A stretch of DNA of 64,000 nt from the NCBI GenBank assembly GCA_951801675.1, contig CATONX010000008.1, positions 1-64,000 of the forward strand, read 5' to 3'. The position numbers were made by a program, and so were the translations under genes. The DNA comes from an uncultured Eubacteriales bacterium (lineage in GTDB: Bacteria > Bacillota > Clostridia > Oscillospirales > Acutalibacteraceae). Of this stretch, positions 1 through 64,000 are shown in pieces. Below the pieces are notes generated by a model, which worked only from the letters and a program-made list of their open reading frames with translations, searched no databases and was not told where the DNA came from. Every line of letters begins with the position of its first letter. The stretch's first letter is position 1.

Positions 1-4
1 TAAA

Positions 5-50
5 AGCGCCCGGGAACGGAGTCGTATCCGTTCCCGGGCGCTGCTTTTTG
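5..50 (+). terminator. Rho-independent terminator of an upstream gene
   Basis: A 15-bp perfect stem (positions 5-19 pairing with 26-40) closes a 6-nt loop and is followed by CTGCTTTTTG. It must serve a gene lying left of the window, because no gene is visible before it. Confidence 0.85.
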
Positions 51-165
51 TTTGGGGCGCGGGAAAAACCGACCGGGCCCCTTGACCTGCGCCGGGCAAA
101 CGGATAAAGCCGTCCGCTCCCGGGCAGGCTACGGATACCGAACCACCAAAGGAGGAACCCGCTTC

Positions 166-720
166 ATGCAAAGCCGCATCCGAACCTTAACCGCGTGCGC
201 CCTGATGATCGCGCTGGCCACCGCTTTGTCCTTTTTCACCCTGCGTCTGGTGCCAAACGGCGGGTCGGTGACGCTGGCGAGCATGGCGCCCATCCTGTTT
301 TTGTCCTTCCGTTACCCGCTCAAATGGTCACTGCTGGCGTCGGTGGCCTTTGCGGGCATCCAGATGCTCACGGATTTTCACGTGCCGCCGGTGCAGGACT
401 TTCTTTCCTTTGTGCTGGTCATCGGGCTTGACTATGTGCTGGCCTTCGGCGTGCTGGGCCTGGCCGGGACGATCGCAAAGCCCATCCGCAACCGGTATGG
501 GGCCGCAGCGGCGGGGACCGTCTTGGTCCTTTTGCTCCGCTATGCCTGTCATGTGGCCTCCGGGATCCTCATTTGGGATAGCTACGCGCCGCCGGGCCAG
601 CCGGTGTGGCTTTACTCGGTGGTGTATAACGCCACCTATATGGTGCCCGAGCTTCTCATCACCACGGCGGTCATGCTGCTGCTCACCAAGTACGTAAAGC
701 CCCGGCAATTGGGTGCTTAA
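166..720 (+). CDS. thiT: Energy-coupled thiamine transporter subunit ThiT
   Basis: This 184-residue, very hydrophobic protein is predicted to be the membrane S-component of an ECF-type importer that binds thiamine and works with a shared EcfAA'T energising module encoded elsewhere. About six membrane segments are visible. The stretch NGGSVTLASMAPI (about residues 31-43) matches the conserved substrate-site region of ThiT. I chose the ATG at 166 because AAAGGAGGAA (148-157) lies at the right distance and the family starts with a short polar stretch before the first helix; the longer in-frame reading from 52 runs through non-coding leader. The stop codon overlaps the stop of the convergent ybaK-type gene through the shared TTAA at 717-720. 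No convincing TPP riboswitch was found in the leader. Confidence 0.88.
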   Translation: MQSRIRTLTACALMIALATALSFFTLRLVPNGGSVTLASMAPILFLSFRYPLKWSLLASVAFAGIQMLTDFHVPPVQDFLSFVLVIGLDYVLAFGVLGLAGTIAKPIRNRYGAAAAGTVLVLLLRYACHVASGILIWDSYAPPGQPVWLYSVVYNATYMVPELLITTAVMLLLTKYVKPRQLGA

Positions 721-1211
721 CCGTTTTCCCGCTCTTCTTCCCGCCAGCCCTTGCACACGTCCACCCAGTCGAGCGCGTTCGAATAGGCTTCCAGCTCGTC
801 GCAGGTGAGCTCGATGGCGGAGTTGGAAGAGCCGCAGGCGGGAAACACCGTCTCAAACCGTTTTAAGGACACGTCCAGGAACACCCGCACCTGCGGGTTC
901 TCAATGGCGAAGGGGCAAACTCCGCCCACCGCGTGGCCAGTGAAGCTTAGCGCCTGGTCTGGGGTGAGCATCTTCGCCTTTTTCTGAAACTGGGCCTTAA
1001 AGCGGGCATTGTCCACTTTGGCGTCCCCCGCCGCCACCAAAAGGATCGCTCCGTCCCCATCCGCAAAGGAAAGGGTTTTGGCGATGCGAGCGGGCTCTAC
1101 GCCCAGGGCTTCGGCCGCCAGCGCCACAGTGGCGCTGGACACGGGGAATTCTTGCACGTCCCCATCCCGGCCGAACTGCTTGAGATATTCTTTTACTATT
1201 TGGATAGACAT
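717..1211 (-). CDS. YbaK/EbsC-family aminoacyl-tRNA deacylase
   Basis: This 164-residue protein belongs to the YbaK/ProX-like editing domain family, which hydrolyses mischarged tRNA in trans (for example Cys-tRNA-Pro). The conserved lysine of the fold is visible at about residue 45 (ARIAKTLSF), and the glycine-rich loop GHAVGGVCPFA sits at about 92-102, as in other members. The length is typical. The start ATG at 1211 follows AAGGAGAAAACACAA, a good ribosome binding site. The upstream small regulator gene overlaps it by 16 bases, so the two are probably one transcript. The exact tRNA substrate (Cys-Pro, Ala-Pro or another) cannot be told from sequence alone. Confidence 0.85.
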   Translation of the reverse strand: MSIQIVKEYLKQFGRDGDVQEFPVSSATVALAAEALGVEPARIAKTLSFADGDGAILLVAAGDAKVDNARFKAQFQKKAKMLTPDQALSFTGHAVGGVCPFAIENPQVRVFLDVSLKRFETVFPACGSSNSAIELTCDELEAYSNALDWVDVCKGWREEERENG

Positions 1212-1456
1212 TTGTGTTTTCTCCTTATTGTATTTTCATTTTCGTCATCTTCCTGCTTCTCATCCAGGGAAATCAAGTCGTTGGGGGAACATGAAAGGAT
1301 CTGGCACAAAGCCTCGATGTTCTCCTTGCTGATGGATTTCGTCTCGTTTTCCAGCATACGGCGGTAGTTTTGGTAGCTCATGTCTAATTGCCCAAACAGC
1401 CAACACCGGGATTTCCCTCGTTCCTGTAGAAGCTCTTGAATTCGCAGCCGTGCCAC
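1196..1456 (-). CDS. Small XRE/Cro-type helix-turn-helix regulator
   Basis: This 86-residue protein carries one Cro/C1-type helix-turn-helix in its first 65 residues. The phrase MSYQNYRRMLENET resembles the recognition helix region of single-domain phage-like repressors, and IEALCQILSCSPNDLI is the usual closing helix. The C-terminal tail is acidic and then basic (EKQEDDENE, RRKHK). The start is GTG at 1454-1456, preceded by AAAGGGGATGATGCT. That ribosome binding site lies inside a long inverted repeat (1463-1501), which suggests autorepression. The 3' end overlaps the YbaK-type gene by 16 bases, so the regulator probably controls that gene too. Its effector is unknown. Confidence 0.75.
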   Translation of the reverse strand: MARLRIQELLQERGKSRCWLFGQLDMSYQNYRRMLENETKSISKENIEALCQILSCSPNDLISLDEKQEDDENENTIRRKHKCLSK

Positions 1457-1462
1457 AGCATC

Positions 1463-1501
1463 ATCCCCTTTGTAACCATCATAACCGATTACAAAGGGGA
1501 T
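1463..1501. promoter_or_regulatory. Inverted-repeat operator candidate
   Basis: ATCCCCTTTGTAA (1463-1475) is repeated in inverted form at 1489-1501 with no mismatch, separated by 13 bases. The repeat lies directly upstream of the GTG start of the small helix-turn-helix gene and includes its ribosome binding site. No T-run follows, so a regulator-binding site is more likely than a terminator. Confidence 0.6.
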
Positions 1502-1560
1502 TGCGGGGTCATTCGGCCTCAGGCACCTGATTTTTTGCTCCTCTCAAAAGCTCTCATTTC

Positions 1561-1598
1561 AAATGGGCTCCCCTGTCGTAACACAGGGGAGCCCATTT
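1561..1598 (-). terminator. Hairpin terminator after cysS
   Basis: A 16-bp perfect stem (1561-1576 with 1583-1598) lies 4 bases beyond the cysS stop codon. The T-run after it on the minus strand is poor, so termination may be weak or may serve both directions. Confidence 0.6.
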
Positions 1599-1602
1599 GT
1601 GT

Positions 1603-2994
<1,392 letters not shown>

Positions 2995-3107
2995 GTCCTG
3001 GTTCCTCCGTCATGCAATTGATTTCTTGGGTTCGGGCTTTGTATGTGCGCGCCCGGCCTATAAACCGGCCGGGGCCTTTTTGCTATGCTTGTGGTGCGCA
3101 GGAAGCT

Positions 3108-3752
3108 TTATTCCGAACGAGTCTGACTTAGCACCTGCACCGCGTCCCGCAGCCGTTCGATCTCCGCCTCCAAGCGGCAGAGGGTCTGGCTGACGGGGTC
3201 GGGGATGTGCACCTGGTCGAGGGGATCCACCTTCTGCCCGTTTCGCCGCACCACCCGGGCGGGCACGCCCACGGCGGTGGAATCGTCGGGCAGGTCGGTG
3301 AGCACCACGGCGTTGGCCGCCACCTTGCAATTGTTCCCCACCTTGATGGGACCTAAAATTTTCGCGCCCGCGCCGATCATGCAGTTGTCCCCAATGGTGG
3401 GGTGGCGCTTGCCGGTGTCCTTGCCGGTGCCGCCCAGGGTGACGCCCTGGTAGATGGTGCAGTTGTTCCCCACCTCGGCGGTCTCCCCGATGACGACTCC
3501 CATGCCGTGGTCGATCATCAGCCCCGTACCGATGGTGGCACCCGGATGGATTTCAATGCCGGTCTTTTTGCGGCTCCTCTGGGAGATGAGCCGGGCGAAA
3601 AACAAAAAGTTATGCCGAAAAAGCCAATTGGCCCGGCGGTGGGACTTTACCGCCTTGATCCCCTGGTAGAGGACCCTTACTTCAAAGTTGCTTCTTGCCG
3701 CAGGGTCCCGCTCCCGGATTGCGGCAACGTCCGCTTTTGCCCTGCCAAACAT
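3108..3752 (-). CDS. cysE: Serine O-acetyltransferase
   Basis: This 214-residue enzyme transfers acetyl from acetyl-CoA to serine, making O-acetylserine for cysteine synthesis. A left-handed beta-helix of hexapeptide repeats fills roughly residues 60-175 (IEIHPGATIG, MIDHGMGVVIGETAEVG, TLGGTGKD, HPTIGDNCMIGAGAKILG). The histidine in DHGMG is the expected active-site residue. The protein is of the short EpsC type, lacking the long N-terminal domain of enteric CysE. I chose ATG 3752 because GGAGGT lies 7 bases upstream; the reading that extends to a TTG at 3770 would consume the ribosome binding site. A T-box riboswitch precedes the gene. Confidence 0.94.
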   Translation of the reverse strand: MFGRAKADVAAIRERDPAARSNFEVRVLYQGIKAVKSHRRANWLFRHNFLFFARLISQRSRKKTGIEIHPGATIGTGLMIDHGMGVVIGETAEVGNNCTIYQGVTLGGTGKDTGKRHPTIGDNCMIGAGAKILGPIKVGNNCKVAANAVVLTDLPDDSTAVGVPARVVRRNGQKVDPLDQVHIPDPVSQTLCRLEAEIERLRDAVQVLSQTRSE

Positions 3753-3790
3753 ACTATGACCTCCAACCAATCTGTTATACCGCGAAACCC

Positions 3791-4067
3791 AAAAGAAAAC
3801 GCCCCTGCCCCCCTGCGGTCAGGAGGACAGAGGCGGTCGGTTCCCGCGGTTCCACTCTGCTTTTTCACTCTTCACTCTGCCTTGTAACGTAGGCGGTACG
3901 CGGGGCATTACCCCCGGCGCTGACGGGCGCACCTTCGCCGATTTTCCCGCGAAACGGCTTGCAGCCGGCGGCCGTTTCTCTCTGGGCGGTTTCCTCGGTT
4001 ACTCTTCCCGCTTTCTCGCGCATCCGGTTATTCTTCTGTGCGAAAGCGGCGCCCGGCCGCTCGTACC
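3791..4067 (-). ncRNA. T-box riboswitch leader, probably cysteine-specific
   Basis: Read on the minus strand, the leader contains the stem I AG-box AGAGAG (3978-3983) and the apical GCTGCAA loop (about 3959-3965), and then the T-box sequence AGAGTGGAACCGCG (3845-3858) that pairs with the tRNA acceptor end. It ends in a G+C-rich terminator stem (3800-3835) followed by TTTTCTTTT. On the 3' strand of stem I, GAA is followed closely by TGC (3929-3931), facing an AGTA on the 5' strand. That fits a cysteine specifier codon. Uncharged tRNA-Cys would stabilise the antiterminator and allow cysE-cysS transcription. The T-box identity is seen in the sequence; the specifier is inference. Confidence 0.9.
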
Positions 4068-4073
4068 TATACC

Positions 4074-4102
4074 AGTATAGTATAGTTTGCCGGCAAATGC
4101 AA
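4074..4102 (-). promoter_or_regulatory. Promoter of the cysE-cysS T-box transcript
   Basis: Minus-strand TTGCAT (4097-4102) and TATACT (4074-4079) are separated by 17 bases. Transcription would start near 4067 and produce a leader of about 315 nt before cysE. Confidence 0.7.
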
Positions 4103-4187
4103 CAATTATTTGCACCCGGCCCGCCCGGCATTTTTGTGCAGGCCCCGGTTCTCTTTCCCTTTTGCGAAATCCTCCGTACAAAAGCGG

Positions 4188-4221
4188 CAAGGCGCGCGCC
4201 GAATCCGGCAAACGCGCCTTG
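4188..4221 (-). terminator. Terminator of rnpB
   Basis: CAAGGCGCG pairs with CGCGCCTTG around a 16-nt loop, and CTTTT follows on the minus strand. It lies just past the 3' end of RNase P RNA. Confidence 0.6.
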
Positions 4222-4248
4222 CGATATTCACATAAAAATCAGATAAGG

Positions 4249-4602
4249 TGACGACCAGGTCTGTAAGCCGGGTTCTGTCTTGAACAGCCATCTATCTTGG
4301 CCGCAGGTCGCCCTGCGGCTCCAGCCACCATGGGGGCATCCGCCGGGCCGGCGTTAACATCCCCGCAGCGGTGTTGCTCCGGATAGGGTTTACATGGCCG
4401 CGCAGTCCCCTGCGCGCCGGTGAGCTCTTACCTCGCCTTTCCACCCTTACCGCGCAAAAAGCGCGGCGGTATCTCTCTGTTGCACTTTCCCTAAGGTCGC
4501 CCTCGGCGGTCGTTAGCCGCTATCCCGCCCTGTGAAGCCCGGACTTTCCTCAGGATACAGGCTTTCGCCCCGCGTATCCCGCGGCTGCTCGGCCTGCTCG
4601 TC
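4249..4602 (-). ncRNA. rnpB: RNase P RNA
   Basis: The minus strand contains the universal RNase P signatures. GAGGAAAGTCCGGGCT lies near the 5' end, the ribozyme core GGGAAAGTGCAACAGAGA follows, and ACAGAACCCGGCTTA lies near the 3' end. The outermost bases GACGAGCAGG and CCTGGTCGTC pair to form helix P1, which sets the ends. The general layout looks like type A. It is the catalytic subunit that matures tRNA 5' ends. It stands alone with its own promoter. Confidence 0.95.
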
Positions 4603-4618
4603 CCTTATCAGGAGTCTG

Positions 4619-4647
4619 ATTATACCACATTCTTTGCGCCATGACAA
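4619..4647 (-). promoter_or_regulatory. Promoter of rnpB
   Basis: Minus-strand TTGTCA (4642-4647), a 17-base spacer and a perfect TATAAT (4619-4624) place the start a few bases before the RNase P RNA 5' end. Confidence 0.75.
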
Positions 4648-4713
4648 ACTCTTTGCGCAAAGGCCGTCTCCTTTTCTCCGGGCTGCGCCTCCAAAAGAGC
4701 CAGAGCTTTCGCC

Positions 4714-5685
4714 CTACAATTCCACCGTGACGATGAAGCCGTCCACATTGTTGCCCGAAAGGGTATAGGCCCTGCCGGTGGGAACGGGCACCTGGGTATC
4801 GCCCTCTTCCGCTTTTACATAGTAGATTTCATACCGTTTGCCGTCATAATCCTCGATTTGCAGATGCTGCCGGCCAAAGGGAAACTGCTTTAGATAATCG
4901 ATGTACTCTTCCATGCAGATGCCCTGCTGAGTCATAATGTAAGCGTGGGGCTTTCCTACAAAGCGGAAATGCCACGGCTCGTAGGACACGCCGGTCAGGT
5001 CGCTCTTTTTCTCGTCATAACGAACGATAAAGCCGTACTTGTAGCAGCTTTGATTGATCCAGGAGTAGACCCCTTCGCCGGTGTAGTCTTCGAGCCGTCC
5101 GAACTGGTTAAAGACCCCCAAATCCATGGCATAGCCGGTGTGGTGCTCGCTGCCGCCGGGAGGGGCCACCCATTTGGACGCTTCCACCGCTCCCACCTCA
5201 TTGACCTTATTGGCGAGAAGGGTCTTCTGGTAGTCGTAGGTGCGAAAGCCGCTCAGGGCCAGAACTTCCCCGTTGCCGGTGGCCTTGTGGAAATCGTGAA
5301 GCATGGCGTCCAGAGGGCCCATCATGTCCTCGTCCACCTGGACATTGCGGTCCTTGACCTTGTAGCCGTCGGACTTGTTGTCATATACGCCGACGAGGCG
5401 GCTGGTCTCGGGAAACCGGTAGGGAACCTGAGCGTTGACCAAAATGAGCTGTCCTTCATAAACCGCGCTGTGGGAAAGGGTCTTTTCGGTATAGCCGCTG
5501 GGGTCCGGTGCGGATGCGATGGATGGCTGGTTCGAGAGCACCTCGCTGGGCACGGAGGGTCCTTTCCCCGCGTCGTCGGCCCAGTAAAAGGCGCAGCCCG
5601 CCACCACCGCCACGCAGAGAAGAAGCACGGCCGCAATCAGCAGGCCGTAGGGAATGTGGTTATGTTTTTGTCTGGAAGCAGACAT
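4714..5685 (-). CDS. VanY-type D-alanyl-D-alanine carboxypeptidase, membrane-anchored
   Basis: This 323-residue protein has a short basic N-terminus, one membrane segment (about residues 13-33) and an extracellular M15B peptidase domain. The zinc motif SEHHTGYAMDLG (about 178-190) and the second motif EPWHFRF (about 237-243) carry the two zinc histidines, the zinc aspartate and the catalytic glutamate of the VanY/DacB peptidases. The predicted role is trimming the terminal D-Ala from peptidoglycan stem peptides outside the cell. The start ATG at 5685 follows GGAGGAATCAACT. A cysteine next to the membrane segment (AGCAFYW) could suggest a lipoprotein, but the residues before it do not fit a lipobox well. 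No van resistance genes are nearby, so a housekeeping cell-wall role is likely. Confidence 0.9.
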   Translation of the reverse strand: MSASRQKHNHIPYGLLIAAVLLLCVAVVAGCAFYWADDAGKGPSVPSEVLSNQPSIASAPDPSGYTEKTLSHSAVYEGQLILVNAQVPYRFPETSRLVGVYDNKSDGYKVKDRNVQVDEDMMGPLDAMLHDFHKATGNGEVLALSGFRTYDYQKTLLANKVNEVGAVEASKWVAPPGGSEHHTGYAMDLGVFNQFGRLEDYTGEGVYSWINQSCYKYGFIVRYDEKKSDLTGVSYEPWHFRFVGKPHAYIMTQQGICMEEYIDYLKQFPFGRQHLQIEDYDGKRYEIYYVKAEEGDTQVPVPTGRAYTLSGNNVDGFIVTVEL

Positions 5686-5813
5686 AGTTGATTCCTCCTT
5701 GTTCGCCGCTTTGTGTTTAGTATACCCTTTGCAGGCGGCGTCTGTCTTTCGCGGGGCTTATGGCTTTCTTACGGATTTCTTAATATTTGAGCCCGGCGGA
5801 GCCCTTGGGGCGG

Positions 5814-5842
5814 TTGCTTTTGATGGAAAAAAACGATATAAT
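5814..5842 (+). promoter_or_regulatory. Promoter of hisS-aspS
   Basis: TTGCTT (5814-5819), a 17-base spacer and a perfect TATAAT (5837-5842) lie about 54 bases before the hisS start. Confidence 0.7.
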
Positions 5843-5895
5843 GATTCTAATTTGAACCATTTTACGTCCTTATAGACGCACGGAGGGAAAAAACC

Positions 5896-7251
5896 ATGGC
5901 ATTGCTGACAAAAGCGCCCCGGGGCACCCAGGATATCCTGCCCAAGGACAGCGGGAAGCTGCAGTTTGTGGAAGGAAGCCTGCTGGACACGGCCAAGCGG
6001 TATGGGTTCCAGGAAATCCGCACCCCGGTGTTTGAGCATACCGAACTGTTTCTGCGGTCGGTGGGGGAAACCACCGACGTGGTGCAAAAGGAAATGTACA
6101 CCTTTCAGGACAAGGGCAACCGTTCCATCACCCTGCGCCCGGAAGGGACCGCGGGAGCGGCCCGGGCGGTGCTGGAGCATTCGCTGCACAACGACGCGCT
6201 GCCGGTGAAGGTGTCCTACCTGACCGGGTGCTACCGGTACGAAAAGCCCCAGGCCGGGCGGCTGAGGGAATTTCACCAGTTCGGCATTGAGATATTCGGC
6301 GCCGAAAAGCCGGCGGCGGACGCGGAGATCATCTGCGTGGCAAACGAGGCGCTGACCCATTTGGGGGTCAAGAACCTGCAATTGCAGTTAAACTCCATCG
6401 GCTGCCCTGCCTGCCGGGCGGAGTATCACAAGGCGCTGCGGGCCTACTTTGAGGCGAGGCAGGAGGACCTGTGCGACACCTGTAAGGGCCGCTTAGAGCG
6501 AAACCCCATGCGCATTCTCGACTGCAAGAGCCCCGTCTGCCAGGACATTGCCAAGGACGCGCCCAACATGCTCGACTATCTGTGTGACGATTGCAAGGAG
6601 CATTTCGAAGGGGTCAAGGGCTTTCTGGACGCGGCGGGCCTTTCCTATGTGATCAATCCCCGCATCGTCAGAGGGCTGGACTATTATACCCGCACGGTCT
6701 TTGAGTTCGTTTCGCAGGACATCGGGTCCCAGGGCACCGTCTGCGGCGGCGGGCGGTACGACGGCCTGATGGAAGAGCTGGGCGGGCCGCACCTTCCCTC
6801 CTTAGGCTTCGGCATGGGGATCGAGCGGCTGATGCTCGTGCTCAAAAATCAGGGGGCCGAGCTGCCAGAGGACCCGCCCTGCAACGTTTACATCGCCTCT
6901 ATGGGAGACGCGGCGGCAAAGGAGGCTTTCCGCATCGCCGAGCTTCTCAGGGAAGAGGGCTTCTCCGCCCAGTGCGACTTGGTGGGCCGCAGCCTGAAGG
7001 CTCAAATGAAATACGCCGACAAGATCGGCGCTCAGCACACCATGGTGCTGGGGGACAACGAGCTTGCCGCGGGCAAGGCGAACTTAAAGGACATGGCCAC
7101 CGGCGAGCAGGTGGAGGTGGACCTGGGCGAGGGGCTCATCGACGTGATCTACCGCACCCAGCTGGAAAAAGAGCTTGCGAACATTTCCCAGGCGGGCGGC
7201 GAGGCGGACATTGCCGCGCTGCTGTCCGGGATTCAGAATAGGGAAGAATAA
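5896..7251 (+). CDS. hisS: Histidine--tRNA ligase
   Basis: This 451-residue class II synthetase charges tRNA-His. Motif 2 is seen as CYRYEKPQAGRLREFHQ (about residues 112-128), the histidine A motif as VRGLDYYTRTVFE (from 257), and motif 3 as GLGFGMGIERL in the form SLGFGMGIERLML. The C-terminal anticodon-binding domain follows (about 330-430). A four-cysteine insertion (GCPACR, LCDTCK, DCKSPVC), usual in Firmicutes HisS, is present. The start ATG at 5896 has GGAGGG upstream. It is the first gene of a hisS-aspS pair, an arrangement common in Firmicutes. Confidence 0.97.
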   Translation: MALLTKAPRGTQDILPKDSGKLQFVEGSLLDTAKRYGFQEIRTPVFEHTELFLRSVGETTDVVQKEMYTFQDKGNRSITLRPEGTAGAARAVLEHSLHNDALPVKVSYLTGCYRYEKPQAGRLREFHQFGIEIFGAEKPAADAEIICVANEALTHLGVKNLQLQLNSIGCPACRAEYHKALRAYFEARQEDLCDTCKGRLERNPMRILDCKSPVCQDIAKDAPNMLDYLCDDCKEHFEGVKGFLDAAGLSYVINPRIVRGLDYYTRTVFEFVSQDIGSQGTVCGGGRYDGLMEELGGPHLPSLGFGMGIERLMLVLKNQGAELPEDPPCNVYIASMGDAAAKEAFRIAELLREEGFSAQCDLVGRSLKAQMKYADKIGAQHTMVLGDNELAAGKANLKDMATGEQVEVDLGEGLIDVIYRTQLEKELANISQAGGEADIAALLSGIQNREE

Positions 7252-7276
7252 TCGAGTGGAAATGGAGCCGATTGCT

Positions 7277-9055
7277 ATGAACGATACCCTTCAGGGAATC
7301 AAACGCACCGACTACTGCGGTACGCTGCGGGAGACGGACATTGGAAGAGAAGTGACGGTTTGCGGCTGGGTGCAGCGGCAGCGGGACTTGGGAGGCCTCA
7401 TTTTTGTGGACCTGCGGGACCGCACGGGCCTTTTGCAGCTGGCCTTTGACGACAACACCGACCGGGCCGTCTTTGAGAAGGCGGGAGAGCTGCGCTCGGA
7501 GTTCGTGGCGGCGGCCCGGGGCGTCATCCGCCGCCGGGCGGCGGTCAACAAGGACATCCCCACCGGCCTTGTGGAGGTGGAAGTGACGGAGCTTCGTATC
7601 CTGTCCCGCGCCCAGACCCCGCCCTTTGAAATCTCGGACGACTGCAACGCCAGGGAAGAGCTGCGCCTCAAGTACCGATATCTGGACCTGCGCCGCCCGA
7701 AGCTGCAGCAAAACCTGATGCTGCGCCATCGGGTGGTCAAGGCGACCAGGGACTATTTCGATTCCAAGGGATTTTTGGAGATCGAAACCCCGGTGCTCAT
7801 CAAGTCCACCCCGGAGGGGGCCAGAGACTATCTGGTTCCCAGCCGGCTGCACCACGGGGAATTTTACGCGCTGCCCCAGTCCCCCCAGATCTATAAGCAG
7901 CTGCTGATGGTGTCCGGGTACGACCGGTACATGCAGATCGCCCGGTGCTTTCGGGACGAGGACCTGCGGGCCGACCGGCAGCCGGAGTTTACCCAGATTG
8001 ACTGCGAGCTGTCCTTTGTGGACATGGAAGAGATCCTGGAAATCGGAGAAGGCTTCGTCCAGTACCTGTTCAAGGAAACCTTAGGGGTGGACGTGCCCCT
8101 GCCCCTCCCCCGCATCACCTATACGGACGCTATGAACCGGTTCGGCTCGGATAAGCCGGACACCCGTTTTGGCATGGAAATCTGCGACGTGTCCGAACTT
8201 GTGAAGGATTCCGCCTTCTCGGTGTTCTCCTCTCCCATCAAGGAGGGGGGCAGCGTGCGGGGAATCGTGGCCAAGGACGCGGCCAAAACCCTCACCCGCA
8301 AGGAGATCGACAAGCTGACCGAATACGTCCGAGGCATCGGCGCGAAAGGCCTTGCATGGGTGCGCTGGGTGGAGGAAAAGCCGGCCTGCTCCTTCGGCAA
8401 GTTCATGGCCGAGGGCGAGCTGGAAGCGATCCTTTCCCACATGGGCGCACAGCAGGGGGACGTGGTGCTGCTGGTGGCGGACAAGGACAAGGTGGTCCTC
8501 CCCACTCTGGGCGCCCTGCGCCTGGAGGTGGCTCGGAAACTCTCCATTATCCCCGACCAGTACAATTTCCTCTGGGTGACGGAGTTTCCCTTCTTCGAAT
8601 GGGACGAGGACGCCAACACCTGGGTTGCCATGCACCATCCCTTCACCGCTCCCATGGACGAATGCATCCAGTACCTGGATTCGGACAAGGGCAAGGTCCG
8701 GGCCAAGGCTTATGACCTGGTGCTAAACGGCGTGGAGCTCTCTTCCGGTTCTATAAGAATCACCGACCCGACTTTGCAGGCGCGGATGTTCGCGGCATTG
8801 GGTCTGTCCGACGAAGAGGCCGCGCGCAAGTTCGGCTTCCTGACGGGCGCCTTCCAGTACGGCGCGCCGCCTCACGGGGGCTTCGGTATCGGGCTTGACC
8901 GGCTTGTGATGCTCATGGCCGGGGCGGATTCCATCCGCGAGGTCATTGCCTTCCCGAAGGTGCAAAACGCCAGCGAGCTCATGAGCGAGTGCCCCTCCCC
9001 GGTGGATGAGGTACAGCTCAGGGAGCTGGGAATTCAAACCATAACGGAAGAATAA
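7277..9055 (+). CDS. aspS: Aspartate--tRNA ligase
   Basis: This 592-residue class II synthetase has an N-terminal OB-fold anticodon domain (GWVQRQRDLGGLIFVDLRDR), a bacterial-type GAD insert (about residues 290-410) and the catalytic core. FRDEDLRADRQPEFTQ is motif 2 and GLDRLVMLMAG is motif 3. I chose ATG 7277 because GGAG lies 9 bases upstream and homologues start just before the LQGIKRTDYCG stretch; ATG 7262, five residues longer, is an alternative, and an even longer reading overlaps hisS. It follows hisS closely and ends before a strong terminator. I cannot tell whether it is discriminating or also charges tRNA-Asn. Confidence 0.96.
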   Translation: MNDTLQGIKRTDYCGTLRETDIGREVTVCGWVQRQRDLGGLIFVDLRDRTGLLQLAFDDNTDRAVFEKAGELRSEFVAAARGVIRRRAAVNKDIPTGLVEVEVTELRILSRAQTPPFEISDDCNAREELRLKYRYLDLRRPKLQQNLMLRHRVVKATRDYFDSKGFLEIETPVLIKSTPEGARDYLVPSRLHHGEFYALPQSPQIYKQLLMVSGYDRYMQIARCFRDEDLRADRQPEFTQIDCELSFVDMEEILEIGEGFVQYLFKETLGVDVPLPLPRITYTDAMNRFGSDKPDTRFGMEICDVSELVKDSAFSVFSSPIKEGGSVRGIVAKDAAKTLTRKEIDKLTEYVRGIGAKGLAWVRWVEEKPACSFGKFMAEGELEAILSHMGAQQGDVVLLVADKDKVVLPTLGALRLEVARKLSIIPDQYNFLWVTEFPFFEWDEDANTWVAMHHPFTAPMDECIQYLDSDKGKVRAKAYDLVLNGVELSSGSIRITDPTLQARMFAALGLSDEEAARKFGFLTGAFQYGAPPHGGFGIGLDRLVMLMAGADSIREVIAFPKVQNASELMSECPSPVDEVQLRELGIQTITEE

Positions 9056-9071
9056 ATAAGCGAAAGAAGAT

Positions 9072-9108
9072 AGGCCCCGGGCGCTGCCCGGGGCCTGTTT
9101 TCTTTATT
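9072..9108 (+). terminator. Terminator of hisS-aspS
   Basis: An 11-bp G+C-rich stem (9072-9082 with 9086-9096) with a 3-nt loop is followed by GTTTTCTTTATT. Confidence 0.85.
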
Positions 9109-9286
9109 CTTTTGCGGCTTTTTTCTCCTCGTCCAGCGGGATTTCTCCGTGCTTTGCCTCAAACAAGGCAATATGACGGCGAATCAGGCGAAGGAGTTCC
9201 TGATTTGCCGAACGGACTTCCGCGTCTGCGATATAGTGAAGTTTTTCAAGCGTTTCCCGGTCAATCCGGAGAGAAAAATTCTTCAT
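9104..9286 (-). CDS. Arc-like ribbon-helix-helix DNA-binding protein
   Basis: This 60-residue protein reads as a compact ribbon-helix-helix domain. The beta strand KNFSLRID is followed by the helices ETLEKLHYIADAE and SANQELLRLIRRHIALFEAK. Such proteins bind DNA as dimers and often act as antitoxins or local repressors. A purine-rich ribosome binding site (AAAGGAGCATTGGGAGG) precedes the start at 9286. No toxin-like partner gene lies next to it, and it stands alone between convergent genes, so its target is unknown. The RHH fold is a pattern-level call; the small size limits certainty. Confidence 0.7.
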   Translation of the reverse strand: MKNFSLRIDRETLEKLHYIADAEVRSANQELLRLIRRHIALFEAKHGEIPLDEEKKAAKE

Positions 9287-9510
9287 TTTGTATGCCTCCC
9301 AATGCTCCTTTCTGTTATCGTACCGCGTTTTCGCCTAACATGGTAACGATTAACGGCAAACTGTGTTTATTTTGTGTTCATCTGCCGCGCGGCCCTCCAT
9401 GCATATCATACAAGTATTTCCGACTAAGTTGGGGATAGTGACCTTATATGAGCTCAAAAATATTCATTTTTTATTGCTTAGCAGCAGGCATCTCTTTCCT
9501 CCATGGCAAT

Positions 9511-9562
9511 AAAGCGCAAGGCCCGCCGCCCCTTTCGGGAACCGGCGGGCCTTGCGCTTTAT
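9511..9562 (-). terminator. Hairpin after the BceAB-type operon
   Basis: A 19-bp perfect stem (9511-9529 with 9544-9562) lies 24 bases past the permease stop codon. T-runs on both sides are short, but the position supports a terminator for the transporter operon. Confidence 0.65.
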
Positions 9563-9585
9563 GAGAAATGGATAGAGGAATTGGC

Positions 9586-11619
9586 TTATCTGCGTTCGCG
9601 GATCATGGTCTTGCAGCCGAAGTAGGTGGCCAGGAAATAGCCGCCGTAAATGAGGATGATGATGCCGGCGGTAAAGATGGTGTTGGCCACCATGTCCAGA
9701 TTTCCGAACTGCTGGACAATCTGGTTTGCCACCGTCAGCCCCACCACCGAATGGACGATGGCCAGAGCTAAGGGCATCATGAAGTAGATGAAAATCTGGG
9801 TAAAGAGGGCCCGGTTGACCATTTTTTCCTCCGCGCCCAGCTTTTTGAGCAGGCGGTAGCGCTGGACGTTGTCGGCCGATTCGGAAAGCTGCTGCAAGGC
9901 CAGCACCGCGGCGGAGGTAATCAGGAAGATGATGCCGATGTAGATCGCCAGGTAAGAAAGGATGGTCTTGAGGCCGGCGCCCGCGTCGAGCACTTCCTGG
10001 CGGGAGTAATAACTGCTGTAGGGCCGGGCGAGGGATTCGTTGGTCCCCACCTTATAGGCGGTATTCACCGCTTCGAAGAAGGCGGCTTCCGCGTCGGAAG
10101 ATTGGAAGTTTACGTTGGTGATGGTGCGCCGGAGGAAGAACCCTTCCGTTTCAAAGGCCGCGTCGGGCAGGACCAGGGTGCCGATATCCATGAACATCTG
10201 GGTGGTTTCCATAATGTTGGGCAGGGCTTCCCGGCTGGCGGCGGTATAGGTTACGCCGCCGATGTCTATGGTCCCGTCCTTCTGGAGGAAGTCGTTTACA
10301 ATGGGGATCATGTTGGTATAATTGCAGTTGATAATAAACTGGTTCCCGGAAAGCTCCACCGGCTCCTTGCCCTGCATGACCAACGCCGCGTTATAGTCGG
10401 ACAAAGAGATGGCTTCCATGTCCGTCCCTTCCATGGACTCGAGGGTGTAGCCGTTGGGGACCATGGACTCCCGGGAGGTGAGGATGGCTTTGTAGGTGAC
10501 AGGGGCGTTGTAAATCCGCACCTCCTGTTCCTCTTTGGTATAGTCGGACAGGTTGATCCCGTTCTTTTGCAGCTCGCCCCGAAACGGGGGGCGCTCATAC
10601 TCCGGGTCGTCGGGATAGTGGTACTGGGTGAAGGAGACGTCGTAGGGGGTGGTCTTTTGCAGGTCCTTGGTGAGCACGTCGGCAAGCCCCAGACCGCTCG
10701 AAAGGGTACCGATGGTGATGAGCAGCATGATGCAGATCAGGGTCATGGAGACGAAGGTGGTGTTGATCTTAGAGTTGATCTGCCGCAGCACGAACATGTT
10801 GAGGTTTTTCAGGTACAGCCGTTTATTGGACTTGACCACCCGCAGCAGAAAACCGGACAGGGACATGAAGAAAAGAAGGGTGCCCAGCGCACCGAAGACC
10901 AGCGCCGCGGTGAACTTCCAGTCCAGGGTAAGCATGCCGTTGTCGAGAATGCAGTAGTAGGCGAAGGCCAGGCAGCCCACCGCGATGATAAACAGCACCA
11001 CTGAAACCCAGAGCTTGCGGATTTTCAGGCTTTCGTTTTTCTTGCCGGCGGTGAGCAGGTCGATGAGCTTATACTTGGAGATGGAGATGGTGTTGAAAAT
11101 CATCACCAGCAGGAAAATCAGGCCGAAGTAAAGGATGGAGTGGAGAAGGGCGTCCATGGAGAAGGTAAACTCGAACTGTTTGAGATTGACGGCGAACATC
11201 TTGGCCGTCACCACCGCAAGCCCCTGGGAAGCAAAGATGCCCACCACCAGGCCTACCACCAGGGAAATGACACCGATGAAGAAGGTTTCCAGGATGACGA
11301 GACGGGAAATTTTCCCCTTGGGCATGCCCAGGATCATGTACAGGCCCAGTTCCTTTTTGCGCCGCTTGATGAGGAAGCGGTTGGCATAGATGATGAGGAA
11401 GGCAAGAATCACCGAGATGAACACGGAGACGTATCCCATCATCTGGGTGAGCAATTTGAGCATATCCTCCTGGCGGGAGGACACGTCGAGCATGGCCTGC
11501 TGGGAGTCAATGGAGTTAAAGACGTAGAAAAGGCAGACGCCGAAGGTCAACGTCAGAAAGTAGATGGTATAGTCCTTCATGCTTTTCTTGACGTTTTGGA
11601 AGGCTAGCTTAGAGAACAT
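9586..11619 (-). CDS. BceB-type ABC transporter permease (FtsX-like)
   Basis: This 677-residue protein is the membrane subunit of a peptide-detoxification ABC transporter. It has ten predicted membrane segments arranged as in BceB/VraG: one near the N-terminus (YTIYFLTLTFGVCLFYVF), an FtsX-like block, a large extracellular domain of about 200 residues (about 310-540), and a second FtsX-like block at the end. The family frees lipid II-cycle intermediates from peptides such as bacitracin and also serves as the sensor for its histidine kinase. I chose ATG 11619 (MFSKLAFQNVKKS) because GGAGGTGAC lies 7 bases upstream. It overlaps the ATPase gene by 11 bases, so the two are translationally coupled. 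Confidence 0.92.
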   Translation of the reverse strand: MFSKLAFQNVKKSMKDYTIYFLTLTFGVCLFYVFNSIDSQQAMLDVSSRQEDMLKLLTQMMGYVSVFISVILAFLIIYANRFLIKRRKKELGLYMILGMPKGKISRLVILETFFIGVISLVVGLVVGIFASQGLAVVTAKMFAVNLKQFEFTFSMDALLHSILYFGLIFLLVMIFNTISISKYKLIDLLTAGKKNESLKIRKLWVSVVLFIIAVGCLAFAYYCILDNGMLTLDWKFTAALVFGALGTLLFFMSLSGFLLRVVKSNKRLYLKNLNMFVLRQINSKINTTFVSMTLICIMLLITIGTLSSGLGLADVLTKDLQKTTPYDVSFTQYHYPDDPEYERPPFRGELQKNGINLSDYTKEEQEVRIYNAPVTYKAILTSRESMVPNGYTLESMEGTDMEAISLSDYNAALVMQGKEPVELSGNQFIINCNYTNMIPIVNDFLQKDGTIDIGGVTYTAASREALPNIMETTQMFMDIGTLVLPDAAFETEGFFLRRTITNVNFQSSDAEAAFFEAVNTAYKVGTNESLARPYSSYYSRQEVLDAGAGLKTILSYLAIYIGIIFLITSAAVLALQQLSESADNVQRYRLLKKLGAEEKMVNRALFTQIFIYFMMPLALAIVHSVVGLTVANQIVQQFGNLDMVANTIFTAGIIILIYGGYFLATYFGCKTMIRERR

Positions 11620-12376
11620 TGCTGTTGTCACCTCCAAGCAGGGTCACGACTTCGATGATCTTGTTGAAGAACTGCTTGCGGGTATCGCTTCCTCTCATGA
11701 GCTCGTTGAAGATCTTACCGTCCTTGATGAAGAGGATGCGGTGGCAGTAGCTGGCGGTAAAGGCGTCGTGGGTAACCATGAGGATGGTGGCACGCAGGTC
11801 CCGGTTGAGGGTCTCGAAGCTCTCTAAGAGCATCCGGGCGGACTTGGAATCCAGGTTGCCGGTGGGCTCATCCGCCAGAATCAGGGAGGGGTTCGTAATA
11901 ATGGCCCGCGCGCAGGCCACCCGTTGCTTCTGGCCGCCGGACATCTGATAAGGGTACTTATTGAGCACATCCCCGATCTCCAGCTTGGAGGCCACGTTTT
12001 TGACCCGCTCGATGATCTCGGCGGAGGGGGTCTTGATGATGGTCAGGGCCAGGGCGATATTTTCAAAAGCGGTCAGGGTGTCTAACAGGTTAAAGTCCTG
12101 AAAAATAAAGCCCAGCTGTTCCCGGCGGAAGCGGGAAAGGCTTTTGGAATTGAGGGCGGTGATGTCGCTTGCGCCGATGTAGATGTGGCCGGAGGTAACC
12201 GTGTCGATGGTGGAGATGCAGTTTAAGAGGGTGGTCTTACCGGAGCCGGAGGCACCCATAATGCCCACATACTCCCCTTCGCTTACGTCGAAGCTGATCT
12301 GGTCCACCGCCTTGGTGACGTTTCCTTTGTTTCCGTAATATTTCTCGATGTTCTGAACCGATAAAATCGCACTCAT
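11609..12376 (-). CDS. BceA-type ABC transporter ATPase
   Basis: This 255-residue ATPase powers the BceB-type permease encoded directly after it. Walker A is GASGSGKTT (residues 41-49), the Q-loop is FIFQDFNLLDT, the signature is MSGGQKQR (145-152), Walker B is LILADEPTGNLDS (165-177) and the switch histidine is in MVTHD. The extra C-terminal tail is normal for the MacB/LolD-like branch. I chose ATG 12376 because AGGAGGAAAAACG precedes it; a longer reading to 12433 has no ribosome binding site. A response-regulator box (12458-12471) lies upstream, so induction by the adjacent two-component system is expected. Confidence 0.94.
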   Translation of the reverse strand: MSAILSVQNIEKYYGNKGNVTKAVDQISFDVSEGEYVGIMGASGSGKTTLLNCISTIDTVTSGHIYIGASDITALNSKSLSRFRREQLGFIFQDFNLLDTLTAFENIALALTIIKTPSAEIIERVKNVASKLEIGDVLNKYPYQMSGGQKQRVACARAIITNPSLILADEPTGNLDSKSARMLLESFETLNRDLRATILMVTHDAFTASYCHRILFIKDGKIFNELMRGSDTRKQFFNKIIEVVTLLGGDNSNVL

Positions 12377-12457
12377 CGTTTTTCCTCCTGTTTCTCGTGA
12401 TGGCTTTATCTTACCACCCACACGGGCCGACAACCATCGTTTTTCCTTACGTTTGAC

Positions 12458-12471
12458 TTACAGTTTTGTCA
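12458..12471 (-). promoter_or_regulatory. BceR-type response regulator box
   Basis: On the minus strand this site reads TGACA-AAAC-TGTAA, an exact match to the TNACA-N4-TGTAA consensus reported for BceR-like regulators of Bacillus. It lies about 80 bases upstream of the ATPase start, the position expected for activation of the transporter operon by the neighbouring response regulator. Confidence 0.7.
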
Positions 12472-12590
12472 GTTTCCCGGGCAAACTCCACGGATCCGCC
12501 TGTTTTGGGAAGCACTGCCCGGTCATTCAGACGCAGCAAACGTTCCTTTCCCTGCACCGGTGGTTTGTTTTTTCGTCATCATAGAACAGC

Positions 12591-12621
12591 AAAAAGCCCC
12601 CGCGCGAATGACGCGGGGGGC
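12591..12621 (-). terminator. Terminator after the histidine kinase gene
   Basis: On the minus strand a G+C stem (GCCCCCCGCG with CGCGGGGGC) is followed by TTTTT. It separates the regulator pair from the transporter pair, which therefore has its own promoter. Confidence 0.8.
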
Positions 12622-12783
12622 AAGGAAACCGGGCTTTCTGTATTTGCCGGCCCCGTTTTTGAGGCAGGGCCTGGGGACTAAACCGACGCTTCCCGGCAAA
12701 AGGGCCGTTTGCCGCCGAAGTATCGGGGAGATTGTTTTTTCTGCGGCGGGCGGGGACGGCTCTTACAAAAAAGAAGCCGCGGC

Positions 12784-13791
12784 TCAAAGCAGATGCATGG
12801 TGCCCTTGGGAAAGACGATGCGCACAGTGGTTCCGCTGCCTGGGCAGGAGGTCAGGGTGATGGAAAGGCCCAGCTTGTCGCAAAGCTTTCTGCACAAATA
12901 GAGCCCCATACCGGTGGACTTGGCGTAGCGCCGGCCGTTCTCCCCGGTAAAGCCCTTTTCGAAGGCGCGGGCCGCGTCCGCCTCGCTCATGCCGATGCCG
13001 TTGTCCGCGATGTACAAAGCGATGCGGTTGTCCCACTCCTGGGCATAGATACGGATGCTGGCCGGGTCCTGCTTATACTTAATGGCATTGACAAACAGCT
13101 GGCCCAGAATAAAGTCCACCCATTTGACATCGGTGTATACCGTGAAATCCACCTCTTCCACCGATACCGTGACCTTATTCTCAATAAATCCGGAGGCATG
13201 GCGGCGCACCGCCCCGTACACCATCTCTTTGAGGGAGGACTTTTTCACCAGATAGTCTTTTTCCACGCTGTTGGAGCGCGAATAGTAAAGCGCCTGCTCC
13301 ACAAACCCGTCGATCTTCCCAATCTCCTCCCCGATGGAGCGGGTTACCTCATCCGGATGGTTTTCGATGAGCAGGAGGCTGGAGGCGATGGGAGTTTTCA
13401 CCTCATGCACCCAGGTCTCAATAAACTCCCGGTACTCGGTGGACTGGCGCTTATAAAGGGCAATCTCATCGTTCATGGCCTTGCCGGTCCGGCGCAGGGT
13501 GTCATATAGGATTTCCCCCTCTGCAAAGGAGGGCCGCTCCAAAAGCTCCATGAGCAGGAACTTCTTATCTAAAGCCTCCAGGTGCTTTTCCACCTGCCGG
13601 TAATAAGCCCGCTTATACAGGTATTCCGTCAGAAGGCCTGCCAGCATGGCCAAAAGCAGCACTCCGGCAATAAACCCGATGGAATAGCCGGGTACCCGCA
13701 GCACCGACAGAAAGATCAATACAAAGACGAACGCCAGAAAAAACGCCGTCAGCAGCACCGCCTTGTCCCGCAGAAAGGAACGCAGTTTCAT
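12784..13791 (-). CDS. BceS-type sensor histidine kinase
   Basis: This 335-residue kinase has two membrane helices near the N-terminus (about residues 12-31 and 36-58) with almost nothing between them, the intramembrane-sensing layout of BceS. The phosphorylated histidine is in WVHEVKTPIAS (about residue 128), the N-box is NAIKYKQDP, and the G-boxes are DNGIGM and STGMGLYLCRKL. Such kinases receive the signal from the partner permease rather than from the peptide itself. The start ATG at 13791 overlaps the stop of the response regulator in the form ATGA, so the two are coupled. The longer reading to 13917 runs inside the regulator gene. Confidence 0.94.
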   Translation of the reverse strand: MKLRSFLRDKAVLLTAFFLAFVFVLIFLSVLRVPGYSIGFIAGVLLLAMLAGLLTEYLYKRAYYRQVEKHLEALDKKFLLMELLERPSFAEGEILYDTLRRTGKAMNDEIALYKRQSTEYREFIETWVHEVKTPIASSLLLIENHPDEVTRSIGEEIGKIDGFVEQALYYSRSNSVEKDYLVKKSSLKEMVYGAVRRHASGFIENKVTVSVEEVDFTVYTDVKWVDFILGQLFVNAIKYKQDPASIRIYAQEWDNRIALYIADNGIGMSEADAARAFEKGFTGENGRRYAKSTGMGLYLCRKLCDKLGLSITLTSCPGSGTTVRIVFPKGTMHLL

Positions 13792-14453
13792 ACCATATAC
13801 CCCTGTCCCCGTTTGGTGATCAGATAATCGTACACGCCGATGGTTTCCAGCCGTTTGCGCAGGCGGGTGATGTTCACCGTCAGCGTATTGTCGTCCACAA
13901 ACTCGTCCGACTGCCACAGGTCGTTCATGATGGCTTCCCGGGAAACAATGGCGGAAGGATGCTTCATCAGAAGATGAAGGATGCGTACTTCGTTTTTGGA
14001 GAGCTCCACCTCCCGGCCCTCATGGCTGGCAATGCTCTTGGAAAGGTCCAAGGTGACGCCGCTATGGGAGATGGTCTTCGACCCGCCGCCCTGGTAGGTT
14101 CTTTTGAGCACGGAGGAAATGCGCGCCAGAAGGATTTGGGTATTGTAAGGCTTTGTAATAAAATCATCGGCGCCCAGGTTCATGCTCATCAACTCGTCCA
14201 CATCGCTGTCCCGGCTGGTGACCATAATGATGGGCACATCCGAGCCCTTGCGGATTTCCCGGCAGATGTGGTAACCGTCGAAAACAGGCAGGTTGATGTC
14301 CAGCAAAAGAAGCTGCGCCTCATAGGTCAAAACCGCATCCACCACCCCCTCAAAGCTATCCGACGCCCGGCATTCATAGCCGTATTTGGTCAACAGCAAG
14401 GAAAGCTCCGTGCGGATTTTGGGGTCGTCCTCTATGATATAGATTTTCGCCAT
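13788..14453 (-). CDS. BceR-type response regulator (OmpR family)
   Basis: This 221-residue regulator has a receiver domain (residues 1-115) with the acidic pair EDD near residue 8, the phosphorylated aspartate at 52 (LLLLDINLP) and the conserved lysine in ITKPYN. A winged-helix DNA-binding domain follows (about 125-221), ending LITKRGQGYMV. It should activate the BceAB-type transporter genes through the box at 12458-12471. I chose ATG 14453 because AAAGGATGAGGGAC precedes it; ATG 14462, three residues longer, would sit almost on the ribosome binding site. It is the first gene of the regulator pair. Confidence 0.94.
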   Translation of the reverse strand: MAKIYIIEDDPKIRTELSLLLTKYGYECRASDSFEGVVDAVLTYEAQLLLLDINLPVFDGYHICREIRKGSDVPIIMVTSRDSDVDELMSMNLGADDFITKPYNTQILLARISSVLKRTYQGGGSKTISHSGVTLDLSKSIASHEGREVELSKNEVRILHLLMKHPSAIVSREAIMNDLWQSDEFVDDNTLTVNITRLRKRLETIGVYDYLITKRGQGYMV

Positions 14454-14802
14454 GTCCCTCATCCTTTCGTGTTCAGTATACGATTATTCCCCCAGGAAAA
14501 GCAAGGGAAACCCCTTTGAAAATATTCTGGTTTTTCACAGATGCTACAAACCGGGAAAATTTTGTATAAAAATCGGGAAAGCCCTTTACTTTTGCATGAT
14601 AGTAAATTACAATTACATTGTCAATCTCTTTCTTTTAATTGCAGTGTTTTACTTTGTTGAGCTTGATTTTTGCGCAAATTTCCATATTTTCTTCCACTTT
14701 GTTCAGTATGATTTACCCACCCAATCTTTCATGGGCACGTCTGATAGACGTTCCCGGCGGCGAAGTCCCTGCACATTTGTGGCTTTGAGGGAGGGCTTTC
14801 CT
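14454..14802. other. AT-rich divergent promoter region
   Basis: This 349-base stretch separates the response regulator (minus) from the first lipoprotein (plus) and is clearly richer in A+T than its surroundings. It must carry both promoters, but I could not choose a single convincing -35/-10 pair for either. No gene or stable RNA was recognised. Confidence 0.6.
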
Positions 14803-15507
14803 ATGAAAAAAGTTCGGCGGTTTGGTATTTGTGCTTTGATCTTCTCTCTGGTGATTTCCATGTCCGCCTGCGGGCCGCTCGGCCAGGTGGAGCAGGCGAT
14901 CAAAAGCCAGCAAGCGCTGGACGCGTACACGTTCGACGGCGCCTTGTCTTTCCAAGCATATGACGAATACGGGCAAGAGGCCGATGCGAATTCGATGAGT
15001 ATCAAAGGCAGCTGTATACGCAAAGATACCGGCTGGCTCTATCTGTGGAGCGTTTGCGAGTACCATATCGACACTGGAAAAACGGGGCAGACCATTATGC
15101 GCCGGCAGTATCCGGAAGAAGCCTTTCCGAAGGAAGTGGACATATTAGGGTGGCTCCCCTCCTTCTCTCTACAGGAGGACGTGCTTGACAGCCAGTTTGG
15201 GCAAACCACAAACAATGACTTAACATACGCCGTCACAGTCAAAGGGGTGCGGATCAAAAACGCCCTGATAGACGACCTGTGCGAGAAAGAAGACCTAGTG
15301 CTGGATGAAGCAAAGATCACCTATCAAATCGAAATCAATCGTTTATCCAAGGTGATGGTGGAATACTTCTTAAATGGAAAGAATCCAGCCACTGGCCGGT
15401 ATGATTTGCTGGCAAAGAAAATCTTCCTGCGGGTTACCTACGACAAGCCATCGGAGGAATCGAAGATTGAGATTCCGGATATGAGCAGCGACGTGATCTA
15501 CGAGTGA
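14803..15507 (+). CDS. Putative lipoprotein, paralogue of the next gene
   Basis: This 234-residue protein has a lipoprotein signal (MKKVRRFGICALIFSLVIS followed by MSAC, with the lipid cysteine at about residue 23). The mature part has no cofactor motif that I recognise. It shares the layout of its downstream neighbour: a start like ALDAYTFDGALSFQ against ALDSYSLTTEIFY, and a later block VKGVRIKNALI against VKDIRIENAKL. The pair are probably tandem duplicates related loosely to LolA/LppX-like lipid-carrying lipoproteins, but that is speculative. The start ATG at 14803 follows GAGGGAGGG. It is divergent from the BceRS genes and may take part in the same envelope-stress response. Confidence 0.75.
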   Translation: MKKVRRFGICALIFSLVISMSACGPLGQVEQAIKSQQALDAYTFDGALSFQAYDEYGQEADANSMSIKGSCIRKDTGWLYLWSVCEYHIDTGKTGQTIMRRQYPEEAFPKEVDILGWLPSFSLQEDVLDSQFGQTTNNDLTYAVTVKGVRIKNALIDDLCEKEDLVLDEAKITYQIEINRLSKVMVEYFLNGKNPATGRYDLLAKKIFLRVTYDKPSEESKIEIPDMSSDVIYE

Positions 15508-15524
15508 AAAACGGAGGAACTCCA

Positions 15525-16403
15525 GTGAGAAAGAAACAAATAACGGCGATTTTCGCAGCGCTGACGCTCGCGGCGTTTCTTTTGTCCTCCTGCGGGAGTA
15601 CCCCCTCCCTCGAGGAGCTGACCGCTGCCATCGGCCGGATGAAGGCACTCGACAGCTATTCCCTTACCACGGAGATTTTCTATTCCAACGATCCGAAGTA
15701 CTGTGACGATCTTCCCTGCGAAGAATCGCCTTGCGGCTATGACACCAGCCGCTGGTCCTTTGAGGAGTCCTTTGAGCGGGAGAACGGGGCCCCGAAATAC
15801 CGTTCTCATGTAGAAGGGGAGTTCGCACGACGCCCCTCGCTGGAGAAAAAGAGCCCCCTGTGGCGGGCGGCCGGAGCTTATCAGCTTTGCTACCGGGACG
15901 GGTTTGCCGGCGTGCAGGGGGAGGTCACCCAGATCAACGTGGAAACCGGGGAAGAGCATCATCAGAAGATCCCCCCCTTGAAACGGGAGGTTTCCTTTGA
16001 AGACTTCCTGCAGCAAAACGGCACCCAGTGCTGGTTTCCTTCCTATATCAGCGAATCCTGGTCCCAGCCCTGGCAGGAAAGCCGCCTTGCCGGCGGCGAG
16101 CTTCGATACCGGCTCAACATTCCGGGCGCCAAGCTGAAAACACCTTATCTTGACCAGGTCAAAGACATCCGAATTGAAAACGCAAAACTGGAGCTTGTGA
16201 TAGAAGACGGGTATGTAACACAGGCAAACGTCACCTACCGATGTATGGAACAGGGAGAAACGGGGAACATGCCGTATATCCTGCAGGTGAGCGCCGTTTA
16301 TTCTGATTTCAATAAGCCCATTCACCTGCTGCTTCCGAATCTGGCAGGGTATACCTTGACCACCGATCCGGAGGCGTCCGCAGTTTTTGGGAGACTCTTT
16401 TGA
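15525..16403 (+). CDS. Putative lipoprotein, paralogue of the previous gene
   Basis: This 292-residue protein has a lipoprotein signal (RKKQITAIFAALTLAAF, then LLSSC with the lipid cysteine). The mature domain is probably mostly beta strand and lacks recognised catalytic motifs. It resembles the upstream gene at both ends of the mature part (LDSYSLTTEIF near the start, VKDIRIENAKLELVIEDG in the middle). The start is GTG at 15525, preceded by GGAGGA; the in-frame GTG at 15504 overlaps the previous stop codon and lacks a ribosome binding site. The gap of 17 bases shows co-transcription with the first lipoprotein. Confidence 0.75.
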   Translation: MRKKQITAIFAALTLAAFLLSSCGSTPSLEELTAAIGRMKALDSYSLTTEIFYSNDPKYCDDLPCEESPCGYDTSRWSFEESFERENGAPKYRSHVEGEFARRPSLEKKSPLWRAAGAYQLCYRDGFAGVQGEVTQINVETGEEHHQKIPPLKREVSFEDFLQQNGTQCWFPSYISESWSQPWQESRLAGGELRYRLNIPGAKLKTPYLDQVKDIRIENAKLELVIEDGYVTQANVTYRCMEQGETGNMPYILQVSAVYSDFNKPIHLLLPNLAGYTLTTDPEASAVFGRLF

Positions 16404-16427
16404 CTAAAATGGGAAGGTGGTATTGTC

Positions 16428-16631
16428 ATGAAAAAGCATGTGGTCTTTCACGAGAAAAAGTGGGAGCGCTTCGGCCGCTGGGCCGCGTCGGTATTCGCCA
16501 CCAGTCAATACCTCAGCCCCTGGACTTATCCGGGCGGAATTCAGGAAAAAGTGGATACCCGCCCTTCTCTCGACCTGGAAATGGACAAGATGCCCAAAAA
16601 GAAGAAAGCGCTGCTTGACCGAGCAGAATAA
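16428..16631 (+). CDS. Small hypothetical protein
   Basis: This 67-residue reading frame starts with ATG 16428 and has a fair ribosome binding site (GGAAGGTGG). It is highly basic at both ends (MKKHVVFHEKKWERFGRW at the start, MPKKKKALLDR near the end) and has no membrane segment or known domain. It lies 24 bases after the second lipoprotein and ends before a strong terminator, so it would be the last gene of that transcript. Reading frames overlap it in other phases; this one is preferred because of its ribosome binding site and position. I do not recognise the family. Confidence 0.5.
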   Translation: MKKHVVFHEKKWERFGRWAASVFATSQYLSPWTYPGGIQEKVDTRPSLDLEMDKMPKKKKALLDRAE

Positions 16632-16650
16632 GGTTTTTTCACCCACGCAA

Positions 16651-16684
16651 AAAGCGGCGAGACCATTCTCGCCGCTTTCTTTTA
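16651..16684 (+). terminator. Terminator of the lipoprotein operon
   Basis: An 11-bp perfect stem (16651-16661 with 16668-16678) is followed by TTTCTTTTAT. The A-run before the stem may also allow termination of the convergent araC-type gene. Confidence 0.85.
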
Positions 16685-16734
16685 TCGCGATTGTCTGCTC
16701 ATCCCTGCTTTTCCCTGTCCGACAATGCAGCCGG

Positions 16735-17577
16735 TTAAAAGACGGTGTTACGAAAAGCCGTGGGCGTCATAAGTGTGCGTTTTTTGAAGGTACTGACAAA
16801 GTGAGCCTCGCTGTGAAACCCGGCGGCATACGTGATCTCCTTGATGGAAAGCCCGGTGGTTTTTAACAGCGTTTTCGCCGCGTCGATGCGCACGGTCAGC
16901 ACATATTCATGAGGGGAAAATCCGGTTTCCTGCTTGAACATCCGGCTGAAATGATAGGGGCTCAGGCTGACCAGGGCAGCAATACGTTCCAGCGACAGGT
17001 CCTCCTTGAAGTTCTCCCCAATGTACTCCATCACCGTCTGCACCGGCGCGCGGCCGGTCCCCCCCGCCCCCTCATAGGAAGCGGTCAGCAGGTCCGACAG
17101 CAGGCAGTGAATCCGGCAGGAAACATGGGGCTCCGGGATGGGCGTGCGGTTTTGAAAGCCGGACAGAATCTGCACAATCCTGGACAAAAACAGCCCTGTG
17201 TTCTTCGGGGCGACCACTGTGCCGTACCGGCTGTAAATTTCCTCAAACAGCCCTAGGCTTTCATTCCCATTGAAATGGACCCAGTATATTTCCGACGGTT
17301 CCACCGCCCAGTACTCATGAGGGCGATGACAGTCAATCAGGAGAACTTCTCCTTCCTCAATCGTGCAGGACCGCCCCTCGTACCGCGCCATGCACTTTCC
17401 CGTGTGCACATAAAACAGCAGAAAAGACTGATGGGAATCCCGGCGCACATAATAATGGGTGTCGCAATAGAAGTGGCCTACGCTGTCCAAATAGAACAGG
17501 AGCGACTGGGCAAAGCTGCTCGCCGTATGAAAATAAAACACGGATTTCTCCAATATGCCGTCGCCGGTGGCTTTCAT
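16735..17577 (-). CDS. AraC-family transcriptional regulator
   Basis: This 280-residue regulator has an N-terminal cupin-like ligand domain (about residues 15-160; the phrases GEVLLIDCHRPHEYW and YWVHFNG are typical) and two C-terminal helix-turn-helix motifs (about 180-280). The second contains the family phrase ITYAAGFHSEAHFVSTFKK. Members usually answer to sugars or other small metabolites. It is transcribed away from nadB, with 270 bases between them, but regulation of nadB by it is only a possibility. Two cysteines in the ligand domain are unremarkable. The inducer cannot be inferred. Confidence 0.88.
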   Translation of the reverse strand: MKATGDGILEKSVFYFHTASSFAQSLLFYLDSVGHFYCDTHYYVRRDSHQSFLLFYVHTGKCMARYEGRSCTIEEGEVLLIDCHRPHEYWAVEPSEIYWVHFNGNESLGLFEEIYSRYGTVVAPKNTGLFLSRIVQILSGFQNRTPIPEPHVSCRIHCLLSDLLTASYEGAGGTGRAPVQTVMEYIGENFKEDLSLERIAALVSLSPYHFSRMFKQETGFSPHEYVLTVRIDAAKTLLKTTGLSIKEITYAAGFHSEAHFVSTFKKRTLMTPTAFRNTVF

Positions 17578-17744
17578 TTGCTTCTCTCCTTGCTGTGAGC
17601 CGGTTTGGCCAAACGCCGTACCGTTTTGATATTCTCAATATACACAAAAATTCGTTAAAATTCAATGGAATTTATGAAATTAAGTCACTTTTCCACGTTT
17701 TATCAGTGAAATTATAAAGCAATTTGGGAGAACAACGCGATTTC

Positions 17745-17773
17745 TTGCTATCGGGAGGGCTTTGTGCTATGAT
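17745..17773 (+). promoter_or_regulatory. Promoter of nadB-nadC
   Basis: TTGCTA (17745-17750), a 17-base spacer and TATGAT (17768-17773) lie about 75 bases before the nadB start. Confidence 0.6.
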
Positions 17774-17846
17774 AATTTTATGAAAACCTGCATAAAATGC
17801 GGGGTTAAAACCCTTAAAAAAGATTCAAAACAGGGTGGCTACGAAC

Positions 17847-19316
17847 GTGAAGAAGCAATATGACGTAATCATCGCCGGCGCCGGCGTGGCAGGGCTTTAC
17901 GCGGCGCTCAACCTGCCCGGTTCCCTGCGGGTGCTCATGGTATGCAAGCGGGAGCTGACCTTGTCCAACAGCGCGCTGGCCCAGGGCGGTGTGGCCGCAG
18001 TGGTGGACACGACCCACGACAATTATAAGCTGCACATTGCCGACACGCTGATTGCAGGCGGCTATAAAAACAATCTGGCGGCGCTGGAGGTTCTCGTAAA
18101 GGAAGGCCCCGGCGACGTGCTCAACCTCTTGAGCCTGGGGGTGGACTTTGACGAAGACTCCTCCGGTAACATCCAGATGACCCTGGAGGGCGGCCACTCC
18201 CGCCGGCGCATCCTCCATCATAAGGACAACACCGGCTGGGAAATCGTCAACAAGCTCATCGACCGGGTCAAGGCCCTGCCGAACGTGGACATTCGCGAAA
18301 ATGCACAGCTTTGTTCTTTGCAAAAGGCGGCGGACGGGTTTTGGGGCTTTCTGTTCCAGAACGGGGAAATGGCACCGGTCTTTGCGCCCTATGTGATCCT
18401 TGCCACCGGTGGCATCGGCCGGGTGTACCAGTACACCACCAACTCCGCCATCGCCACCGGAGACGGCATCACCTTTGCAAGCGAAATGGGCGCTCGGATC
18501 AAAAACCTGAGCCTGGTGCAGTTTCATCCCACCGTGTTTGCCACCGCGCCGGGCGGGGAACGGTTTCTCATTTCCGAGGCGGTGCGGGGCGAGGGCGCGG
18601 TGCTTCTCAACTGCAACGGAGAGCGGTTCATGCACCGCTACGACGAGCGCGAGGAGCTGGCCCCCCGGGACGTGGTGTCCGGGGCCATCATGCAGGAGGC
18701 CCGGCGCACCGGCAGCGACAAGTTCTATCTGAACATCTCCTTTAAAGACACCGATTATCTGAAAAACCGGTTTCCGAACATCTACGCCCGCTGCCTGCAG
18801 GAAGGGGTGGACATCACCCGGGATAAAATTCCGATCTTCCCCTGCCAGCATTACCTGATGGGCGGTATCGACGTGGACCTTCATTCCAAGACCACCATCG
18901 ACGGGCTGTACGCCTGCGGGGAATGCTCCCATACGGGCGTTCATGGGCTCAACCGGCTGGCATCCAATTCCCTGCTGGAGGCGCTGGTCTTTTCCCGCCG
19001 GGCCGCGGCGGACATTGCCCGCCAGGCTAAGCCCGGTTACCAGCCGGTCTCCGAGCCTTCCCCCATCCGCACCGAGGGCATCCCGATCCCTTCGGGACTG
19101 CGCACGCAAATCCGGGACATTATGCAAAGCTCTCACTTTGTGGTTCCCAATCCAGCCGCCGCCCGGGAGGGCCTGGGGCGGGTGGAGCGTATCCGCGGTA
19201 TGCTGTCGTCCGGCAGCTTTGCGGTGACGCCGGAATACGTGGAGGTCAAGAGCCTGGCCACAGTGGCCTCCATCATCCTCAAGGAAGCGAGCGAGCGCAA
19301 GGAAGGCCGTTCGTAA
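17847..19316 (+). CDS. nadB: L-aspartate oxidase
   Basis: This 489-residue flavoprotein oxidises L-aspartate to iminoaspartate, the first step of de novo NAD synthesis. The FAD dinucleotide motif is IIAGAGVAGLYAAL (residues 8-21). The active-site region is seen as SNSALAQGGVAAV, then FHPTVF, EAVRGEGAVLLN, and the covalent-flavin-family phrase THTGVHGLNRLASNSLLEAL in the form SHTGVHGLNRLASNSL. The C-terminal helical cap is shorter than in the enteric enzyme. I chose GTG 17847 because AGGGTGG lies 8 bases upstream; GTG 17835, four residues longer, is inside that site. nadC follows, but nadA is not in the window. Confidence 0.94.
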   Translation: MKKQYDVIIAGAGVAGLYAALNLPGSLRVLMVCKRELTLSNSALAQGGVAAVVDTTHDNYKLHIADTLIAGGYKNNLAALEVLVKEGPGDVLNLLSLGVDFDEDSSGNIQMTLEGGHSRRRILHHKDNTGWEIVNKLIDRVKALPNVDIRENAQLCSLQKAADGFWGFLFQNGEMAPVFAPYVILATGGIGRVYQYTTNSAIATGDGITFASEMGARIKNLSLVQFHPTVFATAPGGERFLISEAVRGEGAVLLNCNGERFMHRYDEREELAPRDVVSGAIMQEARRTGSDKFYLNISFKDTDYLKNRFPNIYARCLQEGVDITRDKIPIFPCQHYLMGGIDVDLHSKTTIDGLYACGECSHTGVHGLNRLASNSLLEALVFSRRAAADIARQAKPGYQPVSEPSPIRTEGIPIPSGLRTQIRDIMQSSHFVVPNPAAAREGLGRVERIRGMLSSGSFAVTPEYVEVKSLATVASIILKEASERKEGRS

Positions 19317-19389
19317 AGCGCCCCCCTCCCATTCACCACTTAACTTCCCGGCCTGACCGGCCGGTTTTCAACAAAGGAGCGATCAAGTT

Positions 19390-20229
19390 ATGCGCCTGCC
19401 CCTCTTTTCGGTCGACGACGTGATCAAGCGCGCCCTAGCCGAGGACATTACGTATCTGGATACCACCACCGACTACCTGATTGAAGAAGACGAGAGAGGC
19501 GACGCCTATCTTCTTTCCAAAGCAGACGGGGTCCTGTGTGGCTTGGAAGTAGCCATGCGGGTCTTTCAGCTGCTCGATCCCTATTTCTCCTACCAAGCGA
19601 ACAAGGCGGACTCAGAGCACATCAAAAAGGGCGAGCGGATCGCCTCCCTGTGCGGGCATACCCGGGCGCTGTTAAAAGGCGAGCGCACGGCGCTCAACCT
19701 GTTGCAGCATATGTCCGGCATCGCTACGGCCACGGCCCAAGCGGTGGCGCTGGTGGAGGGGACGAACGCCACCATCGTGGACACCCGCAAGACCCTGCCG
19801 GGGCTTCGCAGCCTGCAAAAGTACGCGGTGACGGTGGGCGGCGGACGCAACCACCGGTATAACCTGTCCGACGCGGCCATGCTCAAGGACAACCACATCG
19901 ACGCGGCGGGCGGGATCACTCCTGCCATCGAAAAGCTGCGCGGCAAGGTGGGGCACATGGTCAACATCGAGGTGGAAACCCGCAACCTGGACGAAGTGAA
20001 GGAAGCGCTGGCCGCCAAGGCCGACATCATCATGCTCGACAACATGGACTGCGACACCATGCGCCAGGCGGTGGCACTGACCGCGGGGCGGGCGGTGCTG
20101 GAAGCGTCGGGCGGAATCACCGCCGCTACCTTGCGGGCGGTCGCCGAGACCGGGGTGGACATCATCTCGATTGGAGCGCTGACCCATTCGGTGCAGGCGT
20201 TTGACATCTCGATGAAGTACGGCGTCTGA
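19390..20229 (+). CDS. nadC: Nicotinate-nucleotide pyrophosphorylase (quinolinate phosphoribosyltransferase)
   Basis: This 279-residue enzyme converts quinolinate and PRPP to nicotinate mononucleotide, CO2 and pyrophosphate. The signature phrases are ERTALNLLQHMSGIAT (about residues 98-113), DTRKTLPGLRSLQKYAV (about 133-149), GGGRNHRYNLSDA, and LKDNHI, which together form the active site of the alpha/beta barrel. The length is standard. The start ATG at 19390 follows AAAGGAGCGATCAAGTT. The 73-base gap from nadB suggests one transcript. It ends without an obvious terminator before yqhQ. Confidence 0.95.
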   Translation: MRLPLFSVDDVIKRALAEDITYLDTTTDYLIEEDERGDAYLLSKADGVLCGLEVAMRVFQLLDPYFSYQANKADSEHIKKGERIASLCGHTRALLKGERTALNLLQHMSGIATATAQAVALVEGTNATIVDTRKTLPGLRSLQKYAVTVGGGRNHRYNLSDAAMLKDNHIDAAGGITPAIEKLRGKVGHMVNIEVETRNLDEVKEALAAKADIIMLDNMDCDTMRQAVALTAGRAVLEASGGITAATLRAVAETGVDIISIGALTHSVQAFDISMKYGV

Positions 20230-20387
20230 TTTTTGGGAAACCTGACCGGACAAACGCGGTTTTTTCTGTGAATTTTCTGTGAAATGGTTGAATCGCACAC
20301 AAGAATGGATTATAGTATACATAGCTGGTATACAAAATCCGGCAATTGGCCGTATCCACACGTACGGCCGGATTACGGGGGAACGCA

Positions 20388-21470
20388 ATGGCAAAAGAAA
20401 AGCGGAAAAAGAAACCATACACCTCCATCGGCGGGCAGGCCCTGATCGAAGGGATTATGATGCGCGGCCCGGGGCATTCTTCCATCTCGGTGCGGCACAC
20501 CAATGGGGAAATCATCACCGAATACTTAGAGGCGGCCTCCCTTCGGGACCGGCATCCGATTTTAAAAATCCCGCTGCTGCGCGGGGTGGTGGCTTTTATT
20601 GAGTCGCTGATGGTCGGCTTCAAGGCGCTGACAAAGTCTATGGAGCTTTCGGGCCTGGCGGACTTAGAGGAGGACGACGAAGAAGAGCCCTCCAAGTTTG
20701 AAACCTGGATCACCAACACCTTTGGGGACAAGCTATTTAGTGTTCTTACGGTGATTGCCACCGTGCTGGCGGTGATCTTAGGGGTGGGCCTGTTCTTCTT
20801 TGTGCCCAGCCTGCTCTTTAACGGGCTGCAATCGCTGGTGGGGGCGGATATCTCCGGCTGGCGGGCGCTGTTCGAAGGCGTCCTCAAGATCGTGATTTTT
20901 CTTACCTATGTGATTCTCATTTCCCAGATGAAGGAGATCCGCCGGGTGTTCGAATACCACGGGGCGGAGCACAAAACCATCTTTTGCTTTGAAGCAAACG
21001 AAGAGCTGACGGTGGAAAACGTGCGCAAACAGCGCCGGTTCCATCCCCGCTGCGGCACCAGCTTCCTGCTGACCATGCTGCTGGTGGGCATTTTGGTTTC
21101 CTATATTCTGGCGGCCACCACCACTCTTGACGACAACATCTGGCTGTGGACGCCCATGAAAATCCTTCTGGTGCCGGTGATTATGGCGCTGGGCTTTGAA
21201 TGCATCAAGCTCGCGGGCAAGTACGACAACCTGTTTACCCGCATCATCGCCGCACCCGGCCTTTGGATGCAGCGCATCACCACCAAGGAGCCCCACGACG
21301 ACCAGATCGAAGTGGCGATCACGGCCTTAAAAGCGGTGCTCCCGGGCGGAGAAGCTTACCTGACCAAGAAGCCAGAGGAGGACGCGGCGTCAAAGGAAGA
21401 CGCTTCGGCGTTGAAGGAAGAGCCGGCGCCACAGGCCCCGGTTTCGCCCCAGGAGGAAGCGGTGCAATGA
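20388..21470 (+). CDS. yqhQ: YqhQ-type DUF1385 membrane protein
   Basis: This 360-residue protein belongs to the DUF1385/YqhQ family, widespread in Firmicutes and of unknown biochemical role. Near the N-terminus it has the family phrase GGQALIEGIMMRGP. It then has about four membrane helices (around residues 125-145, 160-180, 220-240 and 255-275), and between them the strongly conserved EYHGAEHKT and FHPRCGTSFL motifs, with histidines and a cysteine that suggest metal binding. The C-terminal tail is Ala/Glu/Pro-rich. I chose ATG 20388 because GGGGGAA precedes it. The stop overlaps the prmC start as ATGA. Confidence 0.9.
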   Translation: MAKEKRKKKPYTSIGGQALIEGIMMRGPGHSSISVRHTNGEIITEYLEAASLRDRHPILKIPLLRGVVAFIESLMVGFKALTKSMELSGLADLEEDDEEEPSKFETWITNTFGDKLFSVLTVIATVLAVILGVGLFFFVPSLLFNGLQSLVGADISGWRALFEGVLKIVIFLTYVILISQMKEIRRVFEYHGAEHKTIFCFEANEELTVENVRKQRRFHPRCGTSFLLTMLLVGILVSYILAATTTLDDNIWLWTPMKILLVPVIMALGFECIKLAGKYDNLFTRIIAAPGLWMQRITTKEPHDDQIEVAITALKAVLPGGEAYLTKKPEEDAASKEDASALKEEPAPQAPVSPQEEAVQ

Positions 21471-22357
21471 GCAGCTACCGGCAGGAATACGCCTGGGCGA
21501 AAGAACTGCTGACAAAGGCAGGGTGTGATAGCCCTGCCTTTGATGCGCTTTGCCTGTTTTCCCACGCCTTCGGCATGGACCGGACGGGCCTTGCCCTTTC
21601 CGGGGAAAAGAGGGCGGATGAGGAAACGGTCTCCCCTTTTCGCGACCGGGTACGCCGCCGGGCACAGGGGTATCCTCTGCAGTACCTGCTGGGGGAATGG
21701 GAGTTCATGGGCCTTTCCTTCTCGGTAGGAGAGGGGGTTCTCATCCCCCGGGCGGACACGGAGCTTCTGTGTGAAACCGGGCTTTCCTTTTTACAGGGAC
21801 GGCAGACCAAGCGGGTGCTGGAGCTTTGCGCGGGGTCGGGCGCGGTGGCGGTTTCTTTGGCCCATTTTGACCCGGATGCCCAGGTAACAGCTCTCGAAAA
21901 ATCTCCCCAGGCGCTCACTTATCTCCGGCAAAACGTCCAACGGCACAAAAACCGGGTGACGGTGGTGGAAGGGGACGTGCTGGTAAAACCGGCAAAGGAC
22001 GCGGTTTACGACCTGATTTTGTCAAATCCCCCTTACATTCCGGCAGGGGAAATCGAAGGGCTGATGAAAGAAGTATCCTTCGAGCCGCGCATGGCGCTCG
22101 ACGGCGGGGAGGACGGCCTATTGTTCTACCGGGCTATTCTCACCCATTACCCGCATCTTCTCTGCACGGGCGGGATGCTGGCGGTGGAGATTGGTGCGGA
22201 GCAAGGAGAGCAGGTGCGGCGTTTGTTTGAAGATGCCGGGTTTTCTCAGGTTGCGGTGGGCCGGGATTTGGCCGGGCTCGACCGGGTGGTGAGCGGGATT
22301 TGGCCGGGCGGCGCACGAACGGCTCCTGTTTGCAATTTCGATAGGAATACAGTATAA
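21467..22357 (+). CDS. prmC: Peptide chain release factor N5-glutamine methyltransferase
   Basis: This 296-residue methyltransferase modifies the GGQ glutamine of release factors RF1 and RF2 using S-adenosylmethionine. The N-terminal helical domain (residues 1-80) is followed by a Rossmann-type catalytic domain. The SAM-binding loop is LELCAGSGAVAVSLA and the substrate-site motif is SNPPYIPAGEI (about residue 185), with the family phrase EPRMALDGGEDGL nearby. The first bases overlap yqhQ as ATGA, so translation is coupled. A yqhQ-prmC neighbourhood is common in Clostridia. The C-terminus runs a few residues beyond the usual end (PVCNFDRNTV). Confidence 0.94.
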   Translation: MSSYRQEYAWAKELLTKAGCDSPAFDALCLFSHAFGMDRTGLALSGEKRADEETVSPFRDRVRRRAQGYPLQYLLGEWEFMGLSFSVGEGVLIPRADTELLCETGLSFLQGRQTKRVLELCAGSGAVAVSLAHFDPDAQVTALEKSPQALTYLRQNVQRHKNRVTVVEGDVLVKPAKDAVYDLILSNPPYIPAGEIEGLMKEVSFEPRMALDGGEDGLLFYRAILTHYPHLLCTGGMLAVEIGAEQGEQVRRLFEDAGFSQVAVGRDLAGLDRVVSGIWPGGARTAPVCNFDRNTV

Positions 22358-22518
22358 TACATTCTATATGAATCGAATTTGGTTCCAGCGGCTTTTTGCC
22401 GGTTTTGGAGCCTGTAACGACGACCGAAAGCCCCTTTTTCCTTCTGCGCAAAATAAGGGGCGTTTTTCTGATTGGGATTTTACAGCCGGGCGCGCAGCGG
22501 CGGAATGGGGCGAAACAT

Positions 22519-23697
22519 ATGGCAGCAGAGAAAAACAGCAAAAGCACGGTCACCCCGGCGTCCGACCGGAAAAAGGCACTGGAAACGGCGCTTTTGAGCA
22601 TTGAACGGCAGTTTGGCAAAGGCGCGGTCATGAAACTAGGGCAGAACAGCGGCATGCAGGTGGAGAGCATTTCCACCGGCTCCTTGGGGCTGGACCTGGC
22701 CCTTGGCATCGGCGGTGTTCCGCGGGGCCGGATCGTGGAAATCTACGGCCCGGAATCCTCCGGTAAGACCACCTTGGCGCTGCATGTGGTGGCCCAGGCC
22801 CAGAAGGCGGGCGGCGAAGCGGCCTTTATCGACGTGGAGCACGCGTTGGACCCGGTTTACGCCAAAGCTTTGGGGGTGGACATTGATTCGCTCCTGGTGT
22901 CCCAGCCGGACACGGGCGAACAGGCGCTGGAAATCACAGAAGCGCTGGTGCGCTCAGGCGCTCTGGACGTGGTGGTGGTGGACTCGGTGGCAGCTCTGGT
23001 TCCCCGGGCGGAAATCGACGGGGAAATGGGCGACTCCCATGTGGGTCTGCAGGCCCGTCTGATGTCCCAGGCGCTGCGCAAGCTGGCGGGCGCCATCGCC
23101 AAGTCCAACTGCGTGGCGATTTTCATCAACCAGCTGCGGGAAAAGGTGGGCGTGGTGTACGGAAACCCGGAGGTGACGCCGGGCGGACGGGCGCTCAAGT
23201 TCTATTCCAGCGTGCGCATCGACGTGCGCCGCATCGAAACGCTCAAGAGCGGCACGGAAATGATCGGGTCACGCACCCGGGCGAAGGTGGTCAAGAACAA
23301 GGTGGCCCCTCCCTTCCGGGACGCGGAGTTCGATGTCATGTACGGCCAGGGCATCTCTAAGGTCGGCGAAATTCTGGACTTGGGGGTTAAGCTGGACGTG
23401 TGCCAGAAGAGCGGGTCCTGGTTTTATTATAACGACATGCGTCTGGGCCAGGGCCGGGACAATGCAAAGGTTTTCTTAACCGACAACCCGGACCTTGCAG
23501 ACGAAATCGAAGAAAAAATCCGTCAAAACGCGGATAAGCTTTCTCCTTCCCGCGCCAAAGCAAAAGCGGCGGAGGAAAAGAAAGCGGCAGCGGCCGCTGC
23601 CCCTGCGGCGCCGGCCGAAGCGCCCGCACCTTCACCGGCACCTGCCCGGGCTTCCAAAAAGCCCAGCGTGGACATTCTGGTGGACGACGACGAATAA
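22519..23697 (+). CDS. recA: Recombinase RecA
   Basis: This 392-residue protein is the central strand-exchange ATPase of homologous recombination and SOS signalling. Walker A is GPESSGKTT (residues 77-85). Walker B is [10 protein letters not shown], loop L2 starts in [15 protein letters not shown], and [12 protein letters not shown] is conserved. After residue 340 a tail rich in Lys, Ala and Pro ends in an acidic VDDDE; this linker is longer than in most relatives. I chose ATG 22519 because GGGGCG precedes it and MAAEKNSKS fits the family; a longer reading to 22396 has no support. I saw no good Firmicutes SOS box upstream. Confidence 0.97.
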
Positions 23698-23780
23698 ACA
23701 AAATGGAAAGCAAGGACCCACGGCTCTCTTTTGGGCGGGAAAACGCGCGGCCCTTCTATGCGTAAGGAATGGCGGTTAGC

Positions 23781-24425
23781 ATGAAAATCACTTCCATCAA
23801 AAAACGAAAGAACCATATGTATTCCATTTGGTCCTACCCGGACCTGGTGGCAATGCTCGACGCCGATACCATTGCAAAGGCCGGGCTGCGGGAGGGCGTG
23901 GAAATCAGCGAAGAGGAACTTGACGACCTCAAGGAGAAATCCCTGTTTCACTGCGCGAAGGAACGTGCCCTTGGCCTTCTTTCCCGCCGGGAGCATTCTC
24001 GTTATGAGATCGTCAACAAGCTGAAAAACTATTATGAGCCCGATCTCGCCCAGGCGGTGGCCGAGAACCTGACAAAGGCTGGCCTGCTCGACGACAGCCG
24101 CTTTGCTCAGCTCTACGCCCAGGAGCTCATCGAAAAGAAATACTACGCTCCCGCCCGGGTAGAGCGGGAGCTTCGCACCCGGGGCATCGACCGGGAAACG
24201 GCTGGGGCGGTGCTTGACACCATCGAGGCGGACCCCAGGGAACGCATTACGGCTTACTTGGACCGGCGGTGCTACGGGAAGCTGAACACCGACCGGGAGG
24301 TCAAACACGCCTTTTCCACCCTTTACCGGCTTGGCTGGCGGTCGGACCAGCTCAAGCACGTTCTGCGCGAGTACATGGAGAAAAACGAAATCGCGACCCA
24401 AATAGGAGGATCGGATGAATCATAA
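23781..24425 (+). CDS. recX: Regulatory protein RecX
   Basis: This 214-residue protein matches RecX, which binds RecA filaments and limits their activity. Three tandem three-helix repeats are visible; the phrases ALGLLSRREHSRYEIVNKL and LLDDSRFAQLYAQELI are characteristic. The N-terminal 55 residues form an extra beta-like region common in clostridial RecX. I chose ATG 23781 because the in-frame ATG 23769 lies directly on the AAGGA sequence that would serve as ribosome binding site; the choice changes four residues. It follows recA by 83 bases and overlaps rimO by 11 bases. Confidence 0.9.
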   Translation: MKITSIKKRKNHMYSIWSYPDLVAMLDADTIAKAGLREGVEISEEELDDLKEKSLFHCAKERALGLLSRREHSRYEIVNKLKNYYEPDLAQAVAENLTKAGLLDDSRFAQLYAQELIEKKYYAPARVERELRTRGIDRETAGAVLDTIEADPRERITAYLDRRCYGKLNTDREVKHAFSTLYRLGWRSDQLKHVLREYMEKNEIATQIGGSDES

Positions 24426-25761
24426 GGTAGGAATGATTTCGCTGGGCTGTCCCAAAAACCTGGTGGACGGGGAAATGATGCTGGCGAAGCTCAGACAAGC
24501 GGGTTTTCAAATCGTCACCGACGTGGACGAGGCGGACGCCATTATTGTCAACACTTGCGGCTTTATTGAAGACGCCAAAAAGGAAGCCATCGACAACATT
24601 TTGGAAATGGCCCAGCTCAAGCAGGAGGGAACCATCCGCGCGGTAGTGGTGACCGGTTGCCTAGCCGAGCGGTACCAGGCGGAAGTCAAAAAGGAAATCC
24701 CGGAGGTGGACGCGGTCATCGGCATCGGGAAGAACGCGGACATCGCCCAGGTGGTGACGGACGCCCTGGCGGGAGTCCAGACGGAAGTTTTTCCGCCCAA
24801 GGACTGCCTTTGCCTGGACGGCGAGCGCGTTTTGGCTACGCCTCCCTTTTGTGCCTACCTGCGCATTGCCGACGGGTGTGACAACTGCTGTTCCTACTGC
24901 GCGATCCCCATGATCCGGGGACGGTTTCGCAGCCGGCCCATGGAAGAAATCATAGAAGAGGCCAAAACCCTTGTGAAAAACGGGGCGAAGGAACTCATTC
25001 TCATCGCTCAGGATACCACCCGTTATGGGGAGGACCTTTACGGGGAGTTGCGTCTGCCTGCACTTCTTCGCGAACTGTGCAAAATCGACGGCCTTTCCTG
25101 GCTGCGTCTGCTATACTGTTATCCGGACCGGATTACCGACGAGCTTCTTTCGGTGATGGCGCAGGAAGAAAAGGTGCTGCCTTATCTGGATCTTCCCTTG
25201 CAGCACGCGGACGCGACCATTCTGCGGGCGATGAACCGCGCCGGCGACCGCCGGTCCTTGACGAAATTGATTAAGCACATCCGGGAGATGGTGCCGGACG
25301 TGACGTTGCGCACCACACTGATTGTGGGCTTCCCCGGCGAGGGGGGCAAAGAGTTTGCCACGCTTGCTCAGTTTATCAAGGACGTGCGCTTCGATCACCT
25401 GGGCTGCTTTGCCTATTCGCCGGAGGAGGGTACTCCCGCTGCGGCGATGGGTTCCCAGGTCCCTGAGGACGTCAAACAACGCCGCCAAGAGATCATTATG
25501 GAGGAGCAGTCCCGGATCGTGGAGCGGCGGCTGAAATCGAAAAAGGGAAAGACGCTGCCGGTGCTGGTGGAAGGCTTCGACGCCTACGCCGAGTGCTGGT
25601 ACGGCCGCACGGCTGCGGACGCGCCGGACATCGACGGCAAGGTATTTTTCCACGTGAAAGCCCCGGTTTCTCCCGGCGACCTTCTTTCTGTAACCATCAC
25701 TGGGTATCTGGATTATGACCTGGTGGGGGAAGAAGCGCCCGACGGCCCGCATAAATCGTAA
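24415..25761 (+). CDS. rimO: Ribosomal protein uS12 methylthiotransferase RimO
   Basis: This 448-residue radical-SAM enzyme adds a methylthio group to an aspartate of ribosomal protein S12. The N-terminal UPF0004 domain carries three cluster cysteines (C12, C48, C82). The radical-SAM motif CX3CX2C lies at C155, C159 and C162 within DGCDNCCSYC, and a C-terminal TRAM domain (about residues 375-440) ends the protein. The phrase VGFPGEGGKEF and the S12-type rather than tRNA-type layout favour RimO over MiaB. The ribosome binding site AGGAGGA overlaps the end of recX. Confidence 0.93.
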   Translation: MNHKVGMISLGCPKNLVDGEMMLAKLRQAGFQIVTDVDEADAIIVNTCGFIEDAKKEAIDNILEMAQLKQEGTIRAVVVTGCLAERYQAEVKKEIPEVDAVIGIGKNADIAQVVTDALAGVQTEVFPPKDCLCLDGERVLATPPFCAYLRIADGCDNCCSYCAIPMIRGRFRSRPMEEIIEEAKTLVKNGAKELILIAQDTTRYGEDLYGELRLPALLRELCKIDGLSWLRLLYCYPDRITDELLSVMAQEEKVLPYLDLPLQHADATILRAMNRAGDRRSLTKLIKHIREMVPDVTLRTTLIVGFPGEGGKEFATLAQFIKDVRFDHLGCFAYSPEEGTPAAAMGSQVPEDVKQRRQEIIMEEQSRIVERRLKSKKGKTLPVLVEGFDAYAECWYGRTAADAPDIDGKVFFHVKAPVSPGDLLSVTITGYLDYDLVGEEAPDGPHKS

Positions 25762-25778
25762 GTAAAGGATGGCAGCCG

Positions 25779-26345
25779 ATGAATACACCCAACAAACTAA
25801 CCATTGTGCGCATCGCCATGTCGCCGGTTTTTTTGTTTTTCCTGCTGATGCCTGCAATCCCCCATCATTTTCTGATTACCGCGGCGGTGTTCGCCCTGGC
25901 CTCCCTGACCGACATGATCGACGGGAAGCTGGCCCGGCGAAACAACCAGATCACCTCCTTTGGGAAGTTCCTGGACCCGCTGGCGGATAAAATCATGATC
26001 ACCTGCGCGCTCATCGGGTTCGTATCGCTGGGCTTGATCAGCCCCTGGTTTGCGGTCATCATCCTGGTGCGTGAATTCCTGGTGACCTCCCTGCGGCTGG
26101 TGGCCTCCGGGCAGGGCAAGGTGATCGCGGCGAACTTCTGGGGAAAGATGAAAACCGTCAGCCAGATTACCGCGATCCTGCTGATTCTGCTGGTGGAAGA
26201 GGCCGTGTACCTGCGTTTGCTTGAGCCCGGCTTCCTGCCAAACCTGATCAACACCATCGCTATCGCCATCGCCACCCTCTTTACCATCGTCTCCGGCATT
26301 CAGTACCTGGTTCTCTACAAAGAATACATCGATTATAAAAACTAA
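25779..26345 (+). CDS. pgsA: CDP-diacylglycerol--glycerol-3-phosphate 3-phosphatidyltransferase
   Basis: This 188-residue membrane enzyme makes phosphatidylglycerol phosphate, the precursor of phosphatidylglycerol and cardiolipin. The CDP-alcohol phosphotransferase motif is complete: D-MI-DG-KL-AR, then eight residues, G-KFL-D-PLA-D (about residues 46-71). Five to six membrane helices are predicted. The start ATG at 25779 follows AAAGGATGG and lies 17 bases after rimO, so it is the last gene of the recA-recX-rimO-pgsA block. A terminator follows at 26357. Confidence 0.94.
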   Translation: MNTPNKLTIVRIAMSPVFLFFLLMPAIPHHFLITAAVFALASLTDMIDGKLARRNNQITSFGKFLDPLADKIMITCALIGFVSLGLISPWFAVIILVREFLVTSLRLVASGQGKVIAANFWGKMKTVSQITAILLILLVEEAVYLRLLEPGFLPNLINTIAIAIATLFTIVSGIQYLVLYKEYIDYKN

Positions 26346-26356
26346 CTGGACTTTTT

Positions 26357-26390
26357 GAGCCGCCCGGGTTTTATGGGGCGGCTCTTTTTT
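26357..26390 (+). terminator. Terminator of the recA-pgsA block
   Basis: GAGCCGCCC pairs with GGGCGGCTC around a short loop and is followed by TTTTTT. Confidence 0.88.
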
Positions 26391-26591
26391 GAATCGGTGC
26401 CTCTTGTCTGTGGGGCTTTGTCTTGCACTCTTGCCCGAAAAAGCAGCTTGATTGCACCAGAAACGCAATTCATTTGCGCCACTCGGCACCCGGCGGGAGG
26501 AGAAGCAAACCTCCGATTAAGCTTTCGGTTATGGCCTCGCGCAATAAGAGGCTGTGTCCAGAGCTTTCCGTTGGTATCCCGGCAGACCAAA

Positions 26592-26633
26592 AGAAAAAAA
26601 GCGCCCGGGAGCAAGCCGTCCCGGGCGCTTTTT
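26592..26633 (-). terminator. Bidirectional terminator after the GNAT gene
   Basis: An 11-bp stem AGCGCCCGGGA / TCCCGGGCGCT is flanked by an A-run on one side and a T-run on the other, so it can act in both directions. The 200 bases between this site and the terminator at 26390 show no gene that I can support. Confidence 0.8.
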
Positions 26634-26634
26634 G

Positions 26635-27066
26635 TTATTTTAAGAACTGGTTCATATAAATGTGAGGAACGTGCCCGTCCATGTGCTCTTCGCCGCACAC
26701 AGAGAAGCCCAGCTTTTCGTAAAAGCCCTTCACCCGCACTTGCGCGTCCAGCTTAACCTCCGAAGCGCCAAGTTCCCGGCATTTTTGCATAAGCGCCTCC
26801 ACCAGAGCCCGTCCCCCACCGGTTCCCCGCAGGGACTGGGACACGCAGATACGCCCAATATAGAAAACGCCGTTTCCTTCGTCGAGAACCCGGCCGGTGG
26901 CCGCGGGCGTCCCGTCTTCCTTGTAGAAGACCACGTGCCAGGCGGTCCTGTCCGCTTCGTCCACCTCCTGCTCCCGGGTGTAACCCTGTTCGTCACAGAA
27001 GACGGCGAACCGCACCGCCAGCGCGTCGGCAATGTCCCCATTGGGGGCGATCCACTTCTTTTCCAT
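26635..27066 (-). CDS. GNAT-family N-acetyltransferase
   Basis: This 143-residue protein is a single GNAT domain of the ElaA/YjcF-like type. The acetyl-CoA loop is seen as ICVSQSLRGTGGGRALVEAL (about residues 73-92) and the closing FYEKLGFSVCGEEHMDGHVPHIYM is typical. The acceptor substrate is unknown. The start ATG at 27066 follows AAGGCGGGTATT and lies only 10 bases after typA, so the two genes form one transcript. Confidence 0.88.
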   Translation of the reverse strand: MEKKWIAPNGDIADALAVRFAVFCDEQGYTREQEVDEADRTAWHVVFYKEDGTPAATGRVLDEGNGVFYIGRICVSQSLRGTGGGRALVEALMQKCRELGASEVKLDAQVRVKGFYEKLGFSVCGEEHMDGHVPHIYMNQFLK

Positions 27067-27076
27067 AATACCCGCC

Positions 27077-28897
27077 TTATTTCGCTTTGCTGGCGGACTT
27101 CATCCGCAGCTCCTTAGACAAAATGGCCTTGCGCAGACGGATGCTCTTGGGGGTGACCTCCACCAGCTCATCGTCGTTGATAAACTCCAGCGACTGCTCC
27201 AGGCTGAGGGTAGTGGGCGGGGTCAGCTTGAGCGCGTCATCCGACCCGGCGGCGCGCATGTTGGTCACGTGCTTTTTCTTGCACACGTTTACCACAATGT
27301 CCTCGTTCTTGGGGGACTCGCCCACGATCATCCCTTCGTAGACCTCTACGCCAGGGCCGATGAACAGCGTACCCCGGTCCTGGGCGTTAAAAAGACCGTA
27401 GCCGGTAGAGGTGCCCGATTCATGGGCGACCAGAGAGCCCTGCATGCGGCGGGGAATTTCCCCTTTGTACCGCTCATACCCGTCGAAGATATGGTTTAAG
27501 ATGCCGTTTCCGTTGGTATCGGACAAAAACTGCTGCCGGTATCCCATCAGGCCCCGGGAGGGGATGCGGAATTCCAGGTGGGTCACGCCGGTTTCCCGGG
27601 TCCCCATGTTGAGAAGCTCCGCCTTGCGCGAGCCCAGCTTTTCCATCACCGAGCCCACATAGTTTTCCGGAACCTCGATCATCAGAAGCTCCATGGGTTC
27701 GCACAGATGCCCGTCAATCTCTTTCATGATGACCTTCGGGGGCGATACCGCGAACTCGAAATTTTGCCGGCGCATGGTTTCAATGAGAATGGACAGGTGC
27801 AGCTCACCCCGGCCGGAAACCTTGAAGGTGTCCGCCGAGTCGGTCTCCTCCACCCGCATGGAAACATTGGTTTCCACTTCTTTAAAGAGCCGGTCGCGCA
27901 GGTTGCGGGAGGTGACGTACTTGCCTTCCCGTCCGGCAAAGGGAGAGTTGTTCACCAAAAAGTTCATGGAGACGGTAGGCTCGTCAATCTTCACGAAAGG
28001 CAGAGCCTCCGGGCAGTCGGGTGCGCAGAGGGTCTCGCCGATGTTGAGGGACGGAATGCCCGCCACGCACACCAAATCACCAAGGCTCGCATCCTCTACC
28101 TCCACCCGCTTTAACCCCTCGAACTGGTAAAGCCGGGTGATTTTGCAGGCCTGTGTGGTCCCGTCCTGCCGGCACAAAACCGCAGCCTGGCCGTATTTTG
28201 CCTTTCCACGCTCCACGCGGCCCACCCCGATGCGGCCCACGTAATCGTCCGCTTCAATGGAGGAGAACAGAATCTGCAGCGGGCCGTCCGGGTCTCCTTC
28301 CGGGGCCGGAACGTGCTTTAGGATTTCTTCGAACAACGGCACCATGTTCGTGCCCGGCACCGCCGGGTCCAGAGTGGCGTACCCGTCCCGCCCGGAGGCG
28401 TAGATCACCGGGAACTCCAGCTGGTCGTCGTCTGCTCCCAGCTCGATGAACAGGTCGAGAACCTCGTCCACCACTTCTAAGGGTCTCGCGCCCGGCCGGT
28501 CAATCTTGTTGACCACCACCACCGGTTTCTTGCCCAGGCCCAGCGCCTTTTTGAGCACAAACCGGGTCTGGGGCATGCAGCCTTCAAAGGCGTCCACCAA
28601 TAGGAGAACCCCGTCCACCATCATCAGGATGCGTTCCACCTCGCCGCCGAAATCGGCGTGACCGGGGGTGTCCACAATATTGATTTTCACTTCACCGTAC
28701 TTAACGGCGGTGTTTTTGGATAAAATCGTAATGCCGCGCTCGCGTTCCAGGTCGCCGTTGTCCATGACGCGCTCCTGCACGGCTTCGTTTTCCCGGAAAA
28801 TGCCGCTTTGCTTGAGTAGCTGGTCCACCAGCGTAGTCTTCCCGTGGTCAACGTGGGCGATGATCGCCACGTTGCGAATGTCTTCCCGTTTTGCCAT
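27077..28897 (-). CDS. typA: Translational GTPase TypA/BipA
   Basis: This 606-residue ribosome-associated GTPase helps 50S assembly and stress or cold adaptation. The GTPase motifs are [13 protein letters not shown] (G1, residues 13-25), RGITI (G2), [12 protein letters not shown] (G3) and [11 protein letters not shown] (G4). The EF-G-like domains II, III and V follow, and the C-terminal TypA-specific domain carries phrases such as [17 protein letters not shown] in the form [17 protein letters not shown]. The length is standard. The start ATG at 28897 follows GGAGGGAACAAACAAC. It heads a two-gene transcript with the GNAT gene. Confidence 0.96.
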
Positions 28898-29015
28898 GTT
28901 GTTTGTTCCCTCCGTCGGTTTCCGAAACGCGTCCGGTGTTCCTGAAATGGGCGCTGCGGCCGTGCGGCTTTGCCCCCTAAGACGCGGTTTTCTTTTCCTT
29001 GCCTTTAACTTATAA

Positions 29016-29044
29016 ATTTTAGCACAATCCCCACCCCGTTACAA
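29016..29044 (-). promoter_or_regulatory. Promoter of typA
   Basis: Minus-strand TTGTAA (29039-29044), a 17-base spacer and TAAAAT (29016-29021) leave a leader of about 110 nt before typA. Confidence 0.6.
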
Positions 29045-29070
29045 TAGAAGGATTGAATAAATCCCGTCCT

Positions 29071-29098
29071 TTGCAAATCGGTCCTTTTCAGATATAAT
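29071..29098 (+). promoter_or_regulatory. Promoter of the histidine phosphatase gene
   Basis: TTGCAA (29071-29076), a 16-base spacer and a perfect TATAAT (29093-29098) lie about 69 bases before the start at 29167. Confidence 0.65.
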
Positions 29099-29166
29099 GT
29101 TGTTATACGCATAAAATTCGGCCACATACAGACGAAAAGACACATTGCGAAAGGAAACCGCATAGA

Positions 29167-29898
29167 ATGAAAACATACCAGATTCATCTGATTCGCCACG
29201 GCATCATCGACGGCAATCTAAAGGGGCAGTATATCGGCGTCACCGACCAGCCTTTGGCCCCCGAAGGGGTGCGCCAGCTTCTGGATTTAAAGGAACGCTA
29301 TCAGTACCCCCAGGCCCAGCGGTATTATTGCAGCCCCCTTCTGCGCTGCAGGCAGACCATGAAGGTGCTCTATCCTGAGGCCGATCCCACCCCGGTGCCT
29401 GGTTTTTCCGAGTGCAGCTTCGGGGTGTTCGAAGGTAAGAGCGCCCAGGAGCTGAAACAGGATCCCCGGTTTCTTCAGTGGATGGAGGAAGGGGGAACCG
29501 GCGCGCCTCCCGAAGGGGAAAGCGGGGTGGACTTTCAGATCCGCTGCTGCAACGCCTTCATCGAGCTGGTGCAGGAGCTGATGAAAACCGGCACCACTTC
29601 TGCGGTGGTGGTGGCCCATGGAGGCACCATCATGTCCATCCTGGCGGCCTTCGGCCTGCCAAGGGCCAACTTCTTCGACTGGATGTGTCAAAACGGCCAC
29701 GGCTACAGCCTGCGGGTGACTCCGAGCTTGTGGATGAGCGGCCAGGTGGTGGAGGCCTATCAGATGCTTCCTTTGGGCTATGGTCCAGAACGGTCGGACG
29801 AGCAGAAGATCATCCTGGACGTGGCCAGAGAAGCGGCGGACCGGGCGTACGGCCGGCCGGAAGACGAAGAGGCGGAGAGAAACGAGGACGAGCTGTAA
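29167..29898 (+). CDS. Histidine phosphatase superfamily protein (phosphoglycerate mutase-like)
   Basis: This 243-residue protein has the RHG motif of the superfamily (HLIRHG, catalytic His at residue 11), the conserved YCSPLLRCRQT (arginine of the pocket), the acid residue region FSECSFGVFEGKS and the second histidine in VVAHGGTIMSIL. The proteins are phosphatases of sugar phosphates, alpha-ribazole phosphate (CobC) or other small molecules; no cobalamin genes lie nearby, so the substrate is open. The C-terminal 35 residues are acidic. The start ATG at 29167 follows GAAAGGAAACC. Confidence 0.85.
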   Translation: MKTYQIHLIRHGIIDGNLKGQYIGVTDQPLAPEGVRQLLDLKERYQYPQAQRYYCSPLLRCRQTMKVLYPEADPTPVPGFSECSFGVFEGKSAQELKQDPRFLQWMEEGGTGAPPEGESGVDFQIRCCNAFIELVQELMKTGTTSAVVVAHGGTIMSILAAFGLPRANFFDWMCQNGHGYSLRVTPSLWMSGQVVEAYQMLPLGYGPERSDEQKIILDVAREAADRAYGRPEDEEAERNEDEL

Positions 29899-29968
29899 AA
29901 ACGAAACCGTTTTCAACTGTTTGTTGAAAACCCTGTTCATATGATTCGGGAATGGAGGGGAACACATC

Positions 29969-31123
29969 GTGAAAAAACGAAAGCTTGCCGGCTTGCTTCT
30001 TACTTGTCTCTTGGTGCTCAGCGGGTGCGTCCCTTCCCCCGCCCCGCCGGACAACGTGCCGTCTCCTCCGGCGGCTTCCTCTCCGGCGCCCTCCTCCTTG
30101 GTACCCGAAAGCAAGCCTTCCCCGTCCGAAACCTGGGGGGAAACGGGCAGCGCCAAAACCCTGACCGGCAGTACCCTGGTGGTCAACCTTTTCCTTTCCG
30201 ACGCGCAGAGCCAGTGGGACAGCCAGTCCCGCACCGACGCCATGGAGATGCTCGAGGAGGCCTTTGTCTTTCTGACCGAGGAAGCGTCACGCTATGGGCA
30301 GGAGATCCGGCTGGCTCAAACCGACAAGCTGGCCTCCTATTACCTGACCTTTGACCAAGCGGTGGAGGACAATCTAGAGTATTACTGGTGGACCGACGAA
30401 ATGCTTCCCCAGAATGGGTTTGCGGACTTTTCCGTTTTGCTGGAGGACGCCGTCAAGCAGGCCGGAGAACCGTACGACAATGTGGCGGCCATTGTCCATC
30501 TCAATAAGCCGGGGCGCAGCTATGCCCTCCCCTTCCTCGCGGGAAACGAGGAAAAGTACCAGGCTGAGCATTTGGTGATGTTCTTTAACGAAGATGTCTC
30601 CCATCCCTATTACATCTGTCCGGCGGCCTATGCCCACGAGCTTTTGCATCTGTTCGGCGCCAGGGACCTTTACGACCCGGACGGCCAGAACGCCGCCGTT
30701 AAGGACCTGGCTCGGAGCGTATGTGAAGACGATATTATGCTTTCGATCTCCTCGAACCTGTATAACCACCGGGTGGAGGGCCTAACCGCCTACTCGGTGG
30801 GGTGGCTTAGTGAGCTGCCGGAGGAGTTTTTGCCGCTTGAGGAGGTATTGAGCCGTCAAACCGGAGAGGAAGAAAGCCATGAAGATTTGCAAAGCGCGGC
30901 CCTACCAGGCAAAAACGCTGACGGCCCTTTCCATGGCCTCCAAGCGGGTATGGAACTATCCAAAGGAATACGAGGCCGTATGGAAGGCGGAACTGACCAT
31001 TACCCCCGCCTATATCCGGGATCATCTGGTGCTGGTGGCCGAAGACGCGGGGACTTTGTGCGGCTACGGCTCGGTGGTGGAGGTAAAGGAACCCTTTATG
31101 GCAGGGAAGGTGCCGGTACATAA
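29969..31123 (+). CDS. Metzincin-like metalloprotease lipoprotein, 3' end probably shifted
   Basis: This 384-residue reading frame begins with a clear lipoprotein signal (lipid cysteine at residue 20 in LVLSGC) and then a Pro/Ser-rich linker (residues 21-60). The zinc motif AHELLHLFGARD (H223, E224, H227, G230, D233) fits HEXXHXXGXXD, as in snapalysin-like metzincins. The predicted role is a surface peptidase. From about residue 295 onward the frame lies over the next gene and reads as low-complexity, Gly/Arg-rich sequence. A single-base shift near the T-run at 30825-30835 would end it before 30879, so the natural C-terminus is probably near residue 290. The start is GTG 29969 with GGAGGGG upstream. 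Confidence 0.7.
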   Translation: MKKRKLAGLLLTCLLVLSGCVPSPAPPDNVPSPPAASSPAPSSLVPESKPSPSETWGETGSAKTLTGSTLVVNLFLSDAQSQWDSQSRTDAMEMLEEAFVFLTEEASRYGQEIRLAQTDKLASYYLTFDQAVEDNLEYYWWTDEMLPQNGFADFSVLLEDAVKQAGEPYDNVAAIVHLNKPGRSYALPFLAGNEEKYQAEHLVMFFNEDVSHPYYICPAAYAHELLHLFGARDLYDPDGQNAAVKDLARSVCEDDIMLSISSNLYNHRVEGLTAYSVGWLSELPEEFLPLEEVLSRQTGEEESHEDLQSAALPGKNADGPFHGLQAGMELSKGIRGRMEGGTDHYPRLYPGSSGAGGRRRGDFVRLRLGGGGKGTLYGREGAGT

Positions 31124-31403
31124 GGGATTCTGGCTCGAGCACCTGTTTGTAGCGCCCGACCGGCTTGGTACCGGAATTGGGCGCAAGCTGGTGGCTGCTC
31201 TTTTGGAGGAATGCCGCAGGATGGGAGTGGAACATCTGCACCTATTCGCCGAACCTAAGGCGGCCGGGTTTTATGAAAAGCTGGGCGCTCGGTATGAGGG
31301 GGAATCTCCATCCAGCATCGAAGGGCGCACAACGCCCTTGTTTTGTTTTGATTTGACTTTGCAAGCCGCCGAATCTGCCCAACGTTTTCCCCATCCCGGA
31401 TAA
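30879..31403 (+). CDS. GNAT-family N-acetyltransferase
   Basis: This 174-residue protein is a single GNAT domain. The acetyl-CoA loop is LFVAPDRLGTGIGRKLVAALL (about residues 89-109), followed by EHLHLFAEPKAAGFYEKLGARYEGE, the usual closing strand-helix. The start ATG at 30879 has GGAGAGGAAGAAAGCC in front. The first 245 bases overlap the preceding lipoprotein frame in another phase; the GNAT frame is clearly the coding one there because its domain pattern is intact. The acceptor substrate is unknown. Confidence 0.85.
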   Translation: MKICKARPYQAKTLTALSMASKRVWNYPKEYEAVWKAELTITPAYIRDHLVLVAEDAGTLCGYGSVVEVKEPFMAGKVPVHKGFWLEHLFVAPDRLGTGIGRKLVAALLEECRRMGVEHLHLFAEPKAAGFYEKLGARYEGESPSSIEGRTTPLFCFDLTLQAAESAQRFPHPG

Positions 31404-31536
31404 AAAACAAAAATTTTTTATCCGGGGTTTGTGCATATTCCCGCCCTTTTCGCACATACTACATCCGCTCTGTTCCGCACCGGCGTCGGAACAGGGCGGA
31501 TAACCCACTTTTCGCCGGGGAAATGGCGGGAAGCAA

Positions 31537-31965
31537 ATGGACAGCAACATCGAATTTTTAAACACCCTCTACCAAACCGCGAAGATGGGCGAGGACAACA
31601 TCAAAACCGTTCTCAAAACCGTAAACGCGCAGGACATCAAAAGCGACCTGCAAACCCAAATGAACGGCTATAACACCTTCAGCTACCGCGCTCAGCAGTT
31701 GATGACCAAATACGACGATGTTCCCAAAGAAAACGGTCCCATGCAAAAGGCGATGGCTTATGCGGGCGTGCGCATGAACACCATGAAAGACGCGTCGCCC
31801 TCCCATATCGCCGAAATGATGATCCAGGGCAGCACCATGGGCATCATTGAAGAAACCGAATCCCTCAAAAAGCACCCGGAGGCGGACGAACCCATTCAGC
31901 AGATCGCCCGGGACATGATCCAGTTCGAGCAAAACAGCATTGAACGGCTCAAGCAATACCTGTAA
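31537..31965 (+). CDS. Hypothetical helix-bundle protein
   Basis: This 142-residue protein is almost certainly all-helical, with long amphipathic helices at roughly residues 2-26, 30-62, 68-85, 87-105 and 115-142. It is rich in Met, Gln and Lys and has no cysteines and no membrane segment. The general look recalls DUF2383/ferritin-like four-helix proteins, but the carboxylate and histidine metal ligands of true ferritins are not in a recognisable pattern. The start ATG at 31537 follows GGCGGGAAGCAA. It stands alone in its direction and ends before a terminator. I do not assign a function. Confidence 0.75.
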   Translation: MDSNIEFLNTLYQTAKMGEDNIKTVLKTVNAQDIKSDLQTQMNGYNTFSYRAQQLMTKYDDVPKENGPMQKAMAYAGVRMNTMKDASPSHIAEMMIQGSTMGIIEETESLKKHPEADEPIQQIARDMIQFEQNSIERLKQYL

Positions 31966-32013
31966 CCCCAGGTGTTTCAAATGCGGGCGCGGCGGCCCGG
32001 TTCTCTATACGCC

Positions 32014-32054
32014 GAAACAGGGACAGCAATTTAGAATTGCCATCCCTGTTTTTA
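32014..32054. terminator. Bidirectional terminator between convergent genes
   Basis: AAACAGGGA pairs with TCCCTGTTT around an inner GCAAT/ATTGC stem, followed by T-rich sequence. It serves the helix-bundle gene (plus) and possibly the YjbR-type gene (minus). Confidence 0.75.
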
Positions 32055-32429
32055 TGCCTTTCCTTTTCGAATTTTCGGCGCGGTCAAATCAAAGCTGACG
32101 TCCAGCACCATTTTGACCGTTTCTTCTTTTGCGCTGCCGTCCAACGAAATCGAGACCCAGTTGGCCTTGTTCATATGGTACGCCGGGTAGACGCCGGGCT
32201 CCGCCCGCAAGGACCCCTGCAAAAGAGGATCGCATTTGACGTTTACAATGTCCAGCGCCCCCTCCTCCCTAATGCCCAGCTTTTCTCTGGAAACCGTCAT
32301 CAGCACCGCGAACCACTTGCGGTTGTTCGGATGGCGAAACACTACATTGGTAGGATACTTCTCCCATGGACGCTCCCCATCCACGCCATAGGTTTGCGCT
32401 ATATATTCTTCCCATTCTTCTCGGTTCAT
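32052..32429 (-). CDS. MmcQ/YjbR-family protein
   Basis: This 125-residue protein belongs to the MmcQ/YjbR family, a CyaY-like fold sometimes described as DNA-binding. Typical phrases are YGVDGERPW, then the core KWFAVLMTVSREKLG, the VNVKCDPLL stretch, and near the end MNKANWVSI. Its role in the cell is not known. I chose ATG 32429 because GGGGAGG lies 9 bases upstream; ATG 32438, three residues longer, touches that site. It stands alone; the large acyl-CoA synthetase gene upstream on the same strand ends 170 bases earlier and has its own hairpin. Confidence 0.85.
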   Translation of the reverse strand: MNREEWEEYIAQTYGVDGERPWEKYPTNVVFRHPNNRKWFAVLMTVSREKLGIREEGALDIVNVKCDPLLQGSLRAEPGVYPAYHMNKANWVSISLDGSAKEETVKMVLDVSFDLTAPKIRKGKA

Positions 32430-32529
32430 ATGTCCCATCCTCCCCAGCGTTCGAGCCCGTCTTCCTTCATTATAATGAGGTCACCTCCTCTTTTCAACCG
32501 TTTTTCAGCCGCCCTCTCCAACCAAACAA

Positions 32530-32567
32530 GCCCGGCGGCGAACCTTAAGTTGGTTCGCCGCCGGGCT
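32530..32567 (-). terminator. Terminator of the XRE-cupin-acyl-CoA synthetase gene
   Basis: A 15-bp G+C-rich perfect stem (32530-32544 with 32553-32567) lies about 35 bases past the stop codon at 32601. The T-run on the minus strand is weak (TTGTTTGGTT). Confidence 0.7.
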
Positions 32568-32600
32568 TTCCGTCAGGCCGGGCGCTGGGCCGGCCTTTGC

Positions 32601-34892
32601 TTATTTGCTTTCGCCGCGGATCTCCACACGGCGGATCTTGCCGCTGATGGTCTTGGGCAGCTCATCGACAAATTCCACCACCCGCGGGTACTTATAGGGC
32701 GCGGTATGGTCCTTGACATAGGTCTGGATTTCCTTCTTAAGCGCCTCCGACGGCTCGTTGCCGCGGGTCAGCACAATGGTGGCCTTGACCACCTGGCCGC
32801 GGATGGGGTCGGGCACGCCGGTGATGGCGCACTCGAGCACATAGGGCAGCTCCATGATGACGCTTTCGATCTCGAACGGGCCAATGCGGTAGCCGGAGGA
32901 TTTGATCAGGTCGTCGGTGCGGCCCACATACCAGAAGTAGCCGTCCTCATCCCGCCAGGCCATGTCGCCGGTGTGGTAGGCCCCGTCGTGCCAGGCGGCC
33001 TTGGTCAGGCCTTCGTCCCGGTAATAGCCTTTGTAAAGCCCGCAGGGAACTTCCTTGTCGGTGCGCACCACAATCTCCCCTACCTCGCCGGGCTTAGCAA
33101 AGGTTCCGTCGCCGGTGACCAGGTCGATGTGGTACTGGGGGTTGGGCTTGCCCATGGAACCGGGTTTGGGCTCCATGCCGATGAGGTTTGCGATGGCAAG
33201 GGTGGTTTCGGTCTGGCCGAAGCCTTCCATGAGCTTTAAGCCGGTGGCGTTATACCACTGCTGGTACACCTCGGGGTTGAGCGCCTCGCCTGCGATGGTG
33301 CAGTAGGTCAGGGAGCTCAAGTCGTACTTCGTCAGGTCCTCCTTGATGAAGAACCGGTACATGGTGGGAGGCGCGCAGAAGGTGGTGATGCGGTATTTGG
33401 CGAACATGGGGAGGATATCCTCCGCATGGAACCGGTCGAAGTCATAGGTAAAGACCGCCGCCTCGCACAGCCACTGGCCGTAGAGCTTGCCCCAGACCGC
33501 CTTGCCCCAGCCGGTGTCGGAGATGGTGAAGTGCAGCCCGTCGGGGTTGACGTTGTGCCACCAGCGGGCGGTGACGATGTGGCCGATGGCATAGGTGTAG
33601 GCGTGGGTGGCGATTTTCGGATAGCCGGTGGTACCGGAGGTAAAATACATGAGCATGGGGTCGGTGGCAAGGGTGGCGGCTTCGCCGGTGGGGCGCTCGA
33701 ACACGTCCGAGCTGCCTTCCAGGCCCTCGTCGAAGTTGAGCCAGCCTTCTCTCGTGCCGTTGACCACGCACTTGATTTCCAGCGTGGGGGATTCGGCCTG
33801 GGCCTCGTCCACGTAGTGAGTCACGTCCCCGTCGCTGGTGCACACCACCGCTTTGACGCCGGCGGCGTTGAACCGATAGGAGAAATCATGAGTGACCAGC
33901 TGGTTGGTGGCGGGGATGGCGACAGCCCCCAGCTTATGCAGGCCCACGATGGCGAACCAGAACTGGTAATGGCGTTTGAGCACCAGCATAACCCGGTCGC
34001 CCTTCTTGATGCCTAAGGAACGGAAATAGTTGGCGGCCTTGGCGGAATACCGGGCCATGTCGCCGAAGGAGAAATCCCGCTCCTGCTTGTCATTGGAGAC
34101 CCAGAGCATGGCTCGCTTATCGGGGCATTTTTTACCCAGCGCGTCCACCACGTCGAAGCCGAAGTTGAAGTTTTCCGGGGTTTTGAAGCGGATGTCTTTT
34201 AAGTGGCCGTTCTCGTCGAGAGTTTCGTCCACAAACTGCTTGTAAAGAAGCTCCTTGGGCGCCGCGGGCGTGACCGCTTCCTCCTGCTCGGCGACCACTT
34301 CCACCGGCTGGGTGTCCGCGCCCTCTCTGCCCTTCATCACAAAGGCCAGAAACTCGCAGTCCTCCCCGCCGACCGCCACCATGCCGTGGTGATGGCTCGC
34401 GTCGTAGAAGATGCAGTCGCCCTCCTTGAGGACCTCCACATGACCGTTCACCTGTACCTTCAGCTGGCCCTTGAGCACATAGTCCATCTCCTGGCCTTCG
34501 TGGAAGGACAGATGGATGGGGCTCTCCTCCTCTTCCTTCGAATACTTGGCCTTGACCACAAAGGGTTCAGCCAGGCGGTCCTTGAAGAGATAGGCAAGGT
34601 GCTGATAGTCAAACTCCCGGCGGCGGCGGATGGGCATGCCCTCCCCTTTGCGCGCCATGGAGTACACCTGCAGATGGGGTTCCTCGCCGGAGACGATGGC
34701 GGAAATGTCAATCCCGAACCGGGTGGCGCATTTGAACAGGAAGGTGAAGGAAAAGTCCTGTTCCCCGTTCTCCTTTGCCAGGTATTCGTCCAGGGTCACG
34801 TCCGTGACCTGCGCCATTTCCTCTGGCGTGATGTCCATCATCTGCCGCAGGCCTTTGAGGCGTTCTGCGATTTTCTTGACCTGTGTTTCCAT
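32601..34892 (-). CDS. XRE-cupin-acyl-CoA synthetase fusion protein
   Basis: This 763-residue chain joins three parts. Residues 7-70 read as an XRE-type helix-turn-helix; residues 108-188 form a small-molecule-binding cupin (FHEGQEMDYVLKG, KEGDCIFYDASHHHGM); residues 215-760 form a complete AMP-forming acyl-CoA synthetase. The AMP-binding signature TSGTTG is at 418-423, then EGFGQTET, YHTGDMAWRDEDGYFWYVGR, and the catalytic lysine in KTISGKIRR. The ligase part is closest in pattern to medium-chain or branched-chain acyl-CoA synthetases. XRE-cupin proteins are normally separate regulators. The start ATG at 34892 follows AAGGAGG. A T-box leader controls the gene, so the product should be linked to amino-acid supply; a role in activating a carboxylic acid for amino-acid synthesis is inference. 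Confidence 0.88.
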   Translation of the reverse strand: METQVKKIAERLKGLRQMMDITPEEMAQVTDVTLDEYLAKENGEQDFSFTFLFKCATRFGIDISAIVSGEEPHLQVYSMARKGEGMPIRRRREFDYQHLAYLFKDRLAEPFVVKAKYSKEEEESPIHLSFHEGQEMDYVLKGQLKVQVNGHVEVLKEGDCIFYDASHHHGMVAVGGEDCEFLAFVMKGREGADTQPVEVVAEQEEAVTPAAPKELLYKQFVDETLDENGHLKDIRFKTPENFNFGFDVVDALGKKCPDKRAMLWVSNDKQERDFSFGDMARYSAKAANYFRSLGIKKGDRVMLVLKRHYQFWFAIVGLHKLGAVAIPATNQLVTHDFSYRFNAAGVKAVVCTSDGDVTHYVDEAQAESPTLEIKCVVNGTREGWLNFDEGLEGSSDVFERPTGEAATLATDPMLMYFTSGTTGYPKIATHAYTYAIGHIVTARWWHNVNPDGLHFTISDTGWGKAVWGKLYGQWLCEAAVFTYDFDRFHAEDILPMFAKYRITTFCAPPTMYRFFIKEDLTKYDLSSLTYCTIAGEALNPEVYQQWYNATGLKLMEGFGQTETTLAIANLIGMEPKPGSMGKPNPQYHIDLVTGDGTFAKPGEVGEIVVRTDKEVPCGLYKGYYRDEGLTKAAWHDGAYHTGDMAWRDEDGYFWYVGRTDDLIKSSGYRIGPFEIESVIMELPYVLECAITGVPDPIRGQVVKATIVLTRGNEPSEALKKEIQTYVKDHTAPYKYPRVVEFVDELPKTISGKIRRVEIRGESK

Positions 34893-34929
34893 CTGAAAAA
34901 CCTCCTTATTGCATTGGTTCCAAAAAAAT

Positions 34930-35217
34930 TACAAAAGAAAAAGCTTCATCTCCACTGAAGAGATGAAGCTGAATACACTCCACGTTACCACTCTACTTGC
35001 CGGTTTTTCTCCGGCCACCTTTGCCGTATCCAATAATACGCTCTCCTGTAACGGGGAGAACCCGGTCTCGCTTACTTCACGCCTGACGGCGGGTTGGGCG
35101 GACTGCTTGGGGGTGATAGACAACTGCCACACGTTACCGCCTTGCACCAACCGGCGGCTCTCTGAAAACGGAGATGGCCATGCCCGTGTCCCCTTCGTCG
35201 CATTGCTCTTATAAATT
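34930..35217 (-). ncRNA. T-box riboswitch leader of the acyl-CoA synthetase gene
   Basis: Read on the minus strand, stem I shows the AG-box CAGAGAGCC (35158-35163 for AGAGAG) and the apical TTGGTGCAAGG loop that docks the tRNA elbow. Much further on comes AGAGTGGTAACGTGGAG (34978-34994), a variant of the T-box AGGGTGGTACCGCG that keeps the TGGT tRNA-pairing bulge. A terminator follows (34942-34970, AGCTTCATCT with AGATGAAGCT, then TTTTTCTTTT). The specifier codon is not certain; on the 3' strand of stem I the sequence TTGTCTATCACC offers ATC (Ile) or GTC (Val). The T-box class is well supported, the amino acid is not. The 190 bases between this leader and the amidase gene at 35405 show only the promoter. 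Confidence 0.82.
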
Positions 35218-35223
35218 TCTTAC

Positions 35224-35252
35224 AGGATACACCCAAGCGCTCCCCTTGTCAA
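35224..35252 (-). promoter_or_regulatory. Promoter of the T-box acyl-CoA synthetase transcript
   Basis: Minus-strand perfect TTGACA (35247-35252), a 17-base spacer and TATCCT (35224-35229) place the start near 35217, about 325 nt before the coding region. Confidence 0.75.
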
Positions 35253-35404
35253 GAGAAATTTTTTCTTTTCTAAGCCGTATTTTTTCACCGGGTCCGGTCA
35301 TTTGAGGGAAGCGCTTGTTCTCGTTCTTTCCTCTGAAATTCGCATTCACCCAGGCGCCCGGTTTTTTTCTGTAGCCCGATCCGCTTGTTTCCAGCCCGGT
35401 GGGA

Positions 35405-35917
35405 TTATACCGGCGTCTGGTAGCGCACCGCTTCAATATGAACAAAACGGATGGCGGAAAACTGGTAACTGGACAGGGGGCGGCAGTCCGCATCGTTGGA
35501 ATGGGCGGCTACCAGGATGTTGTCCAGGGTGGGTTCTCCGCGGATCATGACGATGAACGGGGTGTGGGCGAAATTGCGCTCCTCAAAGGCCAGCTGAACA
35601 ATATCCCCGGCAAGCACCCCTTGCCGGTCGGTGGAATAGCCGTAAGGACCCACCCCGTCGTTGGACACGAGGAAGTTATACAGATAGGTCACTCCGGTCC
35701 AGGAGGGGGTACGGTCGTTGGCTGAAATGTAAAACCACCCATAGGTGGGGGTGTAGTTCATAATGCCGCTGCCTGCGTAGATGCACTGAGAGGCAAAATT
35801 GGTGCAGTCTCCGCCGATGCCCTGATAATCGAAATAATCTGGATTGCGGAAATACGCCCAGCGGTGGGCATAGGCTACCGCCTTGGTGCGGTCGTAAGGG
35901 AATTCCTGCAAAGCCAT
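35405..35917 (-). CDS. Amidase-domain (Amidase_6) protein
   Basis: This 170-residue protein is a stand-alone putative amidase domain (PF12671 type). The phrases YDRTKAVAYAHRWAYFRNP and GGDCTNFASQC give the expected catalytic cysteine at residue 38, and a later histidine lies in FAHTPFIVM. Such domains are found in cell-wall lytic and spore-related proteins of Firmicutes. Here there is no signal peptide and no binding module, so it either acts inside the cell or is released another way. The start ATG at 35917 follows GGAAGGTGGCGG. It has no operon partner. Confidence 0.85.
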   Translation of the reverse strand: MALQEFPYDRTKAVAYAHRWAYFRNPDYFDYQGIGGDCTNFASQCIYAGSGIMNYTPTYGWFYISANDRTPSWTGVTYLYNFLVSNDGVGPYGYSTDRQGVLAGDIVQLAFEERNFAHTPFIVMIRGEPTLDNILVAAHSNDADCRPLSSYQFSAIRFVHIEAVRYQTPV

Positions 35918-36020
35918 AGCGAATCCGCCACCTTCCTATTGCTTCGGACCTATTCTCCTTTCATTCTATGAACAGACAGCAGCCTGGTGCCAGTCCCGAA
36001 AAATTTTGCTTCTGCGCTCT

Positions 36021-36049
36021 TGACAAAGCACGACAAAATCGGTATAATA
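36021..36049 (+). promoter_or_regulatory. Consensus promoter of tRNA-Gly
   Basis: Perfect TTGACA (36021-36026), a 17-base spacer and perfect TATAAT (36044-36049) precede the tRNA by 20 bases. It is the strongest sigma-A-type promoter in the window. Confidence 0.88.
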
Positions 36050-36068
36050 GCACTCGCACCAAAGAAAT

Positions 36069-36144
36069 GCGGACTTAGCTCATCTGGTAGAGCGCCACCT
36101 TGCCAAGGTGGAGGTAGCGAGTTCGAGCCTCGTAGTCCGCTCCA
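36069..36144 (+). tRNA. tRNA-Gly (anticodon GCC)
   Basis: The 76-nt gene folds as a cloverleaf. The acceptor GCGGACT pairs with AGTCCGC, the anticodon arm is CCACC-TTGCCAA-GGTGG with anticodon GCC, and the T arm contains GTTCGAGCC. The discriminator base is T and the CCA end is encoded. It is a single tRNA gene with its own promoter and terminator. Confidence 0.97.
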
Positions 36145-36184
36145 AAAGAAAGCCCCGGATGCAATTGCATCCGGGGCTTTCTTT
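36145..36184 (+). terminator. Terminator of tRNA-Gly
   Basis: This is a 40-bp perfect palindrome built around GCAATTGC, ending in GGGGCTTTCTTT. It begins directly after the encoded CCA. Confidence 0.88.
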
Positions 36185-36264
36185 GTGTTTTGTCCTTATC
36201 CGCCTTGAAAGGCCGAGGCCGTATGCAGACAGCGTGCATATGGCCCCGGCTGCATCCATCCGGA

Positions 36265-37662
36265 TCATTCCGACTCTTTTGCACCGGCGGGCGCTTCGAT
36301 TTCCTGTGACGGTCTCCCATGATCCCGCACCAGCGATTTGTTCGCCCATTTTCCTGAGCGGTACCGGATAAAGGAAATGGTCAGGCCCACGCCCCAGCCC
36401 ATGGGGATGGACCACCAGATGGAGCTGGCCCCCAAGAGGCTCGCAAAGGCGTAGGCGCAGCTCACCCGGCAGACAAAGTTGCACAAGGTGCTGGTCATGA
36501 AGGCCTTCACGTCCCCCGATCCCCTGAGCAGACCGTTGGTGCTGAACATGCCGCCCATGAGGATGTAGAAAACAGACACCACGCGCAGGTACTCCACGCC
36601 CACGTCGATGACGCCCTGGCTCAGGTTCGCATCCACAAACAGGCTCATGAAATTCGCGCCGAAGAGGTAGAGGCACCCGGTGATGACAAGGGCGATGACC
36701 GCCGTCATCACCAACGCCGCCCGGTATCCTTTCCTGACCCGTTCTGGCTTGCCGCCGCCGATATTCTGGGCGGTGAAGCTGGAGACGGCGTTGGAAATAT
36801 TAAGCATGGGCATCATGGCGATGGAGTCGATCTTAGTGGCGGCGGTGTATCCGGCGACTACGGTGCTGCCGAAGCTGTTGACCAGCGCCTGGACAAAGAG
36901 CATCCCCATGGAAACGATGGACTGCTGGATCATAGAAGGCACCGCGATGCGAAGCATCCGGGTAAGCATGTGCACATCATAGAGCCGGTGGGCATCCGTG
37001 GTTTCCATCCGGTGCAGCCGGCGCAACAGAAAAACAAGGGACAAAACGGAGGATAATCCCTGGGCGATCAGCGTCGCCCAGGCGACGCCGGCCACCCCCA
37101 TCTGAAACTGGATGACAAAGAGCAGGTCCAAGCCGATGTTGACCACCGACGCGATGGCCAGAAACACCAGCGGCGACTTGGAATCACCCAGGGCGTTAAA
37201 GATGGCGGTCAGGGTGTTATACAAAAACAGAAAGCCCGCACCCAAAAAGTAAATGTTCAAATAGGTGGCGGAATCGGCAAAGATGTTCTCCGGTGTGCCA
37301 AGCAGGCGCAGGATGGGCGTGCTGATGAGCAGACCCACACCCATGAGTGCCACCCCTAACCCGCCGATGGAGAACAGGGAGGTGTAGATGGCGGTCTTCA
37401 TCTCCCCATACCGCTTCGCGCCGAAAAACTGGGAGATGACCACCGAGCAGCCCATACTCGCCCCGATGGCGATGGCCACGAAAAGGAAGGTGATGGGATA
37501 GGACGCGCCCACGGCAGCCAAGGCGTCTTCTCCGACGAAGTTCCCCACCACCACCGAGTCCACAATGTTATAAAGCTGCTGAAACAGGTTGCCGAGAATC
37601 ATCGGCATCGCGAAGAAAAACAGGATTCTCGACGGCGAACCCACCGTCATGTCCTTTACCAT
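36265..37662 (-). CDS. MATE-family multidrug exporter
   Basis: This 465-residue protein has twelve predicted membrane helices in two homologous halves. The N-terminal phrase FFAMPMILGNLFQQLYNIVDS and the later VAWATLIAQGLSSVLSL and GTVVAGYTAATKID are typical of the NorM/DinF-type MATE exporters, which use a sodium or proton gradient to expel cationic compounds. I chose ATG 37662 because AAGGAGAGACGGTGT precedes it; a reading extended to 37821 is unsupported. It has its own promoter and a leader of about 165 nt containing a long hairpin. The substrate is unknown. Confidence 0.92.
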   Translation of the reverse strand: MVKDMTVGSPSRILFFFAMPMILGNLFQQLYNIVDSVVVGNFVGEDALAAVGASYPITFLFVAIAIGASMGCSVVISQFFGAKRYGEMKTAIYTSLFSIGGLGVALMGVGLLISTPILRLLGTPENIFADSATYLNIYFLGAGFLFLYNTLTAIFNALGDSKSPLVFLAIASVVNIGLDLLFVIQFQMGVAGVAWATLIAQGLSSVLSLVFLLRRLHRMETTDAHRLYDVHMLTRMLRIAVPSMIQQSIVSMGMLFVQALVNSFGSTVVAGYTAATKIDSIAMMPMLNISNAVSSFTAQNIGGGKPERVRKGYRAALVMTAVIALVITGCLYLFGANFMSLFVDANLSQGVIDVGVEYLRVVSVFYILMGGMFSTNGLLRGSGDVKAFMTSTLCNFVCRVSCAYAFASLLGASSIWWSIPMGWGVGLTISFIRYRSGKWANKSLVRDHGRPSQEIEAPAGAKESE

Positions 37663-37833
37663 ACACCGTCTCTCCTTTTTTGCCCCTTCCAAAGGCAAGA
37701 AGGACAGTTGGCGGCGAAGGGGTCTCCCTTTCGCTCCCAACTGCCCTACCCGTTTCACCCGGCCGGGACCGTTCCATCCTTTGCCCGCCCAAAGGACGTG
37801 CCGCAGGGAAATGTTACACATTTTCTTTTCTTT

Positions 37834-37861
37834 ATTGTAACACGCCCGCTTGAAATGTCAA
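37834..37861 (-). promoter_or_regulatory. Promoter of the MATE gene
   Basis: Minus-strand perfect TTGACA (37856-37861), a 16-base spacer and TACAAT (37834-37839). Confidence 0.7.
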
Positions 37862-38033
37862 CCGGATGGCTTTTTGGACGCAACGGCCTTCTTCGAGGAT
37901 AAAATATGCCACATTCGTCGGGTCCTTCTTTTTGTTTCTCCGGCTGCATACCCGATTCTCTTCTATTCTTCCCCTACAAGGCTCTCTTTATGAAAAAAGC
38001 CCGTTTTCCGGCCAGCGCCTTCGGTTCCCCGGG

Positions 38034-38062
38034 TTGACAAGCCGGGCTTAAAAAGCTACACT
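38034..38062 (+). promoter_or_regulatory. Promoter of def
   Basis: Perfect TTGACA (38034-38039), a 17-base spacer and TACACT (38057-38062) lie about 74 bases before the def start. Confidence 0.72.
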
Positions 38063-38135
38063 AAAACCGTGGATATTCCGTTCCCCGACAGGGACCGCCA
38101 TCCACGGAACACTTTCAGACAAAGGAGTAAAACCT

Positions 38136-38591
38136 ATGGCCCTTCGTGAAATCGTATTATACGACGACCCGGTACTGCGCAAGAAAAGCCGCCCGGTCGC
38201 CGAGGTCAACGATAAAATCCGCCAATTGCTCGACGACATGGCCCAGACCATGTACCATTCTGAGATCGGCGCGGGGCTGGCCGCTCCCCAGGTAGGTATC
38301 CTCAAGCGGCTGGTGGTCATCGACATGGGGGACGGCTTAATCAAGCTCGTCAACCCCGAAATCGTGGAAGCCGAGGGAGAACAGGAGGTCATCGAAGGCT
38401 GCCTGAGCTTCCCCAACCGCTGGGGCAAACTCAAGCGCCCCTACCGGGTAAAAGTCACCGCCCTCAATGAAAAAGGCGAACCGGTCACCTTCGACGTGAC
38501 CGGCGAAAAGGCAAAATGCTTCTGCCACGAGATCGACCATTTGGACGGAATCGTGTTCGTGGATCGAGTGACCGAGTTCGTAGAACTGTAA
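38136..38591 (+). CDS. def: Peptide deformylase
   Basis: This 151-residue metalloenzyme removes the formyl group from the first methionine of new proteins. All three motifs are intact: GAGLAAPQ (residues 45-52), EGCLSFP (metal ligand C89) and HEIDHLDG (ligands H131 and H135, catalytic E132). The size fits the compact type common in Clostridia. The start ATG at 38136 follows AAAGGAG. It is a single-gene transcript with its own promoter and is followed by two terminator-like hairpins. Confidence 0.96.
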   Translation: MALREIVLYDDPVLRKKSRPVAEVNDKIRQLLDDMAQTMYHSEIGAGLAAPQVGILKRLVVIDMGDGLIKLVNPEIVEAEGEQEVIEGCLSFPNRWGKLKRPYRVKVTALNEKGEPVTFDVTGEKAKCFCHEIDHLDGIVFVDRVTEFVEL

Positions 38592-38602
38592 AAACGAAGA
38601 AA

Positions 38603-38642
38603 GCGCCCGCTGGCGGAGTCCTCCCGCTGCCGGGCGTTTTTT
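38603..38642 (+). terminator. Terminator of def
   Basis: CGCCCG pairs with CGGGCG around a further G+C-rich stem and is followed by TTTTTTGTG. Confidence 0.75.
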
Positions 38643-38659
38643 GTGTTCCAGCGGCGCTG

Positions 38660-38697
38660 AAAAGGCCGGGCGGCATGATGCCGTCCGGCCTCTTTTT
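38660..38697. terminator. Terminator hairpin between def and murE
   Basis: AGGCCGGGCGGCAT pairs with ATGCCGTCCGGCCT with one G-T pair. A T-run follows on the plus strand and a shorter one on the minus strand, so it can end both def and murE transcripts. Confidence 0.75.
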
Positions 38698-40189
38698 ACC
38701 CTGCTACCGTATCCTCCGCCTCCGGCCGCCCCAGGCGCAGCGCCGCGTAATGGCGGATGAGCTCCCGCTCGCAGAAGGGAACCCGTTCCCCGCGGATGAG
38801 CTGGTAGTCCTCATGCCCCTTGCCGGCAAAAAGAAGGATGTCCCCTTCTTCGGCCATGTCCACTGCGTACTTGATGGCCGCCGCCCGGTCGGGAATGGTC
38901 ACGTACCGCCCCTTGGCCTCCCCCATCCCCTTCTCCATGTCGGACAGGATGGACATAGGGTCTTCGTTGCCGGGGTTGTCGCTGGTGAGGATGCAATAGT
39001 CGCACAAATGGGCCGCCGTCTGGGCCATGGCCGCCCGGCGCAGCTGGGACCGGTCCCCCACTGACCCGAACAGGCAGATAAGCCGCTTCGGGCTATATTC
39101 CCGCAGGGTCTCCAGAATGGCGTGCATACTCACCTCGTTGTGGGCAAAGTCCAGCACCACCGTGCAGAAGGGCAGGGCGTCCACCAACTCCACCCGCCCG
39201 GGGATGGCCGCTTTCGAAAGCGCCCGGGCCGCTGTGGGCAGGGAAATCCCCAGATGCTGCCCCACCGCAATAGCGACTAACGCGTTATACACCGAGAACC
39301 GGCCCGGCTGGTTTAACCGGAAGCCCTGGGTGCCCAGCGGGGTTTCGCCTGCAAAGTCCACCCCTAGAAAGCCCGGCTCCCGGACGAGACGAATGTCCCG
39401 CCCCCGGTAGGCGCAGCCCTCCGAGAAGCCGTAGCCGATGAGCTCACAGGTGGCGGCGGCGGTGATTTCCTTCACATGGGGGTCGTCAACGTTCACAAGC
39501 CCCAGGTCGCACTGCCGAAAAAGCTGGGCCTTCCAGTGGAGATAGTCGGCAAAGTCCTTGTGTTCGGTGGGGCCGATGTGGTCGGGAGACAGGTTGGTAA
39601 ACACCCCGATCTGGAACTGGATGCCAGCCACCCGCCCGGTCATCAACCCCTGGCTGGACACTTCCATGCACACGCACTCGCATCCGGCCTTCACCATCTC
39701 CCGGAAGGTCTTCTGGATTTCGTAGGACTCGGGGGTGGTGTTAACCGTCTTATAATGGATTTCCCCAAAATGCACGCCGTTGGTGCCGATGATGCCGGTC
39801 TTGACCCCGCCCGCCTCCAGCACGCTTTTGATGAGGTGGGTGACGGTGGTTTTGCCCTTGGTGCCGGTGACGCCGATGACGGTCAGCTCCTTGGCCGGGT
39901 CCCCGAACAGGTTGCGGGACATGACGGCCAGAGCCGCCCGGCTGCTTTTCACCAGAGCCACTGCCGCGTCCCCGGGCAGGGACAAGGGCCGCTCGGCCAC
40001 GAAAAGGCGGCAGCCCCGGTCATAGGCGGCCTTGGCGTAGGCGTGGCCGTCCGCCGCCGCGCCGGGCAGGCAGACGAACACGTCCCCGGGCTCAGCGATG
40101 CGCGAGTCATACACCAGGTCCTGGGCAACGAAATCGGAAGAAAGGTCGCCGGCGTAGCCGGTGCCTTGTAACAGTTGAGCGAACAGCAT
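38696..40189 (-). CDS. murE: UDP-N-acetylmuramoyl-tripeptide synthetase (MurE)
   Basis: This 497-residue ATP-dependent ligase adds the third residue, a diamino acid, to UDP-MurNAc-L-Ala-D-Glu in the cytoplasm. The ATP loop is VTGTKGKTT (about residues 105-113); later motifs NTTPES, FTNLSPDHIG and LFAGKGHEDYQ are intact. The substrate-selecting motif, DNPR in meso-DAP enzymes, reads DNPG here (about 404-407), closer to the DNPA-type of lysine enzymes. I chose ATG 40189 because AGGAG lies 8 bases upstream; GTG 40198, three residues longer, is less likely. It is alone, not in a dcw cluster, and 2 kb from a FemAB pair. Confidence 0.93.
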   Translation of the reverse strand: MLFAQLLQGTGYAGDLSSDFVAQDLVYDSRIAEPGDVFVCLPGAAADGHAYAKAAYDRGCRLFVAERPLSLPGDAAVALVKSSRAALAVMSRNLFGDPAKELTVIGVTGTKGKTTVTHLIKSVLEAGGVKTGIIGTNGVHFGEIHYKTVNTTPESYEIQKTFREMVKAGCECVCMEVSSQGLMTGRVAGIQFQIGVFTNLSPDHIGPTEHKDFADYLHWKAQLFRQCDLGLVNVDDPHVKEITAAATCELIGYGFSEGCAYRGRDIRLVREPGFLGVDFAGETPLGTQGFRLNQPGRFSVYNALVAIAVGQHLGISLPTAARALSKAAIPGRVELVDALPFCTVVLDFAHNEVSMHAILETLREYSPKRLICLFGSVGDRSQLRRAAMAQTAAHLCDYCILTSDNPGNEDPMSILSDMEKGMGEAKGRYVTIPDRAAAIKYAVDMAEEGDILLFAGKGHEDYQLIRGERVPFCERELIRHYAALRLGRPEAEDTVAG

Positions 40190-40280
40190 AGGCAGCACTC
40201 CTATCGGGGAATTCCCTTGTGGTTATAGTATACCGCGCGCAGGCGGCGATGAGAGGTCGCATTCGGTCGAAGGCAGGAAG

Positions 40281-40340
40281 GCTTCTTTTGTTGTTCATTT
40301 CTTTTGCGTCGCCAAAAGAAACGAACCAAAGAAAAGGCGA
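40281..40340. repeat. Short palindromic repeat, copy A
   Basis: The core TTCTTTTGCGTCGCCAAAAG is a hairpin with arms TTCTTTTG/CAAAAGAA and recurs in related form at 40907-40952 and 40983-41028. The flanks (TTGTTGTTCATT before, AAAGAAAAGGCG after) are shared too. It lies in the 312-base gap between murE and the first XRE gene, which otherwise holds a second hairpin (AACTTTTTCCCCC with its complement) and no gene. Confidence 0.65.
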
Positions 40341-40474
40341 TTCAAGGGGGAAAAAGGCGCTAGAAACGGGGACACAACTTTTTCCCCCTTGAAAATCCCC
40401 CTCTTATCAGAGGAGGGCAGGGGGATAACACGGCAGTTATTGTGAAATATAACCACAAAGCCCAAGCGCGTATT

Positions 40475-40506
40475 TGTGAAAGATCAGAATATTCTGATCT
40501 TTCACA
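40475..40506. repeat. 32-bp perfect palindrome, copy 1
   Basis: TGTGAAAGATCAGAAT is followed directly by its exact complement, with no spacer. It overlaps the stop codon (40502-40504) of the first XRE gene. An identical copy lies at 41086-41117 in the same position relative to the second XRE gene. There is no T-run, so it is not a normal terminator. Confidence 0.9.
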
Positions 40507-40729
40507 TTTTTCCCCGTTTGTCTGACAAGCCCAAAAGATAATCGGTGGAAACAGAAAAGAACCGGGCCAGCAGAATCAGCTTTTCGATGGAGGTGGACCG
40601 TTGGCCGCCTTCGATGGTGCTGATGGCCTTATGCGAAAGGCCCACCACCTGGCCCAGTTCCTTCTGGCTCATGCCCTTCTCCTGGCGCAGCTGCCGAACC
40701 CTTTCTCCAAATAAAACTTCTTCTGTCAC
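40502..40729 (-). CDS. XRE-family regulator 1
   Basis: This 75-residue protein is a single Cro/C1-type helix-turn-helix. The phrases GERVRQLRQEKGMSQKELGQ and LSHKAISTIEGGQRSTSIEKL contain the two DNA-contacting helices, and the end STDYLLGLSDKRGKM is nearly the same as in XRE regulator 2. The start is GTG 40729 with AAGGAGGGAATC in front. An 18-bp inverted repeat (40747-40797) surrounds its promoter, so it probably represses itself. The stop codon lies inside a 32-bp perfect palindrome. No toxin, prophage or conjugation genes lie beside it, so the regulated function is unknown. Confidence 0.85.
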   Translation of the reverse strand: MTEEVLFGERVRQLRQEKGMSQKELGQVVGLSHKAISTIEGGQRSTSIEKLILLARFFSVSTDYLLGLSDKRGKM

Positions 40730-40746
40730 ACGATTCCCTCCTTGAC

Positions 40747-40797
40747 ATTTACCTCAAAGTAGATTATACTGATTGCGTTATCTACTTTAAGGTAAAT
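40747..40797. promoter_or_regulatory. Operator dyad and promoter of XRE regulator 1
   Basis: ATTTACCTCAAAGTAGAT (40747-40764) is repeated in inverted form at 40780-40797 with one mismatch in 18, separated by 15 bases. On the minus strand a TATAAT (40763-40768) lies between the arms, so bound repressor would block the promoter. Confidence 0.78.
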
Positions 40798-40906
40798 ATG
40801 TGCTTCTATAACGATTTTGTATTATAGCAGATGAAAGCGGTTTTTTCAGGCCGCCGGACTGGCTTTTTCCCTTAAAACCCTCTTTTCAAATGATCTTTTA
40901 GAGTGC

Positions 40907-40952
40907 CCCTTTCTTTTGCTCCGCCAAAAGAAAGAGGCGAAAGAAAAGGCGG
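40907..40952. repeat. Short palindromic repeat, copy B
   Basis: It shares TTTCTTTTGC, then TCCGCCAAAAGAAA and AAAGAAAAGGCGG with copy A. It lies in the gap of about 320 bases between the two XRE genes; no coding region is supported in that gap. Confidence 0.6.
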
Positions 40953-40982
40953 TTTTTCTCCTTAAAATGTACTTTCCCAAAG

Positions 40983-41028
40983 CTCTTTTGTTGTTCATTT
41001 CTTTCGCGTCGCCGAAAGAAATGAACAC
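40983..41028. repeat. Short palindromic repeat, copy C
   Basis: CTCTTTTGTTGTTCATTTC is shared with copy A, and the hairpin core here is CTTTCGCGTCGCCGAAAG, with compensating changes that keep the stem. This suggests that the stem structure, not only the sequence, is maintained. Confidence 0.65.
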
Positions 41029-41085
41029 GAGATCAGGCAGAAACCGAACGGAAGGGACCGACTGCCGCGAGGCTAAAAAAGCATT

Positions 41086-41117
41086 TGTGAAAGATCAGAA
41101 TATTCTGATCTTTCACA
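41086..41117. repeat. 32-bp perfect palindrome, copy 2
   Basis: The sequence is identical in all 32 positions to the palindrome at 40475-40506. It overlaps the stop codon (41113-41115) of the second XRE gene. Confidence 0.9.
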
Positions 41118-41340
41118 TCCGCTCCCGCTTGTCCGACAAGCCCAGGAGGTAATCAGTAGATACGCCGTAGAACTCCGCGATTCTGGCGAGCATTTCAAGG
41201 GAGGGCTGGCGTTCGCCATTTTCCCAGCGGCAAACCGCTTGCTTTGTTACCTCCATCACAATGCCGAAGCGTTCCATCGTAAGATTTTGTTCTTTGCGCA
41301 ACGTATAGAGCCGCTCACAAAATTTTTTAGGTGAAAACAT
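41113..41340 (-). CDS. XRE-family regulator 2
   Basis: This 75-residue single-domain helix-turn-helix protein begins MFSPKKFCERLYTLRKEQNL, like XRE regulator 3, and ends STDYLLGLSDKRERM, like XRE regulator 1. The recognition-helix region is VTKQAVCRWENGERQPS. The gene starts 12 bases after XRE regulator 3 and is probably on the same transcript. The start ATG at 41340 follows AAGGGAGAAGTCCC. Its end coincides with the second copy of the perfect palindrome. The mix of similarities suggests local duplication and exchange among the three genes. Confidence 0.85.
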   Translation of the reverse strand: MFSPKKFCERLYTLRKEQNLTMERFGIVMEVTKQAVCRWENGERQPSLEMLARIAEFYGVSTDYLLGLSDKRERM

Positions 41341-41352
41341 GGGACTTCTCCC

Positions 41353-41574
41353 TTACTTGCGTTGATCGGTACGGCCAACCAGATAGTCTAGGGTAACTTC
41401 ATAGAAATCCGCCAATGCCCAAAGCGTCTTAAGCATGGGTTCCCGTTCCCCTTTTTCCCACCGTCCAACGGCTTGCTTGGACACGCCAATTTCGTTGCCC
41501 AGTTTTTCTAAGGTAAGATTACTCTCTTTTCGCAGCATTTTTAACCGGGCAGCAAAAATTTCTTGTGAAAACAT
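41353..41574 (-). CDS. XRE-family regulator 3
   Basis: This 73-residue single-domain helix-turn-helix protein has the recognition region VSKQAVGRWEKGEREPM and the closing helix FYEVTLDYLVGRTDQRK. It is the first gene of a two-gene transcript with XRE regulator 2. The start ATG at 41574 follows AAGGGGGTATTCC. The region between it and the divergent small gene at 41690 holds two direct copies of ACAGAT(A/G)GGTGACT, probably its binding sites. It may therefore control both its own operon and the divergent gene. Confidence 0.85.
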   Translation of the reverse strand: MFSQEIFAARLKMLRKESNLTLEKLGNEIGVSKQAVGRWEKGEREPMLKTLWALADFYEVTLDYLVGRTDQRK

Positions 41575-41595
41575 GGAATACCCCCTTGATTTTCC

Positions 41596-41637
41596 ACAGA
41601 TAGGTGACTATAATATTTAGTATACAGATGGGTGACT
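41596..41637. promoter_or_regulatory. Direct-repeat operator in the XRE divergent region
   Basis: ACAGATAGGTGACT (41596-41609) and ACAGATGGGTGACT (41624-41637) differ at one base and are 28 bases apart from start to start. They flank an AGTATA that can serve as a minus-strand -10 element, and the second copy adjoins the -35 of the plus-strand gene. Confidence 0.7.
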
Positions 41638-41666
41638 TTGACCAATATTTATTAGCTTATTATTAT
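41638..41666 (+). promoter_or_regulatory. Promoter of the DUF6809-type gene
   Basis: TTGACC (41638-41643), a 17-base spacer and TATTAT (41661-41666) lie directly beside the direct-repeat operator. Confidence 0.65.
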
Positions 41667-41689
41667 ATCATAAATTAGGGGGAATTCCT

Positions 41690-41971
41690 ATGAAAAACAT
41701 TCTCGAGGACCTCTTTGAAGGGAATCTGCAAGGCAGGCCGGAGAGCTACACCGTTGACCCGGAGTACAAAGCCATCGCGGGCAACCTCAGCCGGACGGAA
41801 GAAGCCCTGCGCTCGGCCCTTCCGGAGTCCGACCGGGCTCTCGTCACCGCATACTACGACGCCCAGCTGGACCTGTCCTGCCTCTACGAGCGGCGGGCTT
41901 TTGTGACCGGCGTGAGACTGGGCGTGCGGCTGCTGCGGGCCATGGAGGAAGACCCCTTTGCCATCGCTTAA
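41690..41971 (+). CDS. DUF6809-type small protein
   Basis: This 93-residue, mostly helical protein fits a family of small clostridial proteins (DUF6809) of unknown role. The first 25 residues (KNILEDLFEGNLQGRPE) and the stretch LVTAYYDAQLDLSCLYERRAFVTGVRLGVRLL are the recognisable parts. Relatives are often near prophage-like or mobile segments, which would fit the neighbouring XRE genes. The start ATG at 41690 follows AGGGGGAATTCCT. It is divergent from the XRE operon and shares the operator region. The function is unknown. Confidence 0.75.
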   Translation: MKNILEDLFEGNLQGRPESYTVDPEYKAIAGNLSRTEEALRSALPESDRALVTAYYDAQLDLSCLYERRAFVTGVRLGVRLLRAMEEDPFAIA

Positions 41972-41976
41972 AAAAT

Positions 41977-42008
41977 AACGCCTGCGGGTAGAATCCGCAG
42001 GCGTTTTT
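41977..42008. terminator. Bidirectional terminator between convergent genes
   Basis: AACGCCTGCGG pairs with CCGCAGGCGTT and is flanked by an A-run and a T-run. It ends the DUF6809-type gene and the FemAB pair. Confidence 0.85.
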
Positions 42009-42016
42009 CCATTCTG

Positions 42017-43228
42017 TTAACCCTTTTTTCCCACCGAACGCAGCTTTTTCATGGCGGACCGGGCGGTGGGCAGCCCCTTGTCAAAGAGCTGGTACTTGAG
42101 GGGGCTCACCACCAGGTCGAACTCCCCGATAAACTCCAGCACCTCCGGAGCGAACTTCTGCTTGAATTCCGACAGCGCGTCGTCCAGCGTTCCTTCCACG
42201 CCGCCCAGATTCAGATAGTCCACCCGGTCCTCCATGCAGTCGAGCATGACCTGGTAGAGCATCCCGTTGGGCGTGGAAAGGTTGGGAAGCAGGCTTAGGT
42301 CCGACCCGCCGTAGAGGTACTCCGCCACCCGGATGCCCTCCCCCTTGGGCGGCATCACGAACAGCCCCCCGCACAGGGAAACCACGTCCCCCCGCTCCCT
42401 TTGGGCTTCCTTTGCCTGGTTTAGATTGCGGGTGTTGCTCTCCACGTTCTGCCCCTTGTCAATGCAGCCCTGGGTGTAGGCGATGAAGGCGGGCAGGTTC
42501 ACCTTGCCGTAGTACACCACCGTGTCTTCCCCGAAGGCGTCCCGGATGGAACGAAAATAGTCCGCGCTGCGCAAAAGCACGTTCTGGCGCTTCTCGGTGC
42601 AGCCGATGAGGCGGGCAAACTCGCTCAAATCGTCCTCCGGCCCGGCCTTTTCGAAGAACACGCCCCGGTTTTTATGGTAATTGCCGATGTAGCTGCGGGC
42701 CCCTTTCTTGAAGGACTTGAGGAGGGCCTTGGGGTCTAAGGGATTGTGCTCCTCGTCGGTCAGGCGCACCGCCATGTTGAACCGGGGGTTAAAATAATCG
42801 TGCAGGCTTTTGCCAAAGCCTTTGTGGACAAAGCCGGCGGCCTGCAAATTGGATAGGGCCGCCTGGGGGTCCATCCCCCACCGGTCGGAGTTTAACACAA
42901 AGGGGTCGAGCTTCACGGCGAAGGCACCCTGGCTTTTTGCGTAGTCCTTTATCCCCTTGGCAAACTGCGCCACCGCCTCCTTGTCCTCATAGTCGAGCAG
43001 GAAGCCGCGGGGGGAATAGCAGAGCTTTAAGCCCATGGGCATGGTCCTTGTGAGGATGAGGGCGGCGGCGATCACCGTATCGTCCCGATACAGGCCACAG
43101 AAGGCATGGCCCCAGTTGCTTTTCACCGTTTCCCAGCCGGGGCGCTGGGTCAGAGGGACTAGGGAGGCTTTTTGCAAAAAGGCCTCGTATTCTTTCCGGG
43201 GCAGGTCTGTGACAAACCGGTATGCCAT
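42017..43228 (-). CDS. FemAB-family peptidoglycan bridge aminoacyltransferase, copy 2
   Basis: This 403-residue protein belongs to the FemA/FemB/MurM family, which uses aminoacyl-tRNA to attach amino acids to the side chain of the third residue of the lipid II stem peptide. It has the paired GNAT-like domains of the family, with a charged helical segment (about residues 245-290; NVESNTRNLNQAKEAQRERG) between them. Typical stretches are WETVKSNWGHAFCGLYRDD, FFEKAGPEDDLSEFAR and YLNLGGVEGTLDDALSEFK. It closely resembles the gene upstream and lies 3 bases after it. The start ATG at 43228 follows GGAGGGGTAAATC. The amino acid added cannot be predicted. Confidence 0.92.
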   Translation of the reverse strand: MAYRFVTDLPRKEYEAFLQKASLVPLTQRPGWETVKSNWGHAFCGLYRDDTVIAAALILTRTMPMGLKLCYSPRGFLLDYEDKEAVAQFAKGIKDYAKSQGAFAVKLDPFVLNSDRWGMDPQAALSNLQAAGFVHKGFGKSLHDYFNPRFNMAVRLTDEEHNPLDPKALLKSFKKGARSYIGNYHKNRGVFFEKAGPEDDLSEFARLIGCTEKRQNVLLRSADYFRSIRDAFGEDTVVYYGKVNLPAFIAYTQGCIDKGQNVESNTRNLNQAKEAQRERGDVVSLCGGLFVMPPKGEGIRVAEYLYGGSDLSLLPNLSTPNGMLYQVMLDCMEDRVDYLNLGGVEGTLDDALSEFKQKFAPEVLEFIGEFDLVVSPLKYQLFDKGLPTARSAMKKLRSVGKKG

Positions 43229-43231
43229 GAT

Positions 43232-44476
43232 TTACCCCTCCTGGTGGTCTTTTTCTTTGGCGCGGCTGAGCTTGCGGGAGGTGCGGCGCACCTTCTGCAT
43301 CACCTTGCGCATGGCGGGCAGGTACTTGGTAAACAGGTGGTACTGCACGGGGCGGACCACCAAATCGAATTCCCCGATGAGCTCGAGCATCTCCGGGGAA
43401 AATTTCTGTTTAAACTCGTAAAGGGGCGTATCCATACTGCCCTCCACGCCGCCTAGGTTGCAGTAGTCGTACCCGGCCTCGATAAAGTCGCACATGGCGG
43501 CGTAAAGCATGCCGTTGGAGCTGGAGAGCCGGGGGAACAAAGACAGGTCGTTGCCCGCATAGAGGTACTCGGCGAACCGGTACCCCTCCCCTTTGGGCGG
43601 CAGCAGGAAAAGGCCGCCGCAGAGGGTGACGATTTGCCCCCGCTCCGCCTTGGCTTTCTTTGCTTCCTCTAAATTGGCGGTGTTCTTCTCCACGTTCTGA
43701 CCCTTGTCAATGGCGGCCTGGGTGAAGGCGATGTATTGATCCAAATCGAGCCGGCCGTAATAGACCTCCATCTTATCCCCGAAGGCTTTCTTGATGCCCC
43801 TAAAGTATTCCGCGTTTCGAAGTACCACGTTCTGCCGCTCCTCGGTGCAGGCCACCATCCGGGCAAACTCGCTCAGGTCGTCCTCCGGCCCGGCCTTTTC
43901 GAAGAACACGCCCCGGTTTTTCTGATAGTTGCCGATGGTGGCGCGAGCGTCCTTGCGAAAGCTCTTTAAGAGGGCCTTGGGGTCTAAAGGCTGGCGGTTT
44001 TCATCGGTCAGGCGCACCGCCATCTGAAAGCGGGGCATAAAGTAGTCGTACAGGGTGACGCCGAAGCCCTGGTGAAGGAACCCCTCCGCCTTGAGGTTTT
44101 CGAAAATGGGGGCGGGATCCACGCCCCAGTGGTCGTTGTTGAGGAGAAAGGGATCGATTTTGATGCAGAAGGCTTTCTGGCTTTTGGCGTATTCCCGGGC
44201 GCCTTCGGTGAAGCGGTGAAGCGCCTCTTTGTCGGTATAGTCGAGCAAAAAGCCGCGGGTGGCGTAGATAATTTTAAAGCCCATGGGCAGGTCTCTGGTT
44301 AGAAGCTGAGACGCGGCCACCAGCTTCTCGTCCCGGTACAGGCCGCACAGGGCCGGACGCCAGAAGCTCTTGGCCACGCCCCATTCCGGGCGCTGGCCGT
44401 AGGGCACCATGGGTACATGCATCAGAAACTCGTCGTATTCTTCCTTGGGAACCTTGGTGGAAAATCGGTAGTTCAT
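43232..44476 (-). CDS. FemAB-family peptidoglycan bridge aminoacyltransferase, copy 1
   Basis: This 414-residue protein is a tandem paralogue of the next gene. Shared blocks include FFEKAGPEDDLSEFAR, PPKGEG, LNLGGVEG in the form CNLGGVEGSMDTPLYEFKQKF, and the N-terminal YRF-T---PK-EY pattern. Two such enzymes usually add successive residues of a bridge. The basic C-terminal tail (RKLSRAKEKDHQEG) is longer than in its partner. I chose ATG 44476 because GGGAGG lies 5 bases upstream and MNYRF aligns with MAYRF of the partner; ATG 44479 is one residue longer. It is the first gene of the pair. Confidence 0.92.
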   Translation of the reverse strand: MNYRFSTKVPKEEYDEFLMHVPMVPYGQRPEWGVAKSFWRPALCGLYRDEKLVAASQLLTRDLPMGFKIIYATRGFLLDYTDKEALHRFTEGAREYAKSQKAFCIKIDPFLLNNDHWGVDPAPIFENLKAEGFLHQGFGVTLYDYFMPRFQMAVRLTDENRQPLDPKALLKSFRKDARATIGNYQKNRGVFFEKAGPEDDLSEFARMVACTEERQNVVLRNAEYFRGIKKAFGDKMEVYYGRLDLDQYIAFTQAAIDKGQNVEKNTANLEEAKKAKAERGQIVTLCGGLFLLPPKGEGYRFAEYLYAGNDLSLFPRLSSSNGMLYAAMCDFIEAGYDYCNLGGVEGSMDTPLYEFKQKFSPEMLELIGEFDLVVRPVQYHLFTKYLPAMRKVMQKVRRTSRKLSRAKEKDHQEG

Positions 44477-44578
44477 CATTGCCTCCCTATATGATTCCGG
44501 CCGGGTTGGGCCGGTTCTTTTCACACTTAGCCGTCAAAGGCGGAAGCCTCTGCCACGCATGTTGCTATATTCTTCTTT

Positions 44579-44607
44579 ATTATACCGGCTGGCAAACGGG
44601 AACGCAA
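44579..44607 (-). promoter_or_regulatory. Promoter of the FemAB pair
   Basis: Minus-strand TTGCGT (44602-44607), a 17-base spacer and perfect TATAAT (44579-44584) leave a leader of about 95 nt. Confidence 0.7.
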
Positions 44608-44716
44608 TGGATGTTCTGAGACAAATTCGCCCCATTTCTCCCGTCTTTTTGTTTTGATTGCGGTCAGCCGCCTTTTTCCGACCGGTTGAGCCTTCCTGGA
44701 AGTTGCCGCGATTTAC

Positions 44717-44746
44717 TTGACCCAACCGCCTTTTGTGGGGTAGAAT
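44717..44746 (+). promoter_or_regulatory. Promoter of the TIM-barrel gene
   Basis: TTGACC (44717-44722), an 18-base spacer and TAGAAT (44741-44746) lie about 70 bases before the start at 44818. Confidence 0.6.
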
Positions 44747-44817
44747 ATGAATATTCGAACGCATTTCTTTGCCCGGCGATTTGCGGGCAAATTCATTGAA
44801 ATTTGGAGGTCGTCAAC

Positions 44818-45663
44818 ATGAAAATAGGCGTCAGAGCGCACGATTACGGCTGCCACACGCCCAAGGAGCTGGCTCGGATTCTCAAGGAGGCCGGGTTCGA
44901 ATGCTTGCAGCTGGCCCTCAACAAGGCACTGACCGGTATGCAGCCGGTGCCTGGGCAGTTAAATCCCGGCCTTTGCTATGACATCCGCCGCGCCTTCGAG
45001 CGGGAGGATTTGCAGATCGCGGTGGTGGGCTGCTACATTGAGCCCTCCCTTTCCGACCCCCAGGAGCGGGAGCGCCAGCTGGCCCGGTACTTGGAGTGCC
45101 TCGCTTACTGCCGGCAGCTGGGCAGCTTCGTGGTCGCCACCGAGACCACCTGCTATTCGGGCAGCCTGGAAGGGCGGATGAAGCAGTTCGACATTCTGAC
45201 CGACAGCGTCTGCCGTCTGGCCGAGCAGGCGGAGAAGTTCGGCGTATTCGCGGCGGTGGAGCCGGTGCATGTGCACACCATGAATTCCCCGGAGCTTACC
45301 TATGAGCTCATCCGCCGGGTGGCCTCCCCCAACCTGAAGATCATCTACGACCCGGTCAACCTCCTCACCCCGGAGAACATCTCCCGGCAGGAGCAGGTGA
45401 TGGACGCCTGCTTCGACGCCTTCGGCGACCGGATCGTGGGCATTCATGCCAAGGACGTGGTCATTGAGGACGGGCAGTTTAAACCCATTGTAATCGGCGA
45501 GGGCCTTGTCAACGTTCAGTATTACCTCAACTGGCTGGCCATTCACAAGCCGGGCATTTCGGTGCTGCGCGAAGAGGCCAACCCCGCCACCGGCCATAAG
45601 GACATTGCGAACCTGCGCCGGATGATCGACCTGGCCGAGGCAAACGCGCCGGTCAAACTCTAA
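44818..45663 (+). CDS. Sugar phosphate isomerase/epimerase-like TIM-barrel protein
   Basis: This 281-residue protein has the AP endonuclease 2/xylose isomerase-like barrel fold. Metal-ligand regions expected of the family are visible: FAAVEPVHVHTMNSPE (Glu and His), LKIIYDPVNLL (Asp), IVGIHAKDVV (His, Asp) and VLREEANP (Glu). Members isomerise or epimerise sugars, inositols or hydroxypyruvate; the substrate is open. I chose ATG 44818 because GGAGGTCGTCAAC precedes it; the TTG 15 bases upstream lies at the ribosome binding site. It is a single gene between a promoter and a strong terminator. Confidence 0.85.
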   Translation: MKIGVRAHDYGCHTPKELARILKEAGFECLQLALNKALTGMQPVPGQLNPGLCYDIRRAFEREDLQIAVVGCYIEPSLSDPQERERQLARYLECLAYCRQLGSFVVATETTCYSGSLEGRMKQFDILTDSVCRLAEQAEKFGVFAAVEPVHVHTMNSPELTYELIRRVASPNLKIIYDPVNLLTPENISRQEQVMDACFDAFGDRIVGIHAKDVVIEDGQFKPIVIGEGLVNVQYYLNWLAIHKPGISVLREEANPATGHKDIANLRRMIDLAEANAPVKL

Positions 45664-45699
45664 CCGATAGTCTGCCCCGTTTTACACGCGGCCACACAG

Positions 45700-45738
45700 A
45701 CGCCGCCGGAGAAAGGTTCTTCTCCGGCGGCGTTTTTT
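45700..45738 (+). terminator. Terminator of the TIM-barrel gene
   Basis: ACGCCGCCGGAGAA pairs with TTCTCCGGCGGCGT around a short loop and is followed by TTTTT. Confidence 0.88.
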
Positions 45739-46038
45739 GGTACGGGCAAAGGAAAGAACCGAGGACCATTGACACAGACGACGGCAGTCTCTCCTACCCA
45801 TCCTGCGCTCCACCAGCGAGGCGCTTCTGATAACTGCACCTGGATTCTATCGGCGCAACAGCGCATTTTGGCCCAAACAATCGCAACCGGTTAGGAAAGC
45901 CGCACTCCAGCGGACGAATCGGGTTTCTTTGCGCCCCGGTTCCCTTTATTTCCGGACCTTTTCTCCTTATGGATGCTTCCTCACAATTAGTACACAAATT
46001 TGTTGGTAAAATGAAATTGAAATTTTCGGTTTCTGCCA

Positions 46039-46067
46039 TTGTTAAAAAAATAATTATGCGGTATACT
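46039..46067 (+). promoter_or_regulatory. Promoter of the FucO-type gene
   Basis: TTGTTA (46039-46044), a 17-base spacer and TATACT (46062-46067) give a leader of about 52 nt. Confidence 0.68.
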
Positions 46068-46125
46068 GACGACAGTGGTTTGATAATTAAATAACAATAC
46101 CAACATACAGGAGGTAACCACAGTC

Positions 46126-47277
46126 ATGGCAAACAGAATCATTCTCAACGAAACGTCCTATTTCGGCGCGGGTTCCATCTCCGTTATCGCGGATGAGGCG
46201 AAGAAGCGCGGCTACAAGAAGGCCCTCGTTGTGACCGACAAGAGCCTGATGAAGTTTGAGGTCGCCACTAAGGTGCTCAAAGTGCTCGACGACGCCGGCC
46301 TTGCCTATGAAGTGTTCGACGACTGTAAGCCCAACCCCACCATCCAGAACGTTCAGGATGGCGTGGCTGCCTGCAAGAAGGCGGGTGCGGATTACCTGGT
46401 TGCCATCGGCGGCGGTTCCTCCATGGACACCGCGAAGGCCATCGGCATCATCATGAATAACCCGGAGCACGCCGACGTCAGAAGCCTCGAAGGCGCGGTT
46501 GACACTAAGAACAAGTGTATGCCGATCATCGCCGTTCCCACCACCGCCGGCACTGCCGCGGAGGTCACCATCAACTACGTCATCACCGACGTGGAGAAGA
46601 GCCGCAAGTTCGTCTGTGTCGACCCGCATGACATTCCGCTGGTCGCCGTCATCGATTCGGATATGATGTCCAGCATGCCCAAGGGCCTGACCGCCGCCAC
46701 CGGCATGGACGCGCTGACCCACGCCATCGAAGGTTACATCACCAAGGGCGCTTGGGAAATGACCGATATGTTCCACCTCAAGGCCATCGAGCTGATTTCC
46801 GGCTCGCTGCGCAAGGCCTGCGAGAACGACCCGCAGGGCAGAGAAGGCATGGCTCTGGGCCAGTATATCGCCGGCATGGGCTTCTCCAATGTGGGTCTCG
46901 GCATCGTTCACTCCATGGCGCACCCGCTGGGTGCCGTGTATGACACGCCCCACGGCGTGGCCAACGCCATCATCCTGCCCACCGTTATGGAATATAACGC
47001 CGAGGCTACCGGTGAGAAGTACCGCGACATCGCCAAGGCCATGGGCGTTCCCGGCACGGAGAACATGACCCAGGAAGAGTACCGCAAGGCTGCCATCGAC
47101 GCGGTCAAGAAGCTCTCCGAGGACGTGGGAATCCCGAAGAAGGTTTCCGAAGTCGGCGTGAAGGAAGAGGACATTCCGATGCTCGCTCAGCAGGCTATGG
47201 ACGATGCCTGCCGTCCCGGCAACCCGAAGGACCCGACCAAGGAAGACATCATCGCGCTTTACAAGTCCCTGATGTAA
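46126..47277 (+). CDS. fucO: FucO-type iron-dependent alcohol dehydrogenase (lactaldehyde reductase)
   Basis: This 383-residue group III alcohol dehydrogenase is very close in pattern to lactaldehyde reductase/1,2-propanediol oxidoreductase. It shares MANR-ILNET at the start, EVTINYVITD, KFVCVDPHDIP, DALTHAIEGYITKGAW and HSMAHPLGAVYDTPHG. The iron ligands fall at D195, H199, H262 and H276, one residue before those of the enteric enzyme. The NAD loop is GGGSSMDTAKAIG (95-107). The codon use is strongly biased, which suggests high expression, so it may be a main fermentation alcohol dehydrogenase. The ribosome binding site GGAGGTAACC is excellent. It has no fucose genes around it. Confidence 0.93.
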   Translation: MANRIILNETSYFGAGSISVIADEAKKRGYKKALVVTDKSLMKFEVATKVLKVLDDAGLAYEVFDDCKPNPTIQNVQDGVAACKKAGADYLVAIGGGSSMDTAKAIGIIMNNPEHADVRSLEGAVDTKNKCMPIIAVPTTAGTAAEVTINYVITDVEKSRKFVCVDPHDIPLVAVIDSDMMSSMPKGLTAATGMDALTHAIEGYITKGAWEMTDMFHLKAIELISGSLRKACENDPQGREGMALGQYIAGMGFSNVGLGIVHSMAHPLGAVYDTPHGVANAIILPTVMEYNAEATGEKYRDIAKAMGVPGTENMTQEEYRKAAIDAVKKLSEDVGIPKKVSEVGVKEEDIPMLAQQAMDDACRPGNPKDPTKEDIIALYKSLM

Positions 47278-47303
47278 TGTCGGCCCCTTTTCTTACAAAT
47301 GGC

Positions 47304-47341
47304 AAGGACCTGGAGTCCAAATGGACTCCAGGTCCTTTTTG
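47304..47341 (+). terminator. Terminator of the FucO-type gene
   Basis: AAGGACCTGGAGTCC pairs perfectly with GGACTCCAGGTCCTT around a 4-nt loop and is followed by TTTTG. Confidence 0.9.
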
Positions 47342-47456
47342 TCTGCCGCCCAAGGCGCCGTCATATGCCAAGCGCTGGGTCATTTGCCGGCTGTGTCCGT
47401 ATTGGCTTTAGAAACCCAAGTTTCGCGCAAAGGGGAATTTCTCCTCTTCTCTGGGA

Positions 47457-47711
47457 TTACAGGCCGTTAATAAAGCCGGTTTCATGCTTATGCAGGGCAG
47501 TGACCACCTTGCGAATACGCATCTTGACTTCATCGCCGGTCTTAGGCGCCTGAATATACTTGATAATCTGTTCTTTCCCTTCCCGGGACAGCTTTCCGAA
47601 CTCGGACATGGCGTCCATATCCAGTGCCAGCTCCATACCAAGTCCCAGAGGCATGTCCGGCGTGTTGTCCGGATGGCGGATTCCTTCTCCTACAAAGGGG
47701 CTTTGCTCCAT
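47457..47711 (-). CDS. Conserved small hypothetical protein
   Basis: This 84-residue protein has a Pro/Gly-rich first half (SPFVGEGIRHPDNTPDMPLG) and a helical second half (EFGKLSREGKEQIIKYIQ, then DEVKMRIRKVVTALHKHE). The second half recalls the C-terminal helices of YdeI/OmpD-associated proteins, but the assignment is weak. No cysteines, membrane segment or signal are present. The start ATG at 47711 follows AAAAAGGAGGAATCGGT, an excellent ribosome binding site that supports real translation. It is a single gene. Confidence 0.72.
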   Translation of the reverse strand: MEQSPFVGEGIRHPDNTPDMPLGLGMELALDMDAMSEFGKLSREGKEQIIKYIQAPKTGDEVKMRIRKVVTALHKHETGFINGL

Positions 47712-48093
47712 ACCGATTCCTCCTTTTTCAAGACAAAACTAGTATTTGTGAAAAGGCGCACCGCTATGCATTTCTTGGGCAAACATTAAAAAATCTTGAG
47801 ATAGTTTGTAATGTTTGCCCAGATAAGGCATAGAATTGGATAGCTCTGTTACCCATTTTTTCTATTACGTCAAACCAAGTAAAAAATACAGCAGATTTTC
47901 CTCAAAAAACGTCGATTTCCGTCTTTTTTTCCTTGACTTTTGTTTGGGAAACGTGTATCATTTTCTTAACAAATTAGACGTATTTTAGGTAAATTCTGGA
48001 TACTGTTTTCCATTTTTGCGGTCTGTTGGTACGCTATGCTTACAGGAGAGAAACAGCGTACTGCAAATACAATCGATAAAAAGGAGCGAGATC
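47712..48093. other. Divergent region before the pilin gene
   Basis: This A+T-rich stretch holds the pilin promoter (47935-47963) and a pilin leader of about 125 nt. The leader contains a hairpin with arms GTACGCT/AGCGTAC (about 48030-48062). I looked for a c-di-GMP riboswitch there and did not find its core sequences. No gene is supported. Confidence 0.6.
47935..47963 (+). promoter_or_regulatory. Promoter of the pilin gene
   Basis: TTGACT (47935-47940), a 17-base spacer and TATCAT (47958-47963). Confidence 0.65.
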
Positions 48094-48525
48094 ATGAAGT
48101 TATTTCTCAAAAAGCGCGGCAAAAAGGGCTTTACCCTGGTAGAACTGGTCATCGTCATCGCCATCCTGGCCATCCTGGCGGCTGTCGCCATTCCCACCGT
48201 CATCGGCGTTATTAACAGCGCCAACGAAAGCACCGACGCGGCCAACGCCCGCGCCATCGAAGCGGCGGTCAAGCTGTACGTGGCCGAGCAAGAAAAAGAG
48301 GGCAACGAGATTGCCTTTGCAGACATGGATGGGGACGACTATAAAGTGGCTCTCGAACGGTCTGGCATCACCTCTATGGAAACCAAGCAGGGCGGCAAGA
48401 TTTTCTATTTCAACACCACGGCTGAGCGCTGCACCGTGGAAGCCGAAGGCTCTGCTGGCAATCCGGTAACCGATTTCTCTGACATCGTCTATAACAATGT
48501 CGCGGCTGCCCCTGCTAATCCGTAA
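48094..48525 (+). CDS. Type IV pilin (prepilin)
   Basis: This 143-residue prepilin has a basic 12-residue leader ending in KKG, then FTLVELVIVIAILAILAAVA, the classic N-terminal methylated helix with glutamate at mature position 5 (E17). The short C-terminal globular part has one cysteine and is acidic. It is the likely major subunit of the pilus built by the genes that follow. I chose ATG 48094 because AAGGAG lies 7 bases upstream; a longer reading to 48016 is unsupported. It is followed by a strong terminator, which should make pilin mRNA more abundant than the downstream genes. Confidence 0.93.
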   Translation: MKLFLKKRGKKGFTLVELVIVIAILAILAAVAIPTVIGVINSANESTDAANARAIEAAVKLYVAEQEKEGNEIAFADMDGDDYKVALERSGITSMETKQGGKIFYFNTTAERCTVEAEGSAGNPVTDFSDIVYNNVAAAPANP

Positions 48526-48548
48526 GAATTTATTGCGTTTTCTTTCTC

Positions 48549-48587
48549 ATACAACAAAAGCCCGATTACATCGGGCTTTTGTTGTAT
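48549..48587 (+). terminator. Terminator after the pilin gene
   Basis: ATACAACAAAAGCCCGA pairs perfectly over 17 bp with its complement around TTACA, and the stem ends in a T-rich strand. It separates pilin from the assembly genes. Confidence 0.82.
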
Positions 48588-48644
48588 GACCCCTTTCGTA
48601 AGCCTCTCCCTGATCCAATTGGTGAAACGAGGTGAACCATTGTC

Positions 48645-50285
48645 TTGAGCATTCTGCTGATTGAACTAACCCAGAAATACCTGCGCTTGATGGAGGGAAC
48701 CTCCGGGTTTGGAACATTCAAAATGACCCGGTCCGGGGTCTTCTATCTCCCGGAGCAACTACGCAAGGAGGGCCTGTTCGCAGACATCTCCATTCTGGTC
48801 CACTTTATCAACGACTGCATTGCAGAACAGCATTTTCATAAATACCGGGCGGTCCTAGTTTTGGAGGACGAAATCGTCGTCTCCAAAGAATTCATGCATC
48901 AGCCGCCCAAGAAAAAAGCCGCCGAATCTCTTCACGCATTGGCAACCCTGGAAGCGGAATCGGTGTTTCACGGCAACCCCACCGAGATGACGGTGGAAAC
49001 CTATCGCTATGGCGACCGGGACTTTTTGGGCGGTGAGCGCAAAAGCGTGCTCTATTCCATCCCCACCCGCCTGTGCAATCGGCTTTCCCATGAATTTTCA
49101 ACAAAAGGCATTCATCTGATCAAGATTACACCCAAAGCCCACGCGTTTTTACAGGCGGTTTCCACGGCCTGCAAAAAGCCGGACTTTCTTCACCAGCTAA
49201 AGCCGGGCGCAACGGCTTTTCTGGATTTCAGTACCACGAAAACCACCCTCGCGATCTTCGAAAACGGTTCGCCGGTGTACGAGCGCGAGTTTCTTGGAAT
49301 ATATAAGGACATTGTGGATAACCTGCGGCGCACTCTGCGTGTAACCCGGGATATTGCGCTGGATATGCTGACGAAAAACGGCTTCCAGGCGGAAAACCCG
49401 GAATATGAGGCCTATCCGGACGCATACCGCCGGATCTGCCTGGTAATCGATACGCTGATGGACGAAATTATGCGTTCCATCCGCATCGTGCTCTCCTCCC
49501 AGCGGTTGGAGCTGGGGCAGATCGTGGTTTCCGGAAAGCTTTCCTCCTTCCCCCACCTGGACGGGTACATTGCCCGCTCCACCGACATTCCCTGTACGGC
49601 CATCGGCTCTCTGGCCGGGTTTTTGGCCCCGGAATTTACCATTGACTCTCGGCTGGACAGCGGAGCCGGCCTGGCGGCGGATTGTTTTGCCACGGCGGGA
49701 GGCGCCTTCCAAAGCAAGGACAACGACGTAAACTTCCTGCGCGGCTCCATCGAGCGCCAGAGAAACCTTACCTTCAACACCATTGCCTTTTCGGCCATTT
49801 CTCTGGTGACGCTGCTGCTCTTTTGCATTGAGCCTATCCTTCACTCCGTGGTGCAGGGACAGGTGGAGCAGGACAACCGCACGTTAGCCACTCTCCCCTA
49901 TGTGCAGACCCAGGAGAAGCTTGACGAGATCGAACGGCTGGGCCGCCAGATCGCCGCCTGCGAGAAGGATAAAGAGACGCTGCCCTTCCATCAGTCCTCG
50001 GCCAACGATGCGGTGACCAAGCTGCTGGGCCAGTTCTCCGCCAGGTCCACCATTACCAGCTTTCACCTCAACAATCAGCAGGGCACCATTGCCCTCTATT
50101 TTGAGACTCCCACCTTCAACGATTATATTACCTTAAAGGACGAGGTGTACCAGAACGGCGAGTTCGACATCGCCATTCCCTTTTCTTGTACCGTCAACGA
50201 TAAGACCGGGGCCGCCACCTGCCAGGTAACCCTGGCTATTGTGGACTTCGTCCCTTATGAGGCGGCGGGAGGTGGCAAATCATGA
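48645..50285 (+). CDS. PilM-PilN fusion, type IV pilus inner-membrane assembly protein
   Basis: This 546-residue protein combines two pilus components. Residues 1-360 form an actin-like PilM domain (phosphate-loop phrase AFLDFSTTKTTLAIF, adenosine-side phrase IVVSGKLSSFPHLDGYI). A single membrane helix lies at about 374-397, and residues 400-546 form a PilN-like coiled coil plus ferredoxin-like domain. In most systems PilM is cytoplasmic and PilN is a separate membrane protein; here they are one chain, similar in topology to GspL of type II secretion. The start is TTG 48645 with GAGGTG about 10 bases upstream, an unusual start. The stop overlaps pilO as ATGA. Confidence 0.82.
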   Translation: MSILLIELTQKYLRLMEGTSGFGTFKMTRSGVFYLPEQLRKEGLFADISILVHFINDCIAEQHFHKYRAVLVLEDEIVVSKEFMHQPPKKKAAESLHALATLEAESVFHGNPTEMTVETYRYGDRDFLGGERKSVLYSIPTRLCNRLSHEFSTKGIHLIKITPKAHAFLQAVSTACKKPDFLHQLKPGATAFLDFSTTKTTLAIFENGSPVYEREFLGIYKDIVDNLRRTLRVTRDIALDMLTKNGFQAENPEYEAYPDAYRRICLVIDTLMDEIMRSIRIVLSSQRLELGQIVVSGKLSSFPHLDGYIARSTDIPCTAIGSLAGFLAPEFTIDSRLDSGAGLAADCFATAGGAFQSKDNDVNFLRGSIERQRNLTFNTIAFSAISLVTLLLFCIEPILHSVVQGQVEQDNRTLATLPYVQTQEKLDEIERLGRQIAACEKDKETLPFHQSSANDAVTKLLGQFSARSTITSFHLNNQQGTIALYFETPTFNDYITLKDEVYQNGEFDIAIPFSCTVNDKTGAATCQVTLAIVDFVPYEAAGGGKS

Positions 50286-50890
50286 AGAAGTCAAAGCTTC
50301 TTTCTCCGTTTCTCCTTTTCTTTTTGATTTACGCCGCTGTCTGCGCGCTTTATATCAATTTTGCCTTTTTCCCTTTGCTCAACCAGACGGCCGAGCTGAC
50401 CGCCCAGCATCAGACCCTTCAGCAGAAGATTTCCGACCTGGACCGCCAGATGCAGGACCTAAAAGGGCTCGACCAGAAGATCGCCGATCTGAAAAATCAG
50501 CTGGTGGAAAAAATGGGGCAAAACGCCATCGTAAGCGGCATTATGGTCAGCAACGACGTTTACAACGCGGTGGAGGCCTACGGCATCACCCTTAAAAGCA
50601 TCCATGTGGGCACTCCGACGCCCACCAAAGTTCCTTCTAATATGGAGAACGGCGACGTGATGCATTCCCTGCCCATTCAAGTGACTTTTTTGGCCACCTA
50701 CGACGAGGCGGTGGGTTTTCTGCGGTATTTTGAAAACCATGAGGACGGGGCTTATTATGTCCAGTCCTTTGAAGCGGCGGCAGAAAAAAAGCAAGAGAAC
50801 CCCACGGGGGAACATAATTTCAGCCTTTCTTTGTCCCTTTACTATTTCGCGCCGAGCACCTCTTCCAGCACCGCCGCGGGCTCCAAATGA
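50282..50890 (+). CDS. PilO-like type IV pilus assembly protein
   Basis: This 202-residue protein has one N-terminal membrane helix (residues 9-31), a coiled coil (about 37-75; TAQHQTLQQKISDLDRQMQD and KIADLKNQLVEKM) and a C-terminal ferredoxin-like domain (about 90-190). That is the PilO layout. It should pair with the PilN half of the preceding fusion to form the alignment complex in the membrane. It is joined by ATGA overlaps to the genes on both sides. The Ser/Thr-rich tail is unremarkable. The call rests on topology and position more than on sequence motifs. Confidence 0.8.
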   Translation: MKKSKLLSPFLLFFLIYAAVCALYINFAFFPLLNQTAELTAQHQTLQQKISDLDRQMQDLKGLDQKIADLKNQLVEKMGQNAIVSGIMVSNDVYNAVEAYGITLKSIHVGTPTPTKVPSNMENGDVMHSLPIQVTFLATYDEAVGFLRYFENHEDGAYYVQSFEAAAEKKQENPTGEHNFSLSLSLYYFAPSTSSSTAAGSK

Positions 50891-51666
50891 GTATGGGCAC
50901 GGATGTGATGATAACAGTGGGGCTGACATGTGCGGGGCTGGCGGCTTTGGGCACCGGCCTGGGTTTCCTTCTTGTCCGGCTTTTTGACCGGATTCCAGCC
51001 GGGTGGCTGTGCGATTATGGGGAAGCTCCCGGGGACATCCTGCTTTCCTTTCCCCGGCTTTCCAGGAAACGGTACGGGCTTTTGTTCGCCCTGCTGCTGG
51101 GTGTTTCCTATCCCCTTTTGTTTTTGCAATATGGATTTTCTCCGCCGGGCGCGTTCTTTTTCTTCGGGGCAGCCCTGCCGGTTTTGCTTTTGCTGGCGGC
51201 GGCGGACGCCAAGTACACCATCCTGCCCGACCAGCTGACGGGTATTCTCGCCCTGCTGGGGGTGTTCTACGGCATTGCGTGCGGCGTGCATATGGCTGCG
51301 ACCGGGTCCTTTACGGTCCTTGGCTGCCTTTCTCCCCTTTTCGGGGCGCTGGCGGCGGGCGGTGCGCCGGCTGGCTTGCTGGTGATCGGGACGCTTGTGT
51401 TCAAGCGGGAGATCATGGGCTTTGGTGACGTCAAGCTGTTGGCGGCCATCGGGCTTTTTTGCGGGCTGCAGGGAAGTGTGCTGGTCTTGCTTTTGACCGT
51501 ACTCTTTTCCGGGCTGACCTTTGCGCTGCTGATGGCGGCGGGACGGCTCAAACGGGGCGATATGCGCCCGCTGGGCCCCTTTGTTGTTGCCGCGGCATTC
51601 GCGTACCTTCTCTTTTCCCCTCAGCTTCACGCTCTGGCGGACCTTTACCTGTCTTTGTTTTCCTAA
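50887..51666 (+). CDS. Type 4 prepilin peptidase (A24 family)
   Basis: This 259-residue membrane protein has seven to eight helices and the two catalytic aspartates of A24 peptidases, in LLAAADAKYTILPD (about residue 107) and GFGDVKL (about 181). It would cleave the leader of the pilin after glycine. The four-cysteine region and cytoplasmic loop of the N-methylase half are missing; the loop reads RIPAGWLCDYGE instead. Either methylation is absent or it is done by another protein. The start ATG at 50887 overlaps pilO as ATGA. Confidence 0.9.
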   Translation: MSMGTDVMITVGLTCAGLAALGTGLGFLLVRLFDRIPAGWLCDYGEAPGDILLSFPRLSRKRYGLLFALLLGVSYPLLFLQYGFSPPGAFFFFGAALPVLLLLAAADAKYTILPDQLTGILALLGVFYGIACGVHMAATGSFTVLGCLSPLFGALAAGGAPAGLLVIGTLVFKREIMGFGDVKLLAAIGLFCGLQGSVLVLLLTVLFSGLTFALLMAAGRLKRGDMRPLGPFVVAAAFAYLLFSPQLHALADLYLSLFS

Positions 51667-51700
51667 ATTTCGACTTCTTTGACTTTCGGGGGAGGATACA

Positions 51701-53371
51701 ATGAAATATACAACCATGAAACTGGGCCAGGTCCTGGTGAATTCCGGCGTTCTCTCCCAGCAGGCGCTGGAAAAGGCACTTTCCGAGCAGAAGGGGACCA
51801 CCAAGCGTCTGGGCGAAATCCTCATTGAAAATAAGCACATCACCGAGCGCCAGCTCATTGATTCTCTCTCCCGCCAGCTGGACATTCCCTATCTGGACCT
51901 GGACGGGTTAACGGTGGACGAGACCATCGCTGCCACCATTCCGGAAACCATGGCCCGCATCAACAGCCTGATCCCGGTCAATCTGGTGGGAAATGTCCTC
52001 ACAGTAGCCATCGCCGATCCCCTGGACTACAATGTGATCCGCAATGTGGAGGTATATACCGGGCATACGGTCAATGTGGCGATTGCGGAAAAAAAGAAAA
52101 TCCTTGATAAAATCCATCAGGCCTATACCTCTCAAAAAGCCTTCGATGCGGCAAGGGAACTGAGCAAGGACGCGGAGGAGGATGAGCTGGATGAGCTTCC
52201 CGAGGAGTCGGACGAACCGATCATTCGCTTTGTCAACAATATGATCGACCAAGCGGTTATCCTCAAGGCCAGCGACATCCACATCGAGCCCCAGGAAAAG
52301 GCACTGCGCATCCGGTTTCGCATCGACGGCAAGCTGACCGTCTACATGGAGACCGGGGCGGACCTGATCGCGCCGGTGGTTTCCCGCATCAAGTTCATCA
52401 GCAACATGAACATTGCGGAAAAGCGAGTGCCTCAGGACGGGCGCATTTCCTACAAAAGCGCGGGCAAGGACGTGGACTTGCGCATTTCCGTTTTGCCGTC
52501 GGTCTTTGGGGAAAAGGTGGTCATCCGGATCACCACCGCTCTGGGGCTGGAGATGACCAAGGAGGGCATCGGCTTTCTGCCGGAGAACTTGGAAAAGTTC
52601 AACACCCTCATCAAGAATCCCCACGGGATCATCCTCGTTTGCGGCCCCACCGGTTCGGGCAAGACCACCACTTTGTATACGGCTCTGCGGGAAATCAAAC
52701 GGGAAGACATCAACATCGTCACCGTGGAAAACCCGGTGGAAATGATTATCGAAGACATCACGCAGGTGGAGGTCAACGCCAAGGCGGGTCTTACCTTCGC
52801 GGCAGCACTGCGCTCGATTCTGCGCCAGGACCCGGATGTGGTCATGGTGGGAGAAATCCGGGATCCGGAAACAGCGGAAATTGCCATTTCGGCGGCCATC
52901 ACCGGCCATTTGGTGTTCTCAACGCTTCACACCTTCGACGCGCCAAGCGCCATCATCCGTCTGCTGGATATGGGGGTAGTCCCGTATATGGTCTCCTCCT
53001 CGGTGGCGGGGGTCATCTCCCAGCGGCTGGTGCGCAAGCTTTGCCCCGCGTGTAAAGAAGCCTACGAGGCAACCGAAAGCGACCGTGAGCTTTTAAAGCT
53101 TACGGGAGCCCTGGGCTATACCCTTTACCGGCCGGCTGGCTGTGAAAAGTGCCATTTTACCGGCTACCAGGGCCGCACGGCGGTACACGAAGTGATGATG
53201 ATCAATCACGGGATCCGCCATATCATCAACCAGAGCAAGGGCGCGGATGAAATCCGTGAGGAAGCCTTAAAAAGCGGCATGCAGACGCTGGAGGACAACG
53301 TGCGGCGGCTGGTGCTCGAAGGGAATACTTCCATTTCCGAATACGTGGAGCTGCTGTCCTTCAATGCGTAG
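51701..53371 (+). CDS. PilB-type pilus assembly ATPase
   Basis: This 556-residue hexameric ATPase drives pilus extension. The N-terminal MshEN domain (residues 1-150; KLGQVLVNSGVLSQQALEKA) can bind c-di-GMP in relatives. The catalytic part has Walker A GPTGSGKTTT (about 314-323), the Asp box NPVEMIIEDITQ, Walker B VMVGEIRDPETAE and the His box TGHLVFSTLHT. A zinc site with CPACKEA and CEKCHFTGYQGR follows, as in other PilB/GspE. The start ATG at 51701 follows GGGGGAGGATACA. The HD-GYP gene at the end of the operon fits possible c-di-GMP control. Confidence 0.95.
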   Translation: MKYTTMKLGQVLVNSGVLSQQALEKALSEQKGTTKRLGEILIENKHITERQLIDSLSRQLDIPYLDLDGLTVDETIAATIPETMARINSLIPVNLVGNVLTVAIADPLDYNVIRNVEVYTGHTVNVAIAEKKKILDKIHQAYTSQKAFDAARELSKDAEEDELDELPEESDEPIIRFVNNMIDQAVILKASDIHIEPQEKALRIRFRIDGKLTVYMETGADLIAPVVSRIKFISNMNIAEKRVPQDGRISYKSAGKDVDLRISVLPSVFGEKVVIRITTALGLEMTKEGIGFLPENLEKFNTLIKNPHGIILVCGPTGSGKTTTLYTALREIKREDINIVTVENPVEMIIEDITQVEVNAKAGLTFAAALRSILRQDPDVVMVGEIRDPETAEIAISAAITGHLVFSTLHTFDAPSAIIRLLDMGVVPYMVSSSVAGVISQRLVRKLCPACKEAYEATESDRELLKLTGALGYTLYRPAGCEKCHFTGYQGRTAVHEVMMINHGIRHIINQSKGADEIREEALKSGMQTLEDNVRRLVLEGNTSISEYVELLSFNA

Positions 53372-53403
53372 GAGGCGGCTTCTGACAAAAGCGAGGTCGT
53401 TTT

Positions 53404-54489
53404 ATGCGGGAATACTTTGAAACCTTGGTGCGGCAGGGCGTTTCAAGCCGCGCTTCCGACATTCATTTGTCCGCCGGAAACCCGCCCGCCTACCGCATCG
53501 ACGGGGTAGTAGAGCCTGTCTCTGGCGAACCGGTCCTGACCCACGAGGTGGTGGAGCAGATCATGGCCGAATGCATGCCGGGGGACAAATACGAGGAATA
53601 CCGGAAAACCGGCGACGCCGACTGCGCTCTGCAGATCGAAGGGTGCGGGCGATTTCGTGTAAACCTGTTCCGCCAGATCCGGGGCGCGTGCATCGTCATG
53701 CGTATCGTCAATTCGGCGGTGCCGAAGATGGCGGACCTGGGTCTTCCTTCCTCTTTACAGCGGATTCTGGACTTAAAGGACGGCCTGGTGCTGGTGACCG
53801 GTCCTACCGGGAGCGGCAAGTCCACCACTCTGGCCGCCATCATCCATGAGCTCAACAAATCCCGCTCCTCTCACATCATCACCATCGAGGACCCGATTGA
53901 ATACGTTCATCAACCCATCCGGTGTCTGGTCAACCAGCGGGAAGTGGGGAGCGACTCGGTCAGCTACGAAAAAGCCCTGCGCGCCACCTTGCGGGAGGAC
54001 CCGGACATCATCCTGGTGGGCGAAATGCGGGACTTGGAATCCATGCGCGCCGCCATCACCGCGGCGGAGACCGGTCATTTGGTCTTCTCCACCCTGCACA
54101 CCATCGGCGCGGCCAACACCATCGACCGGCTTTTGGACGTGTTTCCCCCCGAACAGCAGCAGCAAATCCGCATGCAGCTTTCCACCGCGTTAAAGGCGGT
54201 CATCTCCCAGCGGCTTTTGCCGCGGGCGGGTGGAAAAGGGCGCATCGGCGCCTTCGAGATCATGTTCGTAAACTCCGCCATTTCCAATCTCATCCGGGAA
54301 AACAAGGTGGCCAACATCAACCAGATGATCGAGACCGGGCGAAACGACGGGATGATCACGCTGGACAAATACATTGCCGAGCTGTTGCAGGCGGGAAGCA
54401 TCACTCCCGAAACCGCCCAGGAATACAGCCCGGTCCCTTTGAAAACCCACTCTCAGCCGAGCGGCGCCGCACGGCGTTACGATTTTTAA
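53404..54489 (+). CDS. pilT: PilT-type pilus retraction ATPase
   Basis: This 361-residue ATPase is expected to retract the pilus. Walker A is GPTGSGKSTT (about residues 133-142), the Asp box is EDPIEYVHQP, Walker B is ILVGEMRDLESM and the His box is TGHLVFSTLHT. The PilT-specific phrase ISNLIRENKVANINQMIETG, the equivalent of AIRNLIRE, separates it from PilB. The short N-terminal PAS-like domain is normal. The start ATG at 53404 lies 32 bases after pilB. Presence of PilT means pili that can be pulled back, as used for twitching or DNA uptake. Confidence 0.95.
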   Translation: MREYFETLVRQGVSSRASDIHLSAGNPPAYRIDGVVEPVSGEPVLTHEVVEQIMAECMPGDKYEEYRKTGDADCALQIEGCGRFRVNLFRQIRGACIVMRIVNSAVPKMADLGLPSSLQRILDLKDGLVLVTGPTGSGKSTTLAAIIHELNKSRSSHIITIEDPIEYVHQPIRCLVNQREVGSDSVSYEKALRATLREDPDIILVGEMRDLESMRAAITAAETGHLVFSTLHTIGAANTIDRLLDVFPPEQQQQIRMQLSTALKAVISQRLLPRAGGKGRIGAFEIMFVNSAISNLIRENKVANINQMIETGRNDGMITLDKYIAELLQAGSITPETAQEYSPVPLKTHSQPSGAARRYDF

Positions 54490-54529
54490 CCGATCTTTCG
54501 CATCCCAAGCCTGAATGGAGGGAGCTTTC

Positions 54530-55765
54530 TTGACCTATACGTATACGGCCGCCGGCGCGGACGGCAAAACCGTGACCGGCGAGCTTTCCGCCGCTGACAA
54601 GTCGGCCGCCATCGCCCGGCTCAAAGAACGGGACTTGATCCCCATTTCCCTGACCGCGAAGGACAGAGGGAACGCGGGCAACGAGAGCATCTGGGAGAAG
54701 GAACTGTTCGAAGGGGACATCTACAAGGCCAAGATCAAGAAAAAACGCATCATGGTCATGGCCCACCAGATGGCCATCATGATGCGTTCGGGCGTTTCGC
54801 TGTCGCTGGCTATGGAAGTCCTTATCGACGGGGAAAAGGATAAAAAATTCAAGAAGATTCTCAAGGAAATCGACGAGAACCTGTATCTTGGTGTGCCTAT
54901 CTCGGAATCCATGGGCCGGTTTGCCGCCTTTTCCAGCGTGGTGGTGAGTCTAATCGCAGTAGGCGAGGTCAATGGACGGCTGGACGAGGCCTTTGAAAGC
55001 GTGGCGCTGATCCTGGAAAAGGAAGTGACGCTTTCCTCCAAAATCCGGGGCGCTCTGGTGTATCCCGGCTTTCTTCTCTTTCTGACGCTGCTGCTCCTTA
55101 TTGTGATGAACGTTATGGTGGTTCCCAATTTTAAGATGCTTTTTGAGAGCTTTCACGCGGAGCTGCCGATGATTACCCAGGTGGTTATGGGATTTTCCGA
55201 TTTTATCATGTACCAGTGGTATTACATTGTGGGCGCCGTGGTGGTGCTCTGGCTTACCTATGTCCTGCTCAAGCGGTTTTCCCCTGCCTTCTGCGTGGGG
55301 GTGGATGCGGCGAAATTTAAGGTGCCGGTGATCGGGAAGCTGCTGCTGCAGTCCTACCTGGCGCGGTTTTGCCGGGTTATGTCCACCCTGGTCAGCGCCG
55401 GTGTGGAAATCGTCAATTCCCTGGAAATTTCCCGAGACGTGCTTCCCAATCGCAAGCTTAAAATGCACATCACCGACATTATCGCGGATGTAAAGCTGGG
55501 TATTCCCATCAACCAGTCCATGCACAAGTCCCCTCTTTTTGAGCCGCTGATCGTCTCTATGTTCCGGGTGGGCGAAGAATCGGGTATGCTAAGCGACACC
55601 ATCAGCAAACTGGCGGAACTCTACGAGTCCAAAACCGACGACACCACCAAACAGCTAACCGCCATGATGGAGCCGGCCATGACCATCCTGATCGCGGTGA
55701 TCGTGGGCACGGTGGTCATTTCCATTGTGGTGCCCATGTTTGGCATTTACAGCGTAATCGGATAA
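54530..55765 (+). CDS. PilC-type pilus platform protein
   Basis: This 411-residue inner-membrane protein has two T2SSF domains (about residues 75-200 and 275-400) and three membrane helices (about 175-200, 225-245 and 380-405). It begins TYTYTAAGADGKTVTGEL, the usual PilC start. It anchors the PilB and PilT motors. I chose TTG 54530 because GGAGG lies 8-10 bases upstream and the family begins at this point; the ATG 54515, five residues longer, overlaps the ribosome binding site. The gene follows pilT by 40 bases. Confidence 0.92.
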   Translation: MTYTYTAAGADGKTVTGELSAADKSAAIARLKERDLIPISLTAKDRGNAGNESIWEKELFEGDIYKAKIKKKRIMVMAHQMAIMMRSGVSLSLAMEVLIDGEKDKKFKKILKEIDENLYLGVPISESMGRFAAFSSVVVSLIAVGEVNGRLDEAFESVALILEKEVTLSSKIRGALVYPGFLLFLTLLLLIVMNVMVVPNFKMLFESFHAELPMITQVVMGFSDFIMYQWYYIVGAVVVLWLTYVLLKRFSPAFCVGVDAAKFKVPVIGKLLLQSYLARFCRVMSTLVSAGVEIVNSLEISRDVLPNRKLKMHITDIIADVKLGIPINQSMHKSPLFEPLIVSMFRVGEESGMLSDTISKLAELYESKTDDTTKQLTAMMEPAMTILIAVIVGTVVISIVVPMFGIYSVIG

Positions 55766-55789
55766 TCGAAACGCAAAGGGGGATCGCCT

Positions 55790-57070
55790 GTGAACGAGTT
55801 TACCTTAAGCGATGGGCTGCGCGCCATCCAAAAAGCGTTTGATCTGGCAGACCCGCGCCTGAAAGGGCACGGGGAGCAGACTGCTTTTTTGATGTGGCGG
55901 ATGCTGGACCGGCTGGGCTGTACCCGGGCACGAATGGTTTCGCTGACCACCGCGGCCCTCTTTCACGACATGGGCGCTTACAAAACAGATGTCGGGCACT
56001 CTTTTTCGGAGTTCGAGTTGCTCAATACCGCAAGTCACTGCGTCTACGGCTACCTGTACACCCGGTTTTATTCCCCGTTTCCTTCCTTTGCTCCGGTGAT
56101 CCTCTATCATCACACGGGGTATTTATACAAACAGTATATTGACTCCAGCTTTTTAACGGATTCTTTGCTTTTGAATCTTTCCGACCGGGTCTCCTTTGTG
56201 TTTTTAACGCAGGAAAACCCGGATCTCTCTTTTTTGAACGCCTTGTCGGGTATTGACTTTGATCCAAAGCATGTTTCTGCCTTCCTGGAGGCGGATCGGG
56301 AGGAGGGCCTGCTGCGGGCCTTGAAAGACGGCAGCTATCACGAAAAACTTCATGCTTTCTGGCGGGAAACCGCCCTGTCCCGCTCGGAAGTGATGCGCTA
56401 TGCGCGTATGCTGATGTACACCATCGACTTTCGCAGCGAGCAGACAGTCACCCATTCCATTTCGGTCACGAGTCTGAGTAAGCTCTTGTGCGGCCTGTTG
56501 GGCCTCGATCATGTGGACACTTCCATTGTGACCGCGTCCGCCATGCTTCACGACATCGGGAAAATCACTACGCCGGTTGAGATTCTTGAAAAGAAGGGGC
56601 CACTCAACGAAGAGGAGATGGCCATTATGAAAAAACACGCCCATGCTTCCTATGAGATTCTGAAGGAACTGGGCTTTGATAACATTGCGCTTATCGCCTC
56701 TTCCCACCACGAGAAACTGGATGGATCCGGGTACCCCAGGGGGCTTAAAGGAGATGAGATTCCCTTCTATTCCCGCATTTTGGCAGTGGCGGATATCTTG
56801 AGCGCCCTCATCGGCGAACGCAGCTACAAAGGGCCCATGCCCAAGGGACAAGTGACCGCTATCTTAGGGGGAATGGCCTGCCGCAACCAGCTCGATCCCA
56901 TTGTGACCTCGGTGGCGCTGGAGCATTACGACGACCTGATTACCTTCTCGGCGGAAGATTGCGCCCAAGCTATGGAGGACTATCACTCCATCAAGGCGGA
57001 GTATACACGCTTGATGCAGCAATTCGAACTCATGGAGGAAGAACAACGGAAAGCGTCTTATTCGATATAA
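55790..57070 (+). CDS. HD-GYP domain phosphodiesterase
   Basis: This 426-residue protein has two HD-type parts. The first (about residues 20-160; AALFHDMGAYKTDVG) is degenerate; the second (about 225-400) is a full HD-GYP domain with LHDIGKITTP (His at about 254), HHEKLDGSGYPRGL (from 306) and ILAVADILSALIGERSYK. HD-GYP enzymes hydrolyse cyclic di-GMP or related dinucleotides. No membrane segment or receiver domain is present. It starts with GTG 55790 after AAAGGGGGATCGCCT, 24 bases after pilC, so it is part of the pilus operon and may adjust the second messenger that acts on PilB. Confidence 0.9.
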   Translation: MNEFTLSDGLRAIQKAFDLADPRLKGHGEQTAFLMWRMLDRLGCTRARMVSLTTAALFHDMGAYKTDVGHSFSEFELLNTASHCVYGYLYTRFYSPFPSFAPVILYHHTGYLYKQYIDSSFLTDSLLLNLSDRVSFVFLTQENPDLSFLNALSGIDFDPKHVSAFLEADREEGLLRALKDGSYHEKLHAFWRETALSRSEVMRYARMLMYTIDFRSEQTVTHSISVTSLSKLLCGLLGLDHVDTSIVTASAMLHDIGKITTPVEILEKKGPLNEEEMAIMKKHAHASYEILKELGFDNIALIASSHHEKLDGSGYPRGLKGDEIPFYSRILAVADILSALIGERSYKGPMPKGQVTAILGGMACRNQLDPIVTSVALEHYDDLITFSAEDCAQAMEDYHSIKAEYTRLMQQFELMEEEQRKASYSI

Positions 57071-57132
57071 CCGGTCAGACATTGCAACCGTGTTCTTTTT
57101 CTTCTGTGGCTATCGCGTTGCGTCCATTGCAT

Positions 57133-57175
57133 AAAAAGAGGCAGGCTTTCATAAGAAAGCCTGCCTCTTTTTCAC
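57133..57175 (+). terminator. Terminator of the pilus operon
   Basis: AAAGAGGCAGGCTTT pairs with AAAGCCTGCCTCTTT and is followed by TTC; the A-run before it allows use in both directions. Confidence 0.85.
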
Positions 57176-57238
57176 CTTTTAAAAAAACTCGCAAATTTTA
57201 TAAACCATTCGTATATTATGCTCGTAATAATACAAAAC

Positions 57239-57646
57239 TCAATATCGTTTCGGGTTGACAATGTTGCGCCAATCCAGATCGCCACGTTCCAACCCGTGGA
57301 TGAGAACCTCTGCTGTGGCGATGTTGGTCGCCAGCGGAATATTGTGCATGTCGCACAGCCGCAGCAGGTTCATCTCGTTGGGCTCATGGGGCTTGGGGGT
57401 CAACGGGTCACGGAAAAACAGCAGCAGGTCGATTTCATTGTACGAGATGCGGGAAGCAATCTGCTGATCGCCCCCTTGCGATCCGCTCAAAAACTTCTGG
57501 ATGGACAAACCCGTTGCCTCCGATACCATCTTTCCCGTGGTGCCGGTGGCACACAGGGAATGCCGGCTCAAAATGCCGCAATATGCAATACAAAACTGCA
57601 CCATGAGTTCTTTTTTGGAATCGTGTGCAATCAAAGCAATGTTCAT
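57239..57646 (-). CDS. mgsA: Methylglyoxal synthase
   Basis: This 135-residue enzyme converts dihydroxyacetone phosphate to methylglyoxal, a bypass that relieves phosphate shortage. The start [15 protein letters not shown], the phosphate-binding ATGTTGKM, the active-site [11 protein letters not shown] (D60) and [14 protein letters not shown] are all family-typical. The start ATG at 57646 follows GGGAGAAGAAGT. It lies 42 bases after minD on the same strand, so the two are probably co-transcribed, a linkage also known from other Clostridia where minE normally lies between. Confidence 0.94.
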
Positions 57647-57688
57647 ACTTCTTCTCCCTTCAGATAACTCCTCTTTCCTTCTGCTCCC

Positions 57689-58426
57689 CTATTTTTCGAC
57701 TACCAGGGGGACCTCCTGCCCCATCAGCCGCCTGGAAAGCCGCTCCATAGCCTTCGCCGCCGGAGATCCGCCTGCAAGCGGCTCCCCGTTTGCCGCATAC
57801 CGCTGCACCTGTTCGTCCTCCGGGACCACGCCGATCAGCTGCAACCCAACCGCATCGATCACCGCGTCCAAGTCCTCCACCAGGCCCAGCTTCAACGCTC
57901 CAGGCCGGTAGCGGTTGATGATCAGACGACGGTCCCTGATTCCCTCCTGCTGCAAAAGGCGCGCCACCCGCTCCCCGCTGCGCATACAGACGGGATCGGG
58001 CGTAATCACCACAAGAGCTCTGCCGGCGGCTGCGGCGGCAATCTGAAATCCCTTTCCGATGCCGGCCGGCGCATCGATGAACAGGTAGTCGTAATAGTTG
58101 GCAAGGCCTCTGCAAAGACGGCGCATGTCCTCCGGCCCGGCCAGCGCCTGCAGCGATTGGGGCGCCGGCATCAGAGCGAGTCCTTCACAGCGCTCAATGT
58201 CCCGGATGGCACGTACCGGTTCACAGTTGCCCGCAAGCACATCCCCCAGGTCAAACACTGCGTCATTTACCACGCCCAGCATCAAATCCAGGCTCCGAAG
58301 CCCCGCGTCTGCATCCAACAGCAGGACTTTGTTCCCGGCTCTCGCCAACGCGGCCGCGCATCCGGCCGAAACCGAGGATTTCCCCGTTCCGCCTTTTCCG
58401 GAAGCCACTACAATGACCTCTCCCAT
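57689..58426 (-). CDS. minD: MinD-family ATPase
   Basis: This 245-residue P-loop ATPase of the ParA/MinD superfamily has the deviant Walker A KGGTGKSS (residues 11-18), the switch phrase LLLDADAGLRSLDLMLG and YLFIDAPAGIGKGF. The MinD-type ILDADAGLRNLDL pattern favours septum-site placement over plasmid partition. A C-terminal membrane-targeting amphipathic helix may be AMERLSRRLMGQEVPLVV, but it is weak. I chose ATG 58426 because AAGGAGAG lies 11 bases upstream; a longer reading to 58615 has no support. No minC or minE lies next to it. Confidence 0.85.
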   Translation of the reverse strand: MGEVIVVASGKGGTGKSSVSAGCAAALARAGNKVLLLDADAGLRSLDLMLGVVNDAVFDLGDVLAGNCEPVRAIRDIERCEGLALMPAPQSLQALAGPEDMRRLCRGLANYYDYLFIDAPAGIGKGFQIAAAAAGRALVVITPDPVCMRSGERVARLLQQEGIRDRRLIINRYRPGALKLGLVEDLDAVIDAVGLQLIGVVPEDEQVQRYAANGEPLAGGSPAAKAMERLSRRLMGQEVPLVVEK

Positions 58427-58684
58427 CCGTGCTTGTTCTCTCCTTTTCTCCTTCCGAATGGGACGGAAGGATCCCATCGCTTTGAAATCACAGAAGACGA
58501 ATTTCTTGCCTTTGGCGAAGAAAAGAAATTTCTGTCTGTTTTTCCAAATAAACGCCGTTAAAATATAGCATATGTGTACAAAAATCATTGTAACACAGAA
58601 GCGGGAAGAAGTCAAAATTCAATCCATTTCCATGCTACCTAAATATTTTTACTATATTTGTCTATTTTGTCTGAACATATGGGC

Positions 58685-59053
58685 TCAGGCCCCCGCTGCC
58701 TGCGCCAGAAACATGACAACCACCACCAGCAGCAGCGCCATCAGCACCGTCAAAAACGCCAGCAGCCGGTGCATCTTTTGCAGCAGGGCGTATAGCTTGG
58801 ACAGGTCGGCATTTTCCAAGCCCGCTTTTTCCGTTTGCTTTTGCTCCACGTGCTTGCGGCGGATTTGAGCCTTTTTGATCTCCGAAGGCGCAGTCAGCTC
58901 CTCCTCTTTCGGCGGCAGGCCCTGTTTTTCCCGCACGATATCCTCGTAGCAGTCTATACAGACCTCGCCGCTCAGCTCCTCGATCCAGATGGGGCCGGGG
59001 AAAAGACCAATCTCTTCCCCGCACCGCACGCATTTCTTTAAAATCAGAATCAC
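58685..59053 (-). CDS. Zinc-ribbon protein with C-terminal membrane anchor
   Basis: This 122-residue protein has two CxxC pairs (C8/C11 and C32/C35) that can hold one zinc ion, a charged middle region likely to be helical (about residues 45-90, KKAQIRRKHVEQKQTEKAG), and one C-terminal membrane helix (about 97-118). The domain would therefore face the cytoplasm with a tail anchor. I do not recognise the family. It starts with GTG 59053, only 12 bases after serS, which points to co-transcription. A competing frame over the same bases lacks such a pattern. Confidence 0.75.
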   Translation of the reverse strand: MILILKKCVRCGEEIGLFPGPIWIEELSGEVCIDCYEDIVREKQGLPPKEEELTAPSEIKKAQIRRKHVEQKQTEKAGLENADLSKLYALLQKMHRLLAFLTVLMALLLVVVVMFLAQAAGA

Positions 59054-59065
59054 CCGCCTTCGGCG

Positions 59066-60337
59066 TTACTTGATCACGTCCACTCCCATATAAGGCCGCA
59101 AAACCTCAGGCACGGTCACCGATCCGTCTCCGTTCTGGTAGTTTTCCAGAATGGCCGCCACCGTGCGTCCGATGGCTACGCCGGAACCGTTGAGAGTATG
59201 CACCAGCTGGGCCTTTTCCTTGGGGCTGTTCTTATACCGGATGGCAGCCCGGCGGGCCTGGAAGTCTTCAAAATTTGAGCAGGAAGAAATTTCCACATAT
59301 CGGCCGTAAGAGGGCATCCACACCTCGATGTCATAGGTTTTCGCGGAGGAGAAGCCGATATCGCCGGTGGAAAGGGTCACCACCCGGTAGGGAAGCCCCA
59401 GAAGCTGGAGCACCCGCTCGGCATCGTTGGTCAGCTTTTCGAGCTCCTGATAGCTGTCTTCCGGCTTTACGAATTTCACCAGCTCCACCTTGTTGAACTG
59501 ATGCTGGCGGATAAGGCCGCGGGTATCGCGGCCGGCGGAACCCGCCTCCGCCCGAAAGCACGCGGAATACGCACAGTATTTGATGGGAAGCTTTGCTCCA
59601 TCGAGAATGTCCCCGCGGTACATGTTGGTCACCGGCACTTCGGCAGTGGGGATCATAAAGTAATCCTCATTGGCAAGACGGAACGCGTCTTCCTCGAACT
59701 TGGGCAGCTGACCGGTGCCGGTCATGGAGGCCCTGTTTACCATAAAGGGCGGGAATATCTCCTGATATCCGTGCTCAGTATGGGTATTGAGGAAGAAATT
59801 GATGATGGAGCGCTCCAGCCGGGCGCCTAAGCCTTTATAGAAATGGAACCGGGCGCCGGTTACCTTTGCTGCGGTTTCGGGGTCGAGAATGTCCAGGTCC
59901 GCCCCAATGTCCCAATGAGGCTTTGGCTCATAGTCAAATTTGGTAGGTTCGCCCCAGCGGCGCACCTCCACATTCTCGCTGTCATCCTTGCCGACGGGAA
60001 CGCTTTCGTGAGGCATGTTGGGAAATCCCAGAAGAAGATCGCTCTGGGCCTTTTCCAGTTCGGAAAGCTTCGCGTCGCACTCTTTTACCTGCTCGGACAG
60101 GGCCTTCATTTCCGCCATAATAGCGGAAACGTCGCCGCCCTCTTTCTTGATTCTCGGAATCTGCTTGGAGGCGGCGTTCTGCTGAGCCTTCATGCCGTCC
60201 GCTTTGGCCAGGATTTCCCGGCGCTCGGCGTCGATTTTCAGGACCTCGTCCACAGCCGCATCCATATCCTTGTTGCGGGTCTTCATTGCCTGCTTGACCC
60301 GGTCCGGGTCACTGCGAATCAAACGAATATCAAACAT
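59066..60337 (-). CDS. serS: Serine--tRNA ligase
   Basis: This 423-residue class II synthetase charges tRNA-Ser and tRNA-Sec if present. The N-terminal coiled-coil arm (about residues 30-100) is present. Motif 2 is [20 protein letters not shown] and motif 3 is [18 protein letters not shown]. The phrase [13 protein letters not shown] is also typical. The start ATG at 60337 follows AAGGAGAGATTCGTC. It lies 21 bases after parB, a gene order seen near the origin in many Firmicutes. Confidence 0.97.
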
Positions 60338-60358
60338 GACGAATCTCTCCTTATCGTG

Positions 60359-61225
60359 TTATGATTCCTTTCCTCCGGCGATCGCGTTGGCGAGGGCCTG
60401 CAAATCTTCCTTGGAATAAAACTCAATCTCTATTCTTCCCTTTTTGGGTCCTTCATACACGGTGACCCGGCGTCCCAAATGCTCGGTCAGCGCCAGCTGC
60501 GCCTCATCATACAAGGGATCACGAGACCGGGAAGACGCGCAGCCAGGCGTCTTTTTCATCTTGCCGGTGGCCTTTGCCCGCCGTTCCAGCTCCCGCACGG
60601 AGATGCCCTTGTGCACCGCCAGTTCCGCCGCCTCCTGAAGCGCTTCCTCATCCTGAAAGGAAAGCAGGGTGCGTGCGTGGCCGGGGGACAAAAAGCCTTC
60701 CCGCACGTACTGGCGCACGTTATCAGGAAGCCCCAGCAGCCGTACGGCATTTGCAATGGCGGGGCGGGATTTTCCCACTCGCTTGGCCACTTCCTCCTGG
60801 GTCATTTGGTGCTGTTCCATCAGCGCTTTGTACCCCTCCGCCTCTTCCATGGCGTTGAGGTCCTCACGCTGGAGGTTTTCAATGAGCGCCAGCTCCATCA
60901 TCTCGGCGTCGGTCATTTCCCGGATGACCACCGGCACCTCAGTAAGCCCGGCGATCCGGGATGCCCGCCAGCGGCGTTCTCCCGCCACCAGCTGATATCC
61001 GCCGCCTGCCATGGGCCGCACCAGAAGCGGCTGAATCACCCCATGTTCGGCAATGGAATCAGCCAGTTCCTGCAAGGCATCCTCGTCAAACTCCTTGCGG
61101 GGCTGATCCCGGTTGGGTTCGATCTCGCTTAGGGGAAGTTTTACGGTTTTTCCCTGCTCTTCGGTGGCATTGTCCACGAAGAGCGCGTCCAGGCCCTTGC
61201 CGAGGCCCCCTTTTCGCGCCGCCAT
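60359..61225 (-). CDS. parB: Chromosome partitioning protein ParB (Spo0J-type)
   Basis: This 288-residue CTP-dependent DNA clamp binds parS sites and organises the origin region. The N-terminal [13 protein letters not shown], the CTPase core phrases [11 protein letters not shown] and [32 protein letters not shown] and the helix-turn-helix [24 protein letters not shown] are intact; a C-terminal dimer domain closes the protein. I chose ATG 61225 because GAGAGGGTGAG precedes it. It begins 4 bases after parA. Its paralogue Noc is encoded 1.1 kb upstream. Confidence 0.95.
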
Positions 61226-61229
61226 CTTC

Positions 61230-62000
61230 TCACCCTCTCTTTGCAAATACTTCAAGTTCTTCCGCCAGATCGGCGTAAGCGGTGGCCCCCTTAGAGCCCT
61301 TGTCAAAATACTGAATGGGCTGACCGAAGCTGGGTGCTTCCGACAGCCGCACGTTTCGCGGAATTACAGTGGAATAGACCTTGCGGGGAAAAAATCGCTT
61401 GACCTCCTCCACCACCTGCTGGGTCAGGTTCAGCCGGCCGTCGTACATGGTCAGCAGCACCCCTTCGATCTCAATGTGAGGGTTATAAAGCCGCTTTACC
61501 TGCCGGACGGTGGCCATCAGCTGGCTTAACCCCTCCAGCGCGTAAAATTCGCACTGAATGGGGACCATCAGGCTGTCCGACGCACACAGGGCGTTGAGGG
61601 TAATGATGCCTAAGGAAGGCGGGCAGTCGATAAAAATATAGTCATACTCCTCGAGCACCGGGGCCAATCCGGTCTTCAGCCTGGATTCCCGGTGTTCCAT
61701 GTCCACCAGCTCAATTTCCGCCCCTGCCAGCCCAATGTTGGATGGAAGCACCCATACCTTCTCATACTCGGTCTTTAAGATGGTTTCCCTGGCCGTTGCC
61801 GAACCGGTGAGCAGGTCGTAGCTGGAGGCCTTGACCCCTCGCTTGTTGATTCCCAGTCCACTGGTGGAGTTCCCCTGGGGATCAATGTCCACCAGCAGCG
61901 TTTTTTTGCCGCGAAGGCCCAGCGCCGCCGCCAGATTGACCGCTGTGGTGGTTTTGCCCACGCCGCCTTTCTGGTTGACGATGGAAATGATTCGCGCCAT
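61230..62000 (-). CDS. parA: Chromosome partitioning ATPase ParA (Soj-type)
   Basis: This 256-residue ATPase moves or regulates the ParB-parS complex and, in Bacillus, controls DnaA. The deviant Walker A KGGVGKTT (residues 11-18), LLVDIDPQGNSTSGLG and IFIDCPPSLGIITLNAL are intact. I chose ATG 62000 because AAAGGGGGAAACCAA precedes it; a longer reading to 62141 has no ribosome binding site. It lies directly before parB. Short length and lack of an N-terminal DNA-binding domain fit the chromosomal type. Confidence 0.95.
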   Translation of the reverse strand: MARIISIVNQKGGVGKTTTAVNLAAALGLRGKKTLLVDIDPQGNSTSGLGINKRGVKASSYDLLTGSATARETILKTEYEKVWVLPSNIGLAGAEIELVDMEHRESRLKTGLAPVLEEYDYIFIDCPPSLGIITLNALCASDSLMVPIQCEFYALEGLSQLMATVRQVKRLYNPHIEIEGVLLTMYDGRLNLTQQVVEEVKRFFPRKVYSTVIPRNVRLSEAPSFGQPIQYFDKGSKGATAYADLAEELEVFAKRG

Positions 62001-62256
62001 TTGGTTTCCCCCTTTGTTGTGTGCCTCAAACCGATCGAAAAACGCTGTTTGTCTGGCAAACAGCGCCTGTCCAATCGCCTGCTGGGCAAAAAGCTGGCGC
62101 AGAGCAAAATTTTCGGTCTTTTCTGTGCCGCGCTTGTCCATTTTTGTGGGTTTGCTTTTATTCTACCACAATTCTTTTCGAAAAAAAAGCCATTTTCGTG
62201 AACGGAAGGGGTTTTCCTGCTCTTTTTCCCAAACTTCGGCCGTTTGTCTCCGTTTT

Positions 62257-62272
62257 TGTTTCACATGAAACA
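62257..62272. promoter_or_regulatory. parS-like site 1
   Basis: TGTTTCACATGAAACA differs from the consensus parS (TGTTTCACGTGAAACA) at a single central base. It lies between noc and parA, where parS sites are usual. Confidence 0.8.
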
Positions 62273-62305
62273 AGAAGGGACCACGTAAATGTGGTCCCTT
62301 CTTGT
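62270..62305 (-). terminator. Terminator of noc
   Basis: ACAAGAAGGGACCAC pairs over 15 bp with its complement around 6 nt. It follows the noc stop on the minus strand by about 65 bases, and its far end abuts parS-like site 1. Confidence 0.75.
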
Positions 62306-62371
62306 TCTGTGGTGAAACTTTGTATATTAAAGAAGCGCAGGGGGGAAGCGCTCTTTAATAACCCTATGAAA

Positions 62372-63223
62372 TCAGATGGCCTTCTTTGTTTCATGTGAAA
62401 CACTGGTAAAACTCCGAGGAGCTGTTATTTTCGGAATCCGAACGGTTACTTCGATGTATTGATCTGTTTCCTGCTTTTTGGTCTGGGCGTTGATGCCGGA
62501 GCTTCGCATGGTGTCTACCGCGTGGGTGATGGTGTTGACAAAGAGACGGATGTCCTTCACAATCGGCGTAAAGGAGCGCTTGTCCTCTACTTTCGGTGCC
62601 AGCACGGCGTCTATCAGCCGTTCCGTTTCCGCCACCTTTAGTTTGCGGCGAATGACTTGGTCGAGCACCTCTTCCCTCTGCCCTACCTCCGGCAGCCGCA
62701 GCAACGCCCGGGCATGGCGTTCGGTCAGGCCAGCCTGCCGAATCCGTTCGCGCAGCAACGGCTGAAGACGCAGCAGGCGAAGCTTGTTGGCCAGGGCAGA
62801 CTGGGATTTTCCCAGCCGGGCGGCAGCCGCTTCCTGAGAAATCTCCCATTCTTCAATCAGCGCGGCGATGGCTTCCGCCTCTTCAAAAAAATTCAGGTCC
62901 TGTCGCTGCAAATTCTCCAAAAGAGACAGCACGGCCGCCCGTTCGTCATCCGCATGCACCTCAATGCAGGGGACCTTGGAGAGTCCCGCCAGTTTTGCGG
63001 CACGCAGCCGCCGCTCTCCGGCAATCAATTGATAGCCGCCGCTGCGGGAACGCCGCACGGTGAGCGGCTGGATGATTCCGTTTGCACGAATGGATTCGGC
63101 CAGACCCTGCAGCTCTTCTTCGTCAAAACTGCGGCGAGGCTGCCAGGGACAGGGCTGGATTTTCGAAACCTCCAGCTGCCACACCTTCCCCTGTGCGCCC
63201 AATGGTTTGGTTGCGGTAAACAT
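62372..63223 (-). CDS. noc: Noc-type ParB paralogue (nucleoid occlusion protein)
   Basis: This 283-residue ParB-like protein has the CTPase core (IQPCPWQPRRSFDEEEL, IAGERRLRAAKLAGL), ENLQRQDLNFFEEAEAI and the helix-turn-helix SQEAAAARLGKSQSALANKLRLLRL. Its order next to rsmG and before parA-parB is that of noc in Firmicutes. An N-terminal amphipathic membrane helix, important in Bacillus Noc, may be MFTATKPLGAQGKVWQL but is weak. The start ATG at 63223 follows GGAGGTGAAAAGAAC. The C-terminal coding region contains the second parS-like site. Confidence 0.9.
   Translation of the reverse strand: MFTATKPLGAQGKVWQLEVSKIQPCPWQPRRSFDEEELQGLAESIRANGIIQPLTVRRSRSGGYQLIAGERRLRAAKLAGLSKVPCIEVHADDERAAVLSLLENLQRQDLNFFEEAEAIAALIEEWEISQEAAAARLGKSQSALANKLRLLRLQPLLRERIRQAGLTERHARALLRLPEVGQREEVLDQVIRRKLKVAETERLIDAVLAPKVEDKRSFTPIVKDIRLFVNTITHAVDTMRSSGINAQTKKQETDQYIEVTVRIPKITAPRSFTSVSHETKKAI
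62387..62402. promoter_or_regulatory. parS-like site 2
   Basis: TGTTTCATGTGAAACA is the exact reverse complement of site 1, so it has the same single departure from consensus. It lies inside the last codons of noc, encoding SHETK. Confidence 0.8.
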
Positions 63224-63621
63224 GTTCTTTTCACCTCCGGCACAAAGGGTTTTTGTTCTTCCGCCGGAATGAAACAGGTCTGAAAATCCATCCCTCTCAA
63301 CCGGCAGATTTATTCTACCACAGTTTGGGATTAATTTCCAGACCTTTTTGTAAATTATTTTCCAATTTCTTTCTTTTTGTTCGACACGGTTCTTTCTTTT
63401 TCGCGGCCTTCCTTTTTCCTATTGCGAACTCGGGTTTTGGAGCGGCCGATCCGCTGCTCTCTAGAGGCACCAGCATCTTTCCTTGCTGTTATGGACATTT
63501 CCCTGCCTTTTCTCTATACCGGCCTATTTCCCACCTCGCAGGCATTCAAAATATCTCCTGCCAAAGAAAGCGTTTTTAAAGAAAAGGCTGGCAACTATTT
63601 GGAGTTCAGCATAGTTTCCCC
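63224..63621. other. noc-rsmG intergenic region
   Basis: This stretch of about 400 bases is pyrimidine-rich on the plus strand. It should contain the noc promoter on the minus strand, but I saw no clear -35/-10 pair. The plus-strand reading frames across it do not look like proteins, and no RNA gene was recognised. Confidence 0.55.
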
Positions 63622-64000
63622 TCAGAGAGGGGCCTTCTGAATTTTCGCAGCCATTCTGGGGTATTTCTGCGGCGTTGACCCCTTCTTTTCCATCAAGAGG
63701 ATCGCCCGTTTGCTGCCGTCAGACAGGGTAAGATTTCTTTCTTCTTTGAGCGTACCGTTGAGCTCATGGATGGCCTTGGCTGCACTTACCGCCTCTTCCC
63801 CGGCATCCGGCCCTTTCATGGCGGCAAACCTGCCTCCCGGCTTCACATACGGGAGGCACCACTCACACAATACGTTCAGCGGCGCCACCGCCCGGGCGGT
63901 AGCCAGGTCGAACCGGTCCCGCAATTCAGGCCTTCGTCCCCCATCTTCCGCCCGCAGATGGACCAAATTGGCATCCAGTCCCAGCTGGGTTTTCAACGCA
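63622..64000 (-). CDS. rsmG: 16S rRNA 7-methylguanosine methyltransferase RsmG, partial
   Basis: Only the C-terminal 125 residues are inside the window; the gene continues beyond 64000. The visible phrases FDLATARAVAPLNVLCEWCLPYVKPGGRFAAMKG belong to the SAM-dependent Rossmann fold of RsmG (GidB), which methylates G527 of 16S rRNA. The end is a short basic tail. Its place before noc and parA-parB matches the conserved origin-proximal order in Firmicutes, so mnmG and mnmE may follow outside the window. Confidence 0.9.
   Translation of the reverse strand, partial: ALKTQLGLDANLVHLRAEDGGRRPELRDRFDLATARAVAPLNVLCEWCLPYVKPGGRFAAMKGPDAGEEAVSAAKAIHELNGTLKEERNLTLSDGSKRAILLMEKKGSTPQKYPRMAAKIQKAPL

Follow-up and report, generated by a model that had tools for sequence, protein, structure and literature searches.

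A predicted BceR-type operator with a conserved downstream half-site before bceAB in a little-studied Clostridia family

The four-gene locus and its signals

The window (the whole stretch of 64,000 nucleotides that was analysed) carries on its minus strand four adjoining genes, in the order regulator, kinase, ATPase and permease. The genes and the predicted signals around them are listed in the direction of transcription.

14596..14624, minus: promoter-like TTGACA-17-TATCAT before the regulator gene, 11 of 12 positions matching
13788..14453, minus: bceR-type response regulator with receiver and winged-helix domains (Response_reg PF00072, Trans_reg_C PF00486)
12784..13791, minus: bceS-type kinase of 335 residues (solved relative BceS 8g3a, hydropathy)
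12597..12619, minus: terminator-like stem-loop between the kinase gene and the operator, 9 pairs of which 8 are G-C, followed by CTTTTTG
12472-12457, minus: predicted main operator, the inverted repeat CTGACA-AAAC-TGTAAG, CTGACAAAACTGTAAG (exact consensus; 41 of 49 relatives keep it with no more than one mismatch)
12451-12446, minus: extra half-site CGTAAG, whose start lies 11 bp beyond that of the right arm TGTAAG
12431..12437, minus: conserved ATGG (12437-12434) over a weak -35, TGGTTG (12436-12431); its A and T do not vary across 28 class I loci
12408..12416, minus: extended -10, TGG-TAAGAT, conserved in position and degenerate in sequence
12384..12389, minus: bceA ribosome-binding site AGGAGG (from the sequence)
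11609..12376, minus: bceA-type ABC ATPase (ABC_tran PF00005)
9586..11619, minus: bceB-type permease (solved relative BceB 7tcg, hydropathy, FtsX PF02687)

The solved relatives of the permease at E values of 0.01 or lower were only BceB (7tcg, E 9.3e-30) and PsdB (9ugg, E 2.2e-21). When 18 overlapping windows of its hydropathy profile were grouped by hand, about ten hydrophobic spans emerged, seven and then three, and spans 7 and 8 are separated by about 240 residues. BceB-type permeases likewise have ten spans and a large extracellular domain at this position. The closest solved relative of the kinase was BceS (8g3a, E 2.6e-28, 102.7 bits; the runner-up scored 45.7 bits). The kinase has two hydrophobic segments, with peaks at residues 12-30 and 37-55 of 335, joined by a very short loop, and like BceS-type kinases it has no extracellular sensor domain. 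The OmpR/PhoB-type regulator gene adjoins the kinase and transporter genes, as in BceRSAB modules, and the best solved relatives of the regulator were 5dcl and 5dcm (PhoB-family regulator, E 1.1e-47), which we take to be NsrR of Streptococcus agalactiae. None of the best 25 of up to 189 NCBIfam models per protein reached its own cut-off. Judged by these similarities, the four genes form a BceRSAB module.

In this region, 6 terminator-like sites were found against 3.1 expected, and 3 promoter-like sites against 1.9 expected. A simple promoter scan of the region did not report the bceA promoter. The regulator and kinase genes are probably transcribed separately, from their own promoter and with a terminator behind them, and bceAB probably from a weak promoter of its own.

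The box and its conservation in relatives

The initial annotation had claimed an exact BceR-type box at 12458-12471, and this was confirmed: the minus strand from 12471 to 12458 reads TGACAAAACTGTAA, with no mismatch to TNACA-N4-TGTAA, the consensus for regulators of bceAB-type genes that PMC9020739 quotes from Dintner et al. 2011. The box lies 95 to 82 nt upstream of the bceA start and has an AT-rich spacer, AAAC, between its arms TGACA and TGTAA, as expected of a BceR-type operator. It is the sole exact match to the consensus on both strands of the 64 kb window. When one mismatch to TGACA-N4-TGTAA was permitted, the window held 2 matches against 1.41 expected in dinucleotide shuffles, so a near-match by itself means nothing. 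In Markov simulations, the exact consensus was expected 0.14 times per window of such composition (at least once in 10% of 150 simulations) and approximately 0.00016 times per single 150-nt interval on one strand. Across the whole genome the exact pattern gave 15 strand-hits at 11 places (reversed control, 3), and of these places only the window box adjoins a BceB-type gene, as judged by position.

Relatives were gathered by permease sequence similarity, and the box was not used in their selection. Among 49 distinct regions upstream of bceA, the box was found with at most one mismatch in 41 and exactly in 24; dinucleotide shuffles of the same 49 regions gave means of 1.43 (maximum 5) and 0.02 (maximum 1), respectively. 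Because it is conserved at the same place in relatives at a frequency so far above that of the shuffles, the box is, on this comparison, not a chance match. The reading as a BceR-type box before a BceAB-type transporter is supported by gene content, exact consensus and conservation at the same distance. When the relatives were divided by the identity of their BceA to that of the window, the box was present in 25 of 33 at 58% or more and in 16 of 16 below 58%, the line between the two bands being our own choice. Rows were excluded when the BceA alignment started after residue 6 or ended before residue 200, or when less than 60 nt of upstream DNA was available; L075 was among those excluded. L019 (37% identical, no box) stands outside the 49 regions, yet inside the ATPase tree described below. 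The loci from L074 onward, which were retrieved with the half-site pattern, likewise lie outside the 49-region counts and are included in the tree, promoter-profile and stem analyses.

The eight regions in which the box was absent at this threshold differ among themselves. In L024 the right arm is altered and the half-site retained, L046 has two mismatches, and L058 has no box in upstream DNA cut short at merely 60 nt. In L061, L063, L064, L067 and L068 the box is unrecognisable or poor. L063-L068 form one clade, in which L065 and L066 carry a one-mismatch box and are counted among the 41. In this transporter clade (family f14) the box is lost or altered, and L064-L067 share a different conserved promoter stretch. 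Because a permease search across the phylum added just 2 further genomes of 299, the transporter subtype is patchy across the phylum.

A longer operator and two spacing registers

The box was real and exact as initially annotated, and its 14 nt are only part of the predicted operator: the half-site CGTAAG (12451-12446) and the ATGG at the -35 had been overlooked. GTAAG stands at the 11-bp offset in 16 of the 33 protein-fetched relatives with a BceA identity of at least 58%. In the 28 class I loci, which include some retrieved by the half-site pattern itself, A and T of ATGG never vary and its two G have frequencies of 0.75 and 0.86, while the T, A, A and T of the -10 have frequencies of 0.86, 0.89, 0.82 and 0.89, respectively. 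The alignment suggests that the box belongs to a longer conserved operator comprising the half-site, the ATGG at the -35 and the extended -10. Three Bacillaceae relatives (L051, L052 and L055) retain the main box and lack the half-site.

The pattern TNACAN4TGTAAGN6GTAAG gave 21 sites in 19 of 300 family genomes, and the reversed control gave 0. A BceA gene lies ahead in the same orientation at 15 of the 21 sites; the others are L074, L076, L077, L084, L088 and L089, the last of which is a palindrome, belonging to a class II module, read in reverse. This extends the 14-nt consensus to an operator spanning the promoter, and a search with its pattern is enough to find such sites. In L076 (site 1501, plus strand) and L077 (site 1501, minus strand), a full class I operator with a -10 stands before a transglycosylase-like gene instead of bceAB, and the gene of L076 carries PF00912; these two sites hint at a wider regulon in that genus. 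For the window genome itself a wider regulon was considered and found unsupported: the extended pattern occurs there once, and none of the 10 other exact boxes lies at a BceB-type gene. ORF lists were read around the boxes of L007 and L008, two of the eight stretches retrieved around those other boxes. In L007 (contig C1), three exact boxes, two of which are palindromic, fall within 2.8 kb (5320-5333, 8026-8039 and 8046-8059) with no BceAB genes nearby; judged by eye, neighbouring ORFs resemble a 3D-domain protein and a spore protease.

In the protein-fetched set the spacer between TGTAAG and the next GTAAG was 6 (16 loci), 15 (8 loci) or 16 letters (5 loci), with no others, and 12 loci with the main box have no GTAAG in the range of 0 to 30. 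When 295 genomes of the taxonomic order were scanned with spacers of 0 to 30, 40 sites were found in 38 genomes (reversed control, 9), with spacers of 6 (6 sites), 15 (12), 16 (17), 17 (2) and 22, 23 and 27 (1 each). Across the phylum (398 genomes) the spacing was looser: 46 genomes gave 60 hits, a few of them double readings of one place, against 10 for the reversed control, with spacers of 6 (6 hits), 10 (3), 13 (3), 14 (3), 15 (9), 16 (10), 17 (11), 18 (6), 20 (1), 23 (2), 26 (1), 27 (3), 29 (1) and 30 (1). A spacer of 6 letters puts the start of the second half-site (CGTAAG or TGTAAG) 11 bp beyond that of the first, and spacers of 15-16 letters put it 20-21 bp beyond. The two registers are about one DNA turn apart, and the step from the half-site to ATGG is identical in both. 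A spacer of 27, one further DNA turn, occurs in four sites of the order and phylum scans (L112, L144, G931:C1:1251045 and G337:C11:2923), three of which have TGTTAG near the two-turn position. No account of the two registers was found in a literature search, which did not extend to Fang et al. 2017 or Dintner et al. 2011.

This arrangement may also be read in another way, in which the box is an operator and CGTAAG with ATGG are core-promoter features, an unusual -35 region, rather than a second regulator site. In favour of this, the distance from GTAAG to both ATGG and the -10 is constant, whichever spacing class is considered. Against it, CGTAAG repeats an arm of the main box, the half-site in protein-fetched loci begins at no distance from that arm other than 11 or 20-21 bp, like a repeated binding site on one helix face, and L051, L052 and L055 have the promoter without the half-site. 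We consider the core-promoter reading improbable, yet the most credible of the alternatives, and prefer a second regulator site.

Half-site spacing appears largely to follow the transporter clade. The 112 ATPase rows were reduced to 100 by collapsing those with identical first 150 residues, and on the tree of these 100 ATPases, of which 79 carry a label, 5 changes are enough to account for the four spacing groups, compared with 32.5 when the labels are shuffled; the bootstrap of this tree is not settled, and pattern-fetched rows are included. The placeable rows with spacers of 17-18 have ATPases 37-44% identical to BceA and form a separate group on the tree. There are exceptions to the rule: L075, outside the tree, has a 6-letter spacer with a BceA 49% identical, L123, L124, L134 and L145 have a 6-letter spacer at 50-54% identity, and L139 has a 16-letter spacer beside the class I clade.

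The classes also differ in an inverted repeat. Of 40 class II promoters, 20 (for example L017, L036, L099, L101 and L121, directly before bceA) have a stem with as many as 12 exact pairs that covers the -35, the spacer and the second half-site, and a T-run often comes after it; among the 28 class I promoters just one has such a stem (p up to 0.05, 200 shuffles each). In class II, the upstream kinase gene thus seems to end in a terminator that overlaps the promoter of bceA. No stem of this type was found in the window promoter, where the longest exact stem has 3 pairs, and the window terminator precedes the box, unlike the class II overlap.

Both registers can occur in one cell. A permease search of the window genome found BceB-type genes at C8 (the window) and C4, with a weak partial match at C2:162750. 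The C4 paralogue (L017) has a one-mismatch box in the 20-bp register, whereas the window module is in the 11-bp register. Both registers occur together in eight fetched genomes (G000, G001, G002, G009, G029, G032, G049 and G680). The stretch that we take to be the DNA-reading helix of the regulators is near D(D/E)NTLTVNxxR(L/I)R in most rows of both spacing groups, with variants in L078, L093, L116, L124, L134 and L145. Because these helices are nearly alike, the two regulator groups may read much the same letters, and the difference could lie in the register. In B. subtilis, a main site of low specificity is reportedly combined with a specific secondary site (Fang et al. 2017), and the register may be how such specificity is written here. 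We tentatively propose a spacing code, for which the odds are against us, in which GTAAG is anchored at the -35, the repeat stands one DNA turn (11 bp) or two turns (20-21 bp) above it, and the register, more than the letters of the box, insulates paralogous modules. If true, this would be a simple rule by which near-identical regulators avoid each other's promoters.

It is also conceivable that the box serves another OmpR-family regulator besides, or in place of, the neighbouring one, since C4 of the same genome carries another Bce-type module whose regulator has a nearly identical recognition helix, and cross-binding of Bce-like regulators is documented in Lacticaseibacillus paracasei (PMC10858260). 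The C4 module, however, owns a box with the other spacing, and spacing largely tracks the transporter clade in relatives. We regard such cross-regulation as quite unlikely. That the box is a chance match between two genes, with bceAB regulated otherwise or not at all, is a reading to which near-matches in the window and the 10 exact places elsewhere in the genome lend something, but the conserved position in relatives, with the conserved half-site and -10 behind the box, leads us to reject it as scarcely credible.

Proposed mechanism and comparison with known systems

We are highly confident that the box serves a BceR-type regulator as its main operator, within a self-amplifying BceRSAB module for defence against peptide antibiotics. 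The following steps, namely binding, phosphorylation, cooperation and peptide induction at this predicted operator, are inferred by analogy with what is known from B. subtilis and streptococci. On meeting its drug, the BceAB transporter would activate the BceS kinase, which would phosphorylate the regulator. A regulator dimer would bind the inverted repeat at 12472-12457, and a further regulator would bind the half-site CGTAAG beside the -35. Together, the regulators at both sites would recruit RNA polymerase to the weak bceAB promoter, which would then fire. A little-studied family of Clostridia appears to have the peptide-antibiotic alarm known from Bacillus and streptococci, and to use the same DNA code for it. 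The box itself adds another case of a known switch; what is added here is the longer operator and the two registers.

The closest comparison is BceRSAB of Bacillus subtilis, to which the closest solved relatives of the window permease and kinase belong (7tcg and 8g3a). Fang et al. 2017 reportedly described a main and a secondary site in B. subtilis, and the conserved half-site downstream of the main box in the window might correspond to the second of these. The BceR operator of B. subtilis is an inverted repeat, as in the window (PMC3128592). The same source describes GraSR of Staphylococcus aureus, in which a palindromic operator, ACAAA-TTTGT, is required for peptide induction. GraSR resembles the window in its palindromic operator and differs in having a wide regulon, with 29 candidate genes or operons, while the extended pattern occurs once in the window genome.

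In TCS01-BceAB of Streptococcus pneumoniae, the homologous regulator RR01 shifts the bceAB promoter in gel shift, and the consensus is the same, TNACA-N4-TGTAA (PMC9020739). The two-component genes there are far from bceAB and the box lies 227 bases before bceA, whereas in the window all four genes stand together and the distance is 95 nt. PsdRSAB and ApsRSAB of L. paracasei are paralogous Bce-like systems with a common box, AnnTTACnAnnnnGTnAG (PMC10858260). They resemble the C8 and C4 modules in that two such systems occur in one cell. Cross-binding was shown there, whereas the modules of the window genome differ in half-site register.
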